From Candidatus Zhuqueibacterota bacterium (GTDB lineage: Bacteria; Zhuqueibacterota; Zhuqueibacteria; Oceanimicrobiales; Oceanimicrobiaceae): a DNA stretch of 64,000 bases. The notes below the pieces were generated by a model. The model was not told where the DNA came from and ran no database searches. It saw nothing but the letters and a program-made list of their open reading frames with translations. Positions 1-64,000 of this stretch are shown here, piece after piece. The translations under genes and the position numbers were made by a program. The number at the start of each line of letters is the position of its first letter. The first letter of the stretch is position 1. Location: positions 1 to 64,000 of the forward strand of contig JAJDAD010000023.1 in assembly GCA_029262055.1 (NCBI GenBank), written 5' to 3'.

Positions 1-141
1 TCTCGCACTTAGAAATATCTCAAAAAAATGGAGCATGCCAATCAGAGATTGGGGACAAGCAATCAACCAATTTGATATCCTGTATCCCGATAGAATGAAA
101 CTTCAATAAATCAATTTACACAGAATTATTTACAGGCTCCC
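1..141 (+). mobile_element. Right end of an IS256-family insertion sequence (transposase C-terminus plus terminal repeat)
   Basis: The frame starting at base 2 encodes a 35-residue tail (start LALRNISKKWSMPIRDW) ending in TAA at 107-109. This is the characteristic C-terminus of IS256/Mutator-type DDE transposases, where a KKW-x-MPIRDW block precedes a short hydrophobic end. The bases after the stop, about 112-141, read on the other strand as a GGGAGCCTGTAAATAATTCTG-like end, which fits the terminal inverted repeat of this family. The rest of the element lies left of the window, so its integrity cannot be judged. It marks the left border of the defence-gene region. Confidence 0.82.
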
Positions 142-175
142 GAATCACCGGGACATAAATTTGAATATCGAGTGG

Positions 176-193
176 CACAGGCTTCAGCCTGTG
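176..193. repeat. REP-like palindrome
   Basis: CACAGGCT and AGCCTGTG flank a TC dinucleotide, giving an 8-bp perfect stem with a minimal loop. Short palindromes of this kind between genes are typical of REP sequences. It sits just outside the IS256-type end. I see no associated REP transposase gene in the window. Confidence 0.5.
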
Positions 194-560
194 TTTGCTT
201 CCTGGAACCAGTCACCCACTGGGCCAACCTCCTGCCCCACAGACAATGCCATGGCCGTGGCACTAGACACATACATGCAGGCCGCTTTGCGTCCGGTAGT
301 AAGATTTTCACTTGCTTCCCACACCAGAGTCTTTTATCTTATAATCACTTCTTGTTCGTATCGGCGTTGTGTTGACGAAAGAGGGACCAGCAATCAAAGC
401 TCTCCTTCACTTACTCTTTGACCAGCCTGCTCCTTCCGGCAGCCCCCTGTTCCGGGCCGGGCTCACTTACCACTTCTTCACTGCTTTCAAACACTGTTCG
501 CAAGGGATTGGCTTGCCGCACTTATCCCGGCAAGGGATCGGCTTAAATCCCCTGCGAGCA

Positions 561-731
561 TTGTTTATCCGTCGGTTTTTGTTGCATGTTCTGCCTAAGC
601 GTTTTCGAAAAATACGCTATGGGGGCTTAATGGCCTGTGCGGTGCGAGAGGCAAACCTTGAATTGGCCCGGGCCTCGATGAGGTTGAAAATATTCTTATG
701 CAGCAAACGTACGATTTGCCAGGACCCTTGA
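561..731 (+). pseudogene. IS91-family transposase, decayed C-terminal fragment
   Basis: The frame through 561-690 reads FIRRFLLHVLPKRFRKIRYG followed by GLMA. This is the hallmark C-terminal block of Y2-type IS91 transposases (family pattern F-x-RRF-x-x-HVLP-x-x-F-x-x-IR-x-x-G). Upstream in the same frame nothing looks like the catalytic region, with its two tyrosines and HUH motif, and there is no plausible start, so this is a remnant. Identification rests on this one block. Together with the IS256 end it shows that the left flank of the defence operon has taken repeated insertions. Confidence 0.6.
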
Positions 732-879
732 AGCAACGATTGTATTGCTTTGAACGATTCTACTGGTCCCAGCACTGTACGGTGCGCGGGTTATTCTATT
801 GTTATGTGTAAAGTCCTATTCATCTAAAATCACCAAAAGTTGCAAAACATCTTGCCTTATCACCAAAGAGTATAATCGA

Positions 880-1785
880 ATGCAGCTTTTAAATGAAAAA
901 TACTATCAAGAATTAGCCACCAAATTTGGCGGAAATCAAAACGACCTTCATATTCCCTGCACAAAGTTCATTAGTATTAACACTAATTTTATAGAAAAGT
1001 GCTTAACTCAAGAGCGGCTGAATCTTTTTGTGCAGATTCCGGCCTCATACAGCGATAAAAAGCTACTCTTTGCAAACCTATTAATCCGTCTAACGGCAAT
1101 TCAGTTTCTTGAATCGGAATCTGAGCCATCATATGAAGTAGGGATGATCTTGAAAGGAATGAAATTCACAAAAAGAACTGATTTACAGCTGATTAAGATA
1201 AATGGAGATCGTTATTACTTAGAGGAAATAGTTAAAGGCAAGAAGAAACCTTACTATTCACCATTTGTGATTACCACCAGCTATGATGAACTCAAGGACA
1301 ACTATCAAATTATCAAAAAGGGTACAAGAAAAAAAAGATTGATTGCGCTAAGTAAACTTTTTAAAAGGCTATTCAATATCAATTTTATCCCGAACTCATT
1401 CAGATCAAAATCCATTGTGATTTGCCAGAAATCTATCTGGAATTCTCTATCTCAAGTTCAGGTGCTTAACAGTAATCTTCAGGCCTTGATTCCAAGCACC
1501 TATTTCGCAAAAAGTGGGGCAGAGCAGTCAACTATCAACATCGATCCTGCATTGTATTTTGTGCCTGATTACAAGACCGCTTTTAATTCGATTCTCACAA
1601 CAAATGAAAAGATCGACAACATTATTCTTTTCGATTGTACGCCGCATCAGATTCCACAAATAATTATGGATCAAAAAGATTTCGGATATAATCTCTTCGG
1701 GGTTTCTACCCAATCTATTGAGGTTGAGGGTGTGCAGGTATGGAGATGGTTAAAGGAAGAAATTGAAAAGATAAACAGCTTATGA
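880..1785 (+). CDS. DISARM DrmE-like protein, N-terminal part (split gene)
   Basis: A 301-residue soluble protein without signal peptide or strong membrane segment. I chose the ATG at 880 (MQLLNEKYYQEL) because AAAGAG lies about nine bases upstream; an earlier in-frame ATG at 799 adds a low-complexity extension. No catalytic motif is obvious. Its stop overlaps the next start as ATGA, so the two are translationally coupled. Together with the next ORF it makes about 790 residues upstream of DrmA and DrmB, which is the position and approximate size expected for DrmE of class 2 DISARM. The assignment comes mainly from context and from the C-terminal region of the next ORF. Base composition is AT-rich like the rest of the operon. 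Confidence 0.5.
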   Translation: MQLLNEKYYQELATKFGGNQNDLHIPCTKFISINTNFIEKCLTQERLNLFVQIPASYSDKKLLFANLLIRLTAIQFLESESEPSYEVGMILKGMKFTKRTDLQLIKINGDRYYLEEIVKGKKKPYYSPFVITTSYDELKDNYQIIKKGTRKKRLIALSKLFKRLFNINFIPNSFRSKSIVICQKSIWNSLSQVQVLNSNLQALIPSTYFAKSGAEQSTINIDPALYFVPDYKTAFNSILTTNEKIDNIILFDCTPHQIPQIIMDQKDFGYNLFGVSTQSIEVEGVQVWRWLKEEIEKINSL

Positions 1786-3254
1786 TCGAAACAACTGTTA
1801 TAGAAAATGAGAGTTTATCCTCGTTGATCGACGATTACGACAACGTACTGTCTACCTTCATTCGTCCTCCATATAATGTTCAACATATTTACAGTTACTC
1901 CATATACCTAGGCCGACTTTTGAAAACGATTGACAAGTCTCAGGTAAAAGAGTTAAAAGAGCGAATTGCATTCAACAGAGAGTTGGAAAAGAAACTTGAG
2001 CAACAGGGATATTGTGAATCAGTCCTCCATAAGAATCATCCCAAGTATGTTTTAGAACGAATTGCTGAGCTTCTAATAGGAGATAACACAAAGACCAAGA
2101 AGCTCTTTGAATTGCTCTCCCAAAATTCCAGAAATAGAATAATGACATTGGTTATTGCAAACAATGATGATGCAGATTTTATTTATAAGACAGCAGATGA
2201 TATTAAGCTCACTAATTTCTCCATCACACGATATTCAAAAATTGACCAATTCTTCAAAAAAGCAGATCCAGATGATTACTTTATTCTCGATTATTCACTG
2301 GATGGATTTAACGACTTTTTAAAATATCATAACTATGACTTCACAATCAACCTTATTTTTTACCTCCAGGAGAAGGAAATATTCGATAGTTTTTTCAAGA
2401 AGTACCAAAGAGAACTTGAGGAAGAACTGACCTCCCCGATAAGAGAGGCGCTCACCGGAATCAAATATCCTGTAATTTCCAGTAAGGATGAGGGAAAGAC
2501 CCTTAGCACGGCGATTCAAAGCATTGTGGACAATACCGAGAACTACCGTGATGAAGACGATTTTGTCTCTATAAAAGAAAATCCAGGGCTGAGCACTCCC
2601 GAAAAAATTTTATACTATGTTTTTTATGAGAAAGAAAGCTATTGCGACCAGATGGATTCAAATGAATACGTATTTGACCAAAAAGACAGACCCTTAAGAA
2701 TTGGGCAAGTGCGGCAAGGAGATAAAATTCGTGTTTACATTGAACGCTTTAATGCAGATCTATTTGAAATTGCTGCAGAGGAAGATCCTGAAACCTTCAC
2801 TTCAATCGAATATTACAGTAACCTTTGGCGCGATGCACTTCTTGATTACTATCGATCGAATGGAATGTCAATTGATGTCTTACACTCTAAGCTTGAAGGC
2901 ATAGGTCTTAGTGTACAGGTGCCGACCTTACGCAACTATCTTGACGGAGCAATCAAGTTTCCAAAGCGACTGAGGGATTTGAAAGCGATAAGTAAATTGG
3001 TTGGCAATGAGAACTTGAACTCCCAAATGCAAGATCTGTTAAGGTATAAGCGAATTTACAATGGTGTTATGATCGCCTTAGGGAGGAACCTGAAAGAAGA
3101 AATTCGCTCCTATCTGCAAACAAAAAAACTTGGAAGCATTTTGAAAGATAAGTTCACTGAAGAAACGGTGAACAATTTCATAGAGACCAAGATGCCCTTG
3201 ATGACAGTCCGTGAGATTAAAACAAGGATAATAACCGAAGATGAGTTACTCTGA
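1782..3254 (+). CDS. DISARM DrmE-like protein, C-terminal part
   Basis: A 490-residue soluble protein that starts inside the stop of the previous ORF and whose end overlaps drmA by 14 bases. The last 150 residues have the W-x-x-x-L...G-x-x-V-x-x-x-T-x-R-x-W/YL...P...DL-x-AI layout that I associate with the C-terminal domain of DrmE-type DISARM proteins. Here it includes LSVQVPTLRNYLDGAIKFPK and DLKAISKLVG. The middle part has no recognisable motif. Known class 2 DISARM loci encode DrmE as one chain beside DrmA and DrmB. Here the chain is divided at a clean ATGA junction rather than by an obvious frameshift. Function is unknown in the family; identification is moderate. Confidence 0.52.
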   Translation: MIETTVIENESLSSLIDDYDNVLSTFIRPPYNVQHIYSYSIYLGRLLKTIDKSQVKELKERIAFNRELEKKLEQQGYCESVLHKNHPKYVLERIAELLIGDNTKTKKLFELLSQNSRNRIMTLVIANNDDADFIYKTADDIKLTNFSITRYSKIDQFFKKADPDDYFILDYSLDGFNDFLKYHNYDFTINLIFYLQEKEIFDSFFKKYQRELEEELTSPIREALTGIKYPVISSKDEGKTLSTAIQSIVDNTENYRDEDDFVSIKENPGLSTPEKILYYVFYEKESYCDQMDSNEYVFDQKDRPLRIGQVRQGDKIRVYIERFNADLFEIAAEEDPETFTSIEYYSNLWRDALLDYYRSNGMSIDVLHSKLEGIGLSVQVPTLRNYLDGAIKFPKRLRDLKAISKLVGNENLNSQMQDLLRYKRIYNGVMIALGRNLKEEIRSYLQTKKLGSILKDKFTEETVNNFIETKMPLMTVREIKTRIITEDELL

Positions 3255-6200
3255 AGCAAGAGAGAAAGTTGTTAATCGAGTTAGAAAAGAACTAATTGGA
3301 CCCGGTTCCGATATTTTTCTGACAGATCAGGAATACTTGGAAGAAGTCATCGAGGGGAAACCCTTAACAAGGTACTTTTCTGGCATCTTATTTCCCCGCA
3401 AGAAATCTATTGTAGTAGATGGAACCGGTGAGAATGATAATACCCAGGAGGACGAAGATCAATCAGGAGACAATTCGGATACGGAAGTACCTCAAGAGTT
3501 AGAGGCGGATGGTTCTCAAGACCATGGCAGGTCAGAAGAAAGTGACAATGAGCAAACTTCCATGAAGGTCAAGGCAAATCAATATTTTCCATCAATTGCT
3601 GGTCTTACATTCTGCTTACCTACGTACGTAAATTCCCTGAACATGATAATTAGTTTTGGAACCTACGAAAAAGCAAGTTCTCAAAGACTAAAACTCCACT
3701 ATGATGGACAAGAGATGGATCTGATAGAACGATTCGGATTTCAGGAATGGATAGAATATGATGATGAGAACCAGGCCCTTGCGCTAATTAAACCCATCAA
3801 AGGAGAGAAACAAAGGATAAGCGCCCTTTTGTACCATCTAAGAAGTGCAGACGATTGGAAATATCATTACCACTCTCTTACTCGCCATTTGGAGAAGCTA
3901 CTCAGACCCAAAACGAAATATCAACGTGTCAATCATAATTACACAATTGAAAACTTTGATGTTGCTAAAATTCAAGATCAAAAGCTGTCAGAATTAGTTG
4001 AGTGCCGCTTACCTGACAATCTGAAAGAAGGCATACAAATACACACCCGATTATTCGAATTTTCTGAGCACAAATATTTCAAAATCGTTGTTGAGAACAA
4101 GTCGAACCGCCCAACAAAAAACGGGGCTCAGTTTGATGACACTACATTGGTGCTTTCAAAAGAGGCCTTAAATAAAAGCTGCTTATTCCAATTCGAGTTA
4201 AAAGTAGAAGCGGAGGAGATTCTTCCTTATAGCAAAGACAGCGAAAACGAGTTCTTGCCACAAGAGGAAAAAACACTGAACTTCCTTTACCGAAATATTA
4301 AAAGCTATGCCGTTGGTCATGGCGTAGCCGCCGAGTGGGATGAATCGGATAACCCTAAATGGGTTAAAACTTCCTACTTCCCTCAATACGATTTGAAAAA
4401 CCAGACGACAGATGTTGAAGGTATGGGGGATTTGCTTATAATCAGAGACATTTCATCTTTTTCGGATTTAACACGAGATAACATCTGCAACAACTTAGAA
4501 TCCTTTGCCAATAAGTATGAAGATTGGATTGGTGATCGAAGAACAGAAAATGCCGGCCGGGACATTGGAGAAAGAAATCTTGAAAAATGTGAGGAAGTGC
4601 TGAACCGGATGAAGGCCGGTATTCAGGTTCTAAGAGATGATGACCTTGCTTTTCAGGCATTTCAATTTTCGAACTCTGCCATCTACATGCAAATGTTCCA
4701 TACCGCAAAGTACTTTGATGTGAATAAGGGTTATGAGCGTTATGAATGGAATTTTGGGGAAATGCCTAAATATGAAGATTATAGCATACTCCCTTATCCT
4801 AACAGCAGGATTCCAAAATGGCGACCCTTTCAATTGGCTTTCTTTTTACTTAGTATTCCATCTTACACCAACCCTGAATCTACCGTCAGGAAATTAGTTG
4901 ATTTGATTTGGTTTCCCACTGGTGGAGGTAAAACGGAAGCATATCTTGCAGTGTCTGCCTTTCTCATATTCTACAGGCGATTGAAATACTCCGAAAGTTA
5001 TGGAGGTGTCAATATCATTATGCGGTATACCCTACGCCTGCTCACCGCTCAACAATTTGAAAGAGCGTCTAAACTCATTTTCGCCTGTGAAAAGATCAGA
5101 AAAGCACACCTTTCAACTCTTGGAGATGAAAGAATATCTTTAGGATTTTGGGTTGGCGACAAGATGATTCCCAATAAGGCAAGTGACGCAAAGAAAGAAC
5201 TGACCAAGATAATCAACCTACTTAACCAAGGTAGGAATGCAGTCAACAAGTTCCAGATTAGCACTTGCCAATGGTGCAATACAAAAACCATTACGAAATT
5301 CAATGAAGAAGACAAGGAACTAAAATTCAGCTTCAGAGAAGGGAACAGTCAACTAACAGTTCGGGCTGGTTGTAACAATCCCGAATGTGATTACTACGAA
5401 CAAAAAGAGGGAATGCCAATTGTTCTGGTTGACGATGATATCTACAAGAACCCACCAACCATCCTTTTTGGAACGGTAGATAAGTTCGCTCGGTTGGCTT
5501 GGGAGGAAAACGCCCGGAGGTTGTTTAACAAACATAACAATAACCGCCCACCCGAATTGATAATTCAAGACGAATTGCATCTTCTAAGTGGTCCCTTAGG
5601 CAGTATTACAGGTCTTTTTGAGAATGTAATTCTTGAACTCTGCAAACAGGATGATATTATTCCTCAGATCATCACCTCAACTGCCACAGTAAAAAATGTG
5701 GATAGTCAAGTGCAAGCATTATACGGAAGAGATGTCTCTATCTTCCCGCCATACGGTACAGAGGTAGGGGACTCCTTCTTTTCGAAAACAGCAGAAGACT
5801 CAAAGCGAAGATATATCGGAATACTTCCAACAGGGAAAACGTCACTAATGACGCAGTTGCGCTTAATGTCTGCCCTACTTTTCGGAAGAAGCGAAATAGC
5901 TGATACTCAAGAGCGCGATCACTTTTGGACAATCCTCAGCTATTACAATAGCTTGAAAGATGTAGGCAAAATGGCTAACAAAATCTACTCCGAGTTGCAT
6001 CCCGAACAAAAGCAACTTTTTCAGCGAATGCTAAAAGGTTACGTTCGAGCTCCTCAATACAGGGAATTGACAAGCCGAATTCAAAGCAGCAGCGTTAAAG
6101 AGAACCTTGACGCTCTTGCATTCGGAATTGGAACTACAGACAAAAAAAACAGACCTCTGGATTTGGCATTAGCTACTAACATGATTTCTGTTGGGCTTGA

Positions 6201-6789
6201 CATCGGCAGGTTGGGGGTGATGGTAATCAACGGAATGCCAAGAAATACTTCTGAGTATATTCAATCGTCCAGTCGTGTGGCACGGAAGAATGAGGGGATG
6301 GTATTTACATTACTGAACCCTGATAATTCAAGGGATCTGTCCATTTTTGAGCATTTCATTTCATTTCACCAAACCTACTATAAGCATGTGGAGCCGCTTA
6401 GCTTAACACCGTTTACTGACAATACATTTGATGTGCTGCTATTCACAATGCTGGTCGCGTTCTATAGACATCGAATGGAGCAATGGCAAAATAAGAAAGC
6501 GGCGGAAATGGATAGACAGATACTAACGAACGAGTTTCTCGCAACAATTCGAGACCACCCTTTCCTCAAAGATGTTCAAAGAGTTGTACTCGAAGAAAAA
6601 ATTGAAACCATTTTGAAAAAATGGGAAGACAGAATAAATAACACAGATGGTTTAAGATTCAAAACAAACCAGCTTGAAAGAACTTTATTGAGGACAGCTC
6701 AAAACAAACAGAACGAAAATGAGCTTATTGCCATGCAGTCGATGCGTAATATAGAACCAATTTGCAGGGTACAAATGAACCAATATTAG
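3241..6789 (+). CDS. drmA: DISARM helicase DrmA
   Basis: An 1182-residue superfamily 2 helicase-like protein. The N-terminus (ELIGPGSD, then a YFSGILFPRKK block) fits DrmA and supports the chosen start. An acidic low-complexity stretch spans about residues 62-105. The Walker A region WFPTGGGKTEAYLA is near residue 558. A four-cysteine insertion (CQWC about 676, CNNPEC about 709) follows, then DEAH-like QDELHLL near 774, motif III STATV near 812, and C-terminal helicase motifs ATNMISVGLDIGRLG and QSSSRVAR near 980-1015. DrmA and DrmB form the conserved core of DISARM, which restricts phage DNA. It overlaps the DrmE-like ORF and lies three bases before drmB, so they form one operon. Confidence 0.85.
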   Translation: MSYSEAREKVVNRVRKELIGPGSDIFLTDQEYLEEVIEGKPLTRYFSGILFPRKKSIVVDGTGENDNTQEDEDQSGDNSDTEVPQELEADGSQDHGRSEESDNEQTSMKVKANQYFPSIAGLTFCLPTYVNSLNMIISFGTYEKASSQRLKLHYDGQEMDLIERFGFQEWIEYDDENQALALIKPIKGEKQRISALLYHLRSADDWKYHYHSLTRHLEKLLRPKTKYQRVNHNYTIENFDVAKIQDQKLSELVECRLPDNLKEGIQIHTRLFEFSEHKYFKIVVENKSNRPTKNGAQFDDTTLVLSKEALNKSCLFQFELKVEAEEILPYSKDSENEFLPQEEKTLNFLYRNIKSYAVGHGVAAEWDESDNPKWVKTSYFPQYDLKNQTTDVEGMGDLLIIRDISSFSDLTRDNICNNLESFANKYEDWIGDRRTENAGRDIGERNLEKCEEVLNRMKAGIQVLRDDDLAFQAFQFSNSAIYMQMFHTAKYFDVNKGYERYEWNFGEMPKYEDYSILPYPNSRIPKWRPFQLAFFLLSIPSYTNPESTVRKLVDLIWFPTGGGKTEAYLAVSAFLIFYRRLKYSESYGGVNIIMRYTLRLLTAQQFERASKLIFACEKIRKAHLSTLGDERISLGFWVGDKMIPNKASDAKKELTKIINLLNQGRNAVNKFQISTCQWCNTKTITKFNEEDKELKFSFREGNSQLTVRAGCNNPECDYYEQKEGMPIVLVDDDIYKNPPTILFGTVDKFARLAWEENARRLFNKHNNNRPPELIIQDELHLLSGPLGSITGLFENVILELCKQDDIIPQIITSTATVKNVDSQVQALYGRDVSIFPPYGTEVGDSFFSKTAEDSKRRYIGILPTGKTSLMTQLRLMSALLFGRSEIADTQERDHFWTILSYYNSLKDVGKMANKIYSELHPEQKQLFQRMLKGYVRAPQYRELTSRIQSSSVKENLDALAFGIGTTDKKNRPLDLALATNMISVGLDIGRLGVMVINGMPRNTSEYIQSSSRVARKNEGMVFTLLNPDNSRDLSIFEHFISFHQTYYKHVEPLSLTPFTDNTFDVLLFTMLVAFYRHRMEQWQNKKAAEMDRQILTNEFLATIRDHPFLKDVQRVVLEEKIETILKKWEDRINNTDGLRFKTNQLERTLLRTAQNKQNENELIAMQSMRNIEPICRVQMNQY

Positions 6790-6792
6790 TCT

Positions 6793-8730
6793 ATGAGAAA
6801 ACACGTAGAACACGGCAAAAACAAAATGGTTTCCAGTTACGGTGGGGTTGGCTCCATCCTTGAGACCATAGATAATTCGGTACTCATAGAAACCTTTGAT
6901 ATGTGGGGTTACAAGAATGTGAACCTTGAAAACTACATTATTAAGGATGACCGTCTTTGGAGACGACTGCAAACAAGGTTCGAACAATTAAGACATATCG
7001 TTAATGTCCCTGAATTAAAAATCGCTGACCATGATAGTTATGAGCTTTTCCCTACATCCTGTTACTTCCCAAAATGGTTTTATTGCGGCAGATGCAAAAA
7101 GTTTGACAAGTATGATAACTGGAAGAATCGATGGAGTAATTCCGGTAGAGACATTTCAAAATTTTTCCCGCCTAAATGCACAAATTCAACCTGCGGATAT
7201 AATTATTTGGAACAAGTTCGTTTTGCAATGACCTGTCCGGATGGTCATCTTGAAGATTTACCTTGGGAATACTGGCCGACCTACGCTGAAGATGATAATT
7301 CAGACAATTTGACCATCCCAGATTCCGATAATGATGAAGCAGCTAACATAGGCAGGATAAAATTAGATTATTCAAATCCAAATGGCTGTTGTGACAAACC
7401 TGATTTGCGCTATAGGGTCAGTAGGGAAAACTCTGAACTCTCGGGTATTCGGATTCTATGTAAAAACCCGCAATGTAAAAAAGGAAAAAGTGGAAGAAAT
7501 TTGAAAGGTGTTTTCAATTTCAAAAAGAAATGCTTTGGTAAAAGATATTGGCTAGGTCCCGGTGGTAATAGCGAGAACTGCCACGCTGGCGATATTGATC
7601 CTCGCCTCAAGAATGCGGAGATGAAAGTAGTAATCAAATCAAGTAATAGTGTCTATTACACCAATACCGTTTCAAGTATTTATATTCCGGTCAAACAAGT
7701 TGACATTGACAACAAGGTAAGGGTGATGATTGACAATTTATTGTCATCCGGGCAAACACCACAACAAATTGCTGATATCCTTTTTATGGCTAACAAAATC
7801 AAGAAAGAAGATACGTTAAAGTTTATCAAACCTGACGAGACCAATCAAGTAACCGAAAAAGAATATCGAAAAGAAGAATACGATTTTATGCTTGGTCACG
7901 ATAAACCCTACTTTGAAATTCCCTATTTGAAGTTCTCAAAAATTTCCGTCGAAGATCATCTGGATGGTTTCTCCTCCTTAATTCGGCTTGAACGAATGAA
8001 ACAAACGACCGTTCAAGTTTCCTTCACTCGCCAAGAACCTTTAGATGATGATGCCATTCTCATCAAAGATGAGGATACAACCGAATATGCAGTCAAACGC
8101 CAGTCGACTTCAGTAAATAATGTCAATACAACCATCCTTCCGGGTGTTGAATCTTATGGTGAAGGAATACTCTTCATATTTGACGATGACCGCATAAAAA
8201 CTTGGGCGGAAAACGAGCGAGTGAAAGAGAGAACACGTTCCATCAGAGATAATACGCGAATCTCCGAAAGAAAGTATCTCCGAAACAAATCGAGTCAAAT
8301 CATACCCGCTTTTATATTGATTCACACATTGGCGCATCTTCTCATTAAGGAGCTTGAATATATCTGCGGCTACCCTGCCGCTTCGTTGAAAGAACGCCTG
8401 TATGTTGGTGAGAATATGAATGGGTTTATGATTATGGCGATTGAGGGAAGTGCGGGAAGCTTAGGCGGGCTGGTTAGCCAAAGCGACGATCTAAAAAACC
8501 TGAATGCAATCATAAAAAGTGCATTAAAGAGAGCACAAGATTGTTCTACCGACCCTGTTTGCTATTATTCGGAAGGCCAGGGTGTGAATAATCTCAATCT
8601 GGCAGCTTGCCATTCTTGTTGTCTATTACCTGAGATATCTTGTGAGGAGTTCAATGTATTTTTAGATAGACAGCTGTTGATTGACGAGGGGTTTGGGTAC
8701 TTTAGAGAACCTATTATTACATCTGAATGA
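6793..8730 (+). CDS. drmB: DISARM protein DrmB (DUF1998 domain)
   Basis: A 645-residue partner of DrmA. An early SSYGGVGSILET segment resembles the conserved N-terminal glycine-rich stretch of DrmB. Cysteine pairs at about residues 96-99 (CGRC), 127-132, 199-200 and 225-230 suggest zinc binding. The C-terminal DUF1998 region runs from about residue 505: LIHTLAHLLIKELE, then IEGSAGSLGGLVSQ and the cysteine cluster CHSCCLLPEISC near 606-617. Known DrmB proteins assemble with DrmA on DNA. It begins three bases after drmA, and its stop overlaps the ATG of a 40-codon ORF. That overlap suggests a further operon gene once followed. Confidence 0.85.
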   Translation: MRKHVEHGKNKMVSSYGGVGSILETIDNSVLIETFDMWGYKNVNLENYIIKDDRLWRRLQTRFEQLRHIVNVPELKIADHDSYELFPTSCYFPKWFYCGRCKKFDKYDNWKNRWSNSGRDISKFFPPKCTNSTCGYNYLEQVRFAMTCPDGHLEDLPWEYWPTYAEDDNSDNLTIPDSDNDEAANIGRIKLDYSNPNGCCDKPDLRYRVSRENSELSGIRILCKNPQCKKGKSGRNLKGVFNFKKKCFGKRYWLGPGGNSENCHAGDIDPRLKNAEMKVVIKSSNSVYYTNTVSSIYIPVKQVDIDNKVRVMIDNLLSSGQTPQQIADILFMANKIKKEDTLKFIKPDETNQVTEKEYRKEEYDFMLGHDKPYFEIPYLKFSKISVEDHLDGFSSLIRLERMKQTTVQVSFTRQEPLDDDAILIKDEDTTEYAVKRQSTSVNNVNTTILPGVESYGEGILFIFDDDRIKTWAENERVKERTRSIRDNTRISERKYLRNKSSQIIPAFILIHTLAHLLIKELEYICGYPAASLKERLYVGENMNGFMIMAIEGSAGSLGGLVSQSDDLKNLNAIIKSALKRAQDCSTDPVCYYSEGQGVNNLNLAACHSCCLLPEISCEEFNVFLDRQLLIDEGFGYFREPIITSE

Positions 8731-8849
8731 AAAAACTCGAATGTTCGTTTCCCTATGACCGATGTCTCAAATGCAAAAAAAGGGGGCGGTTTGGGAGAGT
8801 ATTGGGAAGGACATCGTTCCGATTCGTAAGCGACCACCTAATCGGGTAA
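8727..8849 (+). pseudogene. Short ORF overlapping the drmB stop, possible remnant of a further DISARM gene
   Basis: The ATG at 8727 overlaps the drmB stop as ATGA, the same coupling used elsewhere in the operon. It opens a 40-codon frame that begins MKKLECSFPYDRCLKCKK and ends at 8847-8849. The first half, with three cysteines, looks protein-like; the second half is arginine-rich and arbitrary. The transition lies at a run of seven A followed by five G. I read this as the 5' end of a truncated or frameshifted fourth core gene, which in DISARM could be drmC. The fragment is too short to identify. Confidence 0.3.
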
Positions 8850-9227
8850 GCGCCGGGTGCATTGGACGAAAGAATTATAGAAGTTGGGTGGCACGCGCCT
8901 TTGAGGCCGTTAAAGAGGTTCCTGCACATAGGGCACGGGCTTAAACAGACTGTGTGAAAACACGCATTGTGGGAGATTTCTTAGACCTAAGTCCTTTATT
9001 GTAAAGTTAAATTTTTCGTTTTCACACAGTCTCTTAGGCACGTGGCACACGATGGCTTGGCCGGGCCACCCGTCCGTGAAGCGGAGCGTTACCAAGTCGA
9101 GCCCAAGAGACAATCGGCTTTTGTTTACCCAATTTAGTTGTTCGATCATCATGAAACTCAACTACCATGTGGACTTGGCGCCGATCGACCAGCTCAAACT
9201 AGCTGCTTCGCAAAAAGAACATTCTCA
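8850..9227. other. Non-coding border downstream of the defence operon
   Basis: About 380 bases with no credible gene. It contains the 86-bp inverted-repeat element at 8947-9032. Base composition returns towards that of the rest of the window after this stretch, so it probably marks the right border of the acquired region. No tRNA or attachment site is recognisable. Confidence 0.5.
8947..9032. mobile_element. MITE-like element with 15-bp perfect terminal inverted repeats
   Basis: AGACTGTGTGAAAAC at 8947-8961 is repeated exactly inverted as GTTTTCACACAGTCT at 9018-9032, enclosing 56 AT-rich bases without coding capacity. Terminal repeats beginning with a CTGTGTGAAAA-type motif resemble ends of some DDE insertion sequences, so this is probably a non-autonomous derivative or a solo remnant. 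No target duplication directly abuts the ends. An alternative is a long hairpin acting as a transcription terminator for the drm operon, although no T-run follows. Confidence 0.5.
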
Positions 9228-9980
9228 ATGAGAATACTTGCCATTACTTCCTTTTTGGTGACGCTCCAGTTCAGTCAAAACGTCCCTGAAGACATAGTCC
9301 AAATCGGAGAATTCAACATAGGCTCAACTGCCGCGGAGCTACTTGACAAAACGTCCGCCCAATCTTTCGCACAGTTCCTTCCTGTCGACAAACCTATAGA
9401 GTGGTCAGTATACGTTCCCAAGAATTATGACTCCGAGGTGGCCGCAGGCATCCTGGTTTTTATTAGCGCTGACAATTCTGGCAAGATACCAAATGACTGG
9501 AAAAAGATAATGGATAAACACAACCTCATCTGGATTGGGGCAAATAGGTCGGGCAATAAGATAGTAACCTCGCTTAGGGTGACGTACGCCATACTTGCTC
9601 CCGTGACAATAGACAAGAATTATAACATCAACTCTGACAGAATATATGTCTCGGGGTTTTCCGGTGGTGGACGAGTTTCAAGTATGGTTGCTACTGAATA
9701 TGCCCACTTATTCAAGGGTGCAATTTTCAATAGCGGCGCAAATTTTTGGGGCGAAGAGAAACCCGCACGCTATGATGAAATAAAGAAGAATCACTACGTT
9801 TTTATTGCGGGTACGAAAGACTTCAATCTACGAGACACCAAAAAGGTCTACTACGCTTATAAAAGGGAGGGAATCCAAAACATTAAACTCATGGTCATTC
9901 CCTCCATGTCGCATGAAAAGCCTCGCAAGAGCAAATATGAAGAAGCAATTAACTTCCTTGATTCACGGGTGGCCAACTAG
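9228..9980 (+). CDS. Secreted alpha/beta-hydrolase (esterase-like)
   Basis: A 250-residue protein. The start at 9228 gives a short Sec-type signal (MRILAITSFLVTLQFSQN); upstream codons in the same frame do not look coding. The nucleophile elbow GFSGGGR lies near residue 145. A later GTKDFN supplies a candidate acidic residue and PSMSHEKP a candidate catalytic histidine, in the right order for an alpha/beta-hydrolase triad. The layout resembles feruloyl esterase/PHB-depolymerase-like serine esterases, but the substrate cannot be inferred. It is a single gene with non-coding DNA on both sides. Confidence 0.65.
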   Translation: MRILAITSFLVTLQFSQNVPEDIVQIGEFNIGSTAAELLDKTSAQSFAQFLPVDKPIEWSVYVPKNYDSEVAAGILVFISADNSGKIPNDWKKIMDKHNLIWIGANRSGNKIVTSLRVTYAILAPVTIDKNYNINSDRIYVSGFSGGGRVSSMVATEYAHLFKGAIFNSGANFWGEEKPARYDEIKKNHYVFIAGTKDFNLRDTKKVYYAYKREGIQNIKLMVIPSMSHEKPRKSKYEEAINFLDSRVAN

Positions 9981-10190
9981 TCTGCACTATTCACAAATTA
10001 CCTTTCCTGTCATCCTGGAAGGATCGTTTTTGGCAAAATCTGTGCCCGTCGATAGCCACCGGACCCGTTCAAAAAGGATCCCTCCTGAATGACGATGTTT
10101 GGTTGATTTGTGCGCAATACGCTGATTCATGAATTATCCAGGCTAGCCCACTAACAAAACTCATGTATATTGATAAGGGAGGATCTTCCA

Positions 10191-10574
10191 ATGCTTAAAA
10201 ACACCCTAATAGTACCTGAAACGGACGCGCGTTTAGCCGCCAGGCTGGTTCAGGAAGCCATTGACACCCTGGATATCGTTTTGATGTTCGTCTTTGGTAA
10301 AGATGATCAAGCAAAACAAACTGTAGAGTGGGCTGATCAACTATGTAACAAAACCAGGATCTCAGACACTTTCAATATTCGAAAAGTGATCTGGATTCGC
10401 AATGCTGCGCCTGCTACTTTGCGCACAGTACTTAATTCGTTCCTGGGAGATAAACCAGTTCCCCGGGTGGCGGCGCTCAATTTTCATGACCAGTTGAAAG
10501 GTACGATTCCGGAAGGCGGGGAAATCGATCCCATCAAACTTGAAATGCTTTTTGTGGAGGCACAAAAGACATGA
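10191..10574 (+). CDS. Unrecognised 127-residue cytoplasmic protein
   Basis: The start at 10191 is fixed by an excellent ribosome-binding site (AAGGGAGGA, about 10175-10183). The protein has no signal peptide. Predicted alternating strands and helices (for example IDTLDIVLMFVFGKDD and IRKVIWIRNAAPATLR) suggest a small alpha/beta fold, but I do not recognise a family. Its stop overlaps the start of the next gene as ATGA, so the two are almost certainly made together. The partner is a secreted coiled-coil protein, which makes a purely cytoplasmic role surprising. Confidence 0.6.
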   Translation: MLKNTLIVPETDARLAARLVQEAIDTLDIVLMFVFGKDDQAKQTVEWADQLCNKTRISDTFNIRKVIWIRNAAPATLRTVLNSFLGDKPVPRVAALNFHDQLKGTIPEGGEIDPIKLEMLFVEAQKT

Positions 10575-12433
10575 AACTAATAAAGATCCTCATAATGACG
10601 AACTTGTTATGTTTGGCTATGACATCCTCTACACAAGCTCAGAGGCTAAATTTTCAGGAATTTGTTACGTTTCAGTTTGCAGAAACCGACCGTCCTTTTC
10701 AAGATGCACAGGTTTACGATGTACAAATCGATCAAAGCATCTCAATTGACTGGAATGAACCGGTGTTTTCCAGACAGCTGGGAATTTCACGCGGCCTCAT
10801 TGCAAAGGACGAGCCTCTTCTGCAGCGAATTCAATTCCTGGAGAATGTCACCGGATACTTTTTTAGAGCGCAGCAGTTGTTAGTCGAGCTGAAGGCAGCA
10901 GCAAGTCGACTAGAAAGCGCCAAGCTCGCGAACAGTGACTCCGAAATATTAGAAAATCGTCGTAAATCTATGCTGGCCGCCAGCAACAGATTTGCCACAG
11001 AAGCGGCAACAGGCCTTGAACTTATAGATTCAGACACAGCTCAAATAGAACAGGCAGCCGATAAGGCGCTACGCGACAAAGTTAAGCAAGCGATTCTGGG
11101 TGATTATAAGGACGTGGCAGACGTTCTCACTGAGGAAATTGATAAGCTGAACGAAGAACTCATGCGGCGCGTTGAACAGGGAGAAAGCATTCAGATATTC
11201 ATGGAAGCCTGGATAACCGGCGGAGGCGCAGAAAGACCTTTGCATCTTGACGGTTATGATAAACTGTCTACCGGACGCCCCACACCGTTTCAGCGTTTCC
11301 AATTGGCACTGCCCGAACGTACGACTCGCGAGCTTGAATCGGCCCAGCGTCTGGGCGAGCTTGTTACAGATGGCGATGAGATATTGGCGGAAGTCAAGGC
11401 GGCAATCGCCGCGATCAAAGAAGAGTCGGAAGCACTGTCCCAAACACTGCGAGTTGAAGTGCTACAAGCTAACCTGAAACAACTTGCTCAAAATCTGCGA
11501 GGACGTTCGGAAGAAAGTCTGTCCACTCTTACCAACCAGGCAACTGATTTGGTTAACCTCCTGCAAACTTTGGTTCAAGCTACAAAAATAACGCAATCGA
11601 AAGATACGGCTTCTGTTTCGCAACTAATAAATGATGCGATAGCTCAGGTGGACGGCATATTAAGAACCTTACGCCTTCTCCCAGGGAGGATCGAGACTTT
11701 GGTGGCTGACCTCGAACGCCTGATCATCGAATTCCCGGACGTAATTGAATCGGAAATCATACAAGTGCTCCGAAATGCATCTGAAGCCACGAGGGAGCGG
11801 CCGGAGATTCAGGGCATTCTCACACGTGTTAGAGACGTTCAGGAAATATTAGGATTTACCAACGGGGTGGCTAAAGCTGCTTCCACGGCTGGTGCAATTG
11901 GTAGAAATGTGGGGTTGGGTAATTCTCTGGACACATCTCTTCAACTTCTAAATGCCGGAGAACGCCATCCGGGTGATATGATTATTGTCAGTATTCGCGT
12001 CGTGCCCGAGACAAATGCAGATGAGGAAATTGTCATCGCGCAGGCGCACCAGAGATTTAAGCTCCGAGTATTCGGATTCTATGTTGAACCGCGTGGTTCA
12101 TTACTTTTTGTCGACCCGGAAAGCAATGAATTTGCCTCCCAGAGTTTCGAACCGGCCGTTGCCTTGTCCTTCATGGGGCACGTTGGCTTCAAAGGATTCG
12201 GGATCTGGAACGACTTTTTCGACCCCGGTGTTGGCTTGACGTTTTCATTTCTTGACTTTGAAGATAAACATGATTTTGAGTTGGGGATCAGTGGCAGCTT
12301 CACGATCTTCAGAGATCTGCTTTGGCTGGGATACGGACGCAACCTCCAGGCAAAAGAAAATTTTGTCTACGTTGGCGTCAATCCACTGGCATTTGGCGAT
12401 CTCTTGAAAAAATCGAACATATCGGCACCCTAG
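10571..12433 (+). CDS. Secreted coiled-coil protein with C-terminal beta-rich domain, function unknown
   Basis: A 620-residue protein with a clear signal peptide (hydrophobic core ILIMTNLLCLAM, cleavage near TQA-Q). Residues about 85-470 are largely helical with long heptad-like runs rich in Leu, Ala and Glu. The last 150 residues change to a beta pattern with alternating hydrophobic and aromatic residues and glycine (GISGSFTIF, WLGYGRNLQ, FVYVGVNP). This recalls outer-membrane beta-strand domains. It could form a periplasmic rod anchored in or under the outer membrane. No family is recognised. It is coupled by ATGA to the 127-residue ORF upstream. Confidence 0.6.
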   Translation: MKLIKILIMTNLLCLAMTSSTQAQRLNFQEFVTFQFAETDRPFQDAQVYDVQIDQSISIDWNEPVFSRQLGISRGLIAKDEPLLQRIQFLENVTGYFFRAQQLLVELKAAASRLESAKLANSDSEILENRRKSMLAASNRFATEAATGLELIDSDTAQIEQAADKALRDKVKQAILGDYKDVADVLTEEIDKLNEELMRRVEQGESIQIFMEAWITGGGAERPLHLDGYDKLSTGRPTPFQRFQLALPERTTRELESAQRLGELVTDGDEILAEVKAAIAAIKEESEALSQTLRVEVLQANLKQLAQNLRGRSEESLSTLTNQATDLVNLLQTLVQATKITQSKDTASVSQLINDAIAQVDGILRTLRLLPGRIETLVADLERLIIEFPDVIESEIIQVLRNASEATRERPEIQGILTRVRDVQEILGFTNGVAKAASTAGAIGRNVGLGNSLDTSLQLLNAGERHPGDMIIVSIRVVPETNADEEIVIAQAHQRFKLRVFGFYVEPRGSLLFVDPESNEFASQSFEPAVALSFMGHVGFKGFGIWNDFFDPGVGLTFSFLDFEDKHDFELGISGSFTIFRDLLWLGYGRNLQAKENFVYVGVNPLAFGDLLKKSNISAP

Positions 12434-12653
12434 GTCAGGTCCTGAACACTCGATTAGTATCATGTTCAACGCATAACATTTTCGCAGCGCGCTCACGGGG
12501 AATTTGACAGCCATCGCCGGCGCGCCCACCCGAATATCCCATCGTACAACACAACACCTTTGTGATAAAACACCATATTTATCTTGCTTCTTTTGATTTT
12601 TTTTCACATACTTGCACTATTTACTGCATTATTGTCACGGGACGGCACGCTCG

Positions 12654-13115
12654 ATGGATAAAACTGATTATAAAATACTAGCGCTCTTGGAAAAGAACGC
12701 TCGAATGTCCAACACAGAGATCGCCAGACAAATTGGGATGGTGCCTTCCGGCGTTCTTGAACGAATCAAAAAGCTCGAGCAAAACGGTCACCTGGTGGAG
12801 TTTACAGCACGCCTAAGACCGGAGTCATTGAATCTGAATCTGCTCGCATTCGTTTTTGTGCGCGCCAACGAATCTGTTGGCAGTATCGATACGGCCACGG
12901 AATTAGCAGGATTCCCGGAGATACTCGAAGTGCATCATGTCGCCGGCGAAGATTGCTACCTGCTGAAAATACGCCTGCAGGATAATCGAGCATTGGCAGC
13001 TTTCATGCGAGAGAGAATCGGTGCGATTCCCACTATCACATCTACGCGGACCGTGATCGCGTTGGAAACCATAAAGGAGACCTCATGCGTGTGTCTTCCG
13101 GACCAGGAGATGTGA
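12654..13115 (+). CDS. Lrp/AsnC-family transcriptional regulator
   Basis: A 153-residue protein that begins MDKTDYKILALLEKNARMSN, the standard Lrp start (D-x-x-D-x-x-IL-x-x-L). The HTH follows in residues 5-55 with TEIARQIGMVPSGVLERIKKLE. The RAM/ACT effector domain occupies the C-terminal half and includes VAGEDCYLLKIRL. The earlier in-frame start at 12612 only adds a non-conserved extension. Lrp proteins usually sense amino acids and regulate neighbouring transport or metabolism genes. The next gene, a small monooxygenase-like protein, follows in the same direction after 43 bases and may be its target or operon partner. Confidence 0.85.
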   Translation: MDKTDYKILALLEKNARMSNTEIARQIGMVPSGVLERIKKLEQNGHLVEFTARLRPESLNLNLLAFVFVRANESVGSIDTATELAGFPEILEVHHVAGEDCYLLKIRLQDNRALAAFMRERIGAIPTITSTRTVIALETIKETSCVCLPDQEM

Positions 13116-13158
13116 ATAACTGTAACGAACAATTCACCTTAAAGAAATGGAGGGCTTC

Positions 13159-13503
13159 ATGATAGCGCGAATCTGGCACGGGGTGGTTCCGGAATCCAAA
13201 TCTGACGACTACTTGCAGAATCAAAAAGAACACGGAATTGCAGACTACCTCTCCACCGAGGGCAATCGCGGCGTGTTTGTTTTGCGAAGAAATGAAGAGG
13301 ACGAAACTCATTATCTTCTGTTAACGCTCTGGGACTCTCTGGAATCAATACGCAAGTTCGCCGGCGACGATATCGAGAAGGCCCGCTACTATCCTGATGA
13401 CTCTGACTATCTGCTGGAGCTGGAGCCGAATGTGACCCACTATGAATGCTCGGAACTAACCCAGAGTAGTTGTGCGTTTTCAAAGTCAAGGTGCGCTCCT
13501 TGA
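13159..13503 (+). CDS. Antibiotic-biosynthesis-monooxygenase-like (ABM) dimeric barrel protein
   Basis: A 114-residue protein starting at 13159, where GGAGG sits six bases upstream. IARIWHGVV at the N-terminus, the central VLRRNEEDETHYLLLTLWDS strand and SIRKFAGDDIEKARYYPDD helix match the ferredoxin-like ABM fold. In that fold a W-x-S-x-x-x-x-x-x-F-x-G-x-D motif is common. Members include heme-degrading enzymes, quinol monooxygenases and enzymes of unknown role. It lies just downstream of the Lrp regulator. The specific substrate is unknown. Confidence 0.6.
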   Translation: MIARIWHGVVPESKSDDYLQNQKEHGIADYLSTEGNRGVFVLRRNEEDETHYLLLTLWDSLESIRKFAGDDIEKARYYPDDSDYLLELEPNVTHYECSELTQSSCAFSKSRCAP

Positions 13504-13562
13504 TCACACCTCCGTTTTGTCTAACCCGTTCAGGGTTGACCCGATTGTACTCCCTTGCTTAC

Positions 13563-13859
13563 CCAGGGTTGCCGCGCAACCCTGGCTAGGGTCTGAAACG
13601 CCTTCGGCGTGTAACTTACCGCAAAGCTGTAATCCATCCAAGCCCAGGGTGAGCGTAGCGTACCCTGGGTAAGAGTGAATCAGTCATCGTAGGGTGCGGT
13701 CCTACCGCACCAACTCTCCGCAATAAGCCATAGGCCACTCCACCAAATCATTTTACCAAAAAGATTGCCGGCCTGCGCGTTTTTCATAACCCGCGCGGGC
13801 TTTACTTTCTCTCACCGGTTTCTTATTTTTGATTTGGGAGCCGTGGAGCAGGACTCCAC
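13563..13859. repeat. Cluster of REP-type hairpins
   Basis: Six different perfect or near-perfect palindromes are packed into 300 bases: CCAGGGTTG/CAACCCTGG (13563-13585), ACGCC/GGCGT (13599-13611), CCCAGGGT/ACCCTGGG (13643-13669), GGTGCGGT/ACCGCACC (13693-13711), GCCTGCGCG/CGCGCGGGC (about 13770-13800) and GTGGAG/CTCCAC (13843-13859). The CCAGGGTT and CCCAGGGT hairpins share a core. No protein-like frame covers them. This is the pattern of interspersed REP elements, possibly nested, between the ABM gene and the tricorn-like gene. Confidence 0.6.
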
Positions 13860-14255
13860 CCTACCCATCACATTTCCAGGGATCATTCCATTCCGTGCTC
13901 GCAGGGGATTTGAGGACGCACGGCGCACCTTCTGAGTAATCCCCCGCGGAACCAGCGGCTGGACGACTGTATCCCTGCAGGGAGGGTCAACAACCGACCG
14001 GGAAGGTCTTGCCAAAGATGGAGATTCAGATGGGCTGCTACAAAATAATTGATGGCAATGGGATTCATTTCATGACCCACACTGTCGTGGAGTGGCTGCC
14101 CATATTGCGACAAAGCAAGGAAGCTTGACTTGTTGGAAATGCTCTGTTTCATGGGGGGAGTGGAATTCCCCATCAATTGATTCAGCAGGGATTTGACGGC
14201 AATTGCTCATAGCGGAGATCCCCTGCGAGCGTGTACAATAATTAGTGAGGTAGTC
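13860..14255. other. Intergenic stretch without recognised gene
   Basis: About 400 bases between the REP hairpins and the tricorn-like gene. Open frames on either strand are short and show no motif. Some direct and inverted similarity to a CAGGGGATTT-type word is present, but it is too short to be meaningful. The promoter of the downstream gene is presumably here; I cannot point to a convincing one. Confidence 0.4.
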
Positions 14256-17200
14256 ATGAAGAAAGAACAGTCAAAGAATACCATCACCCTTCTTGCCCTG
14301 GTAACGGTCACATTGCTATTGTTTTCGATGAAACTGAGTTTGGCATCGGAAGAGCATCCCCTCCTGCGTTTCCCGGATGTACACGACAACACTGTGGTGT
14401 TTGTGCACGGCGAGGACATCTGGTCAGTACCTGCCAGCGGAGGCGTGGCAACGCGCCTGACAATGAATGATGGAGCCGAACGTTTCCCAAAGTTCTCACC
14501 TGACGGAAGTTTGATCGCCTTCACCGGCGAGTACGACGGGAATCGCGATGTTTATGTCATGAATGCGCACGGCGGTCAGATTACGCGAGTGACCTATCAT
14601 CCCTGGACTGATGAGGTGGTCGGTTGGCATCCCACGAAGAACAAAATCCTTTTTAGCTCTTTCAGAAAAGGCATCTATCGCCAGCTTTTTCTGATTTCCC
14701 CGGATGGGACGGAGCTGGAGGAGCTGATTCTGCACGAGTCGGCCGCCGGGAGTTTTTCGCCGGATGGAAAGAGAATCGCTTTCAACAAAATCTCCCGGGA
14801 AAACCGAACCTGGAAGCGCTACACCGGTGGAACGGCGCAGGAGGTCTATCTCTACGACTTTGAAACAAATGAGATACGAAATCTCACGAATTTCAGAGGT
14901 ACGGACCGGGTTCCAATGTGGATTGGTGAGGAAGTCTATTTTAGCTCAGATCGGAATCGTATCCTGAATATCTACGCATATGATACCATAAGCGGCGACA
15001 CCGAGCAGATTACCCATCATACCGATTATGACGTCCGGCGACCGAGCAAAGGTGGAAGCCAGATCATCTACGAACTTGGTGGTTCGCTCTGGCTTCTGGA
15101 CACCGTGTCAAAAGAAACGAAACAAATTCCGGTAGAAATCAGGATGGATGCCCCGGAAGTTCGTCCCTACCTCAAGAAAGTGGATGACAATATCACAGGC
15201 ATTAACTGTTCCGCCGCGGGGCAGAGAGCAGTTATCGTCGCCCGCGGAGAAGTGTTTACCGTACCGCAAAAAGACGGACCCACCAGGAACCTTACCAAGA
15301 GTTCCGGCGCCCGCGACAAAGACGCTGCCTGGTCGCCTGACGGCAAATGGCTAGCTTACATTTCCGATCAAAGCGGTGAGTACGAAATCTACCTCACTGA
15401 TCCGACCGGTAAAACAAAAGCCCAAAAACTAACCAGCCATAAGGACGGGTACCGCCATACCTTGCGCTGGTCACCGGACAGCAAGAAAATTGCTTATGCA
15501 GACCAAACCCTGCGGTGCTACTACATTGATATCACGACCAAAAAGATAGTCGAGATTGACAGAGCTGAATATGAAAATGTGGATGTCGCATTGGACCTGA
15601 AGCCTATCTACGATTTTAGCTGGTCCCCGGACAGTCGCTTTCTTGCCTATTCCAAGATGAATGCCGACCTGGTGACAAACCTGCACATCTATTCGCTGGA
15701 AACCGGCAAATCTCATAATGTCAGCAATGGACTGTTCAACGATTTTGGTCCCGTCTTTTCGCAAGACGGAGAACATTTGCTCTTTATTTCCAATCGCCGT
15801 TTTGACCCTACATTTGGCGATTTTGAATGGGAGATGGTCTATAAAAATGTTGCCGGGGTCTACTGCCTGACCTTGCGTGAGGACGGTCAACCTCTTCTTC
15901 CACTCAAGACGGATGAGGCGAAGATCACGTCATCAGGGAAAGAAAAGAAGAAAGATTCAGATAAGAGCGCCAACGTCGTGATCGATTTTGATGGTCTTTC
16001 AGAAAGAATAGAGGGGCTGCCGCTGGAACCGGGAAATTATCGCAATCTTGCAGTCAACGAATCTTCAGTTTTTTTTCTGAACAAGGACAAAGGTGACTTT
16101 AACCGGTTCGAATTCCGATCTGTCGGTGCCAGAACGCTTTATGCCTTCTCATTTAAGGATAGGGCGGAAAACACGGTCATCGAGGATATCGATGATTACA
16201 AGCTTTCGTCGAGCGGCTCTCATATTGTTTACAGAAAAGGTAATTCAGTCGGCATCATTGAATCAGGGAAAACCGACTCGAAAGGGAAAGCATTGGGCCT
16301 GGCAGGCCTGCAAATGATGTTCGATCCCCGTGCCGAGTGGAAACAGATTTTTCACGAAGCCTGGCGGATGGAGCGTGATTTCTACTACGATCCCAACATG
16401 CACGGCCTGGACTGGGCTGCTCTCAGAGACAAGTACGGAGCTTTGATGTCCGGCGCCGTGTGCAGACAGGACGTGCGCTTCATTATTGGAGAGCTTATCG
16501 GGGAGCTGAACACTTCGCATACATATGTTTTCGGCGGCGATCTGCGCAGGCAAGCTGACCGAGTCAATGTTGGAATGCTGGGCGTGGATTGGGATGTGGA
16601 CAAGGCCAACAATCGCTACCGTTTCGGGAAGATACACCGGGTAGCGGACTGGACGCGGGAAGTGATGCCCCCGCTGGCCCGGACCGGTGTCAATGTCGGA
16701 GAAGGGGAATACCTGTTGGCAGTCAATGGCGAGCAAGTAACGGCTGACAGAAATCCTTACAGCTATTTGCAGAACCTTGCTAACAAGCAGGTGACACTGC
16801 TGGTGAATAGTAGTCCCTCATTGCAAGGCGCACGCGAGGTCACGGTCAAGCCGCTGGGGAGTGAGGGCGCGCTGCGCTATCTCGATTGGGTGGAACACAA
16901 CCGCAAGCTGGTTGATGAAATGTCCGACGGACGCATCGGGTATCTTCATCTTCCGGATACCTACACCGGCTCCGCACGTGAATTTCCCAAGTATTTTTAC
17001 GCACAGACACGCAAGAAGGGGATCATCGTGGATGGCCGCTTCAATGGCGGCGGTCTCGACCCGGATATTTTTCTGCAGCGTCTCAACAGAAAGCTGCACA
17101 CGTATTGGACCCGCCGCTACTCCCAGGACCAGACTTCACCGGCGATTGTAACGCAGGCCCACATGGTATGTCTTACCAATCGTCAGGCAGGCTCCGGTGG

Positions 17201-17543
17201 CGATATGCTGCCAATGGAGTTTCAGATGCTGGGTATGGGACCGGTGATCGGGACCCGTACATGGGGTGGATTGGTAGGCGTGTCCATGTTTATTCAGATG
17301 ATTGATGGCGGTGGTTTGACGGCTCCGGACTATCGGATTTATGACAAGGATGGCAAGTGGATCGTAGAGAATGTCGGGATAGAACCTGATATCCTGGTGG
17401 AGAATCATCCCGCTGAAATGGCCGAGGCCAAAGACGCGCAGTTGTTGAAAGGTGTTGAAGTGCTCCTGAACAAAATCAAGGAAGAGCCGCGGGAATGGCC
17501 CAAGCATGAGCCTTTCCAGGTAGATACGGAAAACAGCAATTAA
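14256..17543 (+). CDS. Tricorn-like protease, secreted (S41 peptidase with beta-propellers and PDZ)
   Basis: A 1095-residue protein. The start at 14256 follows a GTGAGG site and yields a signal peptide (TLLALVTVTLLLFSM, cleavage near LASEE). Residues about 30-680 contain many WD40/TolB-like repeats of the SPDG/SPDSK type, expected for the two tricorn propellers. A PDZ region lies near 790-870, followed by the S41 domain. Tricorn catalytic elements are visible: NTSHTY (His), AGSGGDM (nucleophile Ser, near residue 980) and GIEPDI (Glu). Such proteins degrade peptides. The signal implies a periplasmic location, unlike the archaeal cytosolic enzyme. It stands alone on its strand. Confidence 0.88.
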   Translation: MKKEQSKNTITLLALVTVTLLLFSMKLSLASEEHPLLRFPDVHDNTVVFVHGEDIWSVPASGGVATRLTMNDGAERFPKFSPDGSLIAFTGEYDGNRDVYVMNAHGGQITRVTYHPWTDEVVGWHPTKNKILFSSFRKGIYRQLFLISPDGTELEELILHESAAGSFSPDGKRIAFNKISRENRTWKRYTGGTAQEVYLYDFETNEIRNLTNFRGTDRVPMWIGEEVYFSSDRNRILNIYAYDTISGDTEQITHHTDYDVRRPSKGGSQIIYELGGSLWLLDTVSKETKQIPVEIRMDAPEVRPYLKKVDDNITGINCSAAGQRAVIVARGEVFTVPQKDGPTRNLTKSSGARDKDAAWSPDGKWLAYISDQSGEYEIYLTDPTGKTKAQKLTSHKDGYRHTLRWSPDSKKIAYADQTLRCYYIDITTKKIVEIDRAEYENVDVALDLKPIYDFSWSPDSRFLAYSKMNADLVTNLHIYSLETGKSHNVSNGLFNDFGPVFSQDGEHLLFISNRRFDPTFGDFEWEMVYKNVAGVYCLTLREDGQPLLPLKTDEAKITSSGKEKKKDSDKSANVVIDFDGLSERIEGLPLEPGNYRNLAVNESSVFFLNKDKGDFNRFEFRSVGARTLYAFSFKDRAENTVIEDIDDYKLSSSGSHIVYRKGNSVGIIESGKTDSKGKALGLAGLQMMFDPRAEWKQIFHEAWRMERDFYYDPNMHGLDWAALRDKYGALMSGAVCRQDVRFIIGELIGELNTSHTYVFGGDLRRQADRVNVGMLGVDWDVDKANNRYRFGKIHRVADWTREVMPPLARTGVNVGEGEYLLAVNGEQVTADRNPYSYLQNLANKQVTLLVNSSPSLQGAREVTVKPLGSEGALRYLDWVEHNRKLVDEMSDGRIGYLHLPDTYTGSAREFPKYFYAQTRKKGIIVDGRFNGGGLDPDIFLQRLNRKLHTYWTRRYSQDQTSPAIVTQAHMVCLTNRQAGSGGDMLPMEFQMLGMGPVIGTRTWGGLVGVSMFIQMIDGGGLTAPDYRIYDKDGKWIVENVGIEPDILVENHPAEMAEAKDAQLLKGVEVLLNKIKEEPREWPKHEPFQVDTENSN

Positions 17544-17601
17544 CTTATTCTATCAGGAAGATAGTGCACCATTTGAACGTCATCCGTCGAGACTACCTCT
17601 A

Positions 17602-18558
17602 ATGCTTACCGACCTGCTGACCAAACAGGACGTTGTGATCCTCGATGGCGGTCTGGCAACTGAATTGGAGCAGATGGGCCATGACCTGAATGACCCTCTG
17701 TGGTCTGCACGCCTCTTAATCACAAACCCGGAGGCCATTTACAAAGTCCATTCTTCTTACCTGGAGGCGGGTGCAGACTGTATCACTTCCGCGACTTACC
17801 AGGCAAGTGTTCCCGGTTTTGTCCGCGCCGGGTTCTCCGAGAAACAGGCAACTGGTCTAATGCAGGGTGCGGTGCGCCTGGCCGTACAGGCGCGTGACCA
17901 ATATGCTGAGACCGGGACCCAATTCCCCCACCAGCGGCCACGACCGCTCGTCGCAGCTAGTATCGGGCCTTACGGAGCGTACCTGGCTGACGGCTCCGAG
18001 TTTCGTGGCGACTACGCTGTCTCCGCAGAAACTTTGCGCGCTTTCCATGAACCGCGCTGGCAGATTCTTGCTGAAACAAGCGCCGATCTGTTTGCTTGCG
18101 AAACGATTCCCAGCCTGATGGAAGCCGAGGTGCTAAGGGAACTTCTTGCGGAAGCTCCGGCGGTGCAGGCCTGGGTCAGTTTTTCCTGCAAAGATGAGGA
18201 GTGCATCTCTGACGGTACGCCGCTGCGGGAATGTGCGGCCCTTTTCGCCGGTTGTGACCAGATTGTGGCTGTTGGCGTCAACTGCACGGCGCCACAGTAC
18301 ATGGCTCCACTTATCACGGAAATCAGGGTTGCCGCGCCGGACAAACTGGTGGTGGTCTACCCAAATTCCGGGGAGGTTTATGATGCCGCCAACCGTGTCT
18401 GGATCGGAACCGGGAGCGCCGGTGAGTTCAGCGATGCTGCACTGCATTGGCGGGAACTTGGCGCACGGTTAATCGGCGGATGCTGCCGCACCCGGCCCGG
18501 TCACATTCGGACGCTCCGGCGGTCCCTGCTGAAACCCCAGCCTGACTCACCGAATTAA
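17602..18558 (+). CDS. mmuM: Homocysteine S-methyltransferase
   Basis: A 318-residue TIM-barrel enzyme of the Pfam S-methyl_trans family. It opens with ILDGGLATELEQMG, the conserved N-terminal motif. The zinc ligands are seen in GVNC and in the C-terminal IGGCCRTRPGHI. The length equals stand-alone MmuM-type enzymes that methylate homocysteine with S-methylmethionine or S-adenosylmethionine, and it lacks the folate and B12 domains of MetH. It is preceded by only 58 bases, too little for a SAM riboswitch. Confidence 0.85.
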   Translation: MLTDLLTKQDVVILDGGLATELEQMGHDLNDPLWSARLLITNPEAIYKVHSSYLEAGADCITSATYQASVPGFVRAGFSEKQATGLMQGAVRLAVQARDQYAETGTQFPHQRPRPLVAASIGPYGAYLADGSEFRGDYAVSAETLRAFHEPRWQILAETSADLFACETIPSLMEAEVLRELLAEAPAVQAWVSFSCKDEECISDGTPLRECAALFAGCDQIVAVGVNCTAPQYMAPLITEIRVAAPDKLVVVYPNSGEVYDAANRVWIGTGSAGEFSDAALHWRELGARLIGGCCRTRPGHIRTLRRSLLKPQPDSPN

Positions 18559-18627
18559 GCCCGTCCGGCAGCACATGTCATCCCGAGCCAATTGCTAATG
18601 TTGGCTTTCACAAATCACAGCCATCCT

Positions 18628-18656
18628 TTGACTCGACGAAATCGATTTGTTATATT
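18628..18656 (+). promoter_or_regulatory. Sigma-70-type promoter for the Dabb/metallophosphoesterase/ATPase operon
   Basis: TTGACT (18628-18633) and TATATT (18651-18656) are separated by exactly 17 bases. The expected transcript start is near 18663, about 75 bases before the GTG of the first gene. No other pair nearby matches as well. Confidence 0.6.
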
Positions 18657-18736
18657 GCCGGGTCATGTCAATGTAGGCACCATTATTTTTCAATTACACT
18701 TGCAAGAAGGTCATCAACTGGTAAAATGGAGGCAAT

Positions 18737-19042
18737 GTGGTCAAACATATCGTAATGTGGCGGCTGCTGGATTCGGCGGCCGGCGCTTCAAAAAAAGAAA
18801 ATGCGATCAAGCTAAAAGCCAAGCTCGAGGCGCTCCAGGAAGAAATCCCGGAATTGCAATTTGCAGAGGCGGGAATTAATTTTTGCCAGGCCGACGCAGC
18901 ATTTGATGTTGTGCTCTACTCTGAGTTCCAGGACAAGGAGGCTCTTGCAACCTATCAGGCGCATCCTGCCCATCAGCGGCTGATCAGCGAGTTTCTCGAC
19001 AAAGTTCGTTCGGAAAAGGTCGTGGTAGATTATGAAATTTAG
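18737..19042 (+). CDS. Dabb (stress-responsive A/B barrel) domain protein
   Basis: A 101-residue protein using GTG at 18737, with TGGAGG just upstream. It begins VKHIVMWRL, the diagnostic Dabb start, and ends with YQAHPAHQ followed by LISEFLDKV and a terminal VVVDYEI strand. This is the complete family length. Dabb proteins are dimeric ferredoxin-like barrels of mostly unknown role. Ten bases separate it from the phosphoesterase gene, so it is the first gene of a three-gene operon. What it contributes to a DNA-repair-like pair is unclear. Confidence 0.8.
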   Translation: MVKHIVMWRLLDSAAGASKKENAIKLKAKLEALQEEIPELQFAEAGINFCQADAAFDVVLYSEFQDKEALATYQAHPAHQRLISEFLDKVRSEKVVVDYEI

Positions 19043-19051
19043 GAGGGTGGT

Positions 19052-20116
19052 TTGAAGATAGCATTTTCTGCTGACCTGCATTTGACCACACGGGAAGAGC
19101 GCCCTGAGAGATACAATGCCCTTACGGATATTCTAACTCAAATGAAGCAGCAAGGTGTGAAGCATTTGATTCTTGCTGGTGATACTTTTGACGAGTCATC
19201 CGGCAACTACGGTGAGTTTGACTCTTTCTGTACACAGCCGGAATGGAGCGATCTTACATTTCTCATCATTCCGGGAAATCATGACGACGGTCTCCGCCAG
19301 GAACATGTCACGGCCCACAACGTGCATATTGTCGACTCCCCGACTGTAAAATGCTTCTCGGATTCTGGCCTGCAATTTCTATTGGTGCCGTATGAATCCG
19401 CGAAAACCATGGGGGAAAGCATTGCCGCCACCCCTTTCGAATTAGTTCAGAATCAATGGATTCTGGTCGGGCACGGCGACTGGATTGCAGGCATGCAAGA
19501 ACCAAATCCGGATGAGCCAGGCGTTTACATGCCCCTGACTCGCACCGATCTTGATCTGTTTCAGCCCCGCAAGGTCATTCTCGGTCATATCCACAAACCC
19601 TCTGACGATGGCCGGGTGACTTACATTGGCTCTCCCTGTGGCCTGGACGTTCGAGAAATTGGCCGGCGCCGGTTCTTACTGATGGATGACCACACGGGCG
19701 ACTTCATCCCGCAAGTTGTACATTCGGACCTTATTTTCTTTAATGAATCCTTCGTTTCACTGCCGGTGGAAAATGAAGAAGAGCACGTAGCCGCAATGAT
19801 CCAAGACAGGATCAAAAGTTGGCAGCTTGCGGAAGACGAAATTGACCGAGTTCGGATTCAAATCAAGTGGCGCGGTTTTACATCAGACAAAAAGCGGCTG
19901 CATGCAACAATCATGAAGGCCTTCAGCTCCTTTTCGTTTTACAATGGGACTGAGCCGGATCTTACGGCCGTGTCCATCGCGGATGATGAGAATCTTGCCG
20001 AGATCGCCCGCCGGGTTTCGGCCCGGGTCGGCGGCGGCGAACCACCGCTGGGTTCGGCCAAACCGGACTCCGAAGAGATCCTGCTGGCGGCACTGAACGT
20101 TATTTACGGAACCTGA
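19052..20116 (+). CDS. SbcD/YhaO-like metallophosphoesterase
   Basis: A 354-residue protein that starts with TTG at 19052 behind a strong AGGAGG. Calcineurin-type metal-binding motifs occur in order: SADLHL, AGDTFD, PGNHDD, VGHGDW and LGHIHKP. This is the Mre11/SbcD/YhaO arrangement. The C-terminal 120 residues would form the capping domain. The next gene, two bases downstream, encodes an SMC-like ATPase, so the pair corresponds to the Mre11-Rad50-type or YhaO-YhaN-type nuclease/ATPase couple that processes DNA ends. I favour YhaO-like because the partner has membrane segments. Confidence 0.78.
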   Translation: MKIAFSADLHLTTREERPERYNALTDILTQMKQQGVKHLILAGDTFDESSGNYGEFDSFCTQPEWSDLTFLIIPGNHDDGLRQEHVTAHNVHIVDSPTVKCFSDSGLQFLLVPYESAKTMGESIAATPFELVQNQWILVGHGDWIAGMQEPNPDEPGVYMPLTRTDLDLFQPRKVILGHIHKPSDDGRVTYIGSPCGLDVREIGRRRFLLMDDHTGDFIPQVVHSDLIFFNESFVSLPVENEEEHVAAMIQDRIKSWQLAEDEIDRVRIQIKWRGFTSDKKRLHATIMKAFSSFSFYNGTEPDLTAVSIADDENLAEIARRVSARVGGGEPPLGSAKPDSEEILLAALNVIYGT

Positions 20117-20118
20117 AC

Positions 20119-22251
20119 ATGCCGGTATCTATCAAAGAAATCTCCGTACAGAATCTGGGACCGCATTACCGGTTTTCCTGCCAACTGGGACGATTCAACC
20201 TGATTTATGGACACAACGAAAACGGCAAGACCTTTCTGGTCGAGTTCCTCATCCGTGCGCTTTTCAAACACGCCGGCAACTGGCAGTTGCGGCCGCACGA
20301 GAGCCGCGGCAAAGTCACCCTGTCCGGGCTCGCAGACCGGCTGACGGAGTTTTCTCCATCGAGTTCACTCAAGCTGGAAGACTTTTGGGAGACAACTCAT
20401 CCGGGACTGCCACCCGACTTCTCGCGGTTGCTGGTGGTCAAGGGCGCGGAAGTCGATATCGCCCAGGTCGCGGGTGGGATCGACAAGCAGATCCTGAAAC
20501 GCCTGCTGTCAAACAAGGCAATCTTTGATCAAATCGAAAACAAGATATCCAAGACCATCCGCGAATCGTCCTATAGCGATGGCTTGATTTCAGGGCCGAA
20601 GCGCGGGGAGATCAACACGCGTGAGCTTTTGTCAAAAAACCTGCGACGTCTTGCAGATTTGTTTGTGCAGATTGACGGCGTCTTCTCAGCCGGACAGCGC
20701 CGGAAACTCACGGATGAAAAAGAAAAACTGACAGGCGACCTCAACCGCCTGCTTCAGGCGAAGCGCTACTCAGCCTTTAAGCTGGACGAGGAGATTAAGC
20801 AGCTTTCCGGCAAGCTCGGAAAACTTGCCAGGGAAAAAGTCACCGGCCTGCAATCCGAGCTGAAGCACTACCGGCAATTGCAGAGCCAGTACAACGAAAA
20901 GCACGAGAGTCAGAAACAGGCGGCAGACGCCAGCCGGCACTTCTCCTGGCTGAAGGGCACGTTTGAGGTTTACCAGGAGCATCTCAGCCAGGCGCCGGTG
21001 CAGCCATCTTGGCTTCTTTCGCTCGTGGCCACGCTGTTCATCGTTGGCGGCGCTGTCCTTTCATTCGTTGGCTTGCCGGTTTACGCCGCCGGTCTGACAG
21101 CCCTGGCGCTGGCAGTGGGCGGCATCTACTTCTACCGGATGCGCGCGGCCTTGCAGTCAGCCCCGGCGCGGTTCGAACTTGACCAGATACGGGTCTCCTT
21201 CAGCGAGAAGTTTGGTGTGGAGCTCGACGGACTAAGCACCTTGCGGGAATACCTCGGTCGGTTACAGGAGGATTTTAATAACTCCAGGTTGCTGGCCAAA
21301 CAACTGACACAAGATTCTGAAAAACTGCGCGCAACCCAGGCTGCCATTGAGGAGTTGTTCGATGATCTAAGTGGCCTGAAGCCAGACCGGGATAAATGGC
21401 AGGCCGTCTTCCTGGATCTTGAGCGCGATTGCAGTCGACTGGAGGAACAGAAGCGGCAACAGGAGCTGGCGCTGGCACAGTTGAGCATCCACCCGTCCGA
21501 CTTCGTCACAACCGACCCGCAGGTTGAATTTAGCCAGGCGAGTTTTGAACAGGTCCAGCAGCGGCTCGATGAAGTTGAGCGCCAACTTGCGGACGAGAAC
21601 AAGACGCTGGAGAATCTAAAGCAATCGATCTGCAAAGAAACCGACGATGATATGTCGCAACCCTGGGAGAAGATCATCGCACACCTGCGGGCCAAACGCA
21701 GCCAGTTACTGCTCGACTACAAAGGCAAAACCGCGGAGATTCTCGGAAAAATCCTGGTTTGCGATGTCATTGCTGACCTCAGGCAGGATGAAGATTCCAA
21801 AATCAGCGCCGGGCTTAAGTCCACCGAGGTGCAGGCGCCGATCTACCAGCTAACCGGGCGTTACAAGAACATCAAACTGGTGGGAGAAGGGCTGGTCGTT
21901 TCGGATGCGGTCAATGATTTCAGCATTTCCGATTTGAGCACCGGCGCGCAGGAGCAAGTCTTGCTGGCATTGCGCATCGGGTTTAGCACGAAAGTCATGC
22001 GCGGCGAACCGTCGTTCCTGATCCTGGACGATGCGTTTCAGTACTCGGATTATAAGCGCCGAAAGCTGCTCGTGAACAAAATGGCGGAACTGGCGCAGGC
22101 AGGTTGGCAGATCATTTACTTTTCCATGGACGACAACATCAGGACACTGTTTGACCGCAAAGGCAAATCGTTCGGCGAGGAATACCGGCTGATCAACTTG
22201 AATTTCAAGCAGCCCGGCGCGAAGCAGTTGGACATGCTTGGGATGGCGTGA
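20119..22251 (+). CDS. YhaN-like SMC-type ATPase with central membrane segments
   Basis: A 710-residue P-loop ATPase. Residues 28-38 form a non-canonical Walker A (YGHNENGKT, the G-x-NE-x-GK[ST] form of this AAA family). Long coiled-coil arms lie at about 190-290 and 350-520. Between them two hydrophobic helices occupy about 295-337 (LLSLVATLFIVGGAVLSF and AAGLTALALAVGGIYFY). The signature LSTGAQEQVLLALRIG and Walker B FLILDDAF lie near 610-640. A membrane insertion between the coils is known from YhaN-type proteins and absent from classical SbcC. It is co-transcribed with the phosphoesterase. Confidence 0.75.
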   Translation: MPVSIKEISVQNLGPHYRFSCQLGRFNLIYGHNENGKTFLVEFLIRALFKHAGNWQLRPHESRGKVTLSGLADRLTEFSPSSSLKLEDFWETTHPGLPPDFSRLLVVKGAEVDIAQVAGGIDKQILKRLLSNKAIFDQIENKISKTIRESSYSDGLISGPKRGEINTRELLSKNLRRLADLFVQIDGVFSAGQRRKLTDEKEKLTGDLNRLLQAKRYSAFKLDEEIKQLSGKLGKLAREKVTGLQSELKHYRQLQSQYNEKHESQKQAADASRHFSWLKGTFEVYQEHLSQAPVQPSWLLSLVATLFIVGGAVLSFVGLPVYAAGLTALALAVGGIYFYRMRAALQSAPARFELDQIRVSFSEKFGVELDGLSTLREYLGRLQEDFNNSRLLAKQLTQDSEKLRATQAAIEELFDDLSGLKPDRDKWQAVFLDLERDCSRLEEQKRQQELALAQLSIHPSDFVTTDPQVEFSQASFEQVQQRLDEVERQLADENKTLENLKQSICKETDDDMSQPWEKIIAHLRAKRSQLLLDYKGKTAEILGKILVCDVIADLRQDEDSKISAGLKSTEVQAPIYQLTGRYKNIKLVGEGLVVSDAVNDFSISDLSTGAQEQVLLALRIGFSTKVMRGEPSFLILDDAFQYSDYKRRKLLVNKMAELAQAGWQIIYFSMDDNIRTLFDRKGKSFGEEYRLINLNFKQPGAKQLDMLGMA

Positions 22252-22300
22252 GCGCTGCCGGGCTCGGGTTTTACCAAAAAAGATCCGGGAGGGGACAGAT

Positions 22301-22424
22301 TCAAACTCGTAGAGAGTTTGATCAGGGGTGCGTGACCAGCGACAGGCAAGCGTACCCACCCCGGTTCAAAACGCTGAACGCGATTTGAACCTACCTCTCC
22401 GCGCGCGCTGCGCGTTTGGAGGGG
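22301..22424. terminator. Two hairpins between convergent genes, possible terminators
   Basis: TCAAACTC/GAGTTTGA (22301-22321) is an 8-bp perfect stem with a five-base loop. CCTCTCC/GGAGGGG (22394-22424) flanks a GC-rich core. They lie between the end of the plus-strand ATPase operon and the end of the minus-strand M16 operon, where termination is needed. Neither is followed by a clear T-run, so they could instead be REP-like. Confidence 0.35.
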
Positions 22425-22478
22425 ATTACACTGGAAACCAGATGCCTCAGACGGAAGAAACCAAGTGAGAAGTATTGG

Positions 22479-23786
22479 TCAGTAAGTAAACAACTCCTGA
22501 TCAACCAGTTCAGGATTGCCGAGAACGACGAATTGCAGATTCTTGAAATACTGCTGCGCCACCCGTTGCACGTCGGCCGGGGTGACGGTCTGAATGCTCT
22601 CCACCAGTTTCGCGCTTGCTTGCCATCCCAGGCCGGAAAGCTCAAAGTGTGCCAGAAACTGTCCCTGCGCAGTGTTCGATTCAATGTTCAGATATTTCTT
22701 GGTTATGTAGAGCCGGGCCCGGTTGCGCAGATCGGTATCGGAGATGGTTTCGCTTTTGAGTTTCTCCATCTCGGCAACCATTATCTTCACGGTAGAATCC
22801 GGATCGACCGAGGTTGCGTAGACCCCGCCATGCCCGGCGTAATCGGTCGACAGGAATGCGTCCGGTGCGTACGAAAGGTTGCGCTTGGTCCTGATTTCTT
22901 CAAACAGGCGTGCCTTCAAAATGTCGATGGCCACGGTCATGGCGAAATAATCCGGGTGCGTCGGACCGGGTGCTGAAAACAATCCCAGCAAATAATTGGT
23001 CGGCAAATCGCGTTCGATAATCTTCAGCTTGGGGGCGGCGTGTTCGACGACGGGTATGGTCTGCGGCCGGCGTTTACCACCCGGGAGTTTCGCCAACGTC
23101 TTGGAAAGTTTCTTCTCCAGCAGTTCTCTGTCGATATTGCCCACCACTACCAGCAGGAGGCGTGATTGGGTGAGGCCGTCGTCAAGATAGGACGCCATTT
23201 CGCGCATACTGATTCTCTCGAGAGACTCTTTGGCGCCGGCCGGGTCGAATCGATACGGATGATTTTCGTAAAACTGTTGTGCCGCAACATCCCTTATGTA
23301 AACATCGGGCGAATCCTCCCGCCGCCCGTACTCTGTCAAAAACCGTTCCCGGATCACCTCCACTCTTTCATCATAGAAGCCCGTGTTCCTGACATAATCT
23401 GAGAACACCTCCCAGAGTGGTTCGAAATGCTCGCGTGTGCAGCGCAGGCTGATGATAGTGTAATTTCGCAGCGAAGCCGAGCCGATCTCGGCGCCTGTTC
23501 CCTCCAGCAGTCTTTGCCAACTCTCTTCGGCATACTTCCTGTTTTTCAGCGTAGCGGTGCTGAAGATGAGACGTTCGATTCCCTGATTTTCCTCGGTCAG
23601 GTTTAATGAGCCGCCGCGCCAATAGAGCTGCGCCGATACGATTTCATTGGCCGGATTCGGTTTTAAAATCACCTTGAGTTTCTTGACAAAAAACTCCTCG
23701 GTGCCCTGAAAATCGTTGTACGCCCACAGTGGCGCGGTCAAAACAATGATGCCTAAAATGACCCCGGCTTGTACGCCAGCCTTCAT
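22479..23786 (-). CDS. M16-family peptidase-like protein, non-catalytic partner subunit
   Basis: A 435-residue protein with a signal peptide (AGVILGIIVLTAPLWA). It has the two-lobed M16 fold, seen in NPANEIVSAQLYWRGGSL and the later GPTHPDYFAMTVAIDIL and YAPDAFLSTDYAGHGGVYA segments. The zinc motif HxxEH is absent; the equivalent place reads NQGIERLIF. Bacterial M16 enzymes often work as heterodimers of an active and an inactive chain encoded in tandem. The gene upstream on the same strand supplies the active chain, 80 bases away. The pair should act in the periplasm on peptides or small proteins. Confidence 0.82.
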   Translation of the reverse strand: MKAGVQAGVILGIIVLTAPLWAYNDFQGTEEFFVKKLKVILKPNPANEIVSAQLYWRGGSLNLTEENQGIERLIFSTATLKNRKYAEESWQRLLEGTGAEIGSASLRNYTIISLRCTREHFEPLWEVFSDYVRNTGFYDERVEVIRERFLTEYGRREDSPDVYIRDVAAQQFYENHPYRFDPAGAKESLERISMREMASYLDDGLTQSRLLLVVVGNIDRELLEKKLSKTLAKLPGGKRRPQTIPVVEHAAPKLKIIERDLPTNYLLGLFSAPGPTHPDYFAMTVAIDILKARLFEEIRTKRNLSYAPDAFLSTDYAGHGGVYATSVDPDSTVKIMVAEMEKLKSETISDTDLRNRARLYITKKYLNIESNTAQGQFLAHFELSGLGWQASAKLVESIQTVTPADVQRVAQQYFKNLQFVVLGNPELVDQELFTY

Positions 23787-23866
23787 TCTACCTCCGGATA
23801 TTACAACTCAATTCTTCGTTGCGGGACGCGACTTTCAGCCTGCTGTAGAACGCTCTGGACACGCCG

Positions 23867-25204
23867 TCAGGGCAGGTTGAGCTTGCTGCGATCGGCGGCA
23901 GAGACGAGAATGCCCATGACATAGGGCGCATCCTGAATATATTTCTTCCCGAAATTCGCAAGGTCTTCCCGGGTAACTTTCTTGATGTTGTCCTGGTAGT
24001 TGAAATAATAGTCCAGGCCGGCCACACTCCACCAGAACCCGACACTCTGCACATAAGTCGACGGGCGTTCCCAGTCGTAGATTTCGCGAACGGCAAGCTT
24101 GGCCTTGGCGTAATCGATCTGCTCTGCGGTAAAGTATTCCGGATCGACGAGATATCGCAGCTCCTCGAACAACGCGCTTTTGGCCTGCTGAAACTTCTTT
24201 GCTGTCGTGGTCGCGAGCAGCGTAATCGGGCCTTTTTGAGCGAGTGTCAGATAAGAAAAGCTGATCTGCGAAAAGAGCCCGCTGCTCACCAGGATTCGCG
24301 GTAACTTGGAATTGCGGTTCATGATCACGCTGAACACATCTGCGGCGTAGGTAGTCTTGGTGTTTATCTCTACACTCGGACCCTGCCAGCGCAGCATGAT
24401 GGTGACGGCATTTACGTCCTGTTCGACGATGACGGTCTGATTTTCTTCCAGGCTTGGGTGGAATGGAACCGCATCGCCTGCAAACGGGTCCGGCCCTCTT
24501 TCCCAGGTCGAAAAGTACTCCTCAGCGATGGCAAAAACCTCATCGTGCTCGATATCTCCCGCCACCAGAAGCGCGGAATTGTTCGGAATGTAGTATTTCT
24601 TCTGAATTGCGCGCATGTCATCGGGTTGCGCGGTCAGAATGACCTCGCGACTACCGATGGTATTTTTCCGGCTAAAGTATGTGGACCAAACTCTCTGGTT
24701 CACCGCACGATGCAGGTGAAACAGCGGGTCGGATTCATTGCGGTCGTACTCATCGATCACAACCAGGCGCTCCCTCTCGAGCTCGGCTTGCAAAAACAGG
24801 GGCGTTGTGATCGCCGCGTGCATCAGCGCCATGGCCGGTCGCAGGTTCTCTTTCGTCACTGTAAAAGAGTAATTGACCCGCTCCTCGCTGGTCGTGGCGT
24901 TAAACGCAATCCCCAATTCGCCGGTGCGCTCGAGAAACCTTTCCTGATCTGGGATCGAACCGTTGGCTTTGAAGAACATGTGTTCAAAAAGATGTGACAG
25001 TCCGTCGAACTCCGGTGGCTCGGTAAATGCGCCATTCCTGACATCGATCTCAATGGTAACCAGCGGGACTGTGGCGTTCTCTATGGCGATAACGTCGAGT
25101 CCGTTCGCAAGCGTTTTCTGATGGACCTTGTCCATTGGCCCCGCCAGACTTTGAGAAAGCAGGACGAGAGAGACAGCAGCCGGGAATAAAAACTTGTCTA
25201 TCAT
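23867..25204 (-). CDS. M16-family zinc peptidase, catalytic subunit
   Basis: A 445-residue secreted peptidase with signal peptide (FLFPAAVSLVLLSQSLAG). The inverted zinc motif HLFEH lies near residue 67 within GLSHLFEHMFFKANGS. The downstream acidic ligand of the M16 family is plausible in EERVNYSFTVTKE and the following region. The chain continues into the second M16 lobe (SSGLFSQISFSYLT). Its length matches single-domain bacterial M16B enzymes rather than the roughly 900-residue pitrilysins. It is first in a two-gene operon with the inactive homologue. Confidence 0.88.
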   Translation of the reverse strand: MIDKFLFPAAVSLVLLSQSLAGPMDKVHQKTLANGLDVIAIENATVPLVTIEIDVRNGAFTEPPEFDGLSHLFEHMFFKANGSIPDQERFLERTGELGIAFNATTSEERVNYSFTVTKENLRPAMALMHAAITTPLFLQAELERERLVVIDEYDRNESDPLFHLHRAVNQRVWSTYFSRKNTIGSREVILTAQPDDMRAIQKKYYIPNNSALLVAGDIEHDEVFAIAEEYFSTWERGPDPFAGDAVPFHPSLEENQTVIVEQDVNAVTIMLRWQGPSVEINTKTTYAADVFSVIMNRNSKLPRILVSSGLFSQISFSYLTLAQKGPITLLATTTAKKFQQAKSALFEELRYLVDPEYFTAEQIDYAKAKLAVREIYDWERPSTYVQSVGFWWSVAGLDYYFNYQDNIKKVTREDLANFGKKYIQDAPYVMGILVSAADRSKLNLP

Positions 25205-25623
25205 TGACGGATTATCTTTGAGGTATGATCAGTTATTCATATCGACAGCAGGCGCTGCAATGTACAAGAGATTGCAAAAGCGACAAATACCGTAACACGG
25301 TCAACGGCGTAAATTATTTCCAATACCTCTCTTTGCGAGGTGCAGTTGCACCAAGCCGGCAAATATAGTCACCAGGCAGGAAGAACACAAGCACTTTGCC
25401 GGTTTGCCAGGTACAACTGGAATACCGGCAGGAACCAGGACAATCGCAAGTTGCAGAGGGTTGGCTTTTTATACAAATAGTTTTATCATTAGCTAATGTC
25501 TCTATCAGTGGCAGAATGAAAGAATCACTAACAACCAAAACTGACCTCATGAAAACTCCTGAGCATTATCGCGAATCGCACAACTATTCGGTTGCGCCTG
25601 GCAAAAGGACGGTGCGATTGTCC
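25205..25623. other. Divergent intergenic region
   Basis: About 420 bases between the M16 operon (minus) and the GH5 gene (plus) must hold both promoters. It is mixed in composition. The open frame continuing upstream of the GH5 signal peptide through much of it is not convincing as coding sequence. No repeat or RNA gene is recognisable. Confidence 0.35.
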
Positions 25624-26721
25624 ATGCCCCGGCCGGTGCCTCTGTTGTCTTCGATGCTGTTCTTGCTGGCGATGGCGGCCTGTTCGAGCGATTCCGGCAA
25701 CCCGGTTGCCCCCGGTCCAGGGTCGCCACCGGATGTCGAGGGCGCGCGCCTTGCCTTCGAGCGCAATCAGAAGCTGGCGCGCGGCATCAACCTGGGCAAT
25801 GCCCTGGAAGCCCCAAATGAAGGAGACTGGGGGGTGGTGTTGCAGCAGTGGTTTTTTGACAAAATTGCCGAAGCTGGGTTTACCGCAGTCCGTATCCCGG
25901 TGCGCTGGTCGGGCCATGCTGCAAGCGGGCCGCCCTATCAATTGGACCAGGTTTTTCTGGCAAGAGTGCGCTGGGCTGTGGACAACGCCCTGGAGCGAAA
26001 CCTGATGGTGGTGCTGAACATGCACCACTACGAAGAAATAATGCAGGATCCGCGCGCCCATGAGCAGCGCTTCCTCGCTATCTGGCAGCAAGTCGCGGAA
26101 GCGTTCAAGTCGTATCCCGGAGAGTTAATCTTCGAGCCTCTGAATGAACCCAACAATGCCATGACAGCCGGCATTTGGAATCAATATCTGGCCGAAGCAA
26201 TTGTCACGGTGCGCGCGTCGAATCCGGGGCGCACCATCCTGGCCGGACCGGCAAATTGGAACAATATCAACGCTCTACCGGATCTGCGCCTGCCGGAGGA
26301 CGACAGAAATATCATCGTTTCGGTCCATTACTACGAGCCGTTCAGATTCACTCATCAGGGCGCGAGCTGGGTCTCCGGGTCCGAAGCCTGGCGCGGCACA
26401 ACATGGCTCGGCAACAGCACACAACGGCTGTCCGTGACCGCGGCCCTAACTGCAGCCGCGAACTGGGCCCTGGAAAAAGACAGGCCGTTGCACCTGGGCG
26501 AATTCGGCGCAATCATTGAAGCCGATATGGATTCACGTGCTACCTGGACCGGCTTCGTAACGGAAAGCGCGGAGTCCCTCGGGTTGAGTTGGTCGTACTG
26601 GGACTTCTGTGCCAACTTCGCCGTGTATGACAAACGTCGCGATACCTGGCACACTCCGATCCTGAATGCCCTGCTGCGGCCGGATACCGACGCTTCCAAA
26701 TTAAGTCTGGCCTGGAAATGA
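25624..26721 (+). CDS. Glycoside hydrolase family 5 lipoprotein (endoglucanase-like)
   Basis: A 365-residue protein from the ATG at 25624, which gives a compact lipoprotein signal with lipobox LAMAAC. In-frame ATGs at 25516 and 25549 exist but add an atypical hydrophilic leader, so the start is uncertain. The GH5 (beta/alpha)8 motifs are clear: ARGINLGNALEAP, VRIPVRWSGHA, the acid/base glutamate in IFEPLNEPNN (near residue 176), HYYEPFRFTHQG, and the nucleophile glutamate in HLGEFGAI (near 296). It probably hydrolyses beta-1,4-linked glucans or mannans at the cell surface or in the periplasm. It ends 30 bases before a convergent TIR-like gene. Confidence 0.86.
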   Translation: MPRPVPLLSSMLFLLAMAACSSDSGNPVAPGPGSPPDVEGARLAFERNQKLARGINLGNALEAPNEGDWGVVLQQWFFDKIAEAGFTAVRIPVRWSGHAASGPPYQLDQVFLARVRWAVDNALERNLMVVLNMHHYEEIMQDPRAHEQRFLAIWQQVAEAFKSYPGELIFEPLNEPNNAMTAGIWNQYLAEAIVTVRASNPGRTILAGPANWNNINALPDLRLPEDDRNIIVSVHYYEPFRFTHQGASWVSGSEAWRGTTWLGNSTQRLSVTAALTAAANWALEKDRPLHLGEFGAIIEADMDSRATWTGFVTESAESLGLSWSYWDFCANFAVYDKRRDTWHTPILNALLRPDTDASKLSLAWK

Positions 26722-26751
26722 GAAGTTTTGAGTTTAAGAAGACCTTCGGAG

Positions 26752-27168
26752 CTATTGCTGCGATGATCCTGTCGGTTGGTTGGGTCCCGGCGCGAGTGCT
26801 TCTGCATTTTCCGAACAGGCGAGCTTAGACAACTTGATGTGGTCGCGCATTTGCGGCAATCCCTCGAAACAAATCGTATCTCGCAGGAAACCGGGCAATT
26901 CATTCCCGGGCTCAACCAAGTAAGCCCAAATCGGCACCTTCCGCTCACTGGCGCGCCCCATATGAAACGGCAACCACCAGGTGGCATCCGTATGTTGTGA
27001 AACAATGACAAGCAGATTGGTAGACTCTTCAGATAGCGGCCTTAAGGCCTGCAGTAACCAGTCGCAGCGCTCGTCCAAGTAGTGCTTTACACCCAATTCT
27101 GAACAAAGTTCAGCAATTCTGGTGGCCTGTTCTTTGTCCTCCCAAGCGTGACTAATACAGAGTTTCAT
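26752..27168 (-). CDS. Short TIR-domain-like protein with altered catalytic glutamate
   Basis: A 138-residue protein; the start at 27168 gives MKLCISHAWEDKEQA, the canonical TIR box 1, whereas upstream codons look arbitrary. It continues with a GVKHYLDE strand, LLVIVSQHTDATWW and LPFHMGRASERKVPIWAY. In NADase TIR domains the W-x-x-x-E-x-x-x-A segment carries the catalytic Glu. Here the aligned position is His (WLPFHMGRA). A Cys- and Pro-rich tail of about 30 residues follows. No effector partner (SAVED, Sir2, SLOG or ThsA-type) lies next to it. It may be a scaffold or a degenerate defence gene. Confidence 0.65.
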   Translation of the reverse strand: MKLCISHAWEDKEQATRIAELCSELGVKHYLDERCDWLLQALRPLSEESTNLLVIVSQHTDATWWLPFHMGRASERKVPIWAYLVEPGNELPGFLRDTICFEGLPQMRDHIKLSKLACSENAEALAPGPNQPTGSSQQ

Positions 27169-27262
27169 ATCACATCTCAAAGTAATAAGCTCTCGACAAG
27201 AAAATAGAATGTAGCGCATAAGAATCAAGGGAGTTCTCTTGAGGTGGAGTTTGAATTTGATC

Positions 27263-27291
27263 TTGCATTTTCATCCCCTTTTGTATATTCT
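27263..27291 (+). promoter_or_regulatory. Possible sigma-70-type promoter for the ACT-protein gene
   Basis: TTGCAT (27263-27268), a 17-base spacer and TATTCT (27286-27291) lie about 110 bases before the start codon at 27405. Overlapping alternatives with TATATT exist at poorer spacing, so the exact elements are uncertain. Confidence 0.3.
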
Positions 27292-27404
27292 ATAGCAGAG
27301 TATTAATTCGACAGGCTCTGTCTTTCCCTAACCCTCCATCGAGATAGATTTGACGATAGTGGGCATTGTGCCGACTATTCCACCCAAAAGACATGGAGAT
27401 ACCA

Positions 27405-27797
27405 ATGTCGATTGCCAAACAACTCTCCGTTTTTGTACAGAACAAAGTCGGTAGTGTGAATATGCTTTGCGGAAGCCTCTCCAAGGCAGGCGTTAACATT
27501 CACGCGATCTCAATGGTCGATGACCTCGAATGGGGCATCGTCAGGCTGGTGGTCGATGATACAAAAACAACCAAGCGAATCCTGGAGGAACTGGGGTTGA
27601 CGTACGGCGAAACCCAGGTCCTCACCACCAAGATCGACAACCACGCCGGGGCGCTGGCCGAAATGGCCGACAAGCTCGCAAGGCAGCAAATCAGCATCGA
27701 CCAGTTGTTCGCAACGGCTACCGGTGCCAGTACCGTGGTCGTCCTGGTCACCTCCGATGATACAGCAGCGGATGCAATCCTGAATCCGCCGGCATGA
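27405..27797 (+). CDS. Tandem ACT-domain protein
   Basis: A 130-residue protein; the start at 27405 follows GGAGA at a good distance. Two ACT modules are visible: QLSVFVQNKVGSVNMLCGSL through about residue 65, and a second from TTKIDNHAGALAEMADKLA to the end. The latter has IDQLFATATGASTVVVLVT as its return strand. This is the form of stand-alone ACT proteins that bind amino acids and regulate partner enzymes. No biosynthetic enzyme is adjacent, so the ligand is unknown. The next small ORF follows after 63 bases. Confidence 0.75.
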   Translation: MSIAKQLSVFVQNKVGSVNMLCGSLSKAGVNIHAISMVDDLEWGIVRLVVDDTKTTKRILEELGLTYGETQVLTTKIDNHAGALAEMADKLARQQISIDQLFATATGASTVVVLVTSDDTAADAILNPPA

Positions 27798-27860
27798 GCC
27801 GCGGAGCACATGTAACATTACATTGCTGGACCAGGACCGTGTTTTTTAGGAAAGGATGCC

Positions 27861-28016
27861 ATGCCCGGCGCCCGGCTTGATCCCAAAATCATCAATGAAA
27901 TAAGTCAGCGCCTGCAGGCCGGTGAGACTTTGTGGCGCATTATCGACGACTATGACTTACCACTAGAGCAGAAACTGGAATTGCTGCGCTTATTCGACGA
28001 TCAAAAATGGGATTAG
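27861..28016 (+). CDS. Small helical protein, 51 residues
   Basis: The ATG at 27861 follows an AGGAAAGG site and opens a 51-codon frame ending at 28014-28016, six bases before the thioesterase start. The product is charged and amphipathic (segments IINEISQRLQAGETLWRII and LPLEQKLELLRLFDD) and would form two or three helices. No family is recognised. The ribosome-binding site, lack of overlap, balanced composition and position inside a same-strand gene run favour a real gene. Confidence 0.5.
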   Translation: MPGARLDPKIINEISQRLQAGETLWRIIDDYDLPLEQKLELLRLFDDQKWD

Positions 28017-28022
28017 AGCTTG

Positions 28023-28442
28023 ATGCCCCGCAAGATGTGCCATTGCGTCAAAGTACGCAACTACCATGTAGATTCATACGGACATGTGAACAATGCGCAG
28101 TACCTGCATTATCTGGAGGATGCACGGACAGACTTTTTTGAGGAACTTGGTTATACGCTCCCGGAACTGGGGCGGCGCGATATCTTCATCTTCATCACCG
28201 AATCGCACCTTGAGTACCAAAAGCCAGCCCGAATGGGAGACAGTCTTCTGGTCTACGGCTGGTTCAAGCACCTGTCGTCACGAAAGGCCGTGTGGCAACA
28301 CGAAGTCTACAATGCAGGCAATAAAGAGCTGGTTTTAACCGGCAGCATTACCGGGCTTTTTCTGCACCACGATAAGATCATTTCCATCCCGAAAGACATC
28401 CGCACAGCGATGAACGAGATCTACTTTCCGCAAGACCGTTAG
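28023..28442 (+). CDS. Hotdog-fold acyl-CoA thioesterase, 4HBT/YbgC type
   Basis: A 139-residue protein from the ATG at 28023 (a TTG immediately before is an alternative). The segment VRNYHVDSYGHVNNAQYLHY contains the YbgC/4HBT active-site signature with its Asp followed by GHVNN. EDARTDFFEELG continues the central hotdog helix. The length is right for a complete domain. Substrate cannot be told: short-chain, aromatic and branched acyl-CoAs are all used in the family. Its end overlaps the 3' end of the convergent GGDEF/EAL gene by four bases. Confidence 0.82.
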   Translation: MPRKMCHCVKVRNYHVDSYGHVNNAQYLHYLEDARTDFFEELGYTLPELGRRDIFIFITESHLEYQKPARMGDSLLVYGWFKHLSSRKAVWQHEVYNAGNKELVLTGSITGLFLHHDKIISIPKDIRTAMNEIYFPQDR

Positions 28443-30190
28443 ACCTCAGCGACCGTAACATCCGACGACACTCCAGCCGGCACCCCGTTGGACGAGAGGA
28501 ATTGCGGCAACTCCTCACCCGAAACAGGTTCACTGAAAAAGAACCCCTGCATGCAGTCGCAATGTACGGATTTTAAAAACTCTAGCTGGTCGCGCGTTTC
28601 TACGCCCTCGGCGATGACCGTCATCCCGAGACTCTTGCTGAGCGCCACGATGGCAGAGACAATGGCGCCATCGTCCATATTCTTCGCCACATCTTTGACG
28701 AAGGATTTGTCAATCTTCAGCAAGTCGATAGGCAGTCGTTTGAGATAGCTCAGGGAAGAATAACCCGTCCCAAAGTCGTCGAGGGCGATTTGGACCCCGA
28801 TTTCTTTCAGCACCTCAAGGGTGGAAATCGTATAGTCCAGATCCTGCATTGCGTTGGTTTCGGTAATCTCGAGCACGAGGCCGCCTGGCTCTATGGCGCT
28901 GTCTTCCAGCGCACCCGCAACCGTTTCGATCAGGCTGATCTCACGAAACTGTCTGGCCGAGAGGTTGACCGCCACCGGCAGTTGGTTAAACCCGGCTTTA
29001 TGCCAGATACCAAGTTGGCCACAAGCGGAGCGCAGGACCCATTCCCCGATGGGAACAATCAGTCCGGTCTCTTCCGCCAGCGGAATAAAGTCGCCCGGAT
29101 AGACAAGACCAAGCTTGGGATGGCGCCAGCGCACCAGGGATTCGATACCGGTCACAAGGCCGGTCTTTAAGCTTAATTGCGGTTGAAAGTGCAGCTCAAA
29201 CTCATTCTCCGCGATGGCGGTGCGCAGGCTGTTTTCAATCGACATCTTTTTGAAAGTGGTGACATCCATGGACAAGTTGTAAAGCTGGAAGCTGCCCTTG
29301 CTCTGTTTCTTGGCGCGGTACATAGCAAAATCCGCTTTCTTGATCAGGGACTCCGCATCCTCGCCGTCAAAAGGGAAAACACTGACACCGATGCTGCAGC
29401 TCATGGTTACGGCATAATCATTGACCAGGTAAGGCTCCGACAACAATTCCAGTATCTTCACAGCCGCGCGCGAGACATCATCTGCGTTGTTGATGCCTTT
29501 CAGGAGTATGGTGAACTCGTCGCCCCCGAGTCTGGCGATGGTGTCACTCTCCCGCAACTTACTCTTCAGTCGCTGGGCGACGATTTGCAGCAAACGATCG
29601 CCGACGGTATGGCCGCGGCTGTCATTGAGCTCTTTGAAGCCGTCCAGGTCGAGAAAGAAGACCGCCAGCTTGCCGGAGTAACGCTTGGCATGCGTCAGCG
29701 CTTGTGCCAGCCGGTCGTAAAACAGCAACCGATTGGGCAGATTGGTAAGCACATCGTGGTATGCAAGGTGCTGCTCAAACTCACGCGCCTTTTCCATCTC
29801 AACCAACAGACGTTGCCGTTCGATGGCGTAGCGGATGGCGCGCACCAGCAACTCGGCCTCTACCTTGCCTTTCACAAGGTAGTCCTGTGCCCCCTGCTGC
29901 ATGGCCTTGACCGCCAGCGTTTCATCATCCAGTCCGGTGAGCAGAATAATGGGCGTACCCGAAGCATGTTCCTGCACACACGTAAAGGTCGCTAAACCCT
30001 GACTGTCCGGCAGGGAAAGGTCGAGCAGGACCACGTCAAATGTGCTATCTTTGAGCACAGACAGCGCTGTTGCGAGGCTGCCGACATCGGTGATGGCGGC
30101 CTCTGTCTTCCCCGTTTCGCGGATCAGCTCCTCGATCAAGCGGGCGTCACCCGGATTGTCTTCGACCAGGAGAATCTTGATTTGGCTCAT
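28439..30190 (-). CDS. Response regulator with GGDEF and EAL domains
   Basis: A 583-residue protein; the start at 30190 (MSQIKILLVEDNPGDARL) follows AGGA and directly opens a receiver domain. The receiver has the acidic pair, phospho-acceptor Asp in VVLLDLSLPDSQG and a Lys in LVKGK. GGDEF follows (motif LGGDEFTIL near residue 240) and then EAL (ESLVRWRHP, TGYSSLSYLKRLPIDLLKIDKSF). Both catalytic motifs look competent, although EAL reads ESL. It should make and/or degrade c-di-GMP in response to phosphorylation. It is the last gene of a minus-strand operon with a histidine kinase. Confidence 0.88.
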   Translation of the reverse strand: MSQIKILLVEDNPGDARLIEELIRETGKTEAAITDVGSLATALSVLKDSTFDVVLLDLSLPDSQGLATFTCVQEHASGTPIILLTGLDDETLAVKAMQQGAQDYLVKGKVEAELLVRAIRYAIERQRLLVEMEKAREFEQHLAYHDVLTNLPNRLLFYDRLAQALTHAKRYSGKLAVFFLDLDGFKELNDSRGHTVGDRLLQIVAQRLKSKLRESDTIARLGGDEFTILLKGINNADDVSRAAVKILELLSEPYLVNDYAVTMSCSIGVSVFPFDGEDAESLIKKADFAMYRAKKQSKGSFQLYNLSMDVTTFKKMSIENSLRTAIAENEFELHFQPQLSLKTGLVTGIESLVRWRHPKLGLVYPGDFIPLAEETGLIVPIGEWVLRSACGQLGIWHKAGFNQLPVAVNLSARQFREISLIETVAGALEDSAIEPGGLVLEITETNAMQDLDYTISTLEVLKEIGVQIALDDFGTGYSSLSYLKRLPIDLLKIDKSFVKDVAKNMDDGAIVSAIVALSKSLGMTVIAEGVETRDQLEFLKSVHCDCMQGFFFSEPVSGEELPQFLSSNGVPAGVSSDVTVAEV

Positions 30191-30200
30191 ATGCGGATTC

Positions 30201-30644
30201 CTATTCTGAAGGGAGTAAAACAATCGTAAACCAGAAACGCTCAATCATTCTGATCACATCCATAAATTGTCCAAAATCCACCGGCTTGCGAATATAACAA
30301 TTCGCATGCGCAGCGTACGCTTGTGAAATGTCCTTCTCGGCGTTTGATGTGGTCAAAACCACCACCGGTATTGCACGAAGGTCAGCATCTTGCTTAATCT
30401 CCTGCAAAAGCTCATGTCCGTTTTTTCGTGGTAAATTAAGGTCCATCAATATCACATCAGGCCGGATCGCATCGGTAAACGGCTGCCACATGCGCAGATA
30501 AGAGAGTGCCTGAGCCCCATCGCTCACTACGTTCAGATGGCTGTGCAGCTTCCCTTCACGCAAGGCCTCGCGTGTTAGTCGAATATCGCCCGGATTGTCT
30601 TCCACCAGCAAGATCTCGACCGGACGAGATCTCTGTTTTCTCAA
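30201..30644 (-). CDS. Stand-alone response regulator, Rcp1/CheY-like
   Basis: A 147-residue single receiver domain. It has the acidic pair in LLVEDNPGDIRL, the phospho-acceptor in VILMDLNLPRKNGHELL, Thr in VVLTTSNA and Lys in YIRKPVDF. The extended PRKNG loop and C-terminal FWFTIVLLP are typical of Rcp1-type regulators paired with phytochrome-like kinases. Its start overlaps the stop of the histidine kinase gene by four bases, so it is very likely the cognate phospho-acceptor. Confidence 0.88.
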   Translation of the reverse strand: MRKQRSRPVEILLVEDNPGDIRLTREALREGKLHSHLNVVSDGAQALSYLRMWQPFTDAIRPDVILMDLNLPRKNGHELLQEIKQDADLRAIPVVVLTTSNAEKDISQAYAAHANCYIRKPVDFGQFMDVIRMIERFWFTIVLLPSE

Positions 30645-32968
30645 GGAACTACCTCTTTGAGGCGCGGAAGGCTAAAACTGAAAGTCGCCCCGGCATTCGG
30701 CCTGGACTCAACCCAGATGCGGCCCTCATGACGTTCCACTATCTTCTTACAGATTGCCAGCCCGATACCCGTACCTGGAATATCATCGCTGTTGTGCAAG
30801 CGTTGAAAAATGACAAAAATCCGGTCGGCATACCGGGCATCGAGTCCGGTGCCATTATCCCGTACAGAGAAAATCCACTCCTTTTTATGCTCCCGGCAAG
30901 CAATCTTGATCACGGGTGCAGAACCATTCCGGAACTTCAAAGCGTTGTGGATAAGATTCTGGAAGAGCTGCACGAGCTGGATTTCGTCTGCGATCATGAC
31001 CGGCATTTTCTCTTGCGTGACGGTGGCGTCGCAATCTTCGATAGAGAGTTTCAGGTTTTCCAGCGCCTTGTTTACGACCAGACCACAGTCCGTACGTTTG
31101 AAGGGCTGCCCGTGGGTCCCCACCCTGGAGTACTGCAACAAGTCTTCGATGAGTTTTTGCATGCGCATGGCACCGTCAACGGCGAAATCGATGAACTCGT
31201 TGGCATCGGTGTCCAGCTTATCACGGTAGCGCCTGCGTAAAAGCTGACAGTAGCTGGAGACCATCCGCAGTGGCTCCTGCAGGTCATGAGAAGCGATGTA
31301 GGCAAACTGCTCTAACTCCGCGTTCGATTTGGCTAGTTCTTCAGCGCGGCGCGAAAGCTCCTCCCGGGCCGCCTTGAGCTCGGTGACGTCTTTTTGAACG
31401 GAAACGAACCCCTCGAGCGCCTTCTCGCTGTCGAATATGGGCGCTATGGTCAGCAATGCTTCATACAGTTCGCCTGACTTTCTGCGGTTGGTTACCTCAC
31501 CGCGCCAGACTTCTCCCGCCTGAACTTTCTGCCAGACACCGTTAGAGCCGTCGGCGGCTTTGGCTTCACTCCAAAACATGTCGGCCTTTTGGCCGAGCAG
31601 ATCGGTATCGCTAAAACCGCTCAGGTCGGTCATGGCCGGATTTACGTAACGCACCACACCCTCAGGGTCCGTCATCATAATTGAGTCGGCTGCAGATTCA
31701 ACCCCGCTTGCCAGCCGGCGGGCCTCTTCCTGCGCCAGCTTGGTCGCCGTAATATCACTCATGGTCACCAGAATCAATTTTGTCTGCAAGTCCTTCTGGT
31801 TGATGAGATGACCGTTTATCAGAATTGTCTTGGCGCCGGATCTGGGAAAAACAGAGGTCATTTCAAAATTTTCAAAACTCTCCCTCTTCGGGATGATCCT
31901 GCGTACTTTCTCGAGCAGCTCAGGTCGATCCCATTGACCACGTCCGATCTCGTGGAGCAACCGGTTTACCGTGCTCGCAGGCTTCAGTTTGAACATCCTG
32001 TAGAAGGCACGATTCACCCTGACGATGCGAAGATCGCCGTCGAGTACCAGAAGCGGGTCACGAATCGATTCCACAATAGTCTCCGCGAACAAGCGCGTTT
32101 CCCGCAATAACTCCTCAGTCCATTTGCGCTCTTCAATCTCCTGCTGTACCTCCTCATTTATCAGGGAGAGATTCTGCGCCCGGAGTTCGGCGTCCTTCAA
32201 CTGTCTGAAATTCTGCAGGAGTAACCCCCCAAACAGGGTTAAATAGCCCACGCATCTGATGAGGTGAACAATTTTGAAGCTTAAGCTCATGGTGCTGTCA
32301 AAGCTAAGCACCGTGATGGCTTGGGCAGCCAGAGAAAGCAGCACAAACGCGAAAAAGTAGCTCCGAAAATCTCTGAACTGGTTGATCTTCTTGTCCCAGG
32401 ATATAAAAAGGGCAGCCACGATGAATGCGAAAGACAGATATTCGACAACTGCAAAACCGGCTTTGAGGTAATCCTGCTCAAGCCCGGGTTGTACCATCCA
32501 CAAAAGGGCCACAACAACAGTGGCAGCCCCCAGCAGCCAGAGCCACATGGTACGAAATGAGGTCAACAGGAAGCGCAGTCTGGCGGCGTTGACAAACGTA
32601 AGCAAGGCGAGCAAGGCCGAACCGGTCAGGGTGAAACGGACAACGCTCGTGCTTGCCACCAATGTACCGAACAACGCGTGCGGGCTCCCGCTCTGAAAGA
32701 AAATGGTCGACATGACCGTGGTGATGCCCTCAAGCAGCACGCTGCCGGTGAGCAGGGCCGCCAGATAGAAATTGAAGTTCGTTCTATCGACCAGGAAACG
32801 CAGCAGCACCAGAATAGCGGCAAATACGACAGCCGGCAGCGTAAGCCACTGCAAAGCCAGAAAAGGCAGCAGGCCGGTGCCGAACCCCAGCATCATTAGG
32901 CAGAGGCTGGCCGCCGCGATGCCCAACATGGCGTAGATGATATAGCTGGCGTTGATCCTGTTAATCAT
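30641..32968 (-). CDS. Membrane-bound PAS histidine kinase
   Basis: A 775-residue sensor kinase. I place the start at 32968 (MINRINASYIIYAMLG); an extension to 33304 would run antisense-like through the neighbouring EAL gene. About eight hydrophobic helices occupy residues 8-235 and form an integral sensory region. A coiled coil (about 240-280) and two PAS domains follow (DPLLVLDGDLRIVRVN and DSIMMTDPEGVVRYVNP). HisKA carries the phosphorylated His in YIASHDLQEPLRMVSSY. HATPase_c shows N, G1 (DNGTGLD) and G2 (GTGIGLAICKKIVE) boxes. It is coupled by overlap to the Rcp1-like regulator. Confidence 0.88.
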   Translation of the reverse strand: MINRINASYIIYAMLGIAAASLCLMMLGFGTGLLPFLALQWLTLPAVVFAAILVLLRFLVDRTNFNFYLAALLTGSVLLEGITTVMSTIFFQSGSPHALFGTLVASTSVVRFTLTGSALLALLTFVNAARLRFLLTSFRTMWLWLLGAATVVVALLWMVQPGLEQDYLKAGFAVVEYLSFAFIVAALFISWDKKINQFRDFRSYFFAFVLLSLAAQAITVLSFDSTMSLSFKIVHLIRCVGYLTLFGGLLLQNFRQLKDAELRAQNLSLINEEVQQEIEERKWTEELLRETRLFAETIVESIRDPLLVLDGDLRIVRVNRAFYRMFKLKPASTVNRLLHEIGRGQWDRPELLEKVRRIIPKRESFENFEMTSVFPRSGAKTILINGHLINQKDLQTKLILVTMSDITATKLAQEEARRLASGVESAADSIMMTDPEGVVRYVNPAMTDLSGFSDTDLLGQKADMFWSEAKAADGSNGVWQKVQAGEVWRGEVTNRRKSGELYEALLTIAPIFDSEKALEGFVSVQKDVTELKAAREELSRRAEELAKSNAELEQFAYIASHDLQEPLRMVSSYCQLLRRRYRDKLDTDANEFIDFAVDGAMRMQKLIEDLLQYSRVGTHGQPFKRTDCGLVVNKALENLKLSIEDCDATVTQEKMPVMIADEIQLVQLFQNLIHNALKFRNGSAPVIKIACREHKKEWIFSVRDNGTGLDARYADRIFVIFQRLHNSDDIPGTGIGLAICKKIVERHEGRIWVESRPNAGATFSFSLPRLKEVVP

Positions 32969-32978
32969 GACGAAGCCA

Positions 32979-34712
32979 TCACACAATTTCCACCGGCTTG
33001 GGGAAAGCCAGTACGGTTGATGAGCGCAAGAGTTCTTCGACCCGCTCGTGCGGGACCGGAGGACTAAAATAGTACCCCTGCATCGAATCGCACCTGAGGG
33101 AGCGGAAGAAGGCGAGCTGCTCGGCAGTCTCGACACCCTCGGCCACCACGCCCAGGTCCATGCTCTGGGCCAATACCACAATAGCTGTGGAAATGGCCAT
33201 GTCATCGCGATCGATGGGAATGCCACTGACAAATGAACGGTCGACTTTGAGAGTGTCGATGGGGAATCGTTTGAGATAGTTGAGGGAAGAATATCCCTTG
33301 CCAAAATCGTCCACCGACAGCTTTACGCCGATCTCCTTCAGTTTGCCCAGCACCGAAATGGTATGTTCGACATTCTGCATCACGTTGCTTTCGGTGATTT
33401 CAATGCACAGGCATTGCGGTGGCAGGCCGGTTTCGGCCAATACGCCCGAGATGACATCCGGCAAACTTTTGCGGCGAAACTGGCGCGCGGACAGATTCAC
33501 AGCGATTTCAAGGTTCTTGCCACCGAATTCCTCCCAGCGACAGGCATGCTGGCAGGCCGAACGCAAGACCCATTCATCGATGGAGGTGATCATGCCCGTT
33601 TCCTCAGCCAGGGGGATAAACTTGGCCGGTGAAACAAGCCCATGCTGCGGATGTTGCCAGCGCACGAGCGCTTCGAAACCCGAAACTGCACCGGTCTTGA
33701 GGCAAATCTGTGGTTGAAAATGCGTAACCAGCTCATTATTGGTTATGGCCCGCCTCAGACTGTTTTCAAGTGTGAGATGTTCAAAGAATGTCGCGTCCAT
33801 CGACAATTTGTATAGCTTGAAATTATTCTTGCCACACCCTTTGGCGCGATACATGGCAATATCAGCCCGCTTGATAATACTGTCCGCGTCAATGCCATCA
33901 CCCGGATACATGCTGATGCCAATGCTCGCCGTGACAAACAACTCATGCCCATCTATAAAAAAGGGCGCAGAAATAACGTCGAGGATCTTCTTTGCTATTT
34001 TGGCCGCATCATAGCTGTCTTTGGTGTCAAACAGGATGATGGTAAACTCGTCACCACCCATCCGGGCGACCGTATCGCTCTCCCGGATGGTATCGCACAG
34101 ACGCCTAGCCACTCCTTTGAGCAATTGATCTCCCGTACCATGACCCAACGTATCATTGATTCGTTTGAAGCTGTCCAGATCGAGAAAGAGTACGGCAATG
34201 CGCTTTTCCATTCGACTGGCATGCCGCAATGCCTGTTGCAGACGGTCGAGGAAAAGCAGACGATTGGGCAGGCCAGTCAGAAAGTCATGCTGGGCGAGAT
34301 GGCGCTCCAGTCGCCGCGACACCTCCAACTGCGCCGCCAGACGACTGCGCTCGATCGAGTACCGAATGGAACGCAAGAGAGCATTCTTGTCGATCTCGCC
34401 TTTGATCAGGAAGTCCTGCGCCCCCGCCTGTACAGCACTGAGCGCCAGGTTTTCATCATCATCGTCTGTCAACACAATGATGGGGACGCCGCACGACTGC
34501 TCGTACAGTTGTTTGAATGTTCCGGAGCTTGGATAAACACCTTGCAGGTCGAGCAAAATCACGTCGATTTCACCCTTCTCAACTTTCTTTGTAACTTCAT
34601 CCAAGCTCCGCATCGGCAGCAAAGTCACGGCATAGGAGGAGTCCCCGTGAATAAGCTGTTCCAGCTCCCGTGCCTCACGCCTCGTGCTACCAAGCAAAGC
34701 AGCAGAAATCAT
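32979..34712 (-). CDS. Receiver-like, GGDEF and EAL domain protein
   Basis: A 577-residue protein, paralogous to the regulator at the other end of the operon. The N-terminal receiver keeps the Asp (VILLDLQGVYPSS) and Lys (FLIKGE), but the N-terminal acidic pair is missing (AALLGSTRREARE in its place). Phosphorylation may therefore be impaired. GGDEF (MGGDEFTII) and EAL (FEALVRWQHPQHG, KGYSSLNYLKRFPIDTLKVDRSF) motifs are intact. It is followed after ten bases by the histidine kinase. It probably tunes c-di-GMP in the same pathway. Confidence 0.86.
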   Translation of the reverse strand: MISAALLGSTRREARELEQLIHGDSSYAVTLLPMRSLDEVTKKVEKGEIDVILLDLQGVYPSSGTFKQLYEQSCGVPIIVLTDDDDENLALSAVQAGAQDFLIKGEIDKNALLRSIRYSIERSRLAAQLEVSRRLERHLAQHDFLTGLPNRLLFLDRLQQALRHASRMEKRIAVLFLDLDSFKRINDTLGHGTGDQLLKGVARRLCDTIRESDTVARMGGDEFTIILFDTKDSYDAAKIAKKILDVISAPFFIDGHELFVTASIGISMYPGDGIDADSIIKRADIAMYRAKGCGKNNFKLYKLSMDATFFEHLTLENSLRRAITNNELVTHFQPQICLKTGAVSGFEALVRWQHPQHGLVSPAKFIPLAEETGMITSIDEWVLRSACQHACRWEEFGGKNLEIAVNLSARQFRRKSLPDVISGVLAETGLPPQCLCIEITESNVMQNVEHTISVLGKLKEIGVKLSVDDFGKGYSSLNYLKRFPIDTLKVDRSFVSGIPIDRDDMAISTAIVVLAQSMDLGVVAEGVETAEQLAFFRSLRCDSMQGYYFSPPVPHERVEELLRSSTVLAFPKPVEIV

Positions 34713-34787
34713 AATTGTCTCTCAACCTCAGACGAGATTTAGATGCATTTTTGTGCGACCCGAACCGTGGCACCCACTAATGCCGAT

Positions 34788-34967
34788 TTACTTCTTGCAA
34801 GTCAGTAGTATCGGGAGCAGAAAAGGGATCTCCTTTAAAGAGCCGAATCCAATCCCAACAATATTCAGGAAAAGCAGAAAGAGGCTAATCACAAAAAACT
34901 TGTCGTTGGCCTTATCCAGAAATTTCTCTCCCACTAAACATAATTTGATCGGAAGCTTGGAGAACAT
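34788..34967 (-). CDS. Possible small membrane protein, 59 residues
   Basis: An ATG at 34967 opens a 59-codon frame ending at 34788-34790. It starts MFSKLPIKLCLVGEKFLDKA and contains one strong hydrophobic helix (FFVISLFLLFLNIVGIGFG), then a second hydrophobic stretch before a KK terminus. It lies 75 bases upstream of the GGDEF/EAL gene on the same strand and could lead that operon. The ribosome-binding site is poor (AAAGG too close to the ATG). No family is recognised. Confidence 0.35.
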   Translation of the reverse strand: MFSKLPIKLCLVGEKFLDKANDKFFVISLFLLFLNIVGIGFGSLKEIPFLLPILLTCKK

Positions 34968-35192
34968 CCTTTAAGTCCTTATGAAAATAAAATCATACGC
35001 ACACCATGGCCTCAGCCGGGTGCATTGCTGCTCCCGATAGATGCTTCACTTGTTATCTCTCTTCATCGGCACAACCTGCCTGGCGGCAAGAATAATTTTG
35101 ATAAAACAACCTGTTTTAACAAATTGCAACGCCTAAAAATCATGGACAAACGGCTTCCTTGCTCCTTAATAATGCATTGATTACATTCTATT
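34968..35192. other. Divergent intergenic region upstream of recC
   Basis: This region separates the minus-strand signalling operon from recCBD. It holds a short inverted repeat at 35102-35118 and is AT-rich near recC. No RNA gene or convincing -35/-10 pair is seen. Confidence 0.4.
35102..35118. promoter_or_regulatory. Inverted repeat upstream of recCBD, possible operator
   Basis: TAAAACA and TGTTTTA flank ACC, a 7-bp perfect inverted repeat about 75 bases before the recC start. Its form would suit a dimeric repressor, and recombination genes are sometimes under LexA-type control. It does not match the Escherichia coli or Bacillus LexA consensus. Confidence 0.25.
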
Positions 35193-38100
35193 ATGCCACT
35201 CAACATCTTCCTTAGTAACCGTCTCGAAAACCTGTCTGAAGCGCTGGTCAAGATTATTGCGACACCGGCGGCAGCACCACTGGCGCCCGAAGTCATCGTG
35301 GTGCAGAGCCGTGGCATGCAAAGATGGCTCTCTTTGCAAATAGCCGGCAAACTAGGCATTGCCGCCAATCTTTCCTTCCCTTTCCCGAACGCTTTGGTCA
35401 ATGAAATTATCGAACGCATCTGGCCCGATTTTCGGTCCGTATTTGAGAAGGAGACAAATCATTCCGGGCAACTGCCTGCGGAGCTTGGCGCCTACACACC
35501 GGCTGTCTTAACCTGGGAAATCATGAAACTCCTGCCGGACTCTGCCGGAAACAAGGCGTTTCGTCAGCTTAACCACTATCTGGCCGGTCGCGGCAGCGTC
35601 TTGAAAAGGCTGCAGCTCGCCATGCGCATCGCCGACTTATTCGACCAATACTTGCTCTACCGTCCCGAGATGTTTCTGCGTTGGGAAGCCGGCCGCGACG
35701 AGCAGTGGCAGGCTCAGCTTTGGCGTAAAATCGTCAAACACAAAAAGGGGCCGCACCGGGCTGCGCTGGGGAGCGAGTTACTAAAATGGCTCCACAAAAC
35801 CGAAGAGCTCGATGGTCTGCCCAAACGCATAAATATCTTTGGGATCTCGGCGCTGCCCGAATTCCACATAAGCGTCTTGTCAGCGCTGGCAAAGACGCGT
35901 GCGGTCAACCTTTTCATTCTAAATCCTTGCCGTGAGTATTGGGGTGACATTCGTAGCAGCCGGGAGATTCGCAAGATGGCCGGTGTGGCTGCTCAGCTTG
36001 AGATGGACTTCTCAGGAGAGCCGAGCCAGGCGCTGCACCTGGAAAGTGGCAATTCACTGCTGGCCTCCCTGGGGAAACTAGGTCGTGATTTTTTTGACCT
36101 GTTGCAGGATAACCTCGATGGCCACACCAGTGAACTTTTTCAGGAGCCGGAGGGCGATACGCTTCTTTGCAGCATTCAGGAAGACATCTTGAAGCTGCGC
36201 GAGCCGGCCCTGCAAAATGGCCGGAAGCATAAACTCTCTGCGGGCGACAAATCAGTGCAATTCCACTCATGTCACAGTCAGCGGCGCGAGATAGAGGTTT
36301 TGCACGACCAGTTACTCGACCTGTTTCAACGCGATCCGGGACTGAAACCGGCTGATATCCTGGTGATGGCGCCGGATATCGAACCGTATGCCCCGTTCAT
36401 ACAGGCGGTGTTCGACCGGCCTGCCGGCGACCCAAAGCGAATCCCATTCTCCATCGCTGACCGGACCTTTCGGCACGAGGACCGCATCATCACGGTCTTC
36501 TTTGCTATTCTGAGATTACACGGCAGCAGGCTGGCGGCATCGGAGGTGATGAGCATTCTGGAAGAGCCGGCCATTCTACGGAGATTTTCTCTGAACGCCG
36601 ACGATTTGGATTTGATCAGAGACTGGCTGGAGAACGCCCGTATCCGTTGGGGAATAAATGCTGAGCACCTGCACAAGCTAGGCTTGCCGCCTCATGCTGA
36701 AAACACCTGGCAGGCCGGCATCGACCGCCTGCTGTTAGGCTATGCCTTGCCCGGACATGAGCAACGGGCATACGGCGCAATCTCGCCCTATGACAAAGTA
36801 GAGGGCCGGCAAACACAAACGCTGGGCAATTTCATTGAATTCACCGACCAGCTCTTCGCAACCGCAGAATCACTGGCCGGCAAGCGCACGCTTAAGGCAT
36901 GGGGTACTGAGCTCGGCAGGCTGTTGGATCGCTTCTTCAGCGACCGGGACGAGGCAGTTGCGCGCCAGCTCCAGGTACTGAGAAACGAAATCACGCGCCT
37001 CGGCGAATATCAGGACCTCTCAGCGTTCGACGAGGAGGTTGAACTGCGTGTGGTGCAGCATCACCTGGAGGACAGGCTGCAAAGAGATGGGCTCGGTTTC
37101 GGGTTTCTGTCAGGCGCCGTCACCTTCTGCTCTATCCTACCGATGCGCAGTATCCCGGTCGAAGTGCTCTGCCTGATCGGCATGAACAACGACTCCTTTC
37201 CGGTCAGCAAACACGCCATCAGTTTTGATCTGATTGCGCAGCAACCGCGTAAAGGCGATCGTTCGCGCCGGCACGACGACCGCTACTTGTTTCTGGAGGC
37301 GCTCCTGTCCGCCCGCCGGAAACTCTATGTCAGCTATGTCGGCCAGAGTATCAAGGACAACACCGAAGCCCCACCATCTGTGCTGATAAGCGAATTCGGG
37401 GAGTATCTGGATTCCAACTATGAACTTTCCAGCTCCGAAAAGCCGTTTGAATCGCTCACGACCGTGCACCGGTTGCAAGCTTTCAGCCCGGCCTATTTTG
37501 CAGGCGGCGCGGATGCGGGCATCAACTACTTCAGCTATTCCGAAGAAAATGGTACCGCCGCCGCCATTCTGGTGGATTCGGACAAAACAGTGCCCGCTTT
37601 TTGCGACGAGCAACTGGCCGAGCCTGACGGTGAATTCCGGCAAGTTACGCTTCTGGAGCTTTACCGTTTTTTCAGGAATCCGGTGGCGCATTTTTTCATG
37701 AAACGGTTGGGCATTCGGCTCGAGGCCAGGGAAGCCGGTCTCACGGACACGGAATCTTTCAGGTTCAGCGGACTCGAACAATACGGCGCTGCCAACGACC
37801 TGATGGCGAAAAACCTTGCCGGTGAGGAGACGACTGACTTCCGCCAGGCAAAACTGTGCTCGGGCGCATTGCCGCTCGGCGGCCAGGGAGAAGTCGCTTA
37901 CCAGATGCTTGAAAAAAATGTTGCTCACTTCGTAGAATCACTACAACCCTACGTGGCCTCGAAGCCGCTGCTGCCCCTCGAAATCGAACTGGCCCTAGCG
38001 GGCTTTCAAGTGAGCGGCACAATTCATGACATTTATGCAGACGGCGTCATGAATTACCGCCTGGCCCGGGTCAAGGCGAAGGATCATCTGCTGGCCTGGA

Positions 38101-38546
38101 TCAGACACCTGGCATTATGCTGCGCGCACCCGGTCGACTATCCGCAGCAAAGCTATCTCGCCGGGGTGAATTCGGCAGCAGAAGGCGTCTGGACCGCCTG
38201 GTCTTTCGCGCCGGTCACCGATGCTCAGGACATCCTCGCGCAGCTTCTCGAACTTTATGCCAAAGGGCTACGCCGGCCGCTAAGATTCTTTCCCAACAGC
38301 GCACTGACCTTTGCCGGCTGCCTGCACAGCGGAGGTATTGCAAAAAGAGGGCAGGCCCTGAAGAACGCAGCGGGAGAATTCAACGGCAGTAGCCGGAACA
38401 AAATCCCCGGGATAGCTGAATCCGATGATCCCTACATCTATCGCGCCTTCGCCCACGAAGAGAATCCACTCAATAATGAGTTCGAAACTCTGGCGTTAAG
38501 TGTCTTCGCTCCCATGCTCGATTCCCGGAATGAGCTTGCGGGATGA
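35193..38546 (+). CDS. recC: Exodeoxyribonuclease V subunit gamma (RecC)
   Basis: A 1117-residue protein with the RecC N-terminal block (FLSNRLENL, then VVQSRGMQRWLSLQIAGKLG). The later RecC-typical segment LPMRSIPVEVLCLIGMNNDSFP and VEVDYPQQ-like C-terminal region are also present. RecC has an inactivated helicase fold that splits the DNA strands and recognises Chi within RecBCD. Length is close to the family norm of about 1100. Its stop overlaps the recB start as ATGA, and the recC-recB-recD order is that of a compact operon. Confidence 0.9.
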   Translation: MPLNIFLSNRLENLSEALVKIIATPAAAPLAPEVIVVQSRGMQRWLSLQIAGKLGIAANLSFPFPNALVNEIIERIWPDFRSVFEKETNHSGQLPAELGAYTPAVLTWEIMKLLPDSAGNKAFRQLNHYLAGRGSVLKRLQLAMRIADLFDQYLLYRPEMFLRWEAGRDEQWQAQLWRKIVKHKKGPHRAALGSELLKWLHKTEELDGLPKRINIFGISALPEFHISVLSALAKTRAVNLFILNPCREYWGDIRSSREIRKMAGVAAQLEMDFSGEPSQALHLESGNSLLASLGKLGRDFFDLLQDNLDGHTSELFQEPEGDTLLCSIQEDILKLREPALQNGRKHKLSAGDKSVQFHSCHSQRREIEVLHDQLLDLFQRDPGLKPADILVMAPDIEPYAPFIQAVFDRPAGDPKRIPFSIADRTFRHEDRIITVFFAILRLHGSRLAASEVMSILEEPAILRRFSLNADDLDLIRDWLENARIRWGINAEHLHKLGLPPHAENTWQAGIDRLLLGYALPGHEQRAYGAISPYDKVEGRQTQTLGNFIEFTDQLFATAESLAGKRTLKAWGTELGRLLDRFFSDRDEAVARQLQVLRNEITRLGEYQDLSAFDEEVELRVVQHHLEDRLQRDGLGFGFLSGAVTFCSILPMRSIPVEVLCLIGMNNDSFPVSKHAISFDLIAQQPRKGDRSRRHDDRYLFLEALLSARRKLYVSYVGQSIKDNTEAPPSVLISEFGEYLDSNYELSSSEKPFESLTTVHRLQAFSPAYFAGGADAGINYFSYSEENGTAAAILVDSDKTVPAFCDEQLAEPDGEFRQVTLLELYRFFRNPVAHFFMKRLGIRLEAREAGLTDTESFRFSGLEQYGAANDLMAKNLAGEETTDFRQAKLCSGALPLGGQGEVAYQMLEKNVAHFVESLQPYVASKPLLPLEIELALAGFQVSGTIHDIYADGVMNYRLARVKAKDHLLAWIRHLALCCAHPVDYPQQSYLAGVNSAAEGVWTAWSFAPVTDAQDILAQLLELYAKGLRRPLRFFPNSALTFAGCLHSGGIAKRGQALKNAAGEFNGSSRNKIPGIAESDDPYIYRAFAHEENPLNNEFETLALSVFAPMLDSRNELAG

Positions 38547-41500
38547 CTTCTCCGGAATTTAATCTCGGCCAAAGCCCGCTCACAGGCAAAAACCTGATCG
38601 AAGCGAGCGCAGGCACGGGCAAGACCTTCACCATCAGCCGTATTTTTCTGCGTTTGCTGCTGGAGAGCAAACTCAGGGTGCAGCAGATCCTGGTTGTGAC
38701 TTTTACGGAAGCGGCCACCAATGAGCTCAAAAGCCGAATTCACAATGTGCTCGTGACAGCCAGGGCAGCCATGACGGGACAGCCGGTCGAGGACGAGTTC
38801 ATCCAAAGATACGCGGAAACTTTCGGGAACAAGGCTGCTGCTGAAAAAGCGCTGGAGGCGGCGCTGCAGGATTTTGACGAAGCCGGAATCTTCACCATTC
38901 ACCGGTTTTGCAACCGGGTCCTGCGCGAACACGCCTTTGAAAGTGGTGAGTTGTTCGACACCGAACTGGTAGTTGAGCAGACTACCCTGCTGCTGGAGAT
39001 CGTCGAAGACTTTTGGCGAAAAAATCTCAGCCCCGAATCAGGCCTCTTCGCGCGTTATGCTGTGGCGAAACTATCGGTCGAAAACCTGATGGAGTTGCTC
39101 AAAAAACACGTGGGCAAACCCGGCGTCCGGATCATTCCCGAGGTCGAGCCTGAAGCGTGTTGCGCCGCCGAAGACCCCTTCTCGGAATCCTATCGGCAAT
39201 TGCAGTCAATATGGCGGGATCGTGGGGAACAGGTGATGGCCATCCTGACCGGACACCACGGCCTGAACAAAGGTCAGTACCGGCCTCATGAAATCCCCGG
39301 TTGGAAGAAGAAAATGAATTCGTATTTATCCGGTGCAGCTCCGGACCCGGCGCCCTTCAAAGAGTTGAAGAAGTTTAGCGCGAGTCTGCTCAAATCAAAA
39401 ACCAACAAAGGGTTCACGCCCCCGCAACATGAGTTTTTTGACCTGTGCCAGGTACACGTGGACAACCTGAACACCCTGCTGGAATGTTACGACCGGCGGT
39501 TGCTCGCACTGAAAAAATCCCTGTTTGATTACGCGGTCGCAGAGCTGCGCAGACGAAAAGAAGAGCGCAACATATTCTATTTTGATGATTTGTTGTTCAA
39601 CCTGGCGGCGGCCCTGCGCGGCGGGAACACGGCAATTGCAACCACAGTGCGCCAGAAGTACAGCGCCGCCCTCATCGATGAGTTTCAGGACACCGACCCG
39701 CTTCAGTATGAAATTTTCACGCGGATCTTTGATTCCGAAGATCACACCCTGTTTCTGATCGGTGATCCGAAACAGGCAATCTATGGCTTTCGTGGTGCGG
39801 ATATTTTTGCCTACCTACTGGCAAAACAGGCAACCGACTTGCAAAACCAGTTTACCCTGTCGCAAAATCACCGATCAACCCCAGAGCTGATCTCAGCCTT
39901 TAACACGATTTTCGCGGGTGACAACACTTTTCTCTACAACCTGATTCCATACCAACCAGCAACTGCGGCACAAAGCCAGCCGCTCGCGGAGCTTACCCTT
40001 CCCGGGGGCGCGGAAGCGCCGTTTCAGATGTGGTTCATCGACCCGCAAGAGCTCGGAGCGAACGACAATCCGGACGCCGACGGAGTCACGGACTTTCTCG
40101 TCAAGGCGGTGGTGGCGGAGATCGTCCGCCTGCTCAACCTCGGACGTGCGGGCCAGGCCAGGTACGGAGATGAAGCCCTGGCAGAGAAACACATGGCTGT
40201 CCTGGTGCGAACAAATGCGCAGGCCCGGATGGTCGAAAACGCCCTCAAACGCCAGTCCGTAAACAGCGTCCTCTACAGCACGAGCAATCTGTTTGAGTCT
40301 CGCGAGGCCGTGGAAATGGAGTTATTGCTAACAGCAGTCGCACAACCACGCCGCACACGAAAAGTGAGAGCCGCCCTCGCCACTGAGATTATGGGTCTGC
40401 CGTGCGAGCAACTGGTAGAAGCAGGAGAAGACGAATCCGGTCTGGAAGCCTATTTTGCCCGCTTTACGCAGTACCACGAAATCTGGCAGACATACGGTTT
40501 TATGCGCATGTTTAAGGCCTTCATGTCGGGCGAATCCGTGCCGCAACGCCTCATGGCCAGGCCGGACGGTGAACGCCGGATCACGAATCTGCTGCATCTC
40601 TCCGAGGTGCTGCACGCGGCGAGCAGCAAGCACGCGTTGGGGATAACCGGGGTCCTGAACTGGTTGGTTGAACAGCGCGCCCAGAGCAACGAACAAATGG
40701 AAGAGCATCAGATTCGCCTGGAAAGCGACGAAAATGCAGTCAAACTGATAACCATGCACATGAGCAAAGGCATGCAGTATCCAGTTGTGTTCTGCCCGTT
40801 TACGGTCGTACGCTCTGACATTTTTGGAAGCGGCCCGCTGGAGTTTCACGATGAGGAGCACGGGCTTGCATTGACGCTGGATCTCGCACACAATCCGGCC
40901 AACAAGCCGTATGCGGAAAAAGAACAGTTGGCTGAAAAACTGCGCCTGCTTTATGTTGCCCTGACCCGGGCCAGAAATCGCTGCTACCTCGCCTGGGCGC
41001 CCACTGAACGGGGCGCGAAGACTTCGGCACTCTCTTACCTGTTGCATCGCGACCTCGTGCTAAATGCGGAGGACCCCGTTGCCGACCTGAAAAAGATCAA
41101 ACTCACGGCAACAGAGCAATTGGCGCGCGCGCAAGGGCTGGCCCGCAGATCCGGGGGCAGCATCGGGTTGAAACAGCTGCGCGACACAGACGCCGAAGCC
41201 TCTGTTTTGAACAAATCCCTGATGCGAACCGCGCACTTGTCTGCCCGGAAGTTCACTAGCAAAATCGACGCTTCGGAGCGGATCGCAAGCTACTCTTCGC
41301 TGGTTTCATACCAGCCGCATCACGCCGAGCTGGCCGACTACGACGCGGTCTTTGTCCCGGCCCCGGAACATTCCGAGACGGAACCGGCCGCGGAAGTCTT
41401 TTCCGCACGGTTTTCGGATTTTCCGCGTGGACCGAAAACGGGTACTTTCATTCACAGCGTGTTGCAACACTGCGACTTCCAGGAAAGCTCTGCCGCCGCA

Positions 41501-42202
41501 CACGGCGAGCTGGTGTTGGAGAAACTGCGCGCATTCGGCTTTGATGCTGAGTGGCAGCCGGCCATCCTGAAGTTGCTCGACAATGTTCTACAAACTCGGC
41601 TGCCCGCGGATCCGTCTTTTTCATTGTCACAAATCCGAAAGGAAAAACGGCTGAACGAGCTCGAATTCTATTTTCCTCTCAAACTGGTTTCAGCCAAGGC
41701 GTTGCGAGCGTGCTTCGCAAACCTCAATCCCGAAGGCGCGGCCACGGAATTTCACAATAGCCTGACCAGACTGAGCCAGCCGGATTTTCGCGGCTTTATG
41801 AAGGGATTCATCGATCTGGTTTTTGAGCACAACGACCGCTACTTTGTGGTCGACTGGAAATCCAACTACCTCGGCCCGCAGGCAAAGGATTATTCCCAGC
41901 CCGCCATGATGCAGGCAATGGTAGAGAGCCTGTATCTGATCCAGTATCACATTTATACCCTGGCACTTGACCGGTACTTGCAGGTTCGCTTGCCCGGATA
42001 CGACTACGAACAACATTTCGGCGGCGTATTTTATGTTTTTCTGAGAGGTGTCACACCCAAAGGAGAGGCGGGCCAGGGCGTCTTCTTTGACCGCCCCAAG
42101 AAAGATACCGTGGCGCTGATGCGTAGGACGCTCATGCCGGACAGTGTACAGGCCGGACAAAACGCGGATCCCGATCCTCTCCAGGCCAGACATGCTGGAT
42201 AA
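38543..42202 (+). CDS. recB: Exodeoxyribonuclease V subunit beta (RecB helicase-nuclease)
   Basis: A 1219-residue UvrD-family helicase. Walker A ASAGTGKTFT lies at residues 20-29, the DEFQDTDPLQYEIF Walker B/motif II near 380, GDPKQAIYGFRGAD (motif III) near 410, and motifs V and VI (TMHMSKGMQYPVVF and LRLLYVALTRARNR) near 740-815. The C-terminal nuclease domain carries FMKGFIDLVFEHNDRYFVVDWK with the metal-binding Asp residues and Lys. RecB is the 3'-5' motor and sole nuclease of RecBCD. It overlaps recC by four bases and recD by eleven. Confidence 0.93.
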   Translation: MTSPEFNLGQSPLTGKNLIEASAGTGKTFTISRIFLRLLLESKLRVQQILVVTFTEAATNELKSRIHNVLVTARAAMTGQPVEDEFIQRYAETFGNKAAAEKALEAALQDFDEAGIFTIHRFCNRVLREHAFESGELFDTELVVEQTTLLLEIVEDFWRKNLSPESGLFARYAVAKLSVENLMELLKKHVGKPGVRIIPEVEPEACCAAEDPFSESYRQLQSIWRDRGEQVMAILTGHHGLNKGQYRPHEIPGWKKKMNSYLSGAAPDPAPFKELKKFSASLLKSKTNKGFTPPQHEFFDLCQVHVDNLNTLLECYDRRLLALKKSLFDYAVAELRRRKEERNIFYFDDLLFNLAAALRGGNTAIATTVRQKYSAALIDEFQDTDPLQYEIFTRIFDSEDHTLFLIGDPKQAIYGFRGADIFAYLLAKQATDLQNQFTLSQNHRSTPELISAFNTIFAGDNTFLYNLIPYQPATAAQSQPLAELTLPGGAEAPFQMWFIDPQELGANDNPDADGVTDFLVKAVVAEIVRLLNLGRAGQARYGDEALAEKHMAVLVRTNAQARMVENALKRQSVNSVLYSTSNLFESREAVEMELLLTAVAQPRRTRKVRAALATEIMGLPCEQLVEAGEDESGLEAYFARFTQYHEIWQTYGFMRMFKAFMSGESVPQRLMARPDGERRITNLLHLSEVLHAASSKHALGITGVLNWLVEQRAQSNEQMEEHQIRLESDENAVKLITMHMSKGMQYPVVFCPFTVVRSDIFGSGPLEFHDEEHGLALTLDLAHNPANKPYAEKEQLAEKLRLLYVALTRARNRCYLAWAPTERGAKTSALSYLLHRDLVLNAEDPVADLKKIKLTATEQLARAQGLARRSGGSIGLKQLRDTDAEASVLNKSLMRTAHLSARKFTSKIDASERIASYSSLVSYQPHHAELADYDAVFVPAPEHSETEPAAEVFSARFSDFPRGPKTGTFIHSVLQHCDFQESSAAAHGELVLEKLRAFGFDAEWQPAILKLLDNVLQTRLPADPSFSLSQIRKEKRLNELEFYFPLKLVSAKALRACFANLNPEGAATEFHNSLTRLSQPDFRGFMKGFIDLVFEHNDRYFVVDWKSNYLGPQAKDYSQPAMMQAMVESLYLIQYHIYTLALDRYLQVRLPGYDYEQHFGGVFYVFLRGVTPKGEAGQGVFFDRPKKDTVALMRRTLMPDSVQAGQNADPDPLQARHAG

Positions 42203-44018
42203 AACAGAAGCCATGCAACCACCACATTCCGAGACTTTGTCAAACCTCGATCAGCACTTTGCAAAGTTGATGCAAAAACTGGATGGCGGCAGCACACCTG
42301 AACTTGCGCGGCTGGCGGGCTTGGTGAGCCACCAAACCAACGCCGGTCATGTTTGCCTGCAACTGACCGATCTCAGTGACCCGGAGCTTTCGCTGGGTCG
42401 TCCGGACATTGACGCGGGCCAACCGTCGCTTTCTTCCGACCCTGCCGTCCTCAGAAAAATCCTGCGGCACAGCAGTGTGGTCGGCCAGCCCGGAGACTTT
42501 AAGCCTCTCATCCTCGACAAACACGACCGGCTCTATCTCAACCGCTATTGGGAGTATCAGGATCGACTTGCCCGTTCCATAAAGACAAGAGTAGAGAAGT
42601 CCGTTCCCGAGTCGGACGATGAACAGCTCCGCGCACTCACGGATCGGTATTTTTCTACGGGAGTGCAAGATGGTGCAACGGACTGGCAAAAGGTCGCTGC
42701 AGTGGTCGCGCAGTTGAAGACTTTTGTCGTGGTTTCCGGCGGTCCCGGAACCGGCAAAACGCACACGGTGGCCAAAATTATTGCACTGCTGCTGGAGCAG
42801 ACAAAAGGGCGGCACATGGCGATCACGCTGGTTGCGCCCACGGGCAAAGCCGCAATACGGCTGCAAGAATCCATCAAAAGGGTCAAAACCACGCTGAACT
42901 GCGCCCCGGAGAGCGCGGCCCTGATCCCGGAACAGGCGGCCACCATTCATCGCGTGCTGGGCTACATCCCGCACTCACCGTATTTCAGACACGACGCGGA
43001 GAACCCGCTCAACGCCGACGTCCTGGTGGTCGACGAAGCCTCGATGATCGATCTGGCGCTCATGTCAAAGCTGGTGCAAGCCCTCAAGCCCGCAGCCCGG
43101 ATCATACTGCTCGGGGACCACAATCAGCTCGCCTCAGTGGAGGCAGGGTCGGTGTTCGGCGACATTTGCGACAGTGGAAAACAACATGCGTTCTCGCCCG
43201 GGTTAGCCGGCAAACTGGCCCAAATTTGCCGAACAGGAATTGACCTGCAAGACCAAAACACGACCGCCGGACTGCACGATTGCATCATCCATCTGCGCAA
43301 GAGTTACCGTTTCCAGGACAAGCCAGGGATAGAGGCACTGAGCGAAGCTGTCAATGAAGGGAACGGGGATAGAGCCCTCGACCTCCTGCTCGACGCAGGC
43401 CTAAGAGAAATCGAATGGCACTCGACAGCTGAGGAAGACATCCGCCCGGTGTTGGCACAGCACTTTGCGGGATATGCCGCAACTGATCCAGCCACCGCGT
43501 TTGCACAGTTCCAACGTGTGCGCATCTTGTGTGCGGTGCGACACGGTCCACAAGGTGTTCTCGCTCTCAATGATCTTATCGAACGTCTGGTCAAAAAACG
43601 GCTCAACGCCGATGCCGCTTCGTACGCGGGCCAACCCGTCCTGATTCAGGAAAACGACTACACGCTCAACCTGTTCAACGGTGACCTGGGTATTCTGCTG
43701 CCGGCGGCCGACGAGCAGCTCCAGGCTCATTTTGAAAACAGCTCAGATTCCTTCCGCACCATCGTCCCGTCCCGGCTGCCGGCCAACGAGCCGGCCTATG
43801 CCATGACGGTACACAAGAGCCAGGGCTCAGAATTTGACCGGGTCGTCTTAGTCCTGCCGCCCAAAGACAGCCCCATTCTAACCAGGGAATTGCTCTACAC
43901 CGGTATCACCCGCAGTCGCGAAAAAGTTGAAATATGGGGAACAAAAGAAGTGTTTTTCAGGACAGTTGCACGCCGGATCAGGCGGTCATCCGGGTTGCGG
44001 GACGAGCTCTGGGGTTAA
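42192..44018 (+). CDS. recD: Exodeoxyribonuclease V subunit alpha (RecD helicase)
   Basis: A 608-residue superfamily 1B helicase. Start at 42192 (MLDKTEAMQPPHS), overlapping the recB stop; 42144 is possible but would reach further into recB. Walker A SGGPGTGKTHTVAKI near residue 182, LVVDEASMIDLALM (motif II), LGDHNQLASVEAG (motif III) and C-terminal MTVHKSQGSEFDRV with LYTGITRSREKVEIWG (motifs V and VI) are complete. RecD is the 5'-3' motor of RecBCD. The about 200-residue N-terminal domain that contacts RecC is present. Confidence 0.92.
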   Translation: MLDKTEAMQPPHSETLSNLDQHFAKLMQKLDGGSTPELARLAGLVSHQTNAGHVCLQLTDLSDPELSLGRPDIDAGQPSLSSDPAVLRKILRHSSVVGQPGDFKPLILDKHDRLYLNRYWEYQDRLARSIKTRVEKSVPESDDEQLRALTDRYFSTGVQDGATDWQKVAAVVAQLKTFVVVSGGPGTGKTHTVAKIIALLLEQTKGRHMAITLVAPTGKAAIRLQESIKRVKTTLNCAPESAALIPEQAATIHRVLGYIPHSPYFRHDAENPLNADVLVVDEASMIDLALMSKLVQALKPAARIILLGDHNQLASVEAGSVFGDICDSGKQHAFSPGLAGKLAQICRTGIDLQDQNTTAGLHDCIIHLRKSYRFQDKPGIEALSEAVNEGNGDRALDLLLDAGLREIEWHSTAEEDIRPVLAQHFAGYAATDPATAFAQFQRVRILCAVRHGPQGVLALNDLIERLVKKRLNADAASYAGQPVLIQENDYTLNLFNGDLGILLPAADEQLQAHFENSSDSFRTIVPSRLPANEPAYAMTVHKSQGSEFDRVVLVLPPKDSPILTRELLYTGITRSREKVEIWGTKEVFFRTVARRIRRSSGLRDELWG

Positions 44019-44445
44019 ATCGACAGCGCCACCCGGAAGCTGGCAGTTCAAAAACAAAATCCTTGCTTTTGAAAAGACAAATCGAGTCTTTAGTCTACCT
44101 GTTGAGCTGTGACATCCCACTTCAGTCGCAGATACTCAGAAACTTCCGATACGGACATTGTAACTAGCTGCAGAGCGCCGGACAAGGTTCCCCCGGACTC
44201 TGACTTCGGCCAGGGATCCGGCCTTTCTGTATAGATTCAGTGCTGGCAGGATGCTTGTAAGCCGGCACAGGCACGATAACAAGCATAAGAAGACCGGCAC
44301 GACTTGCTCAGTTCGGGAACGTCTGTGCGCCACTTGCCGCCGGGTTTCGCAAGACAACACGACTATTTGGATTCCAGGATATGGAGAGTGAGTCGGGACA
44401 GTGAGGTCCGAAAACCTGAACCCTGACACTTTCGAAAGGATGAAA
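44019..44445. other. Intergenic region without recognised feature
   Basis: About 430 bases between recD and the M28 peptidase gene. Short frames here have no motif or ribosome-binding site. It presumably contains the recCBD terminator and the promoter of the peptidase pair, but I cannot identify either. Confidence 0.35.
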
Positions 44446-46062
44446 ATGGCACCTAATAATCTCAATCCCGGCGGATTTCTTTTCAGAAAGATCATAGTCT
44501 TGCTTACTCTCGTCATAAGCACGGCTACTTTGCATGCAACAAAACCCGTTCCCGACGCAGCCCGCACCGGTTATGAGGCAATCGATCATAAGGACATGGA
44601 ATCATTGCTCAAATTCATCGCTTCAGACGAACTGGAGGGTCGCAACACCGGTTCGCGCGGACTCAAGATTGCCGCAAAATTCCTGCAATCGCAATATGAG
44701 TTGGCCGGTTTAACACCTGTGCCTGGCCAAACTTCCATGCTACAGCCCTTTTCAGTGATCGAGAGCAGGGTGCAAGAATCCACCTCCTTGTCTGTCCGGG
44801 GGACGAATGCCGGCAGTCAATTCAACCTGTACAAGCATTTCGTCGTCCTCTCAAAGCACTCTCATGATGTGCATATGACCTATCCGGTGGTCTTTGCCGG
44901 GTTTGGGCTCACAGAGGAAAAGGAAGGAAAAGACGATTACCAGGGCCTCGACGTCAAGGGAAAAATTGTCCTGGCAATAGATGGTTCGCGGGAAACAATC
45001 CAGTCTGAGAGTGGAGCCCGCTCTATCCAGAGAAAACTAAGAACACTGCGCCAGGCGAAGGCGAAAGCTGCCCGAGCAGCGGGAGCGGCCGGCATCATCT
45101 ACCTGCGTCATGACCTGACGGAAGAGATTATGCCCATGGAACGCCGCCGAGTCGACCGCGCGCGCCAACGGCTGGCTGAAGACCCCGAAGACATCCCTGA
45201 GCTGGTCGCCGGACCCGAAGTCATTAGCGCCATCCTGTCCGGCAGCGACTGGACCGCCGACAAGCTCGTTGCGGCCTACACTACCGAACAGAATGAACCA
45301 CCCCGGGTCACAGTTGCGGATATCCAGTTACAACTGGACATCGTTAGCCTGGCTGACACCAAGGGGACCCAAAACATCGTCGCCTTTCTGGAAGGCAGCG
45401 ATCCGGAACTAAAAACCGAGGTGGTCGCGTTCGGCGCTCACTACGATCACGTCGGCATGAATGATAGTGGCGACATCTATAACGGCGCCGACGACGATGG
45501 CAGCGGCACAGTGGGTATACTCGAGATAGCACGCGCTTTCGCCATGAACCCGGAACGACCCGCGCGCAGCCTCCTTTTTGTTTCGCACGCAGGTGAAGAA
45601 AAAGGCCTGCTGGGCTCAAAGTACTATACGCGCCATCCAATTGTCGCAATGAGTGAAACAGTGGCCCAGCTCAATATCGACATGATTGGCCGCAATACGC
45701 CAAACGCAATCTACATAATTGGCTCCAACTTCTTGTCGCAGGAACTGCACGCTATCAACGAAGCTGCCAATGAGATGGTTGGGCTTGACTTCGATTACAG
45801 CTATAATGCGCTGACGGATCCAAACCGGTTTTATTACCGCAGCGATCATTACAATTATGCCAAACATGGTGTACCTATTATCTTCTACTTTTCCGGTGTC
45901 CACGAGGACTACCACAAACCAACCGACACTGTGGAAAAGATCGATTTTGTAAAAATGCAAAAGGTAGCACGAGTCGCCTATCTGACCGCCTGGCACGTCG
46001 CCAACCTGGATCACAGGCTAGCGCAAAACGGCCTGCTATTGCAGAGCGATATTGCACCCTAA
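44446..46062 (+). CDS. M28-family aminopeptidase with PA domain, secreted
   Basis: A 538-residue exopeptidase. GAAAGGA six bases before the ATG at 44446 fixes the start and gives a signal peptide (KIIVLLTLVISTATLHA). An M28-typical N-terminal region (LLKFIASDELEGRNTGSRG) is followed by a protease-associated domain with inserted helical segment (about 130-290). The zinc ligands follow in order: GAHYDHVG, NGADDDGSGT, SHAGEEKGLLGS, NIDMIGRN and the final His region YYRSDHYNY. It should release N-terminal residues in the periplasm or outside. The next gene is a dipeptidase 38 bases downstream, so the two may form a peptide-use operon. Confidence 0.88.
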   Translation: MAPNNLNPGGFLFRKIIVLLTLVISTATLHATKPVPDAARTGYEAIDHKDMESLLKFIASDELEGRNTGSRGLKIAAKFLQSQYELAGLTPVPGQTSMLQPFSVIESRVQESTSLSVRGTNAGSQFNLYKHFVVLSKHSHDVHMTYPVVFAGFGLTEEKEGKDDYQGLDVKGKIVLAIDGSRETIQSESGARSIQRKLRTLRQAKAKAARAAGAAGIIYLRHDLTEEIMPMERRRVDRARQRLAEDPEDIPELVAGPEVISAILSGSDWTADKLVAAYTTEQNEPPRVTVADIQLQLDIVSLADTKGTQNIVAFLEGSDPELKTEVVAFGAHYDHVGMNDSGDIYNGADDDGSGTVGILEIARAFAMNPERPARSLLFVSHAGEEKGLLGSKYYTRHPIVAMSETVAQLNIDMIGRNTPNAIYIIGSNFLSQELHAINEAANEMVGLDFDYSYNALTDPNRFYYRSDHYNYAKHGVPIIFYFSGVHEDYHKPTDTVEKIDFVKMQKVARVAYLTAWHVANLDHRLAQNGLLLQSDIAP

Positions 46063-46100
46063 TCTTGAACTTGCATCCTAATTCCCGGAGGAAGAAACTC

Positions 46101-47339
46101 ATGCGGTATCTGCCTATTCTCATCGTCCTGGTCCTATTTTCCTGTTCAAATTCGAATGACTCCGACAATGCACACCCGGGCTACGACAAAGACCGCTACG
46201 AACGGGCGGTGCAACTGGCGCATTCGTCCATCATACTGGACGGACATATCGACGTGCCTTACCGGCTCAACAAAGAAATGGAGGACCTTTCAACAGCGAC
46301 GCAGTCGGGAGAGTTTGATTACCCACGCGCACGCAAAGGTGGCTTGGATGCGCCGTTCATGTCCATTTTTATTCCCGCCAAATATCAGCTCAGGCCCGGC
46401 AAATCAGGCAAGGTCGCTGATTTTCTAATCGCAATGATGGATAGCATTATCGCGCAGAACCCGACAAAATTCGCCAGCGCCAATACGCCTGCGGACGTGC
46501 GCCAGAACTTTGCAGATGGCCTGATCTCTTTGCCATACGGCATGGAGAATGGTTCGCCGCTGGAGGATGACATAAGCAAAGCGCAATATTATTTCGATAA
46601 GGGGGTTCGGTATATCACGCTGACACACGGCAAGATGAATCACATCAGCGATTCCTCCTATGACCCCAATAAAGGCTGGAACGGCCTGAGTCCATTCGGG
46701 AAAGAACTGGTGCCTGAACTGAACCGTCTGGGGATTATGATCGACATTTCGCATGTCTCCGACTCGACCTTTTACCAGGTACTGCGCTTGTCGAAAGTCC
46801 CGGTGATCTGCTCACACTCCAGCCTCAGACATTTCACGCCCGGTTGGGAACGTAATGTCGATGACGACATGCTGAAAGCGCTTGCCCGCAATGGTGGCGT
46901 CGTGCAAATCAATTTTGGCTCAGAGTTCCTACGGCAGGATTCAAACACGGAAGGCAAAGCCTATCGCACGCACATGCGACAGTTCAGGGCTGAACGCAAC
47001 ATCGCCGATAGAGATGACCCGGCAGCCGAAGCTGAAAAGAAACGTTACCGCAGTGAAAAACCATTCATCTATGCCCACGTTCGGGATGTCGTAGCACACA
47101 TCGACCATGCGGTGCAGGTGGCCGGGATTGACCACGTCGGGCTGGGTTCGGATTTTGATGGAGTCGGCGACTCCCTGCCGGTCGGCTTAAAAAGTGTGGC
47201 AGACTTCCCCAATTTAATCTACCATTTGCTTGAGGAGGGTTATTCGGAGCAGGACATCAAGAAGATTCTTGGAGAGAACGTTCTGCGGGTTTGGCAAAAA
47301 GCGGTGGACTTTGCCAGTTCTACGGCAACACACAATTAG
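46101..47339 (+). CDS. M19-family membrane dipeptidase, lipoprotein
   Basis: A 412-residue protein. The start at 46101 follows GGAGGA and gives a lipoprotein signal (lipobox LFSC within LIVLVLFSCSN). M19 metal-binding motifs are visible: ILDGHIDVP (HxD), MIDISHVSDSTF, ICSHSSLRH, and VGLGSDFDGVGD. The C-terminal ILGENVLRVW is a family hallmark. It hydrolyses dipeptides, including some with D-residues. Its tight placement behind the M28 aminopeptidase suggests sequential breakdown of peptides in the envelope. Confidence 0.9.
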   Translation: MRYLPILIVLVLFSCSNSNDSDNAHPGYDKDRYERAVQLAHSSIILDGHIDVPYRLNKEMEDLSTATQSGEFDYPRARKGGLDAPFMSIFIPAKYQLRPGKSGKVADFLIAMMDSIIAQNPTKFASANTPADVRQNFADGLISLPYGMENGSPLEDDISKAQYYFDKGVRYITLTHGKMNHISDSSYDPNKGWNGLSPFGKELVPELNRLGIMIDISHVSDSTFYQVLRLSKVPVICSHSSLRHFTPGWERNVDDDMLKALARNGGVVQINFGSEFLRQDSNTEGKAYRTHMRQFRAERNIADRDDPAAEAEKKRYRSEKPFIYAHVRDVVAHIDHAVQVAGIDHVGLGSDFDGVGDSLPVGLKSVADFPNLIYHLLEEGYSEQDIKKILGENVLRVWQKAVDFASSTATHN

Positions 47340-47357
47340 TGCTCAGTGCCAAGTGTC

Positions 47358-47912
47358 ATGAAAACACCAAGGTACGTGACATTAATCTACATAATAAATT
47401 TTCTGATAGGATTTATTGTCAACCTGCCTTCAGATATATTTATGGTTTCATCATTTTCCTTCTATTCGCTTTATATTGAGAACGACTACCTAGTTTTTGT
47501 AACGACTATACTTTCATCCTCAATCATTCTGCTTGTTAAAGATTGGAGAAATGTCTTTTTTTTGATTCCTATTATCGTAGGACACTATTTTTTTGCCGCA
47601 GGTTCAAGCGCATATACCATATTTCACGATTACTATTTGGATGCATTGACACTACAAGATACTATCATTTTTTTCTTGCTGACAGTATTACTCTTGGCTT
47701 TGGCAGTGAGTTTGTACAGCAAAAAACTATGGGCAATATGGGTAAACATAATCTTTGGATTGCTCATAATTGGAGCATCAGTTTTCATTGTAATCAAAGA
47801 GTTTACCGACGAAAATATACCTGTACTGTGGGGGCTTTTAATAATGCTTTGCATTCAAGCATATCTCTATTTTCTAACGAGAATAATACACAACCCAAAA
47901 CTATCGAGTTAA
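47358..47912 (+). CDS. Polytopic membrane protein, unrecognised, AT-rich
   Basis: A 184-residue protein starting at 47358 (a GTG at 47346 is an alternative). Five or six hydrophobic helices fill most of it, for example YVTLIYIINFLIGFIVNL and IIFFLLTVLLLALAVSLY, with few charged loops. No family is recognised. The gene is strikingly AT-rich with runs of T beside GC-richer neighbours on both sides, which suggests recent acquisition. It starts just after the dipeptidase gene. Confidence 0.6.
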   Translation: MKTPRYVTLIYIINFLIGFIVNLPSDIFMVSSFSFYSLYIENDYLVFVTTILSSSIILLVKDWRNVFFLIPIIVGHYFFAAGSSAYTIFHDYYLDALTLQDTIIFFLLTVLLLALAVSLYSKKLWAIWVNIIFGLLIIGASVFIVIKEFTDENIPVLWGLLIMLCIQAYLYFLTRIIHNPKLSS

Positions 47913-48056
47913 AATACGGCAGGGAAGCTGCTTCCAAGAACTCGATTCTTTGGAATTGACGGAGGCTAATAGAATTTTGGGGATACCGCTTTCTATAGTC
48001 CAATAGACCTTGAGTTCTAAGGTTTCGATAACCACACCACACAGGCACGAGAGGAT

Positions 48057-48554
48057 TCAACGGTCTTTGTTGGATCCACTCGGGGACCTAAGATGATCGA
48101 GGGGCAAAACAGCAGATTCCTTCGGGCTGGATAAAACAATATCGGTACGAGTATTCACAACGCCGGGCCACGCCTGGATTTGTGAAAGCAGGCCTTCGAG
48201 CGAAGCAGTGCTCTGGGTCCGTATCTTCAATAAATGTGACCCCTCTCCGGTGATGGCGTGACACTCAAGTACTTCCTTGTGAGCCGCTGCCCGTTCGATG
48301 ATACCGCTGTAGTATTGTGATGATTCTGCGGTCAGGAAGATAAAGGCTGTCACCTCCAGCCCGACTTTCCTGGGCTCAACCACGGTAACATAGCTGCGGA
48401 TAACACCGTGCTCCTCCATTTTTCGCAACCGCTCACTCACCGACGGTATCGAAAGACCCACCTTTTCGGCAAGCTGGTTACGTTTAGTTCTTCCGCTATC
48501 TTGCAGGATTTCCAGAAGATTTATGTCTATTTCATCTAGTTTATCGTGGTGCAT
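48057..48554 (-). CDS. Lrp/AsnC-family transcriptional regulator
   Basis: A 165-residue protein. The start at 48554 follows GGGAG and gives MHHDKLDEIDINLLEILQDS, the conserved Lrp opening. The HTH reads NQLAEKVGLSIPSVSERLRKMEEHG. The RAM effector domain follows, with a VTAFIFLTAESS strand and AITGEGSHLLKIRT. It is the second Lrp-type regulator in the window and only distantly similar to the one at 12654. It is not in an obvious operon; the target may be itself or the divergent alkyltransferase gene. Confidence 0.85.
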   Translation of the reverse strand: MHHDKLDEIDINLLEILQDSGRTKRNQLAEKVGLSIPSVSERLRKMEEHGVIRSYVTVVEPRKVGLEVTAFIFLTAESSQYYSGIIERAAAHKEVLECHAITGEGSHLLKIRTQSTASLEGLLSQIQAWPGVVNTRTDIVLSSPKESAVLPLDHLRSPSGSNKDR

Positions 48555-49112
48555 AAGCCACACTCCCGGGTTTTTCTCGGAGTCTGTGAAGTGAGATTCA
48601 AAGCAACAAAATAGACCTAAGTGGCTTGAGAAGCAATTGTTTTCTGCCCTATTGCCCGACTCAAACCGGTGGGGCACCTAACATGATCAAGAAATTACAT
48701 TTGTGGGAATATTTGACTTACGGCCCGTGTTCGAGATTTTGAACGGTCAGTTCTTGTTGTGCATGAAAAAGACTTCCGACCTGGAAGGTACAAACTAAAA
48801 ACGAAAATCCTGAAGGCCAACCAACCGGGGGCACGAAGTATTGTCACCTGGTTGGCCTTCGGAACTTCTTTGCCCACTCTGGGCTCACCCAATAGACCCT
48901 TATTTCTCCTTTCTCGGACCCATGCTGCGTGACCTGCTCCACTCATCGAGATTCATTCCGCTGATTACAGATTAGAGAGCGCCACCGGACAACAACCGCC
49001 TCAGGTCCGTAGCAACACCGGTTTCCTTCTTCGGCTGCAGTGTAGCAAGATTCGGGTGGAATGCAAAGCTCCTGATGATTAGCTTTGCTCAGTGCGAATG
49101 AAAGGAATTGCA
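48555..49112. other. Divergent intergenic region between Lrp and Ada-like genes
   Basis: About 560 bases that should contain both promoters. It holds one strong hairpin at 48812-48860. Frames on both strands are short, composition-biased and without motifs. No tRNA or riboswitch is recognisable. Confidence 0.4.
48812..48860. repeat. Intergenic hairpin, 12-bp perfect stem
   Basis: GAAGGCCAACCA (48812-48823) and TGGTTGGCCTTC (48849-48860) are exact inverted copies separated by 25 bases. No T-run follows on either strand, so a simple terminator is unlikely. It could be a REP-like element or an operator-like site in this divergent region. Confidence 0.45.
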
Positions 49113-50000
49113 ATGAACTACAGTATTGAACAAGCTGGTCAAGACTATGACCGGATCGAGGCAGCGCTCACCTACCTGGAAGCGCATTTCAACGAGCAAC
49201 CGACATTGCAGCAGGTGGCAGCCAAGGTCTATCTCAGCGAATACCATTTTCAAAAATTGTTCAGCAGGTGGGTCGGTATAAGTCCCAAGAGATTTTTGCA
49301 GTTTCTGACAAAGGAATACGCAAAAAGACTGCTGCAGGAATCCCGGAATGTTTTGGATGTTACTTTTGAGTCCGGCTTGTCAAGCCCCGGGAGACTTCAC
49401 GATCTGCTGGTGAACTGTGAGGCAGTGACTCCGGGTGAATACAAGAGCGGCGGAGATGAAGTCACCATCGAGTACGGTTTTCACCCGACTCCTTTTGGGG
49501 AATGCCTTCTGGCGCTCACCCGCAGGGGCATTTGCGCCCTTGAGTTCGTCAAGAATAGCCAGCGGACCGCGGCCCTGGAGGCATTGCAACAAAAATGGAC
49601 CGCGGCTGATTTTTCAAAGAGTAGTGGCAAAACAGCCTTGCTGGTCGAAGAAATATTTCAAGCCAAAGCCGGTGGTCAATCCGCTCCGTTTCACCTGCAC
49701 TTGCGGGGCACCAATTTCCAGCTCAAAGTGTGGGAAGCCCTGCTTCATATCCCTTATGCACATCTGGTCGCTTACGACGACATTGCAACGTACATAGGAA
49801 AGCCGAAGGCCGTGCGGGCAGTCGCAAACGCATTGGGTAAGAATCCGGTGCCTTTTCTCATCCCATGTCACCGCGTCATCAAGAAAATGGGGGAGTCAGG
49901 CGGCTATTCCGGAGGTACGGCACGAAAAAGAGCGCTGATCGGGTGGGAAGCTGCGATGCGGGAAACAAAGGGGGAGCGCCGATACGTGGACAGAGGCTAA
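49113..50000 (+). CDS. AraC-type HTH fused to O6-methylguanine-DNA methyltransferase (Ada-like)
   Basis: A 295-residue fusion; the start at 49113 follows AAAGGA. Residues about 15-115 form a single AraC-type HTH region (TLQQVAAKVYLSEYHFQKLF). Residues 125-290 are the alkyltransferase with active-site PCHRVI preceded by the DNA-recognition helix region RAVANALGKNPVPF. The N-terminal zinc methylphosphotriester domain of E. coli Ada is absent, so induction by that route is not possible. It transfers O6-alkyl groups from guanine to its own cysteine and may also regulate genes. Confidence 0.9.
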   Translation: MNYSIEQAGQDYDRIEAALTYLEAHFNEQPTLQQVAAKVYLSEYHFQKLFSRWVGISPKRFLQFLTKEYAKRLLQESRNVLDVTFESGLSSPGRLHDLLVNCEAVTPGEYKSGGDEVTIEYGFHPTPFGECLLALTRRGICALEFVKNSQRTAALEALQQKWTAADFSKSSGKTALLVEEIFQAKAGGQSAPFHLHLRGTNFQLKVWEALLHIPYAHLVAYDDIATYIGKPKAVRAVANALGKNPVPFLIPCHRVIKKMGESGGYSGGTARKRALIGWEAAMRETKGERRYVDRG

Positions 50001-50008
50001 GTTTGGAT

Positions 50009-50983
50009 TTACTCTCTCACAATGGCGTACTTCTTGATCTTAAATCGCAAGGTCGCCTCAGGAATGCCCAGTTGACGCGCGGCCTTCACCTGATTGCCCG
50101 CATACTTTCGTAGTGCCTTGCGGATAAGAAACACTTCCACATCCGAAATTGCACCATTCAGATTAGCTATCTCTAAGAAGTCCAGGGGGTTTCTCTTTAC
50201 TTCAAACGGTAGATGGTCCTGGTAGAGCTGGCCGTTACGAGACATCACTACCAGGTTGGCAACACAGTTCTTGAGCTCCTTTATGTTGCCGTGCCATTCG
50301 TACTCGAGGAGCGGTTCAAAGATCTCCGCAGGGACTGCCGGGACCTCAAGTTGGTTTTCCTCACAGTATTCTTTCAGGAAAAGCAGAAGGAGCTCGGGGA
50401 TATCTTGTCGTCGCTCTTTTAGGGTTGGCTGTACAAGACTATACTCAAAAAGAGAGAACAGCTCTCCGTTGAATTCTCCCGACCGAACCACTCTCAGGAT
50501 ACTGCTGTTGGCAGACGCAATCACCCGTGCTTTGAACGGGAGATCTGTCGCTCCTCCGATTTGCTTGTACTTGCCACGCTGTAAGATGGTGGCAAACAGC
50601 AACTGGTATTCCGGCGCCAGATCCGTAAAGTGGTCCAGGAAAAGAACACCTTCACCCACACGCTGTAACAAACCATCCGTGGCAGGCGACCCGTCGCCCT
50701 GTGTTCGACCAACGACATCTCCTTTGTCTAGCGTGTATCCGAGCGCCGCACAATTCAGGACGGCGAACGGGTATTTGTCGCGAGGGCCAAACGCATGCAG
50801 GCATCTGGCTGAGTAGGTTTTGCCACTGCCAAAATCCCCGGTAATCAGGATGTGCTCGTCACCTTTGGCAAGCCTCCTGATGGCGCGATACAGCTTTTTC
50901 GCTGCACCACAGTTACCGACGAACGGTGCTAATTGATTTTCACCGGTATGCGAACTTATTTTAGAACAACCCCCCTTGTACAC
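50009..50983 (-). CDS. AAA+ enhancer-binding-type regulator lacking the GAFTGA loop, with Fis-type HTH
   Basis: A 324-residue protein with no receiver or sensor domain. The sigma-54-activator AAA+ fold is clear: Walker A ITGDFGSGKTYSAR, then LNCAALGYTL, Walker B VLFLDH, IASANSSILR (sensor I), RRQDIPELLLLFL and the YEWHGNIKELKNCVANLV block. Two essentials are altered. The GAFTGA loop that contacts sigma-54 is replaced by TQGDGSPATD, and Walker B has His where Glu is usual. A C-terminal Fis-type HTH (NQVKAARQLGIPEATLRFKI) is intact. It probably binds DNA but may not activate sigma-54. It overlaps the membrane-protein gene by 23 bases, third in the repeat-peptide operon. Confidence 0.8.
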   Translation of the reverse strand: MYKGGCSKISSHTGENQLAPFVGNCGAAKKLYRAIRRLAKGDEHILITGDFGSGKTYSARCLHAFGPRDKYPFAVLNCAALGYTLDKGDVVGRTQGDGSPATDGLLQRVGEGVLFLDHFTDLAPEYQLLFATILQRGKYKQIGGATDLPFKARVIASANSSILRVVRSGEFNGELFSLFEYSLVQPTLKERRQDIPELLLLFLKEYCEENQLEVPAVPAEIFEPLLEYEWHGNIKELKNCVANLVVMSRNGQLYQDHLPFEVKRNPLDFLEIANLNGAISDVEVFLIRKALRKYAGNQVKAARQLGIPEATLRFKIKKYAIVRE

Positions 50984-52055
50984 GCTTCAACGCCAATAGA
51001 TCACCATTCATGGTGCGTTTGCGATATAGAGCCGAAAGATAAACAAACAGAACGGTGACGCCAAACCACAGTGCAGCTAGATTGATTTGCAGAAATAAAG
51101 CAACTTTGAAGTAGTTAAGACCAAAGAGGATAAGCAGCGTTAGAAATGCCAGCGGATTCTTCCAGCGGCCCCAATGTCCCTCCACTAAATTGAGGAACGA
51201 GACCGCATAGGGGTTCTTCCTGCGCTTTATGGGCACGCCCAGATCATTCCCTGAAACCATAATCCGGTCGTAGAATTGGCCGAATGTCGAGTAGACGTGG
51301 CTTAATCTATATGCTAGCGTGAAAAGAAAAAGCGCATGTATGCCCATCAAAAGATACTGGCTCTGCTCAAACAGCCTTATGTCATAAATCAGGCCAACGC
51401 TCTCGATTAGATCCATCAGGATAAGAAAAAAGAAGCACACCATCAGCGTGTTGATATGCTCTCCAAGAGACCGCTCATTCTTATAAAGAAACACGCCATA
51501 GAGCCAAACCATCAGGAAGGATAATGAGGTTAAAGCAAGGACAGCTTTGTAGAGCGGACTATTGTCTGATTGATGCCATAAATATTCCGCATCAACCAAA
51601 AAGGGGAAAAAGTAGTAAACCCAAAACGGCAGCACGATGGCAGCGCTGACCAGATAACAATTTCGCGTGCTGAGCTTTTCGAAAAAAAAGCGCACAAAGA
51701 TGTACGTCACGGCGAGCACGAGCAGGAACGTGACCAGGGCCTTGCGGTACTGGAAAACGGTAAACGCCATAGCATCGTCACCAAACAGGTAGCCCTTCCC
51801 CACCACCAGATTCAGAAAGCTCAGACTACTGACAAGGGAATAGGCCGCAATATTGATAAAGATCGCTTTGTTTCTCTGCTCGCGCAGAGCTATGAAAACA
51901 CATTGCAGAAAGACAAGAAAGAACAATGAACAGTTGAACCAAGATTTCCATGGCATTGCCTGGTGCGGCAAGCAGGCAAGAATAACCAACAAAAGCCCAA
52001 AGCCAAGCCACCAGTTGGCAATCTTGAAGTGTATTTTGAAATTGCTAAAAAGCAT
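50961..52055 (-). CDS. Polytopic membrane protein, putative receptor or transporter of the repeat-peptide operon
   Basis: A 364-residue protein with about ten hydrophobic helices, from GFGLLLVILACL near residue 18 to FGVTVLFVYLSALY near 340. A cytoplasm-like basic loop (VPIKRRKNPYA) precedes the last pair and a basic tail ends the protein. There are no ABC, MFS or kinase motifs and I do not recognise the family. It lies between the secreted repeat protein (69 bases upstream) and the AAA+ regulator (23-base overlap). A role in sensing or exporting the peptide is a reasonable guess from position only. Confidence 0.6.
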   Translation of the reverse strand: MLFSNFKIHFKIANWWLGFGLLLVILACLPHQAMPWKSWFNCSLFFLVFLQCVFIALREQRNKAIFINIAAYSLVSSLSFLNLVVGKGYLFGDDAMAFTVFQYRKALVTFLLVLAVTYIFVRFFFEKLSTRNCYLVSAAIVLPFWVYYFFPFLVDAEYLWHQSDNSPLYKAVLALTSLSFLMVWLYGVFLYKNERSLGEHINTLMVCFFFLILMDLIESVGLIYDIRLFEQSQYLLMGIHALFLFTLAYRLSHVYSTFGQFYDRIMVSGNDLGVPIKRRKNPYAVSFLNLVEGHWGRWKNPLAFLTLLILFGLNYFKVALFLQINLAALWFGVTVLFVYLSALYRKRTMNGDLLALKRVQGGLF

Positions 52056-52124
52056 GTGACCCGAACAGCGGTTAAATAAAAATTCTAAAAGAGGACGGCC
52101 CGGTTGCTAATTCTAAGACTCGCC

Positions 52125-52481
52125 CTACTCCGGCATTAATGTGGGGCGTTTTGGCTCCGGCACTGGATCCATGAAAGTCGGTCGTTTCGGCTCGGGTACC
52201 GGATCCATGAAGGTCGGGCGTTTCGGCTCCGGTACGGGGTCCATAAATGTCGGCCGTTTTGGCTCCGGGACAGGATCCATAAAATTTCCGTAAATCCGAG
52301 TCTCGGAGACGCTTGCATACACCTGTGCTGAAGTCAAAGTTGCAGTTTCGGAGCTGTTTGTCAATCCAAGGGATGCCAGTGCCTGAGGGATGAAATGTTC
52401 GCTGTCCGCGACTGTAAAGCCCACGAGCAGCAACAGATACATGAACACTGATAAAGCGGCAATGAACAGTTTAGTCTTCAT
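52125..52481 (-). CDS. Small secreted protein with four tandem MDPVPEPKRPTF repeats, putative peptide precursor
   Basis: A 118-residue protein. The ATG at 52481 follows a strong AAAGGAGAG; an earlier in-frame start lies between promoter and ribosome site and is unlikely. It begins MKTKLFIAALSVFMYLLLLV, a signal peptide ending near FTVAD. A spacer of about 40 residues rich in Ser, Thr and Ala follows. Then come four contiguous 12-residue repeats (MDPVPEPKRPTF three times, with Leu as the last residue of the fourth) and a short MPE tail. The unit is proline-rich with a KR pair. The architecture resembles multi-copy peptide precursors. It opens an operon with a membrane protein and an AAA+ regulator. 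No family is recognised. Confidence 0.75.
   Translation of the reverse strand: MKTKLFIAALSVFMYLLLLVGFTVADSEHFIPQALASLGLTNSSETATLTSAQVYASVSETRIYGNFMDPVPEPKRPTFMDPVPEPKRPTFMDPVPEPKRPTFMDPVPEPKRPTLMPE
52137..52280 (-). repeat. Four 36-bp tandem repeats encoding MDPVPEPKRPTF
   Basis: Units read on the minus strand at 52280-52245, 52244-52209, 52208-52173 and 52172-52137. The encoded residues 1-11 are identical in all four units. Nine of the twelve codons vary; apart from the final Phe-to-Leu change in unit 4, every difference is a synonymous third-position change. For example, the Pro codon at position 3 is CCT, CCC, CCG and CCA in the four copies. Confidence 0.95.
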
Positions 52482-52533
52482 TTTCACACTCTCCTTTCGC
52501 GTCAGTTTGAAGTAAACTGTTCGGGTCGCCAAC

Positions 52534-52562
52534 AATATAGCCGGTGCCGGCTATAAAGTCAA
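52534..52562 (-). promoter_or_regulatory. Promoter of the repeat-peptide operon with a palindromic operator in its spacer
   Basis: On the minus strand TTGACT (52562-52557) and TATATT (52539-52534) are spaced by exactly 17 bases, a near-consensus sigma-70 promoter. The spacer is filled by a perfect palindrome, TATAGCCGG-CA-CCGGCTATA (52555-52536), whose last bases overlap the -10. A dimeric HTH protein bound there would occlude or remodel the promoter. The start codon is about 45 bases downstream of the expected transcript start. No -24/-12 (GG...GC) sigma-54 element was seen. Confidence 0.65.
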
Positions 52563-52718
52563 TCCCAAAACCAAGACCAGATCATCACTGGATAGACTTG
52601 AGCTTTAAATGATGTGCAACTCCTTATGGTTGGTGAAACAAAGAATTACCCGTAGCAACTACCTGAGAATTAAGTAAAGATAACTCCGATTGTCAACACA
52701 TTTCGAGCGATGCTGCGC

Positions 52719-54191
52719 TCATCCACCCTTGCGAAGAAGCAGGCTGACCGTTTCTATATGAGGCGTCATCGGAAACATATCAACGGGTTGCACTTCGACC
52801 AGCTCATACTCTGCTTGACACAGGATCTTCGCATCCCGGGCGAATGTGGCAGGATTGCATGAAACGTAGACGATCCTGGCCGGCGCTAAGTCGACGACCG
52901 TGTTGACCACGTCCGGGTGCATCCCCGCCCTCGGCGGATCGATCACCATCGCATCTACGGACTCCGCGGACGTGGTGGCTTGCAGGGTTAAAGATTCTTT
53001 CAGATCTCCGGCTACGAAATCCACATTTCCGACCTCGTTCAGGTGGCAATTGGCCTGTGCATCGGCAACGGCTGACTCCACCAGTTCAAACCCGACTACT
53101 TTTCGGACTTTATCGGCCAGATAGAGCGAAATGGTTCCGGCGCCGGAGTAAAGGTCAAACACTACCTGCTCGCTCTCGGGAGCGCAAAGCCGCGCAACTT
53201 CCTCATAGAGCCGCTCAGCGCCTTTTGTGTTTGTTTGAAAAAATGAATTTGCCGAAATCCGGTAAATCCTGTCACCGATCCTGTCCTTGATAAAACCCGG
53301 GCCGTGCAGAACGCGCTCTTCCTCACCGATGGCCGTGTCCGCTTTGCCCCGATTGATGTTGTGGACCACGGAGGTGATGCCAGGAAAATCACTCACGAGC
53401 CGTTCCGACAGGCTCGCAACCGCCCTGGAGCCACCCTTCGCCTCTGCTGTGACAATGTTGAGCAGCAGTTCGCCCGTGTTTTTCCCCTCACGTACCATCA
53501 AGTGACGCCAGAACCCCCGGTGATCGCTGGTGCTGTACGGCTTAAGATTGCTTTGCGAGACAACAGAGCGCACACACGCCAGAATCTCCATACTCGTGGC
53601 GGATTGCAGGAAACACTCATCCAGATCCAGGATCTTGTCATACCTGCCCCGGATGTGCAATCCCAGAGCAAAGTCGCGTGGCTTGACCAGCTCTTCACTC
53701 TGTAATTCCGCGGCCGAAATCCAGCGCAGCCGACCGAAAGAGTATTCCATTTTGTTACGATAGTAAAACTGCTCGGGAGAGGCAATGGTAGGCAGAACCT
53801 GCTGGTCGCGAAAACCACCGAGATGCTCCAGGCTTTCGCGCACCTGGGACTGTTTGTGGCGGAGCTGTGCATCATAGGACAAGTTCTGCAAACGGCAACC
53901 GCCACATTCGCCGAAATGCTTGCAGCGCGGCTCTACTTCTTCGTTTGAGTGCTTTACGACCTCGAGTGTTCTGGCTTCCGCGTACGCCTTCCGTGTGCGG
54001 GAGATTCGGGCACGAACGGTCTGCCCCGGCACAGCGCCGTCCACGAACACCGCCATGCCATCCACCTTGGCCAGGCCACGGCCACCAAATGCCAGAGATT
54101 CGATTTGCAGCTCTAGCGCAGTTCCTTTTCTGAGCCGGGCCGGTTCACCGGTGTGCCTGGCTGCTTTCTGTTCTTTATTTTCGTGTGTCAT
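52719..54191 (-). CDS. rlmD: 23S rRNA (uracil-5-)-methyltransferase, RlmD/RumA type
   Basis: A 490-residue TrmA/RlmCD-family enzyme. An N-terminal TRAM domain (LQIESLAFGGRGLAKVDG and FVDGAVPGQTV) is followed by the iron-sulfur cysteines CKHFGECGGC with the fourth in DLDECFLQS. The SAM-binding motif is FDLYSGAGTISLYLA, and the C-terminal PPRAGMHPDVV and catalytic Cys motif VYVSCNPATFARD complete the fold. It methylates uridines in rRNA (U1939 in E. coli for RlmD); family membership is sure, the exact site is not. It is a single gene with spacers on both sides. Confidence 0.85.
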   Translation of the reverse strand: MTHENKEQKAARHTGEPARLRKGTALELQIESLAFGGRGLAKVDGMAVFVDGAVPGQTVRARISRTRKAYAEARTLEVVKHSNEEVEPRCKHFGECGGCRLQNLSYDAQLRHKQSQVRESLEHLGGFRDQQVLPTIASPEQFYYRNKMEYSFGRLRWISAAELQSEELVKPRDFALGLHIRGRYDKILDLDECFLQSATSMEILACVRSVVSQSNLKPYSTSDHRGFWRHLMVREGKNTGELLLNIVTAEAKGGSRAVASLSERLVSDFPGITSVVHNINRGKADTAIGEEERVLHGPGFIKDRIGDRIYRISANSFFQTNTKGAERLYEEVARLCAPESEQVVFDLYSGAGTISLYLADKVRKVVGFELVESAVADAQANCHLNEVGNVDFVAGDLKESLTLQATTSAESVDAMVIDPPRAGMHPDVVNTVVDLAPARIVYVSCNPATFARDAKILCQAEYELVEVQPVDMFPMTPHIETVSLLLRKGG

Positions 54192-54296
54192 TTCTGATGC
54201 TATACGTTATCGCAAAACTGCTGTGAACGAGGTGCACTTGAATTACCAACAGTGAATCACGTGCAGACCCGACCGGAAGCTGTGGGTGTGCCCGGA

Positions 54297-54914
54297 CTAA
54301 TTCACCCTATAAACCCGGCGTGCTCCCAGAAACCTTCTCCGGTAATAATCCGAATCTAACTCCGCAATGCTCACGCCCTTCTTCGTGCTTGCGTGAACAA
54401 ACGTGCGGTCGCCAAGATAGATCCCAACATGGGACACAACCCTTGAACCCTGGGTCTCAAAGAATACCAGATCGCCAAATTCCAAATCTTCCGGTGCAAT
54501 GGGTGTTCCCGACCTGAACATGTCACGCGCGCGGCGCGGCAAGTCGAAGTTGACGGCTTTCCTGTAAACCGTTCCGACCAAACCAGAACAGTCCATACCT
54601 TTGGCGGTGGTTCCACCCCAAAGATAGGGTACATCCAAATAACGATCAACCTGATCCAGAATCGAGATCGCAAACGAACTCCGCCGGGAAACGTCGCCTG
54701 AGGCAGTCTTTTTACGAGCCCCCTCCGGCACGCTTGGGGCCGCGCCCGGCTTTGGCTGACGAACGTCCGGCCTGGTCGGTCTGAACTTCGGGTTCGGCTT
54801 GATTCCGCCGGTACACCCTTCCAAAAGCCAGATTCCCACCAAACATAAACAAATAACCCTGAGATTTGGTCCCAGGCTGATAAGAGTAGTTCCTAGTCTT
54901 TCCTGACAATTCAT
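54297..54914 (-). CDS. NlpC/P60 peptidoglycan hydrolase, lipoprotein
   Basis: A 205-residue protein with a lipoprotein signal (lipobox LLEGC near residue 34 after LRVICLCLVGIW). A linker of about 45 residues rich in Pro, Lys and Arg follows. The NlpC/P60 domain has the catalytic Cys in KGMDCSGLVGTVYRK, the His in VVSHVGIYLGD and the third polar residue in FVHAST. It cleaves peptide stems of peptidoglycan, usually between D-gamma-Glu and the diamino acid. It starts 28 bases after the LarA-family gene on the same strand, so they are probably co-transcribed. Confidence 0.9.
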   Translation of the reverse strand: MNCQERLGTTLISLGPNLRVICLCLVGIWLLEGCTGGIKPNPKFRPTRPDVRQPKPGAAPSVPEGARKKTASGDVSRRSSFAISILDQVDRYLDVPYLWGGTTAKGMDCSGLVGTVYRKAVNFDLPRRARDMFRSGTPIAPEDLEFGDLVFFETQGSRVVSHVGIYLGDRTFVHASTKKGVSIAELDSDYYRRRFLGARRVYRVN

Positions 54915-54942
54915 TCTGCTGTTCCCTGCTCAGGTTTTTGTA

Positions 54943-56217
54943 CTAGTCAACGCTGACCGGCAATGTCAACGAGCCGTTTGGAATGATGTAACACGTAAAG
55001 TCGTCGGCCAGACCTGCCCGGGCCATTTGCCAACCTTCTGCAACGCTGGCAGCCGGCACCATTTTCATTTTTTTTGCGAGCGAGGACTCCAATTTCGAGA
55101 CCAGGATAATCCTGACCTGACGGGCCTTGCTACGCAGCGCCAGGGCCGTAGTGCCGTTCAGCGTGAAACGCTCTGCTAGTTCGGCAACCATTGCCTCTTC
55201 ATTCTCAAAACCGAACCAGTCGAGCAAGGTAGCAGAGCCAATCCCCTGACTGCACTCAGCCAGAATCAAAAGGACACCGTTTTCTTTCACAGCCTGGTAT
55301 GCATTGTGCAAGGTTTTGTGTGCCTGAATCAAATTGATGTCTTTGGGATAGCCGCCACAACTGGCAACGACCAAGTCCGCACGTTCGGCAATTTCAATCT
55401 TGTACATGGAATCTACAAATTTGCAAGCAGTGCGGTGCGTATCGAACAGTTCGCCGGCAAAGGCACCGGCCACATCGCCGCCACTATCCAGGACTGTTTC
55501 TACCAGAAACAAGGGCAGCAGGGACTGTATCGACTCCCGCAGGTCATCCTGCACCGGATTCCCCGCAATCTCTCCGATCTTGCAGCCGGGATGAATGCCG
55601 TTGTGGGCTTTGCTGATAGTCAGGGCATGGTTTTTGGTGATGGTTTCATAGCCGGCGCAGCCGGGATTGATCAGCTTGAGGCCGCCGCCGAATCCGGCAA
55701 AGTAATGATGGACAACCGTGCCGGTGACAATTAGCTGGGCGGCGCCGGTCACCAGTTGGTTTAAGTAGACCGGAACACCCCGGCTGGTCTCAGCCACAAA
55801 CTCCAGTTCGGCATCGTTGCGGCTGTCGTGTTGATGAATCTTGACTCTTTCGACAATCTGACGGCCGACGATCTGTCTTACCTCGTCCGGGTCATTTGAA
55901 ACGTGGGAGCCGTTAGCGATCAAAAGCTGGATTTGCGCATCGCACACGCCAAGATCATTAAGATATTGCAGAAGAATCGGCAAAATAAGATCCGCCCGGC
56001 AGTTGCGTGTTTTGTCCGGAATCAAAATTGTGGTAGGCTCTTTCCGTATCGCGGGCGTCCCGTCTTTGGCGACGGCCTCGGATAGTGCCCGGCGAATCAA
56101 CTGTTCCGGCGAGATGCCGGTCTTAACCGGAGCCGGCTTCAGCTCGGCCAGGATATTGCCGGCAGGCAGACTAATTGTATGTGAAGTTCTTCCTAGGGCG
56201 AGTGAGATCTCGGCCAT
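54943..56217 (-). CDS. LarA-family nickel-pincer racemase (lactate racemase-like)
   Basis: A 424-residue protein of the LarA/DUF2088 family. Conserved segments are IPDKTRNCRAD, LIANGSHV, the central TGTVVHHYFAGFGGGLKLINPG (with the His pair and the Lys that holds the nickel-pincer cofactor in LarA) and NHALTISKAHNG. Family members racemise or epimerise 2-hydroxy acids and sugar acids. No larB, larC or larE maturation genes lie nearby, so they would have to be elsewhere. It is divergent from the glycan operon. Confidence 0.82.
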   Translation of the reverse strand: MAEISLALGRTSHTISLPAGNILAELKPAPVKTGISPEQLIRRALSEAVAKDGTPAIRKEPTTILIPDKTRNCRADLILPILLQYLNDLGVCDAQIQLLIANGSHVSNDPDEVRQIVGRQIVERVKIHQHDSRNDAELEFVAETSRGVPVYLNQLVTGAAQLIVTGTVVHHYFAGFGGGLKLINPGCAGYETITKNHALTISKAHNGIHPGCKIGEIAGNPVQDDLRESIQSLLPLFLVETVLDSGGDVAGAFAGELFDTHRTACKFVDSMYKIEIAERADLVVASCGGYPKDINLIQAHKTLHNAYQAVKENGVLLILAECSQGIGSATLLDWFGFENEEAMVAELAERFTLNGTTALALRSKARQVRIILVSKLESSLAKKMKMVPAASVAEGWQMARAGLADDFTCYIIPNGSLTLPVSVD

Positions 56218-56313
56218 GAGTTCCCCGTGTAAACAACGAAAGGTATGTTTTTCAAAGCTTGAAATAACGAATCCTGCAACAAAGAGTCAATTTGTTTTTA
56301 GGTCACGGGTTCG

Positions 56314-56342
56314 TTGCACAGCACAATTATTCTTGATATCTT
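56314..56342 (+). promoter_or_regulatory. Sigma-70-type promoter for the glycan operon
   Basis: TTGCAC (56314-56319), 17 bases and TATCTT (56337-56342) lie 55-80 bases before the first glycosyltransferase ATG at 56397. It is the best pair in this divergent intergenic stretch. Confidence 0.45.
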
Positions 56343-56396
56343 AGAAACCTTCGGGGTTAAACCATTGCTTCCTGTCAGAATTCATCCGACCGGCCC

Positions 56397-57491
56397 ATGA
56401 TATTCATCGCAATTGTTTCGATTGTTGTTTACAGCGCGGTGCTGCTTTTTCTCATCACAGGACTCTTGAGGTCGCGCGGTGGTGAAAACGATAGACTGCC
56501 GCGCGTATCGGTGGTGGTCGCAGCACGCAACGAGTCCAAAACTATCGCACCGTGCCTGACCGCTTTGTCCGAACAGGCCTACCCAAAAGAGCTGACTGAA
56601 ATCGTGGTGGCAAACGACCGTTCCACCGATACAACGGCTGATATTCTCAGTCGTTTCAACCAAAAGCACGGTATCAAAATTCTGAACATAAAGAAAACCC
56701 CGGCCGGCGTCAGTCCCAAAAAATACGCCCTGAGCCGGGCGATAGAGCAAGCTTCGGGTGAATTGATCTTCTGTACAGACGCCGACTGCGTACCACGCCC
56801 TGACTGGCTTGCCACCACCGTCCGGATGTTCAGGCCCGGGGTCGGACTGGTGGTAGGGCTTGCTCCGCTAAACGCGAACGGTACATTCTTGAGCAAACTC
56901 CTTTCTCTCGATAGTTTTGCCAGCGCGCTGGTCGCATCCGGTTCCTGCGCCTGGAATGTTGCTGTCACCTGCACCGGGCGCAACCTGGCTTACCGAAAAA
57001 CCGTCTGGGAACAAGTCAGGGGCTTCGCGGAGATCAACCACATTGTTTCCGGAGACGACGATCTCTTTCTGCACCTAGTTCGCAAACAAACGAGCTGGAC
57101 GGTTACATCTTGTACGGAGACCCAGGCAAGGGTGGAAAGCTTGGCCCCGAAAACCTGGAGAGAATTTTTCCGGCAAAAACGGCGTCACATTTCGGCAGCC
57201 CGCTACTACTCCCCGGTCGTGCAGGCAGGGTATGGCTTGCACAATCTGGCAAACTTGGTTATCGTCGCTTTCTTCCTGTCCGGGCTTTTCTATAAACCTT
57301 ATCTCGTGCCCGCGACCGCAGTCCTGGTACTGAAGCTCTCCCTCGACTGGCTCGCCTTATGGCTCATGGCGGCGACCCTTGAAAAGAGGTCCCTGCTTTT
57401 TCTCTTTCCTGTCTGGGAGATTTTCTTTATTATCACGCAAACTTTTGTAGCCCCGTTTGGCTTTTTCGGAAAGATTGAATGGAAACAGTAG
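56397..57491 (+). CDS. Family 2 glycosyltransferase, membrane-anchored
   Basis: A 364-residue processive-type GT2. One N-terminal helix (IAIVSIVVYSAVLLFLI) leads into the GT-A domain: RVSVVVAARNESKTI, NDRSTDTTADIL, FCTDADCVPRPDWL (DxD-type motif), the acceptor-site SGDDDLFLHL and FRQKRRHISAARYY, the Q-x-x-RW-like motif. Two or three C-terminal helices follow. It opens an operon of at least eight genes and overlaps the methyltransferase by 13 bases. Two further GT2 genes in the operon share this layout, so the product is probably a surface glycan or glycolipid. Confidence 0.85.
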   Translation: MIFIAIVSIVVYSAVLLFLITGLLRSRGGENDRLPRVSVVVAARNESKTIAPCLTALSEQAYPKELTEIVVANDRSTDTTADILSRFNQKHGIKILNIKKTPAGVSPKKYALSRAIEQASGELIFCTDADCVPRPDWLATTVRMFRPGVGLVVGLAPLNANGTFLSKLLSLDSFASALVASGSCAWNVAVTCTGRNLAYRKTVWEQVRGFAEINHIVSGDDDLFLHLVRKQTSWTVTSCTETQARVESLAPKTWREFFRQKRRHISAARYYSPVVQAGYGLHNLANLVIVAFFLSGLFYKPYLVPATAVLVLKLSLDWLALWLMAATLEKRSLLFLFPVWEIFFIITQTFVAPFGFFGKIEWKQ

Positions 57492-58438
57492 CGGACTCCA
57501 AGCCAGCCTCCACAACAGCTTTGCTGCCGGCCAGGACCCACCCGAATTACCGGCTTTGGGCAAACTATGCCCGGTTCGCGCAAAGCCGGGGCAGGATGGT
57601 CGCCAAAATAGTTGCGTCACACGGCCGGCTGTCACAATTGGAAATCCTGGACCTCGGGTGCGGCGCGGGCGGGACAACCATCGCCCTGGCCCAGAGCGGC
57701 GCCGGCGTAACGGCAGTTGATCCAAATCCCGATAAAGTGCGGCGCCTACGGCAGGTCACGCAAGCTGCCGGCCTGCAGGTTGAGGTTCGTACCGGAGATG
57801 CTGCCACTCTCGACTTCGCGGATGAGGCCTTCGATTGGGTCATCCTGCAGGACGTCCTGGAGCACTTGCAGAGTCCGAAGCGGGCACTGCGCGAAGTACG
57901 GCGCGTCCTCAAACCCGGCGGTAAGCTCTACGTTTCAACTCCGAACCGCTGGTCGCCGTTGACTCTCGTCTCTGACCCGCACTGGAACCTGCCAATTGTC
58001 GCGTGCCTGTCGCGGCCTGCGGTAGAGTTTTTCATAACGAAACTCACACGGCGCGAACGAGCGATCCGGGAGGATTTCGGCGTTCTGCTTTCATTGTGGC
58101 GGCTGCGCGCTCTTTTCAGGAAGCACAACTTCACCATCAGGATGATTAATTTGACCATCGTGCAGGAGCTGTTTCGCAGACCCACTTCGGTTGTCAACAG
58201 CGACCTGCATCTCAGGATAGTAAAATATCTGAGCAAGCTGCGGCTGCAAAAGCTAGTCGCCGCAGTGGTGAACGACCGTCCCGGGATTTTCAATCACGTA
58301 GTTAACCCGACCTGGTATCTTGTGGCGACGAAACAAGACAGTAGTGCATCTCCGCCCGCACCGGCTCCCGGTCGCGCGGCGCCGACCCACACACCCGAAA
58401 CTCTACGATTCCCCGGCGATGCAAGAAATACCCGTTAG
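57479..58438 (+). CDS. Class I SAM-dependent methyltransferase
   Basis: A 319-residue protein. The motif I sequence ILDLGCGAGGTTIALAQSG and motif II TAVDPNPDKVRRLRQV lie near residues 57-90. DWVILQDVLEHLQSPKRALREVRRVLKPGG follows, the classical Methyltransf_11 pattern. The C-terminal half is basic and may hold substrate-binding or membrane-associating helices. Its position between a glycosyltransferase and a radical SAM gene, with overlaps on both sides, suggests modification of the glycan or its lipid carrier. Confidence 0.85.
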   Translation: METVADSKPASTTALLPARTHPNYRLWANYARFAQSRGRMVAKIVASHGRLSQLEILDLGCGAGGTTIALAQSGAGVTAVDPNPDKVRRLRQVTQAAGLQVEVRTGDAATLDFADEAFDWVILQDVLEHLQSPKRALREVRRVLKPGGKLYVSTPNRWSPLTLVSDPHWNLPIVACLSRPAVEFFITKLTRRERAIREDFGVLLSLWRLRALFRKHNFTIRMINLTIVQELFRRPTSVVNSDLHLRIVKYLSKLRLQKLVAAVVNDRPGIFNHVVNPTWYLVATKQDSSASPPAPAPGRAAPTHTPETLRFPGDARNTR

Positions 58439-59432
58439 TCAGATCATACGGGCCCTGACGCCCGGGAGAATCCTCAATGCCGGCAAGGCCATTGCCTCGT
58501 TTGGCCTCTCCGCCCTGACCGGAAAAACCCGGGTCTGGGGCAGGCCTTTTATCCTAACCGTCGAACCGACCAACATTTGCAACCTCAAGTGTCCGCTCTG
58601 TGTCACCGGCAATGGCACCATGACCCGCAAGGCCGGTTTGATGGATCTCGAAACCTTCCGCACGGTGTTGCAGGAAACGCAGCACCATCTGCTCTATCTG
58701 CTGCTCTACCACCAGGGCGAACCCTATCTCAACGCTGATTCCCTGAACTTCATCGCGCTTGCCAAGAAATATCGAATCTGTGTCGCCACCAGCACCAACG
58801 GCCACTATCTTGACCGGCAGGCAGCCGAAAAAACGGTGGCGTCCGGACTGGATTCCATTATCATTTCAGTGGACGGTGCACACCAGGCAAGCTACGAAAA
58901 ATACCGGATGCACGGCAGCCTGGACAAAGTCAAGGAGGGTGTACTGAACCTGGTCGAAGCACGGAAAAACGCCGGCAGCAAAACCCCCTACATTTACCTG
59001 CAGTTTCTGGTCATGAAGCAGAACGAACACGAGTTGCATGAGATGCGGCTCCTGGCGGCGCGGATGGGCGTCGAGCGATTGCTGGTAAAAACACTGCAAG
59101 TGGAAACCGAGCAGGAGGCTCGGGACTGGCTGCCGGAGGATCCGGCATTGACTCGCTACCGGCTTGCTGATGACGGCCTTGCGCCCCGGCGTTCAGCTTC
59201 CGGTCCGTGTGCGCGGCCCTGGACCAGTTCCCTGGTCAACTGGGACGGCACCATCGTGCCGTGCTGCTTTGACAAAAACGGCGCTCACAAAATGGGCGTA
59301 GCCCAGGAGCAAACATTCAACCTAACCTGGTACTCTCGTGGCTACTCAGATTTCAGAAATAAAATGCTCCGCAACCGAAATGCCATCGACATCTGCAGCA
59401 ATTGCTCGCAAGGGCTTAAGCTCTACCGCTAG
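58419..59432 (+). CDS. Radical SAM protein with SPASM-type C-terminus
   Basis: A 337-residue protein. I chose the ATG at 58419, overlapping the methyltransferase by 20 bases. The radical SAM cluster CNLKCPLC lies near residue 47 in LTVEPTNICNLKCPLCVTG. The barrel continues with LLYHQGEPYLN and SIIISVDGA. The C-terminus has SPASM-type cysteines: CARPW, then WDGTIVPCCFD, and CSNCSQG at the end. Such enzymes modify peptides, sugars or other small molecules using auxiliary clusters. In this glycan operon a carbohydrate- or lipid-modifying role is possible, but the substrate cannot be inferred. Confidence 0.85.
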   Translation: MQEIPVSQIIRALTPGRILNAGKAIASFGLSALTGKTRVWGRPFILTVEPTNICNLKCPLCVTGNGTMTRKAGLMDLETFRTVLQETQHHLLYLLLYHQGEPYLNADSLNFIALAKKYRICVATSTNGHYLDRQAAEKTVASGLDSIIISVDGAHQASYEKYRMHGSLDKVKEGVLNLVEARKNAGSKTPYIYLQFLVMKQNEHELHEMRLLAARMGVERLLVKTLQVETEQEARDWLPEDPALTRYRLADDGLAPRRSASGPCARPWTSSLVNWDGTIVPCCFDKNGAHKMGVAQEQTFNLTWYSRGYSDFRNKMLRNRNAIDICSNCSQGLKLYR

Positions 59433-60309
59433 AGCAAAATTGCTCTTTTATGCCAGGGTCGCGGTGGCGGCTTTGGCCCTGATGTTCGTCATCCGCAGTA
59501 CGGACCCAAAGGCCATCCTGCAGTCTTTTACTGCTGCCGGGCGCTTCCATGTGCTTATGGCCGCAGCCCTCCTGCTGCCCAATGTCTTGCTACAGATGGT
59601 CAAGTGGTTGTATATTCTTCGATTGGCAAATCCTGCCATCAGCGTTCGGGCGGCCTATCGGTCATTGGTCGTGGGATTCCCGCTCGGATTCGTCACGCCG
59701 GGAAGACTGGGGGAAATCGGGCGCGCCTTATTCATCCAGGAGATCAGCCAAATGCGCGCACTACGTTTGGTGGCACTCGATAAAATCAGCAATCTGCTGG
59801 TTACAGTCACGATGGGACTGATCGGCCTGCTTACCCTCGATGCAGTTGTGCTGTCGCGACCTCTGGCGCTCGCTGCCGCTACCGTGCTTTGCCTGACGGC
59901 CGGCACCATCTTGATGATGTTTTTTTCAAAGAGAACACGCGCACGGCTGGCCGGCATGGTCCGGCTCAACACACTGGAGTTGCGGTCGGCAGGTCTCGTC
60001 ATATTGCTGTCTTTTGGATTTTATGCCGTCTTTGCCGCCCAGTTCATGTTTCTGATCCGCGCGTTCGGCCATTTACTGTTTCTGGAAAATGCGCAGGCCG
60101 TGGCAAGCGTTTTCCTGGTCAAAACACTTCTTCCATTTGCCTTTGCGGACCTAGGCATACGTGAAGGCGCGGCGGTTTATTACTTTGGTAAACTCGCCTA
60201 TCCGGCGGGCGCGGCCTTCAATGCCGCCTCGTTGCTGTTCTTAATCAATGTCGTCGGGCCGGCCTTACTGGGCTTACCGATCCTTCTTAAAGCCAGGAAA
60301 AAGCGATGA
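59380..60309 (+). CDS. Flippase-like integral membrane protein (UPF0104 / lysylphosphatidylglycerol-synthase TM family)
   Basis: About 309 residues with seven to eight helices. The family motif region reads YRSLVVGFPLGFVTPGRLGEIGRALFIQ, and the later LPFAFADLGIREGAAVYYFG is the second hallmark of this family. The start is uncertain: ATG 59380 and GTG 59338 both overlap the radical SAM gene and neither has a good ribosome site. Members are thought to move or act on lipid-linked substrates. It overlaps the deacetylase gene as ATGA. Confidence 0.78.
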   Translation: MPSTSAAIARKGLSSTARAKLLFYARVAVAALALMFVIRSTDPKAILQSFTAAGRFHVLMAAALLLPNVLLQMVKWLYILRLANPAISVRAAYRSLVVGFPLGFVTPGRLGEIGRALFIQEISQMRALRLVALDKISNLLVTVTMGLIGLLTLDAVVLSRPLALAAATVLCLTAGTILMMFFSKRTRARLAGMVRLNTLELRSAGLVILLSFGFYAVFAAQFMFLIRAFGHLLFLENAQAVASVFLVKTLLPFAFADLGIREGAAVYYFGKLAYPAGAAFNAASLLFLINVVGPALLGLPILLKARKKR

Positions 60310-60905
60310 AAGCATTGGCCCCAATCAAGTGGCGTGGCCAGAGTGACGGCGTCTATCTGACTTTCGATGATGGTCCGGACGAAAATTTCACGCCCCGGAT
60401 CCTGGACCTGCTCGCGCGGCTGGCTGCCAAGGCTTCCTTCTTTGTTGTTGGAGAAAAAGCGACCCAATCCCCGCAGCTCGTTGCCAGAATCTTTGCTGAA
60501 GGACACACGGTGGGCAACCACTCCTTCTCCCACCAGAGAATGGTGGTCCGGCGTAGTGCGTTTCTCCTAGATGAAATCACGCGCACGGACGAAATCCTTA
60601 CCGGCATAACCGGTGAAAAACCGACGCTGTTCAGGCCACCGTACGGACAATTCGGACCGGGTTTGTTGCGGGCCCTGAAAAAGACCAAGCATGAAATGGT
60701 CCTGTGGAACGACTCGGTGCAGGACTTCAAAGCAAGCACTACGGCAAAAACCATTTCATCCCGTTTCCGAAAAATCTGTGGCCCAGGCAAGATCCTGCTG
60801 TTGCATGACGGGCATTCAAATAGCGACAAAACAGTAGCAGCGTTACAGTCATCATTGCCGCAACTGGTTGAACTCGGATTTAGCTTTAAAAAACTGGGCT
60901 GGTGA
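60306..60905 (+). CDS. Polysaccharide deacetylase (NodB homology domain)
   Basis: A 199-residue single-domain carbohydrate esterase 4. Metal and catalytic motifs are complete: YLTFDDGPDE (Asp pair), GNHSFSHQRM (the H-x-x-x-H pair), FRPPYGQFG and LLLHDGH. No signal peptide is present, so it acts in the cytoplasm or at the inner membrane face, on a lipid-linked or nascent sugar. Operon position between the flippase-like protein and a GT2 supports de-N-acetylation during glycan or glycolipid assembly. Confidence 0.88.
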   Translation: MKALAPIKWRGQSDGVYLTFDDGPDENFTPRILDLLARLAAKASFFVVGEKATQSPQLVARIFAEGHTVGNHSFSHQRMVVRRSAFLLDEITRTDEILTGITGEKPTLFRPPYGQFGPGLLRALKKTKHEMVLWNDSVQDFKASTTAKTISSRFRKICGPGKILLLHDGHSNSDKTVAALQSSLPQLVELGFSFKKLGW

Positions 60906-60909
60906 TGAG

Positions 60910-62091
60910 ATGATGCTATTCATGACAATCGGTCTGATTTTGGCGTGTACTTATGCGGCAGGCCTGCTCTTCGCCCGGCGGGGTCTGGACAGGACAGCGA
61001 GTGGCACGAATGCCGATCGCCATTCGGTCACGATTATCGTTGCCGCCCGCAACGAAGAAAAGAACATCGCGACCTGCCTGCAGCATTTGCTGGCGCAGGA
61101 CTATCCACAGGAGCTGCTCGAGATCATCGCGGTGGACGACCGGTCTACGGATGGCACTGCCGCCGCTATCTTGAAATTGCAGAAAGAGCAGTCGCAGGTA
61201 AAACTCATACAAATCCGCGATTGCCCCGCAAACATCTCGGGAAAAAAGAACGCCATCGACAAAGGTATTGCCGGAGCCCAAGGCAGCATAATCATGACGA
61301 CGGATGCGGACTGCCGGCCCGGCCGCAGGTGGGTTGCCAAAATCGTAACCTATTTTGACCCGGCCGTGGGCATGGTTGCAGGCTACAATCCCTATCAATT
61401 GCCGCAGGGACGTGCCTCTTTTTTTCAACGCGTTCTACATCTCGACTATTTTGCCATGGCTTGCGTCGCTGCCGCAACCGCGAATCTCGGCTATCCGGTG
61501 AGCTGCTCTGGTGGCAACCTGGCCTACCGCAGGAAAGTCTATGAGACCCTGGGATTCGGGTCCGCCGCTGGTCTCGCCTCTGGAGATGATGATTTGTTTC
61601 TGCAGCGGGTCAGAGAGGAGACAAACTGGGAAATTCGATTTGCATCCGAGCAAGAATCCTGTGTACCGACTCAACCCCCTCAGAACTTTCGGGAATTTGT
61701 GCAGCAACGAATCAGGTACGCATCGAAGGGTTTGTACTACAGCGCGCCGGTACGAGCGGCCTTGCTCGCCACCTACTTTCTCAATCTCTTCCTGGTGGCC
61801 GGTTTTGTTGCAGCATTTGCCAGTCCGCTGGCGCTGGCTACAATCGCAGCCGCCTTCGGCCTGAAAGCATTGGGCGAGTTCATTTTTCTCAGGAAGGGAG
61901 CCACGGTCTTTGCAACCGAGGTAAGCTCGAAACTGTTTCTTGCGAGTGCGGCCCTGCATCCGTTTTACATAACGGCGGCCGGACTGGCAGGTCAACTCGT
62001 CAGCTTTAACTGGAAAGGTCGTTCGCATAGATCAGGAGTTGTCAAGCTACTGCGCGGAACGGACGGCCTATTGGAGGCTCAGGTCGAATGA
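60910..62091 (+). CDS. Family 2 glycosyltransferase, membrane-anchored
   Basis: A 393-residue GT2, starting at 60910 four bases after the deacetylase stop. N-terminal helix (MTIGLILACTYAAGLLF), then SVTIIVAARNEEKNIA, VDDRSTDGTAAAIL, TTDADCRPGRRW, ASGDDDLFLQRV and the FVQQRIRYASKGLYY acceptor motif. C-terminal helices (LLATYFLNLFLVAGFVAAF and more) follow. Layout closely resembles the first GT2 of the operon, so they are probably paralogues adding successive sugars. Confidence 0.86.
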   Translation: MMLFMTIGLILACTYAAGLLFARRGLDRTASGTNADRHSVTIIVAARNEEKNIATCLQHLLAQDYPQELLEIIAVDDRSTDGTAAAILKLQKEQSQVKLIQIRDCPANISGKKNAIDKGIAGAQGSIIMTTDADCRPGRRWVAKIVTYFDPAVGMVAGYNPYQLPQGRASFFQRVLHLDYFAMACVAAATANLGYPVSCSGGNLAYRRKVYETLGFGSAAGLASGDDDLFLQRVREETNWEIRFASEQESCVPTQPPQNFREFVQQRIRYASKGLYYSAPVRAALLATYFLNLFLVAGFVAAFASPLALATIAAAFGLKALGEFIFLRKGATVFATEVSSKLFLASAALHPFYITAAGLAGQLVSFNWKGRSHRSGVVKLLRGTDGLLEAQVE

Positions 62092-62185
62092 CGATGAGAT
62101 CACTGCACGCACCTATGCAGTAAATGCACACAACCGGAAGGGAAACCGACAAAAGGAGTAAACAACGCCGGACTGGCGAGACTAT

Positions 62186-63337
62186 ATGGAAACTCTCACA
62201 ATAATTCTGATTTTCGTGACTGCACTTTACGTTGTACAGTCAACGCTTGTCCACCTGGGAACCTACAGACTGCGCTACGGAACCCGAAAAACCCTGCCGA
62301 AAGTATCCGTGCTGGTGGCGCTGCGCAATGAAGAAGCGTACCTCGATGAATGCGTCAAATCCCTGCTCGCCCTTGACTATCCAAAAGCGCTCATAGAGAT
62401 CATCCTGATCAATGATCGCTCGACCGATACGACCGGCGAGCTCATCGAGATCTACGCGAAAGCATCACCCCTGATCCGCACCTTCCATGTCATTCGGGGG
62501 ATTCCGGGGTTGTCCGGTAAAGCCAACGCCATTGCGCAGGCAATTCCGACCAGCGCGGGAGAGCTCATTCTGGTGACGGACGGTGATTGCAAAGTACCGG
62601 CGGGATGGGCCAGGGCGCACGTAAAATACCACTCTGCAAAAGTCGGCCTGGTCGGCGGTTTCACGCTGCTTGACGAACCTGGTGACGGCGCGGGACTGTT
62701 TCAAAAAATCCAGTCGTTGGACTGGAAGTTCCTGCTCTCGATCGGGACAGGCGCAATGGGATTCGGTGTGCCGCTCAGCGTGCTCGGCAACAACTTCTCA
62801 TTTCGCAAGGAAGCTTATTGGGAAGTAGGTGGTTATCGCAAAATGGGATTTACCATTATCGAAGATTTTGCTCTCATGAAAGCGCTGGTCAGGGACACAA
62901 GCTGGCAAGTGCGCTACCCAATCGACCCTGAGATGCTGGTGGTCAGCAAGCCCATGTCGACTTTTCCGGCCTTCTTTGAGCAAAGGAAGAGATGGTCGGC
63001 CGGAGGCAAGGAAGTCGGCAGCTACGGCAAATTCCTGATGCTGGTCGCCTGTGCGGCCCACCTGCTGATTCCGCTCTACTGCATCTTTCAGCCGGCGGCC
63101 GGTCTGCCGGCATTGCTGGCGATCCTGGCAGCAGACTTCTTCCTGCTGCGCAGAACGGCGGGACAGATACGGAGAAGAGATCTGCTGCTGTACTTTCCCG
63201 TCTGGGAGGCGTTTTATTTTTTCTACACAGCTGTTTTTGCGCCGGTTCTCCTCTTCCCGACAACCGTAAAATGGAAAGACATTTCGTACAGTTGGCAACT
63301 CAATTTTAAGCTCAAACACATGTCCGGATCGAGGTAA
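62186..63337 (+). CDS. Family 2 glycosyltransferase, membrane-anchored
   Basis: A 383-residue GT2 with N-terminal helix (LTIILIFVTALYVVQS), KVSVLVALRNEEAYLD, INDRSTDTTGELI, LVTDGDCKVPAGW (here DGDC rather than DADC), an IIEDFALMKALV acceptor element in place of GDDD, and FEQRKRWSAGGKEV, a good QRKRW motif. Three C-terminal helices follow. The altered acceptor region suggests a different substrate from the two other GT2 proteins. The 94-base gap before it is the widest inside the operon. Confidence 0.86.
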   Translation: METLTIILIFVTALYVVQSTLVHLGTYRLRYGTRKTLPKVSVLVALRNEEAYLDECVKSLLALDYPKALIEIILINDRSTDTTGELIEIYAKASPLIRTFHVIRGIPGLSGKANAIAQAIPTSAGELILVTDGDCKVPAGWARAHVKYHSAKVGLVGGFTLLDEPGDGAGLFQKIQSLDWKFLLSIGTGAMGFGVPLSVLGNNFSFRKEAYWEVGGYRKMGFTIIEDFALMKALVRDTSWQVRYPIDPEMLVVSKPMSTFPAFFEQRKRWSAGGKEVGSYGKFLMLVACAAHLLIPLYCIFQPAAGLPALLAILAADFFLLRRTAGQIRRRDLLLYFPVWEAFYFFYTAVFAPVLLFPTTVKWKDISYSWQLNFKLKHMSGSR

Positions 63338-63340
63338 GTC

Positions 63341-64000
63341 TTGTATCTTCAAGTACCTGACATGGCACTGCCGGAGGGGCTGCTTCTGCTTATGGTGCTG
63401 TACGCGGAAATCCACTATTGCCTCCCGGGGATTTTCAGTCGGCTAAAAATCCCGGAACCCGAAATAATCGCGGATGCACCACACCGGGTTGAGCCCGGGC
63501 TCCCCGTGCCTGTGGTTGTTTTGATCAAGGACGCGCACCTTTACCCTATCTTCCTGCATGAGATACAGTTTGTCCTGACCTGGCCGGGTGGTGAGTCTAT
63601 CAAAAAAGTTGATCTCAAAGACGAACGGGTCGCACTTCCCATGTGGCACCGGCTACACGAAATAGAGGTGCCAACGACATGTTCCGGGAAGCTGCAAATC
63701 GATGTGACGCTGCGCTTTACCGTCAACGGTAAAACCCGTAAAATCAGGAACGACAACTACGTCGGCACCAGCCACGACCCGCTGGAAGTTTATGTGGCGG
63801 GCGATCCTCTTCCCAAAACCGCAGGCTGGCATTTCGGAGAGTTTCACTGCCACAGCAGCTATACCAGCGACCAGGTGGAATTTGGAGCCCCGCTACCGGT
63901 GACGCGCGAGCTGGCCGCCAGTATGGGGCTGAGCTTCTGCTGTGTCACCGATCACTCTTACGACCTGGACGATGAGGCCGATGACTTCCTGACGAACGAT
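63341..64000 (+). CDS. PHP-domain metallophosphoesterase-like protein, partial (cut by window end)
   Basis: A frame open from TTG at 63341, three bases after the previous stop and preceded by GAGGTAAG; an ATG at 63362 is the alternative. At least 220 residues. The N-terminal about 160 residues start with a hydrophobic segment (LPEGLLLLMVLYAEIHY) and continue as a beta-sandwich-like region (VVVLIKDAHLYPIFLHEIQF). Then the PHP domain begins with metal motif GEFHCHSSYTSDQ and LSFCCVTDHSYDL. PHP enzymes hydrolyse phosphoesters using three metals. In this operon it could act on a sugar or lipid phosphate. The rest lies beyond the window. Confidence 0.75.
   Translation, partial: MYLQVPDMALPEGLLLLMVLYAEIHYCLPGIFSRLKIPEPEIIADAPHRVEPGLPVPVVVLIKDAHLYPIFLHEIQFVLTWPGGESIKKVDLKDERVALPMWHRLHEIEVPTTCSGKLQIDVTLRFTVNGKTRKIRNDNYVGTSHDPLEVYVAGDPLPKTAGWHFGEFHCHSSYTSDQVEFGAPLPVTRELAASMGLSFCCVTDHSYDLDDEADDFLTND

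Follow-up and report, generated by a model that had tools for sequence, protein, structure and literature searches.

In the peptide quorum-sensing systems Agr and ComQXPA of Gram-positive bacteria, the genes for the precursor of a variable ligand, a membrane receptor and a transcription regulator lie next to each other. The yeast alpha-factor precursor carries tandem units within one protein, and its receptor, Ste2, has a 7TM GPCR fold. Bacterial 7TM receptors are represented by the 7TMR-DISM proteins. Among regulators, the non-sigma-54 paralogues of the bEBPs (TyrR, DhaR, HupR, VpsR and Caulobacter NtrC) combine an AAA+ domain with a Fis HTH and have lost the GAFTGA motif; bEBPs without this motif are reported to act on sigma-70 promoters, some of them without ATP hydrolysis (PMC10274813; PMC3162934). 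The operon described here lies in a 64,000-nt stretch of DNA (the window) from a member of Zhuqueibacterota, the candidate division KSB1 (PMC11683472). Like Agr and ComQXPA, it sets the three kinds of gene side by side; unlike them, it belongs to a different phylum and has no histidine kinase, receiver or AgrB/ComQ-type processing gene, its putative receptor is a kinase-less 7TM protein and its putative ligand has a tail of multiple units. The likeness to alpha-factor and Ste2 is an analogy of working only: the KSB1 operon has no G protein and no evident Kex2-type processing, its putative receptor may couple directly to a bacterial regulator, and sequence kinship is not evident. In contrast to the 7TMR-DISM proteins, the KSB1 membrane protein lacks the DISM extracellular domain, an attached output domain and profile similarity. 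The KSB1 regulator differs from the bEBP paralogues in that it has also lost the N-terminal sensor or receiver, the Walker-B Glu and sometimes Walker-A residues, and in that its partner is the adjacent 7TM protein. The reading favoured here, at a rough probability of 0.45, is that of a ligand/7TM-receptor/transcription-factor signalling operon with RNA-linked expression.

The locus runs on the minus strand from 52562 to 50009, where a promoter is followed by three co-directional ORFs for the small protein, the membrane protein and the AAA+/HTH protein (Table 1). The initial annotation had named both the three minus-strand genes and a promoter ahead of them, and both calls hold: all three ORFs are present, and the promoter, P2, is of the sigma-70 type (TTGACT-17-TATATT; 10/12 matches in the scan). 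Its placement in front of the RNA-arm motif is identical at the other loci of the window's family. A second TTGACA upstream (window 52691-52696, minus strand) also recurs at the family's other loci and suggests another promoter ~135 bp upstream of P2, with an unexplained leader segment between the two. Where the AAA+ gene starts is uncertain; the GTG at 50983 gives a 23-nt overlap with the membrane protein gene. Read from the gene list, the neighbours of the operon are presumably a 23S rRNA methyltransferase-like gene upstream and a convergent Ada/Ogt-like gene downstream. No dedicated protease or exporter gene lies within the operon.

Table 1. Positions of the operon's genes, promoter, repeats and RNA elements in the window.
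Feature	Position	Strand	Remarks
P2 promoter	52534..52562	-	-35 TTGACT 52562-52557, 17-nt spacer, -10 TATATT 52539-52534
5' RNA arm GACCCGAACAGT, inferred mRNA 5' end	52516..52527	-	pairs with 52069-52058; shuffle p 0.002
Small protein, 118 aa	52125..52481	-	no Pfam/NCBIfam match
Alternative partner of 5' arm, TAAACTGTTC	52464..52473	-	just past the AUG of the peptide; the pairing would enclose it and the SD
Four 12-residue units MDPVPEPKRPT[F/F/F/L], core PxPxP	52137..52280	-	34 synonymous / 0 nonsynonymous
3' RNA arm GCTGTTCGGGTC	52058..52069	-	abuts membrane-gene AUG, in the place of the Shine-Dalgarno
Membrane protein, 364 aa	50961..52055	-	one N-terminal TM, predicted GPCR-like 7TM core, two C-terminal TMs
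Segment superposing on GPCR 7TM domains, residues 28-262	51270..51974	-	VIA-align
AAA+/Fis-HTH regulator, 324 aa	50009..50983	-	without receiver, sensor domain or GAFTGA; Walker-B Glu replaced by His

A first search recovered the membrane protein in 25/60 relatives, and a profile search in 28/82 species of KSB1, including families outside the window's class; the comparative set comprises 35 collected loci. Directly downstream of the membrane protein gene, a regulator of this type is encoded on the same strand at 31 of the 33 loci with room for it, and none of the downstream regulators examined contains GAFTGA. Upstream, again on the same strand, a small protein with a signal peptide or TM segment and a Pro-rich C-terminus is found at 28 of 34 loci with room (L099 enters this count through its overlapping ORF). 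Within the window's family, the matches of the small-protein profile coincide with the nine loci of the membrane protein, leaving no orphan copies, and both partners are missing from the two genomes that lack the membrane protein. The genome of the window carries a second full copy of the operon (at G000:C10), and across 18 loci the divergence of the membrane protein is correlated with that of the regulator (r = 0.80). The three genes form a unit that is conserved in the candidate phylum KSB1, with gene order and co-occurrence kept in many families and in at least two classes, as the initial annotation had proposed to check.

That the three genes might have unrelated distributions is contradicted by their co-occurrence, but the regulator family also occurs without the peptide and receptor. 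At a site marked by an S41 peptidase and rpiA, the full operon is present in G002 and G005 and the regulator alone in G006 and G004 (loci L026 and L028 at G002:C22 and G005:C165, compared with L118 and L119 at G006:C44 and G004:C100). The dnaG neighbourhood likewise holds, depending on the family, either a solo degenerate AAA+ gene (L131, L134, L136, L137) or the full operon (L020, L055). Since the regulator also lives alone, peptide and receptor form a cassette that needs the regulator more than the regulator needs them. Family f4 has kept the membrane protein and the regulator and has no recognisable peptide.

The surroundings of some loci contain further genes. An S41 peptidase of the C-terminal-processing type adjoins the locus at the S41/rpiA site, also in f11 (L120, L121), and a P1/DmpA-like peptidase adjoins the regulator in families f4 and f9 (L007, L009, L029, L122, L123), in some cases together with an AAA ATPase. 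At L105 (G037:C710) and L085 (G040:C351), a canonical GAFTGA-bearing regulator of 456 aa is encoded upstream of the membrane protein gene on the same strand; the downstream regulator is absent at L085, and at L105 the contig ends there. L130 and L133 (G047:C70, G023:C29) have the degenerate AAA+ gene without a 7TM gene, and nearby a different, secreted-looking protein of ~130 aa that ends in APPQAPVFQTQ or similar. A search of public contigs with a 9-residue pattern returned KSB1-type records only; as this pattern can recover only close relatives, it does not prove that the system is missing from other phyla. No report on quorum or peptide signalling was found in the papers on this phylum that were read, and neither PADLOC, whose matches were to the general AAA/HTH of RtcR, nor a plasmid search gave anything useful.

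The small protein consists of an N-terminal hydrophobic segment with an invariant Tyr15, a post-segment element (...GLT) and C-terminal Pro-rich repeats. It matches no family in Pfam or NCBIfam; membership of a known structural family would, by the initial annotation, have spoken against an undescribed system. No described system resembles the operon as a whole. Of the four identical 12-residue repeats that had been noted, all four are present and three are identical (MDPVPEPKRPTF), the fourth ending in TL. Across the 11 shared codons, the units of the window differ by 34 synonymous and 0 nonsynonymous codon changes, which argues that the repeats are a selected peptide sequence and neither a recent nor a chance DNA duplication. 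The unit cores of other loci behave in the same way (synonymous/nonsynonymous 49/0 in L004 and 100/0 in the core of L003), whereas spacer residues vary (46/18 in the 17-mers of L003, 42/16 in L055), and the peptide core is thus the unit under selection. An alignment of 16 small proteins, drawn from several families and classes, shows M1, Y15 and PxPxP to be invariant. The expected variation in repeat number and unit sequence was found: there are four units in the window, eight in L003, five in L004, two in L005 and one in others, and L055, from another family, has five full units and one partial one. The tail units were amplified independently in the window, L003, L004, L005 and L055.

The signal peptide of the initial annotation corresponds to the N-terminal hydrophobic segment, but its cleavage is in doubt: a plausible signal-peptidase site is found in about half of the small proteins, and several have no A-x-A-like site, which together with the invariant Tyr in the hydrophobic segment makes release doubtful. 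The Tyr points to a function of the segment in its own right. A serious rival to the favoured reading is an envelope sensor. Here the hydrophobic segment would keep the small protein in the membrane as a subunit of the 7TM protein, and the tail, rigid and rich in Pro, would sense peptidoglycan, the outer membrane or another envelope partner; the circuit would then report the state of the envelope and not serve cell-cell communication. Besides Tyr15 and the missing A-x-A-like sites, this explanation fits the existence of single-unit members and an operon without protease or exporter, and the Pro-rich, K/R-rich tails recall the periplasmic spacer of TonB. The amplification of an exact short core with free spacers, however, is more what would be expected of a multi-copy ligand or a multivalent epitope than of a spacer, and the members with a plausible signal-peptidase site, about half of them, also argue against permanent anchoring. 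A tethered sensor is considered somewhat unlikely, and all that separates it from the ligand reading is whether the epitope is released from the cell.

The membrane protein has no sequence match in Pfam, NCBIfam or PDB, in keeping with its first description as a protein of roughly ten helices and of no recognised family; an AlphaFold2 model built from 24 sequences (pLDDT 85.7, pTM 0.83) contains ten long helices. The Foldseek matches listed for it are GPCRs (best E 4.3e-3); at 4e-3 and 4.6e-2, the Foldseek E-values are weak, and the TM-scores (0.3-0.4) are modest. With VIA-align, residues 28-262 superpose on mGlu2 (7epa) with Z 14.6 and rmsd 3.7 over 217 residues, and a second model (pLDDT 79.3), whose lead sequence is a distant homologue sharing ~19 per cent identity with the protein of the window, superposes on mGlu3 with Z 16.6 and rmsd 3.7 over 222 residues, against a background in which helical bundles reach Z of about 13-14 by chance. 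What carries the claim of a GPCR-like fold is consequently the agreement between the two models and between their hit lists: the top matches of the second model are class C GPCRs and designed GPCR-like folds, and the PDB structure matches of both 7TM-core models are almost all GPCRs. The models are not fully independent, as many sequences are common to both alignments. K/R counts of the loops (positive-inside) orient the 7TM core N-out/C-in and add one N-terminal and two C-terminal TMs. The protein is thus predicted to be a GPCR-like 7TM bundle, N-out/C-in, with no sequence kinship to GPCRs detectable in Pfam, NCBIfam or PDB; the 7TMR-DISM family (PF07695) matched 1/24 members at E 0.013, with an hhalign probability of 0.5 per cent.

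Only N41 and G86 are invariant in the membrane protein, H31, Y103, L240 and S256 being near-invariant; conserved elements on the predicted cytoplasmic side are the SLGEH loop and the FGQFYD...PIKRKK tail. Such a protein might also process, export or modify a Pro-rich peptide that is secreted and serves at the surface, in the matrix or as an antimicrobial, the AAA+ protein merely regulating the operon. The fixed adjacency of precursor and membrane protein would agree with this, and peptide natural products are commonly made from precursors with several copies. The role of a processing factor is nevertheless quite improbable for a membrane protein that conserves few of its polar residues, lacks a catalytic motif, falls into no enzyme family in Pfam or NCBIfam, yields a GPCR-like model and is strictly linked to a dedicated regulator.

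The regulator comprises PF00158 (Sigma54_activat, 2.3e-27), PF25601 (AAA_lid_14, 6.5e-19) and PF02954 (HTH_8, 2.6e-10), and the domain search, which found no sensor, receiver or other domain besides AAA+ and HTH_8, confirms its annotation as an AAA+/Fis-HTH regulator without a sensor domain. Two further elements are missing. GAFTGA, the loop contacting sigma-54, is absent in all 19 aligned regulators, and the Walker-B Glu is replaced in 19/19 (by His in the window); Walker A is intact in the window and altered in L003, L012 and members of f5/f10. As rpoN is carried by 60/63 genomes, sigma-54 is available, yet the contact loop of the regulator is gone. Given the loss of GAFTGA and the Walker-B Glu, the protein is probably sigma-54 independent and not a sigma-54 activator. 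Neither the membrane protein nor the regulator contains a kinase or receiver domain (Pfam, NCBIfam). A 13-mer considered as a regulon operator was rejected, its off-locus matches lying in coding-like sequence or at background level.

Synthesis of peptide and receptor may be linked through the mRNA, whose 5' end was inferred from the -10 position only. At the nine loci of the window's family, an arm of the GACCCGAACAG type, with Y and G.U-compatible variants, stands right behind the -10 box, and its partner, CTGTTCGGGTC or CTGTTCGAGTC, abuts the AUG of the membrane protein gene, before which no Shine-Dalgarno was seen in this family. At 16/26 loci, leader and receptor start can form a contiguous helix of 10-20 bp that exceeds what dinucleotide shuffles give (p 0.002-0.02), and L079, from another class, adds the helix TGACCCGAACAA/TTGTTCGGGTCA, making 17 loci altogether; a strong inverted repeat at L083, wholly inside the intergenic gap, was left out of the count. 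These shuffles replaced an RNAduplex ranking of cognate and non-cognate arms, which was uninformative because the arms are common to loci inside the family. With ten loci in a common register, the paired share of cells is 83.3 per cent (75.9 in shuffles), and nine pairs show two-sided changes, in 17 cells compared with 9.1 in shuffles. The covariation score was reached by 0/500 shuffles, and slid controls scored far lower. As shuffles ignore relatedness, the strongest argument is that unrelated sequences build an equivalent helix elsewhere: AAAGATCATGTCAATTT-type in f7, TATGCCGGGCCCGG at L050 and TGGGCTGGTC at L014. The covarying pairing is taken as evidence for an RNA helix rather than a DNA operator. 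In Rfam, the leader and intergenic regions had no match above gathering, and one chance-level match fell outside them.

The same inverted repeat could act as DNA, in the form of an operator pair or a recombination site, since its arms sit at the promoter and at a gene boundary and are nearly identical in several loci. Such a DNA element is very unlikely: apart from one exception (L051), the arms differ in their 11-12 bp core by compensatory or G.U changes only, totally different sequences give an equivalent helix in f7, f18 and L014, and elsewhere in the genome the 11-mer is at background (13 matches against 14 for the reversed control, 4 of the 13 at the two loci). It would concern the RNA part only and be compatible with the protein circuit.

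In the window's family and in f7/f12, the 5' arm of the RNA helix can also pair over the peptide start (fold z -1.7 to -5.0); for the hairpin in the window, fold z is -4.4 and the pairing probability in the nascent transcript 0.75. Computed peptide-start pairing in nascent leaders is 0.62-0.81, and in the longer transcript receptor-start pairing is mostly 0.58-1.00 (0.33 in L012, 0 in L020). An either/or RNA switch between the peptide and receptor starts is plausible on these calculations. Covariation supports the long helix only and not the peptide-start pairing; the short hairpin, with no covariation inside the window's family, rests on fold z-scores and on a similar hairpin of different sequence in f7/f12. 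The helix is absent in about nine loci, mostly with short peptide-receptor gaps (33 nt or less). It is thus not essential to the circuit, and its absence at short gaps suggests that it stands in for simple translational coupling. In L019 and L030 of f10, inspection revealed a shorter pairing, GACCCGA, that reaches the initial codons of the receptor gene.

In the favoured signalling circuit, the small protein would be inserted into or exported through the inner membrane and would present its C-terminal PxPxP epitope, often in multiple copies, to the periplasm or to the exterior. The 7TM protein would recognise this epitope and then change its cytoplasmic face (SLGEH loop, FGQFYD...PIKRKK tail), which would capture or release the neighbouring AAA+/Fis-HTH protein, acting as a sigma-54-independent DNA-binding regulator without phosphorylation input. 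The mRNA 5' end would pair with the receptor start, linking ligand and receptor synthesis, and in two lineages may alternatively pair over the ligand start codon, dividing translation. The scheme starts from what is observed, namely operon conservation, the constraint on PxPxP, the motif losses of the regulator and the covarying helix, and adds the predicted 7TM fold, its orientation and the predicted RNA switch. Ligand-receptor binding, receptor-regulator contact, the direction and targets of regulation and secretion enter by inference. The peptide-signalling layout of the initial annotation thus finds support in co-occurrence, gene order and repeat variation, and as a putative circuit it is the best reading. 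A bolder form, in which a multi-copy, proline-rich secreted pheromone acts through a GPCR-fold receptor on a phosphorylation-free, sigma-54-independent AAA+ protein and a covarying RNA switch makes translation of ligand and receptor mutually exclusive, as a choice between sender and receiver, is unlikely.

If the favoured reading is true, the operon would represent a bacterial architecture not seen before, with a ligand, a GPCR-shaped receptor and a DNA-binding regulator working without kinase, second messenger or phosphorylation, and an RNA device coupling the output of ligand and receptor. Whatever the function, a long-range helix with covariation and a family of degenerate AAA+ proteins are new observations. 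The 35 loci with a defined epitope, PxPxP, make a clean comparative set and open cell-cell or envelope signalling to testing in a phylum without cultured members, and the system would bear on whether GPCR-like receptors arose more than once.

Follow-up and report, generated by a model that had tools for sequence, protein, structure and literature searches.

Most of what is known of bacterial peptide signalling comes from Gram-positive organisms, in which the peptides are single-copy and the sensors are fused to kinases. In the ComCDE, AgrBDCA and plantaricin circuits with their polytopic HPK10 kinases (PMC4873836, on ComD topology), a peptide gene, a polytopic sensor and a regulator lie in one operon. 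The alpha-factor/Ste2 pair and the KEPs (PMC9769878) combine a secretory leader and tandem identical short peptides with a 7TM receptor as partner. The 7TMR-DISM proteins (e.g. RgsP, PMC6107284) are bacterial 7TM sensors with varied intracellular outputs, and bacterial enhancer-binding proteins of the NtrC/PspF type unite an AAA+ Sigma54_activat domain with a Fis HTH; the GAFTGA loop, which contacts sigma54, defines the sigma54 activators (PMC7175178).

We here describe a locus that shares features with all of these. It lies in a window of 64,000 nucleotides, i.e. the whole stretch of DNA analysed, from a genome of candidate division KSB1, and comprises a peptide precursor gene, a gene for a polytopic membrane protein (the proposed receptor, for brevity called the receptor below) and a regulator gene. 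As in alpha-factor and KEP precursors, a leader, recognised by composition only, precedes tandem identical cores under purifying selection. In contrast to those systems, the one described here is bacterial, most of its arrays are without a KEX2-type dibasic pattern, receptor and regulator are encoded in the operon, and the receptor has additional TM helices and works without a G protein. Unlike in the HPK10, Agr and Com circuits, the leader is signal-peptide-like, the peptide is multicopy and no ABC exporter is present; the sensor is unfused, the kinase, where one is used, being the product of the next gene, and the output is an AAA+/Fis protein or a separate PAS kinase. Compared with 7TMR-DISM proteins, there is neither a fused output domain nor a large extracellular domain, and a peptide gene is part of the operon. 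The system would thus work like alpha-factor/KEP precursors and Gram-positive pheromone circuits, and by the features tested it is a member of neither. A literature search, with most subscription journals outside its scope, gave no precedent for bacterial multicopy or Pro-rich pheromones, for quorum sensing in KSB1 or for peptide-sensing 7TMR-DISM proteins. We consider it probable that the locus encodes a multicopy secreted peptide signal that would be released and then sensed by a GPCR-like receptor.

The precursor and its repeat array

The precursor gene (52125..52481, minus strand, ATG at 52481) was recognised from its open reading frame and translation and from orthologues within the family; it specifies 118 aa, in which a short linker joins the hydrophobic N-terminus to the four FMDPVPEPKRPT copies, with LMPE-stop after them. 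Residues 1-26 (52404..52481, minus strand) form a signal-peptide-like N-terminus or a membrane segment, with a putative small-x-Ala site between TVA and DS, and a positive n-region followed by a hydrophobic core is common to all 40 of the 40 precursors checked. The pro-region DSEHFIPQALASLGLT (52356..52403, minus strand), delimited by precursor comparison, is conserved as DNSGQIPQVLSRFGLT in relatives of the family. Copies 1 to 4 of the core peptide follow on the same strand at 52248..52283, 52212..52247, 52176..52211 and 52140..52175, and LMPE-stop (52125..52139, minus strand) is a degenerate remnant past the final copy. The precursor had no match in Pfam, NCBIfam or PADLOC, and none when used as a query against genome contigs, for which its small size and variability are the probable reason; further copies of the window's peptide were not found elsewhere in the same genome. 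A chance open reading frame is ruled out by the orthologues of like architecture.

The array (52140-52283), which lies in frame within the precursor and was ranked first in the window by Tandem Repeats Finder by a wide margin, consists of four units that are 100% identical as protein. At the DNA level the 36-nt units are 5-7 nt apart in each of the six pairs, and every difference is synonymous. In the register 52137-52280, used by the initial annotation, the units read MDPVPEPKRPT plus F, F, F and L, the first 11 aa being identical as claimed there; nine of the 12 codons vary between units (only those for M, E and K are constant), the first Pro of the unit uses all four codons (CCT/CCC/CCG/CCA), and the sole amino-acid change replaces the final F (TTT or TTC) by L (TTA). 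Summed over unit pairs there are 38 nt differences, against 42.2 +/- 4.7 expected with random codon choice, as computed with the codon usage of the array's own locus. The history of the array needs at least 14 substitutions, and the chance that all of them were synonymous is about 4e-9, given a probability of 0.25 that a random substitution in the array is synonymous.

Because synonymous sites are saturated, recent tandem duplication is ruled out. The further claim that the copies are old is another matter: the saturation stands, but it fits old copies as well as selection for dissimilar DNA. In the latter case synonymous diversity would guard against slippage or recombination and the copies would not need to be old, a doubtful reading that is compatible with a peptide signal and competes only with the age argument. 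High pS in arrays whose peptide and copy number are lineage-specific would agree with it, as would the fact that the window array is no different from random codon choice; however, it leaves the amino-acid identity of the cores beside changing spacers unexplained, and the arrays of three genomes (G035, G498, G501) have the low pS expected of young arrays.

Constraint on the peptide extends well beyond the window. Pooled over 14 independent arrays, the cores have a pS of 0.58 and a pN of 0.006 (ratio 0.01), and 13 of the 14 arrays contain one amino-acid core only, most of them with as many DNA versions as copies. In the spacers of the six arrays analysed first, pS is 0.52 and pN 0.27, a contrast inflated in part by the core limits, which were set by visual inspection around what is conserved and are therefore partly circular. 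The core boundaries are nevertheless independently supported, because several arrays stop exactly at the end of the core (...RPPK, ...QPKK, ...GLPR and ...RKPK, each followed by a stop). Since core pN is tiny while spacers drift, selection maintains every single copy, and the invariant unit comprises about 8-16 residues. One to nine proline-rich cores stand at the C-terminus of every precursor. The selection on the peptide proposed by the initial annotation is thus well supported, and the checks it suggested point the same way: between units the dN/dS-type ratio is far below 1 with a copy number of 1 to 9, and between orthologues other genera have a different peptide (IDPTPRPP, IDPMPLPRKPK), yet DPxPxP is retained. 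Internally uniform arrays together with the retention of DPxPxP therefore indicate constraint and not free divergence.

It had also been suggested that each unit has an individual function, as a released peptide or a binding module. The part concerning constraint on each copy holds well; release rather than a tethered module is likely. If released, the 118-aa pro-peptide would be carried across the inner membrane by its N-terminus, and the C-terminal array would be cut into four identical Pro-rich 12-mers of the MDPVPEPKRPT type. Alternatively, the precursor could stay in the inner membrane or periplasm as a tethered ligand or multivalent module, its repeats binding to a partner in the cell wall or to the 7TM protein without being released, which we regard as unlikely; equally unlikely is that such a ligand reports the state of the envelope, e.g. 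proteolysis, and not a neighbour's signal. Several precursors (G002A, G005B, G067) indeed have a hydrophobic N-terminus with no clear small-x-Ala site, the membrane-proximal segment is conserved, and the precursor copies of group B (see below) adjoin an S41 protease. On the other hand, peptides that are released are typically encoded as repeated identical cores whose spacers drift or are missing, classical cleavage sites (SFA, SYA, AFA) occur in several precursors of the second phylum, and a single copy would be enough for a tethered ligand.

The membrane protein, its partner gene and the upstream region

The strongest evidence, to which the initial annotation had no access, is the presence of receptor and regulator genes in the operon and the recurrence of this arrangement elsewhere. 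Directly downstream of the precursor, on the same strand, lies the gene for the 364-aa polytopic membrane protein (50961..52055, minus strand), which overlaps the regulator gene by 23 nt. The protein has eight TM helices, a cytoplasmic basic segment with GVPIKRR and two further TM helices; by the positive-inside rule it is N-in, with alternating loop charges and a basic 51-aa segment in the cytoplasm. It has no match in Pfam at 1e-3 (the window member none up to E 1), in NCBIfam at 0.1 or in PADLOC. With E up to 1, Pfam searches over 22 homologues gave scattered single-member matches and no GPCR family, PF07695 (7TMR-DISM) matching one of the 22 weakly (E 0.013), and a profile of the 22 found no sequence relative in the PDB, the only match being SsaV at E 0.17.

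An AlphaFold2 model from six sequences has eight helices, the basic cytoplasmic segment and two helices (pLDDT 70.6, pTM 0.70), and model confidence is moderate for both receptor models that were made (pLDDT 68-71). The modelled core (residues 28-261) superposes on GPCRs with a VIA-align Z of 14.7 (rmsd 3.7, 207 aligned, model pLDDT about 70), a value that has to be read with the caveat that helical bundles can reach Z 14. The best 50 entries listed for this core were all GPCRs or designed GPCR folds, and a separate model of a group B receptor gave a Z of 13.6 (rmsd 4.2, 199 aligned), again with GPCR-type entries only among those listed; bacterial 7TM receptor structures were absent among the matches listed, which carries no evidential weight. 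The best Foldseek E value, 0.018, was not significant. Because of this, and because helical bundles can score high, the GPCR-like core is suggestive of a resemblance in fold and is no proof of kinship.

The membrane protein could instead be the exporter or processing enzyme of the peptide, since the genes are adjacent and the operon is without any other exporter. We find this very unlikely: only N41 and G86 are invariant among the 22 members and a conserved catalytic motif is absent, the gene after the 7TM protein is always of a signalling type (AAA+ or kinase), and 7TM homologues exist beside kinases with no peptide gene. As an inner-membrane receptor with a GPCR-like seven-helix core, the protein would bind the peptide from outside, and its basic segment in the cytoplasm would pass the signal on to the AAA+/Fis protein of the operon.

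This third gene (50009..50983, minus strand) encodes a 324-aa regulator with an AAA+ core of the Sigma54_activat fold and a Fis-type HTH (PF00158, PF25601, PF02954), as established by Pfam and an alignment of 25 homologues. In contrast to enhancer-binding proteins, the GAFTGA loop is found in none of the 25 aligned AAA+ homologues, which rules out sigma54 activation by the third gene; moreover, Walker A is degenerate in some lineages and the promoter upstream is of sigma70 type. The AAA+ regulators are stand-alone, with no N-terminal sensor domain, and the membrane protein is therefore their natural input. The window's AAA+/Fis protein may alter transcription, probably including that of its own operon. 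The AAA+ gene is directly downstream of the receptor in KSB1 and in a second phylum, whereas in a third phylum a separate PAS-HisKA-HATPase-REC kinase gene takes the place of the regulator. In the AAA+ proteins of the second phylum that were checked, among them those of L081 and L097, Pfam finds no HTH, so that the output need not be transcription. The exchange of the regulator for a PAS histidine kinase makes the membrane protein look like a receptor whose output can be swapped; a change of output beside a constant pair of peptide and membrane protein is the behaviour expected of a receptor.

Upstream of the precursor, a putative sigma70-type operon promoter, TTGACT-N17-TATATT, lies at 52534..52562 (minus strand); it has 10 of 12 matches, and such sites are no commoner than chance. 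Its spacer contains a palindrome, TATAGCCGGCACCGGCTATA (52536..52555, perfect 9+2+9), a candidate operator in this genome only. Directly 3' of the -10 stands GACCCGAACAGT (52516..52527, minus strand), a leader or operator element conserved in precursor upstream regions: GACCCGAACAG is found directly past the -10 in f1 precursors, exact or with at most three mismatches, and is likewise placed, with 0-2 mismatches, in four genomes (G049, G056, G067, G077). It also occurs at the likely mRNA 5' end upstream of seven loci (L003, L004, L005, L010, L019, L078, L079), spanning classes of the phylum. The element may be the operator of the regulator or an RNA leader. A wider regulon sharing GACCCGAACAGT was not found in this genome, since, apart from the operon, the degenerate pattern GACYCGAAYAGW has a single match, within a deacetylase-like CDS. 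The precursors of family f7 and its relatives (L024, L025, L027, L089) are preceded by a leader with GTCAATT...GGAGAATTGAC, an inverted repeat that overlaps the ribosome-binding region, making translational control possible. Further upstream, rlmD, nlpC/P60 and larA (52719-56217 in the window) precede the group A precursor in conserved synteny at four loci (L044-L047). Between rlmD and the regulator, neither the window nor its group A relatives have an exporter or processing enzyme.

Recurrence in three phyla and paralogous pairs

The relatives that bear names comprise a Caldithrix sp. MAG and MAGs from candidate division KSB1. Precursor orthologues of the same family carry five copies of LIDPTPRPPK, two of LIDPMPLPRKPK, eight of IDPTPRPP with 9-aa spacers or one of FIDPVPEPKRPP, and in each case the membrane protein is next, followed by the AAA+ gene wherever the sequence extends far enough. 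A profile search with the membrane protein gave 35 loci in 28 of 82 KSB1 genomes, and homologues in 12 of 39 genomes of the second phylum, 16 of 40 of the third and one further genome (G082); most other genomes sampled had none. At 44 of the 59 testable receptor loci, a tally made by reading through ORF lists, the gene directly upstream is a small ORF whose N-terminus is signal-like and whose C-terminus is rich in Pro (KSB1, 29 of 34; second phylum, 11 of 12; third phylum, four of 12; G082, none). Proline accounts for 30% of the last 20 residues and 6% of the middle (30 precursors). Arrays are present in 14 of the 44 precursors; examples are four copies of ALSPVLPPQPKK and six of ALTPVVPPQPGK in the second phylum, and eight or nine of IWNPIPPPGLPR and five of LNTWNPLVPPGIPPE in the third. 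The ATWSPVVPPKIP array of G497 (L126) has an apparent frameshift and goes on in another frame, which could be assembly error or decay.

The peptide gene does not adjoin the receptor at five KSB1 loci, in G421 and G082, and at eight kinase-linked loci after glyS, and the receptor family can therefore manage without a neighbouring peptide. In the third-phylum families f275 and f276 (L131-L136, L138, L139) receptor homologues follow glyS and are accompanied by a PAS kinase, with no peptide gene.

Three genomes, the present one included (contig C10), harbour a second, diverged system, group B, in which the peptide is single and reads RDPMPPP.(K/R)KPKPRR in all copies. The B receptors are 57-59% identical among themselves, whereas identity to the A receptor encoded in the same genome is 37-41%, so that peptide type follows the receptor clade, not the host. 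Directly upstream of group B precursors (L010, L048) there is a gene for a PDZ/S41 CtpA-like protease, a candidate processing enzyme, seen only before B copies.

Sequences of PRPP type are reminiscent of the Pro-rich antimicrobial peptides of insects, which can likewise come from multicopy precursors. By analogy, the peptides (PRPP, KKPKPRRKKRKRR tails) could be bacteriocins that kill relatives, with the polytopic protein providing immunity and the third gene regulation. The PRPP-type sequences and the very basic tails that end the B peptides fit such a role, but a large number of cores carry no net positive charge, being neutral or acidic (NIPVPPPPYPEP, MFPGPADTS), the operon has no exporter, an AAA+ protein or a kinase is coupled to the membrane protein, and PADLOC matched neither precursor nor receptor. 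An immunity protein kept with a signalling partner over three phyla would be unusual, and we regard this explanation as very unlikely.

A candidate peptide-signalling system

Since the same arrangement occurs in three phyla, the preferred reading is that it looks like an undescribed bacterial system of peptide signalling. In its widest form, as a bacterial hormone system of the neuropeptide or alpha-factor type, with a stand-alone GPCR-like 7TM receptor, swappable outputs, three phyla and duplicated, diverged pairs, we hold the proposal to be about evenly poised. If true, the pairing of a multicopy pro-peptide with a 7TM receptor of its own gene would represent a novel type of circuit, and an unnamed membrane family of mostly uncultured phyla would gain a function. 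The many natural ligand–receptor pairs, including paralogous pairs within one cell, would allow a test of peptide specificity and of receptor fold evolution and, if the GPCR-like fold holds, the system would bear on the repeated origin of peptide-sensing 7TM bundles.
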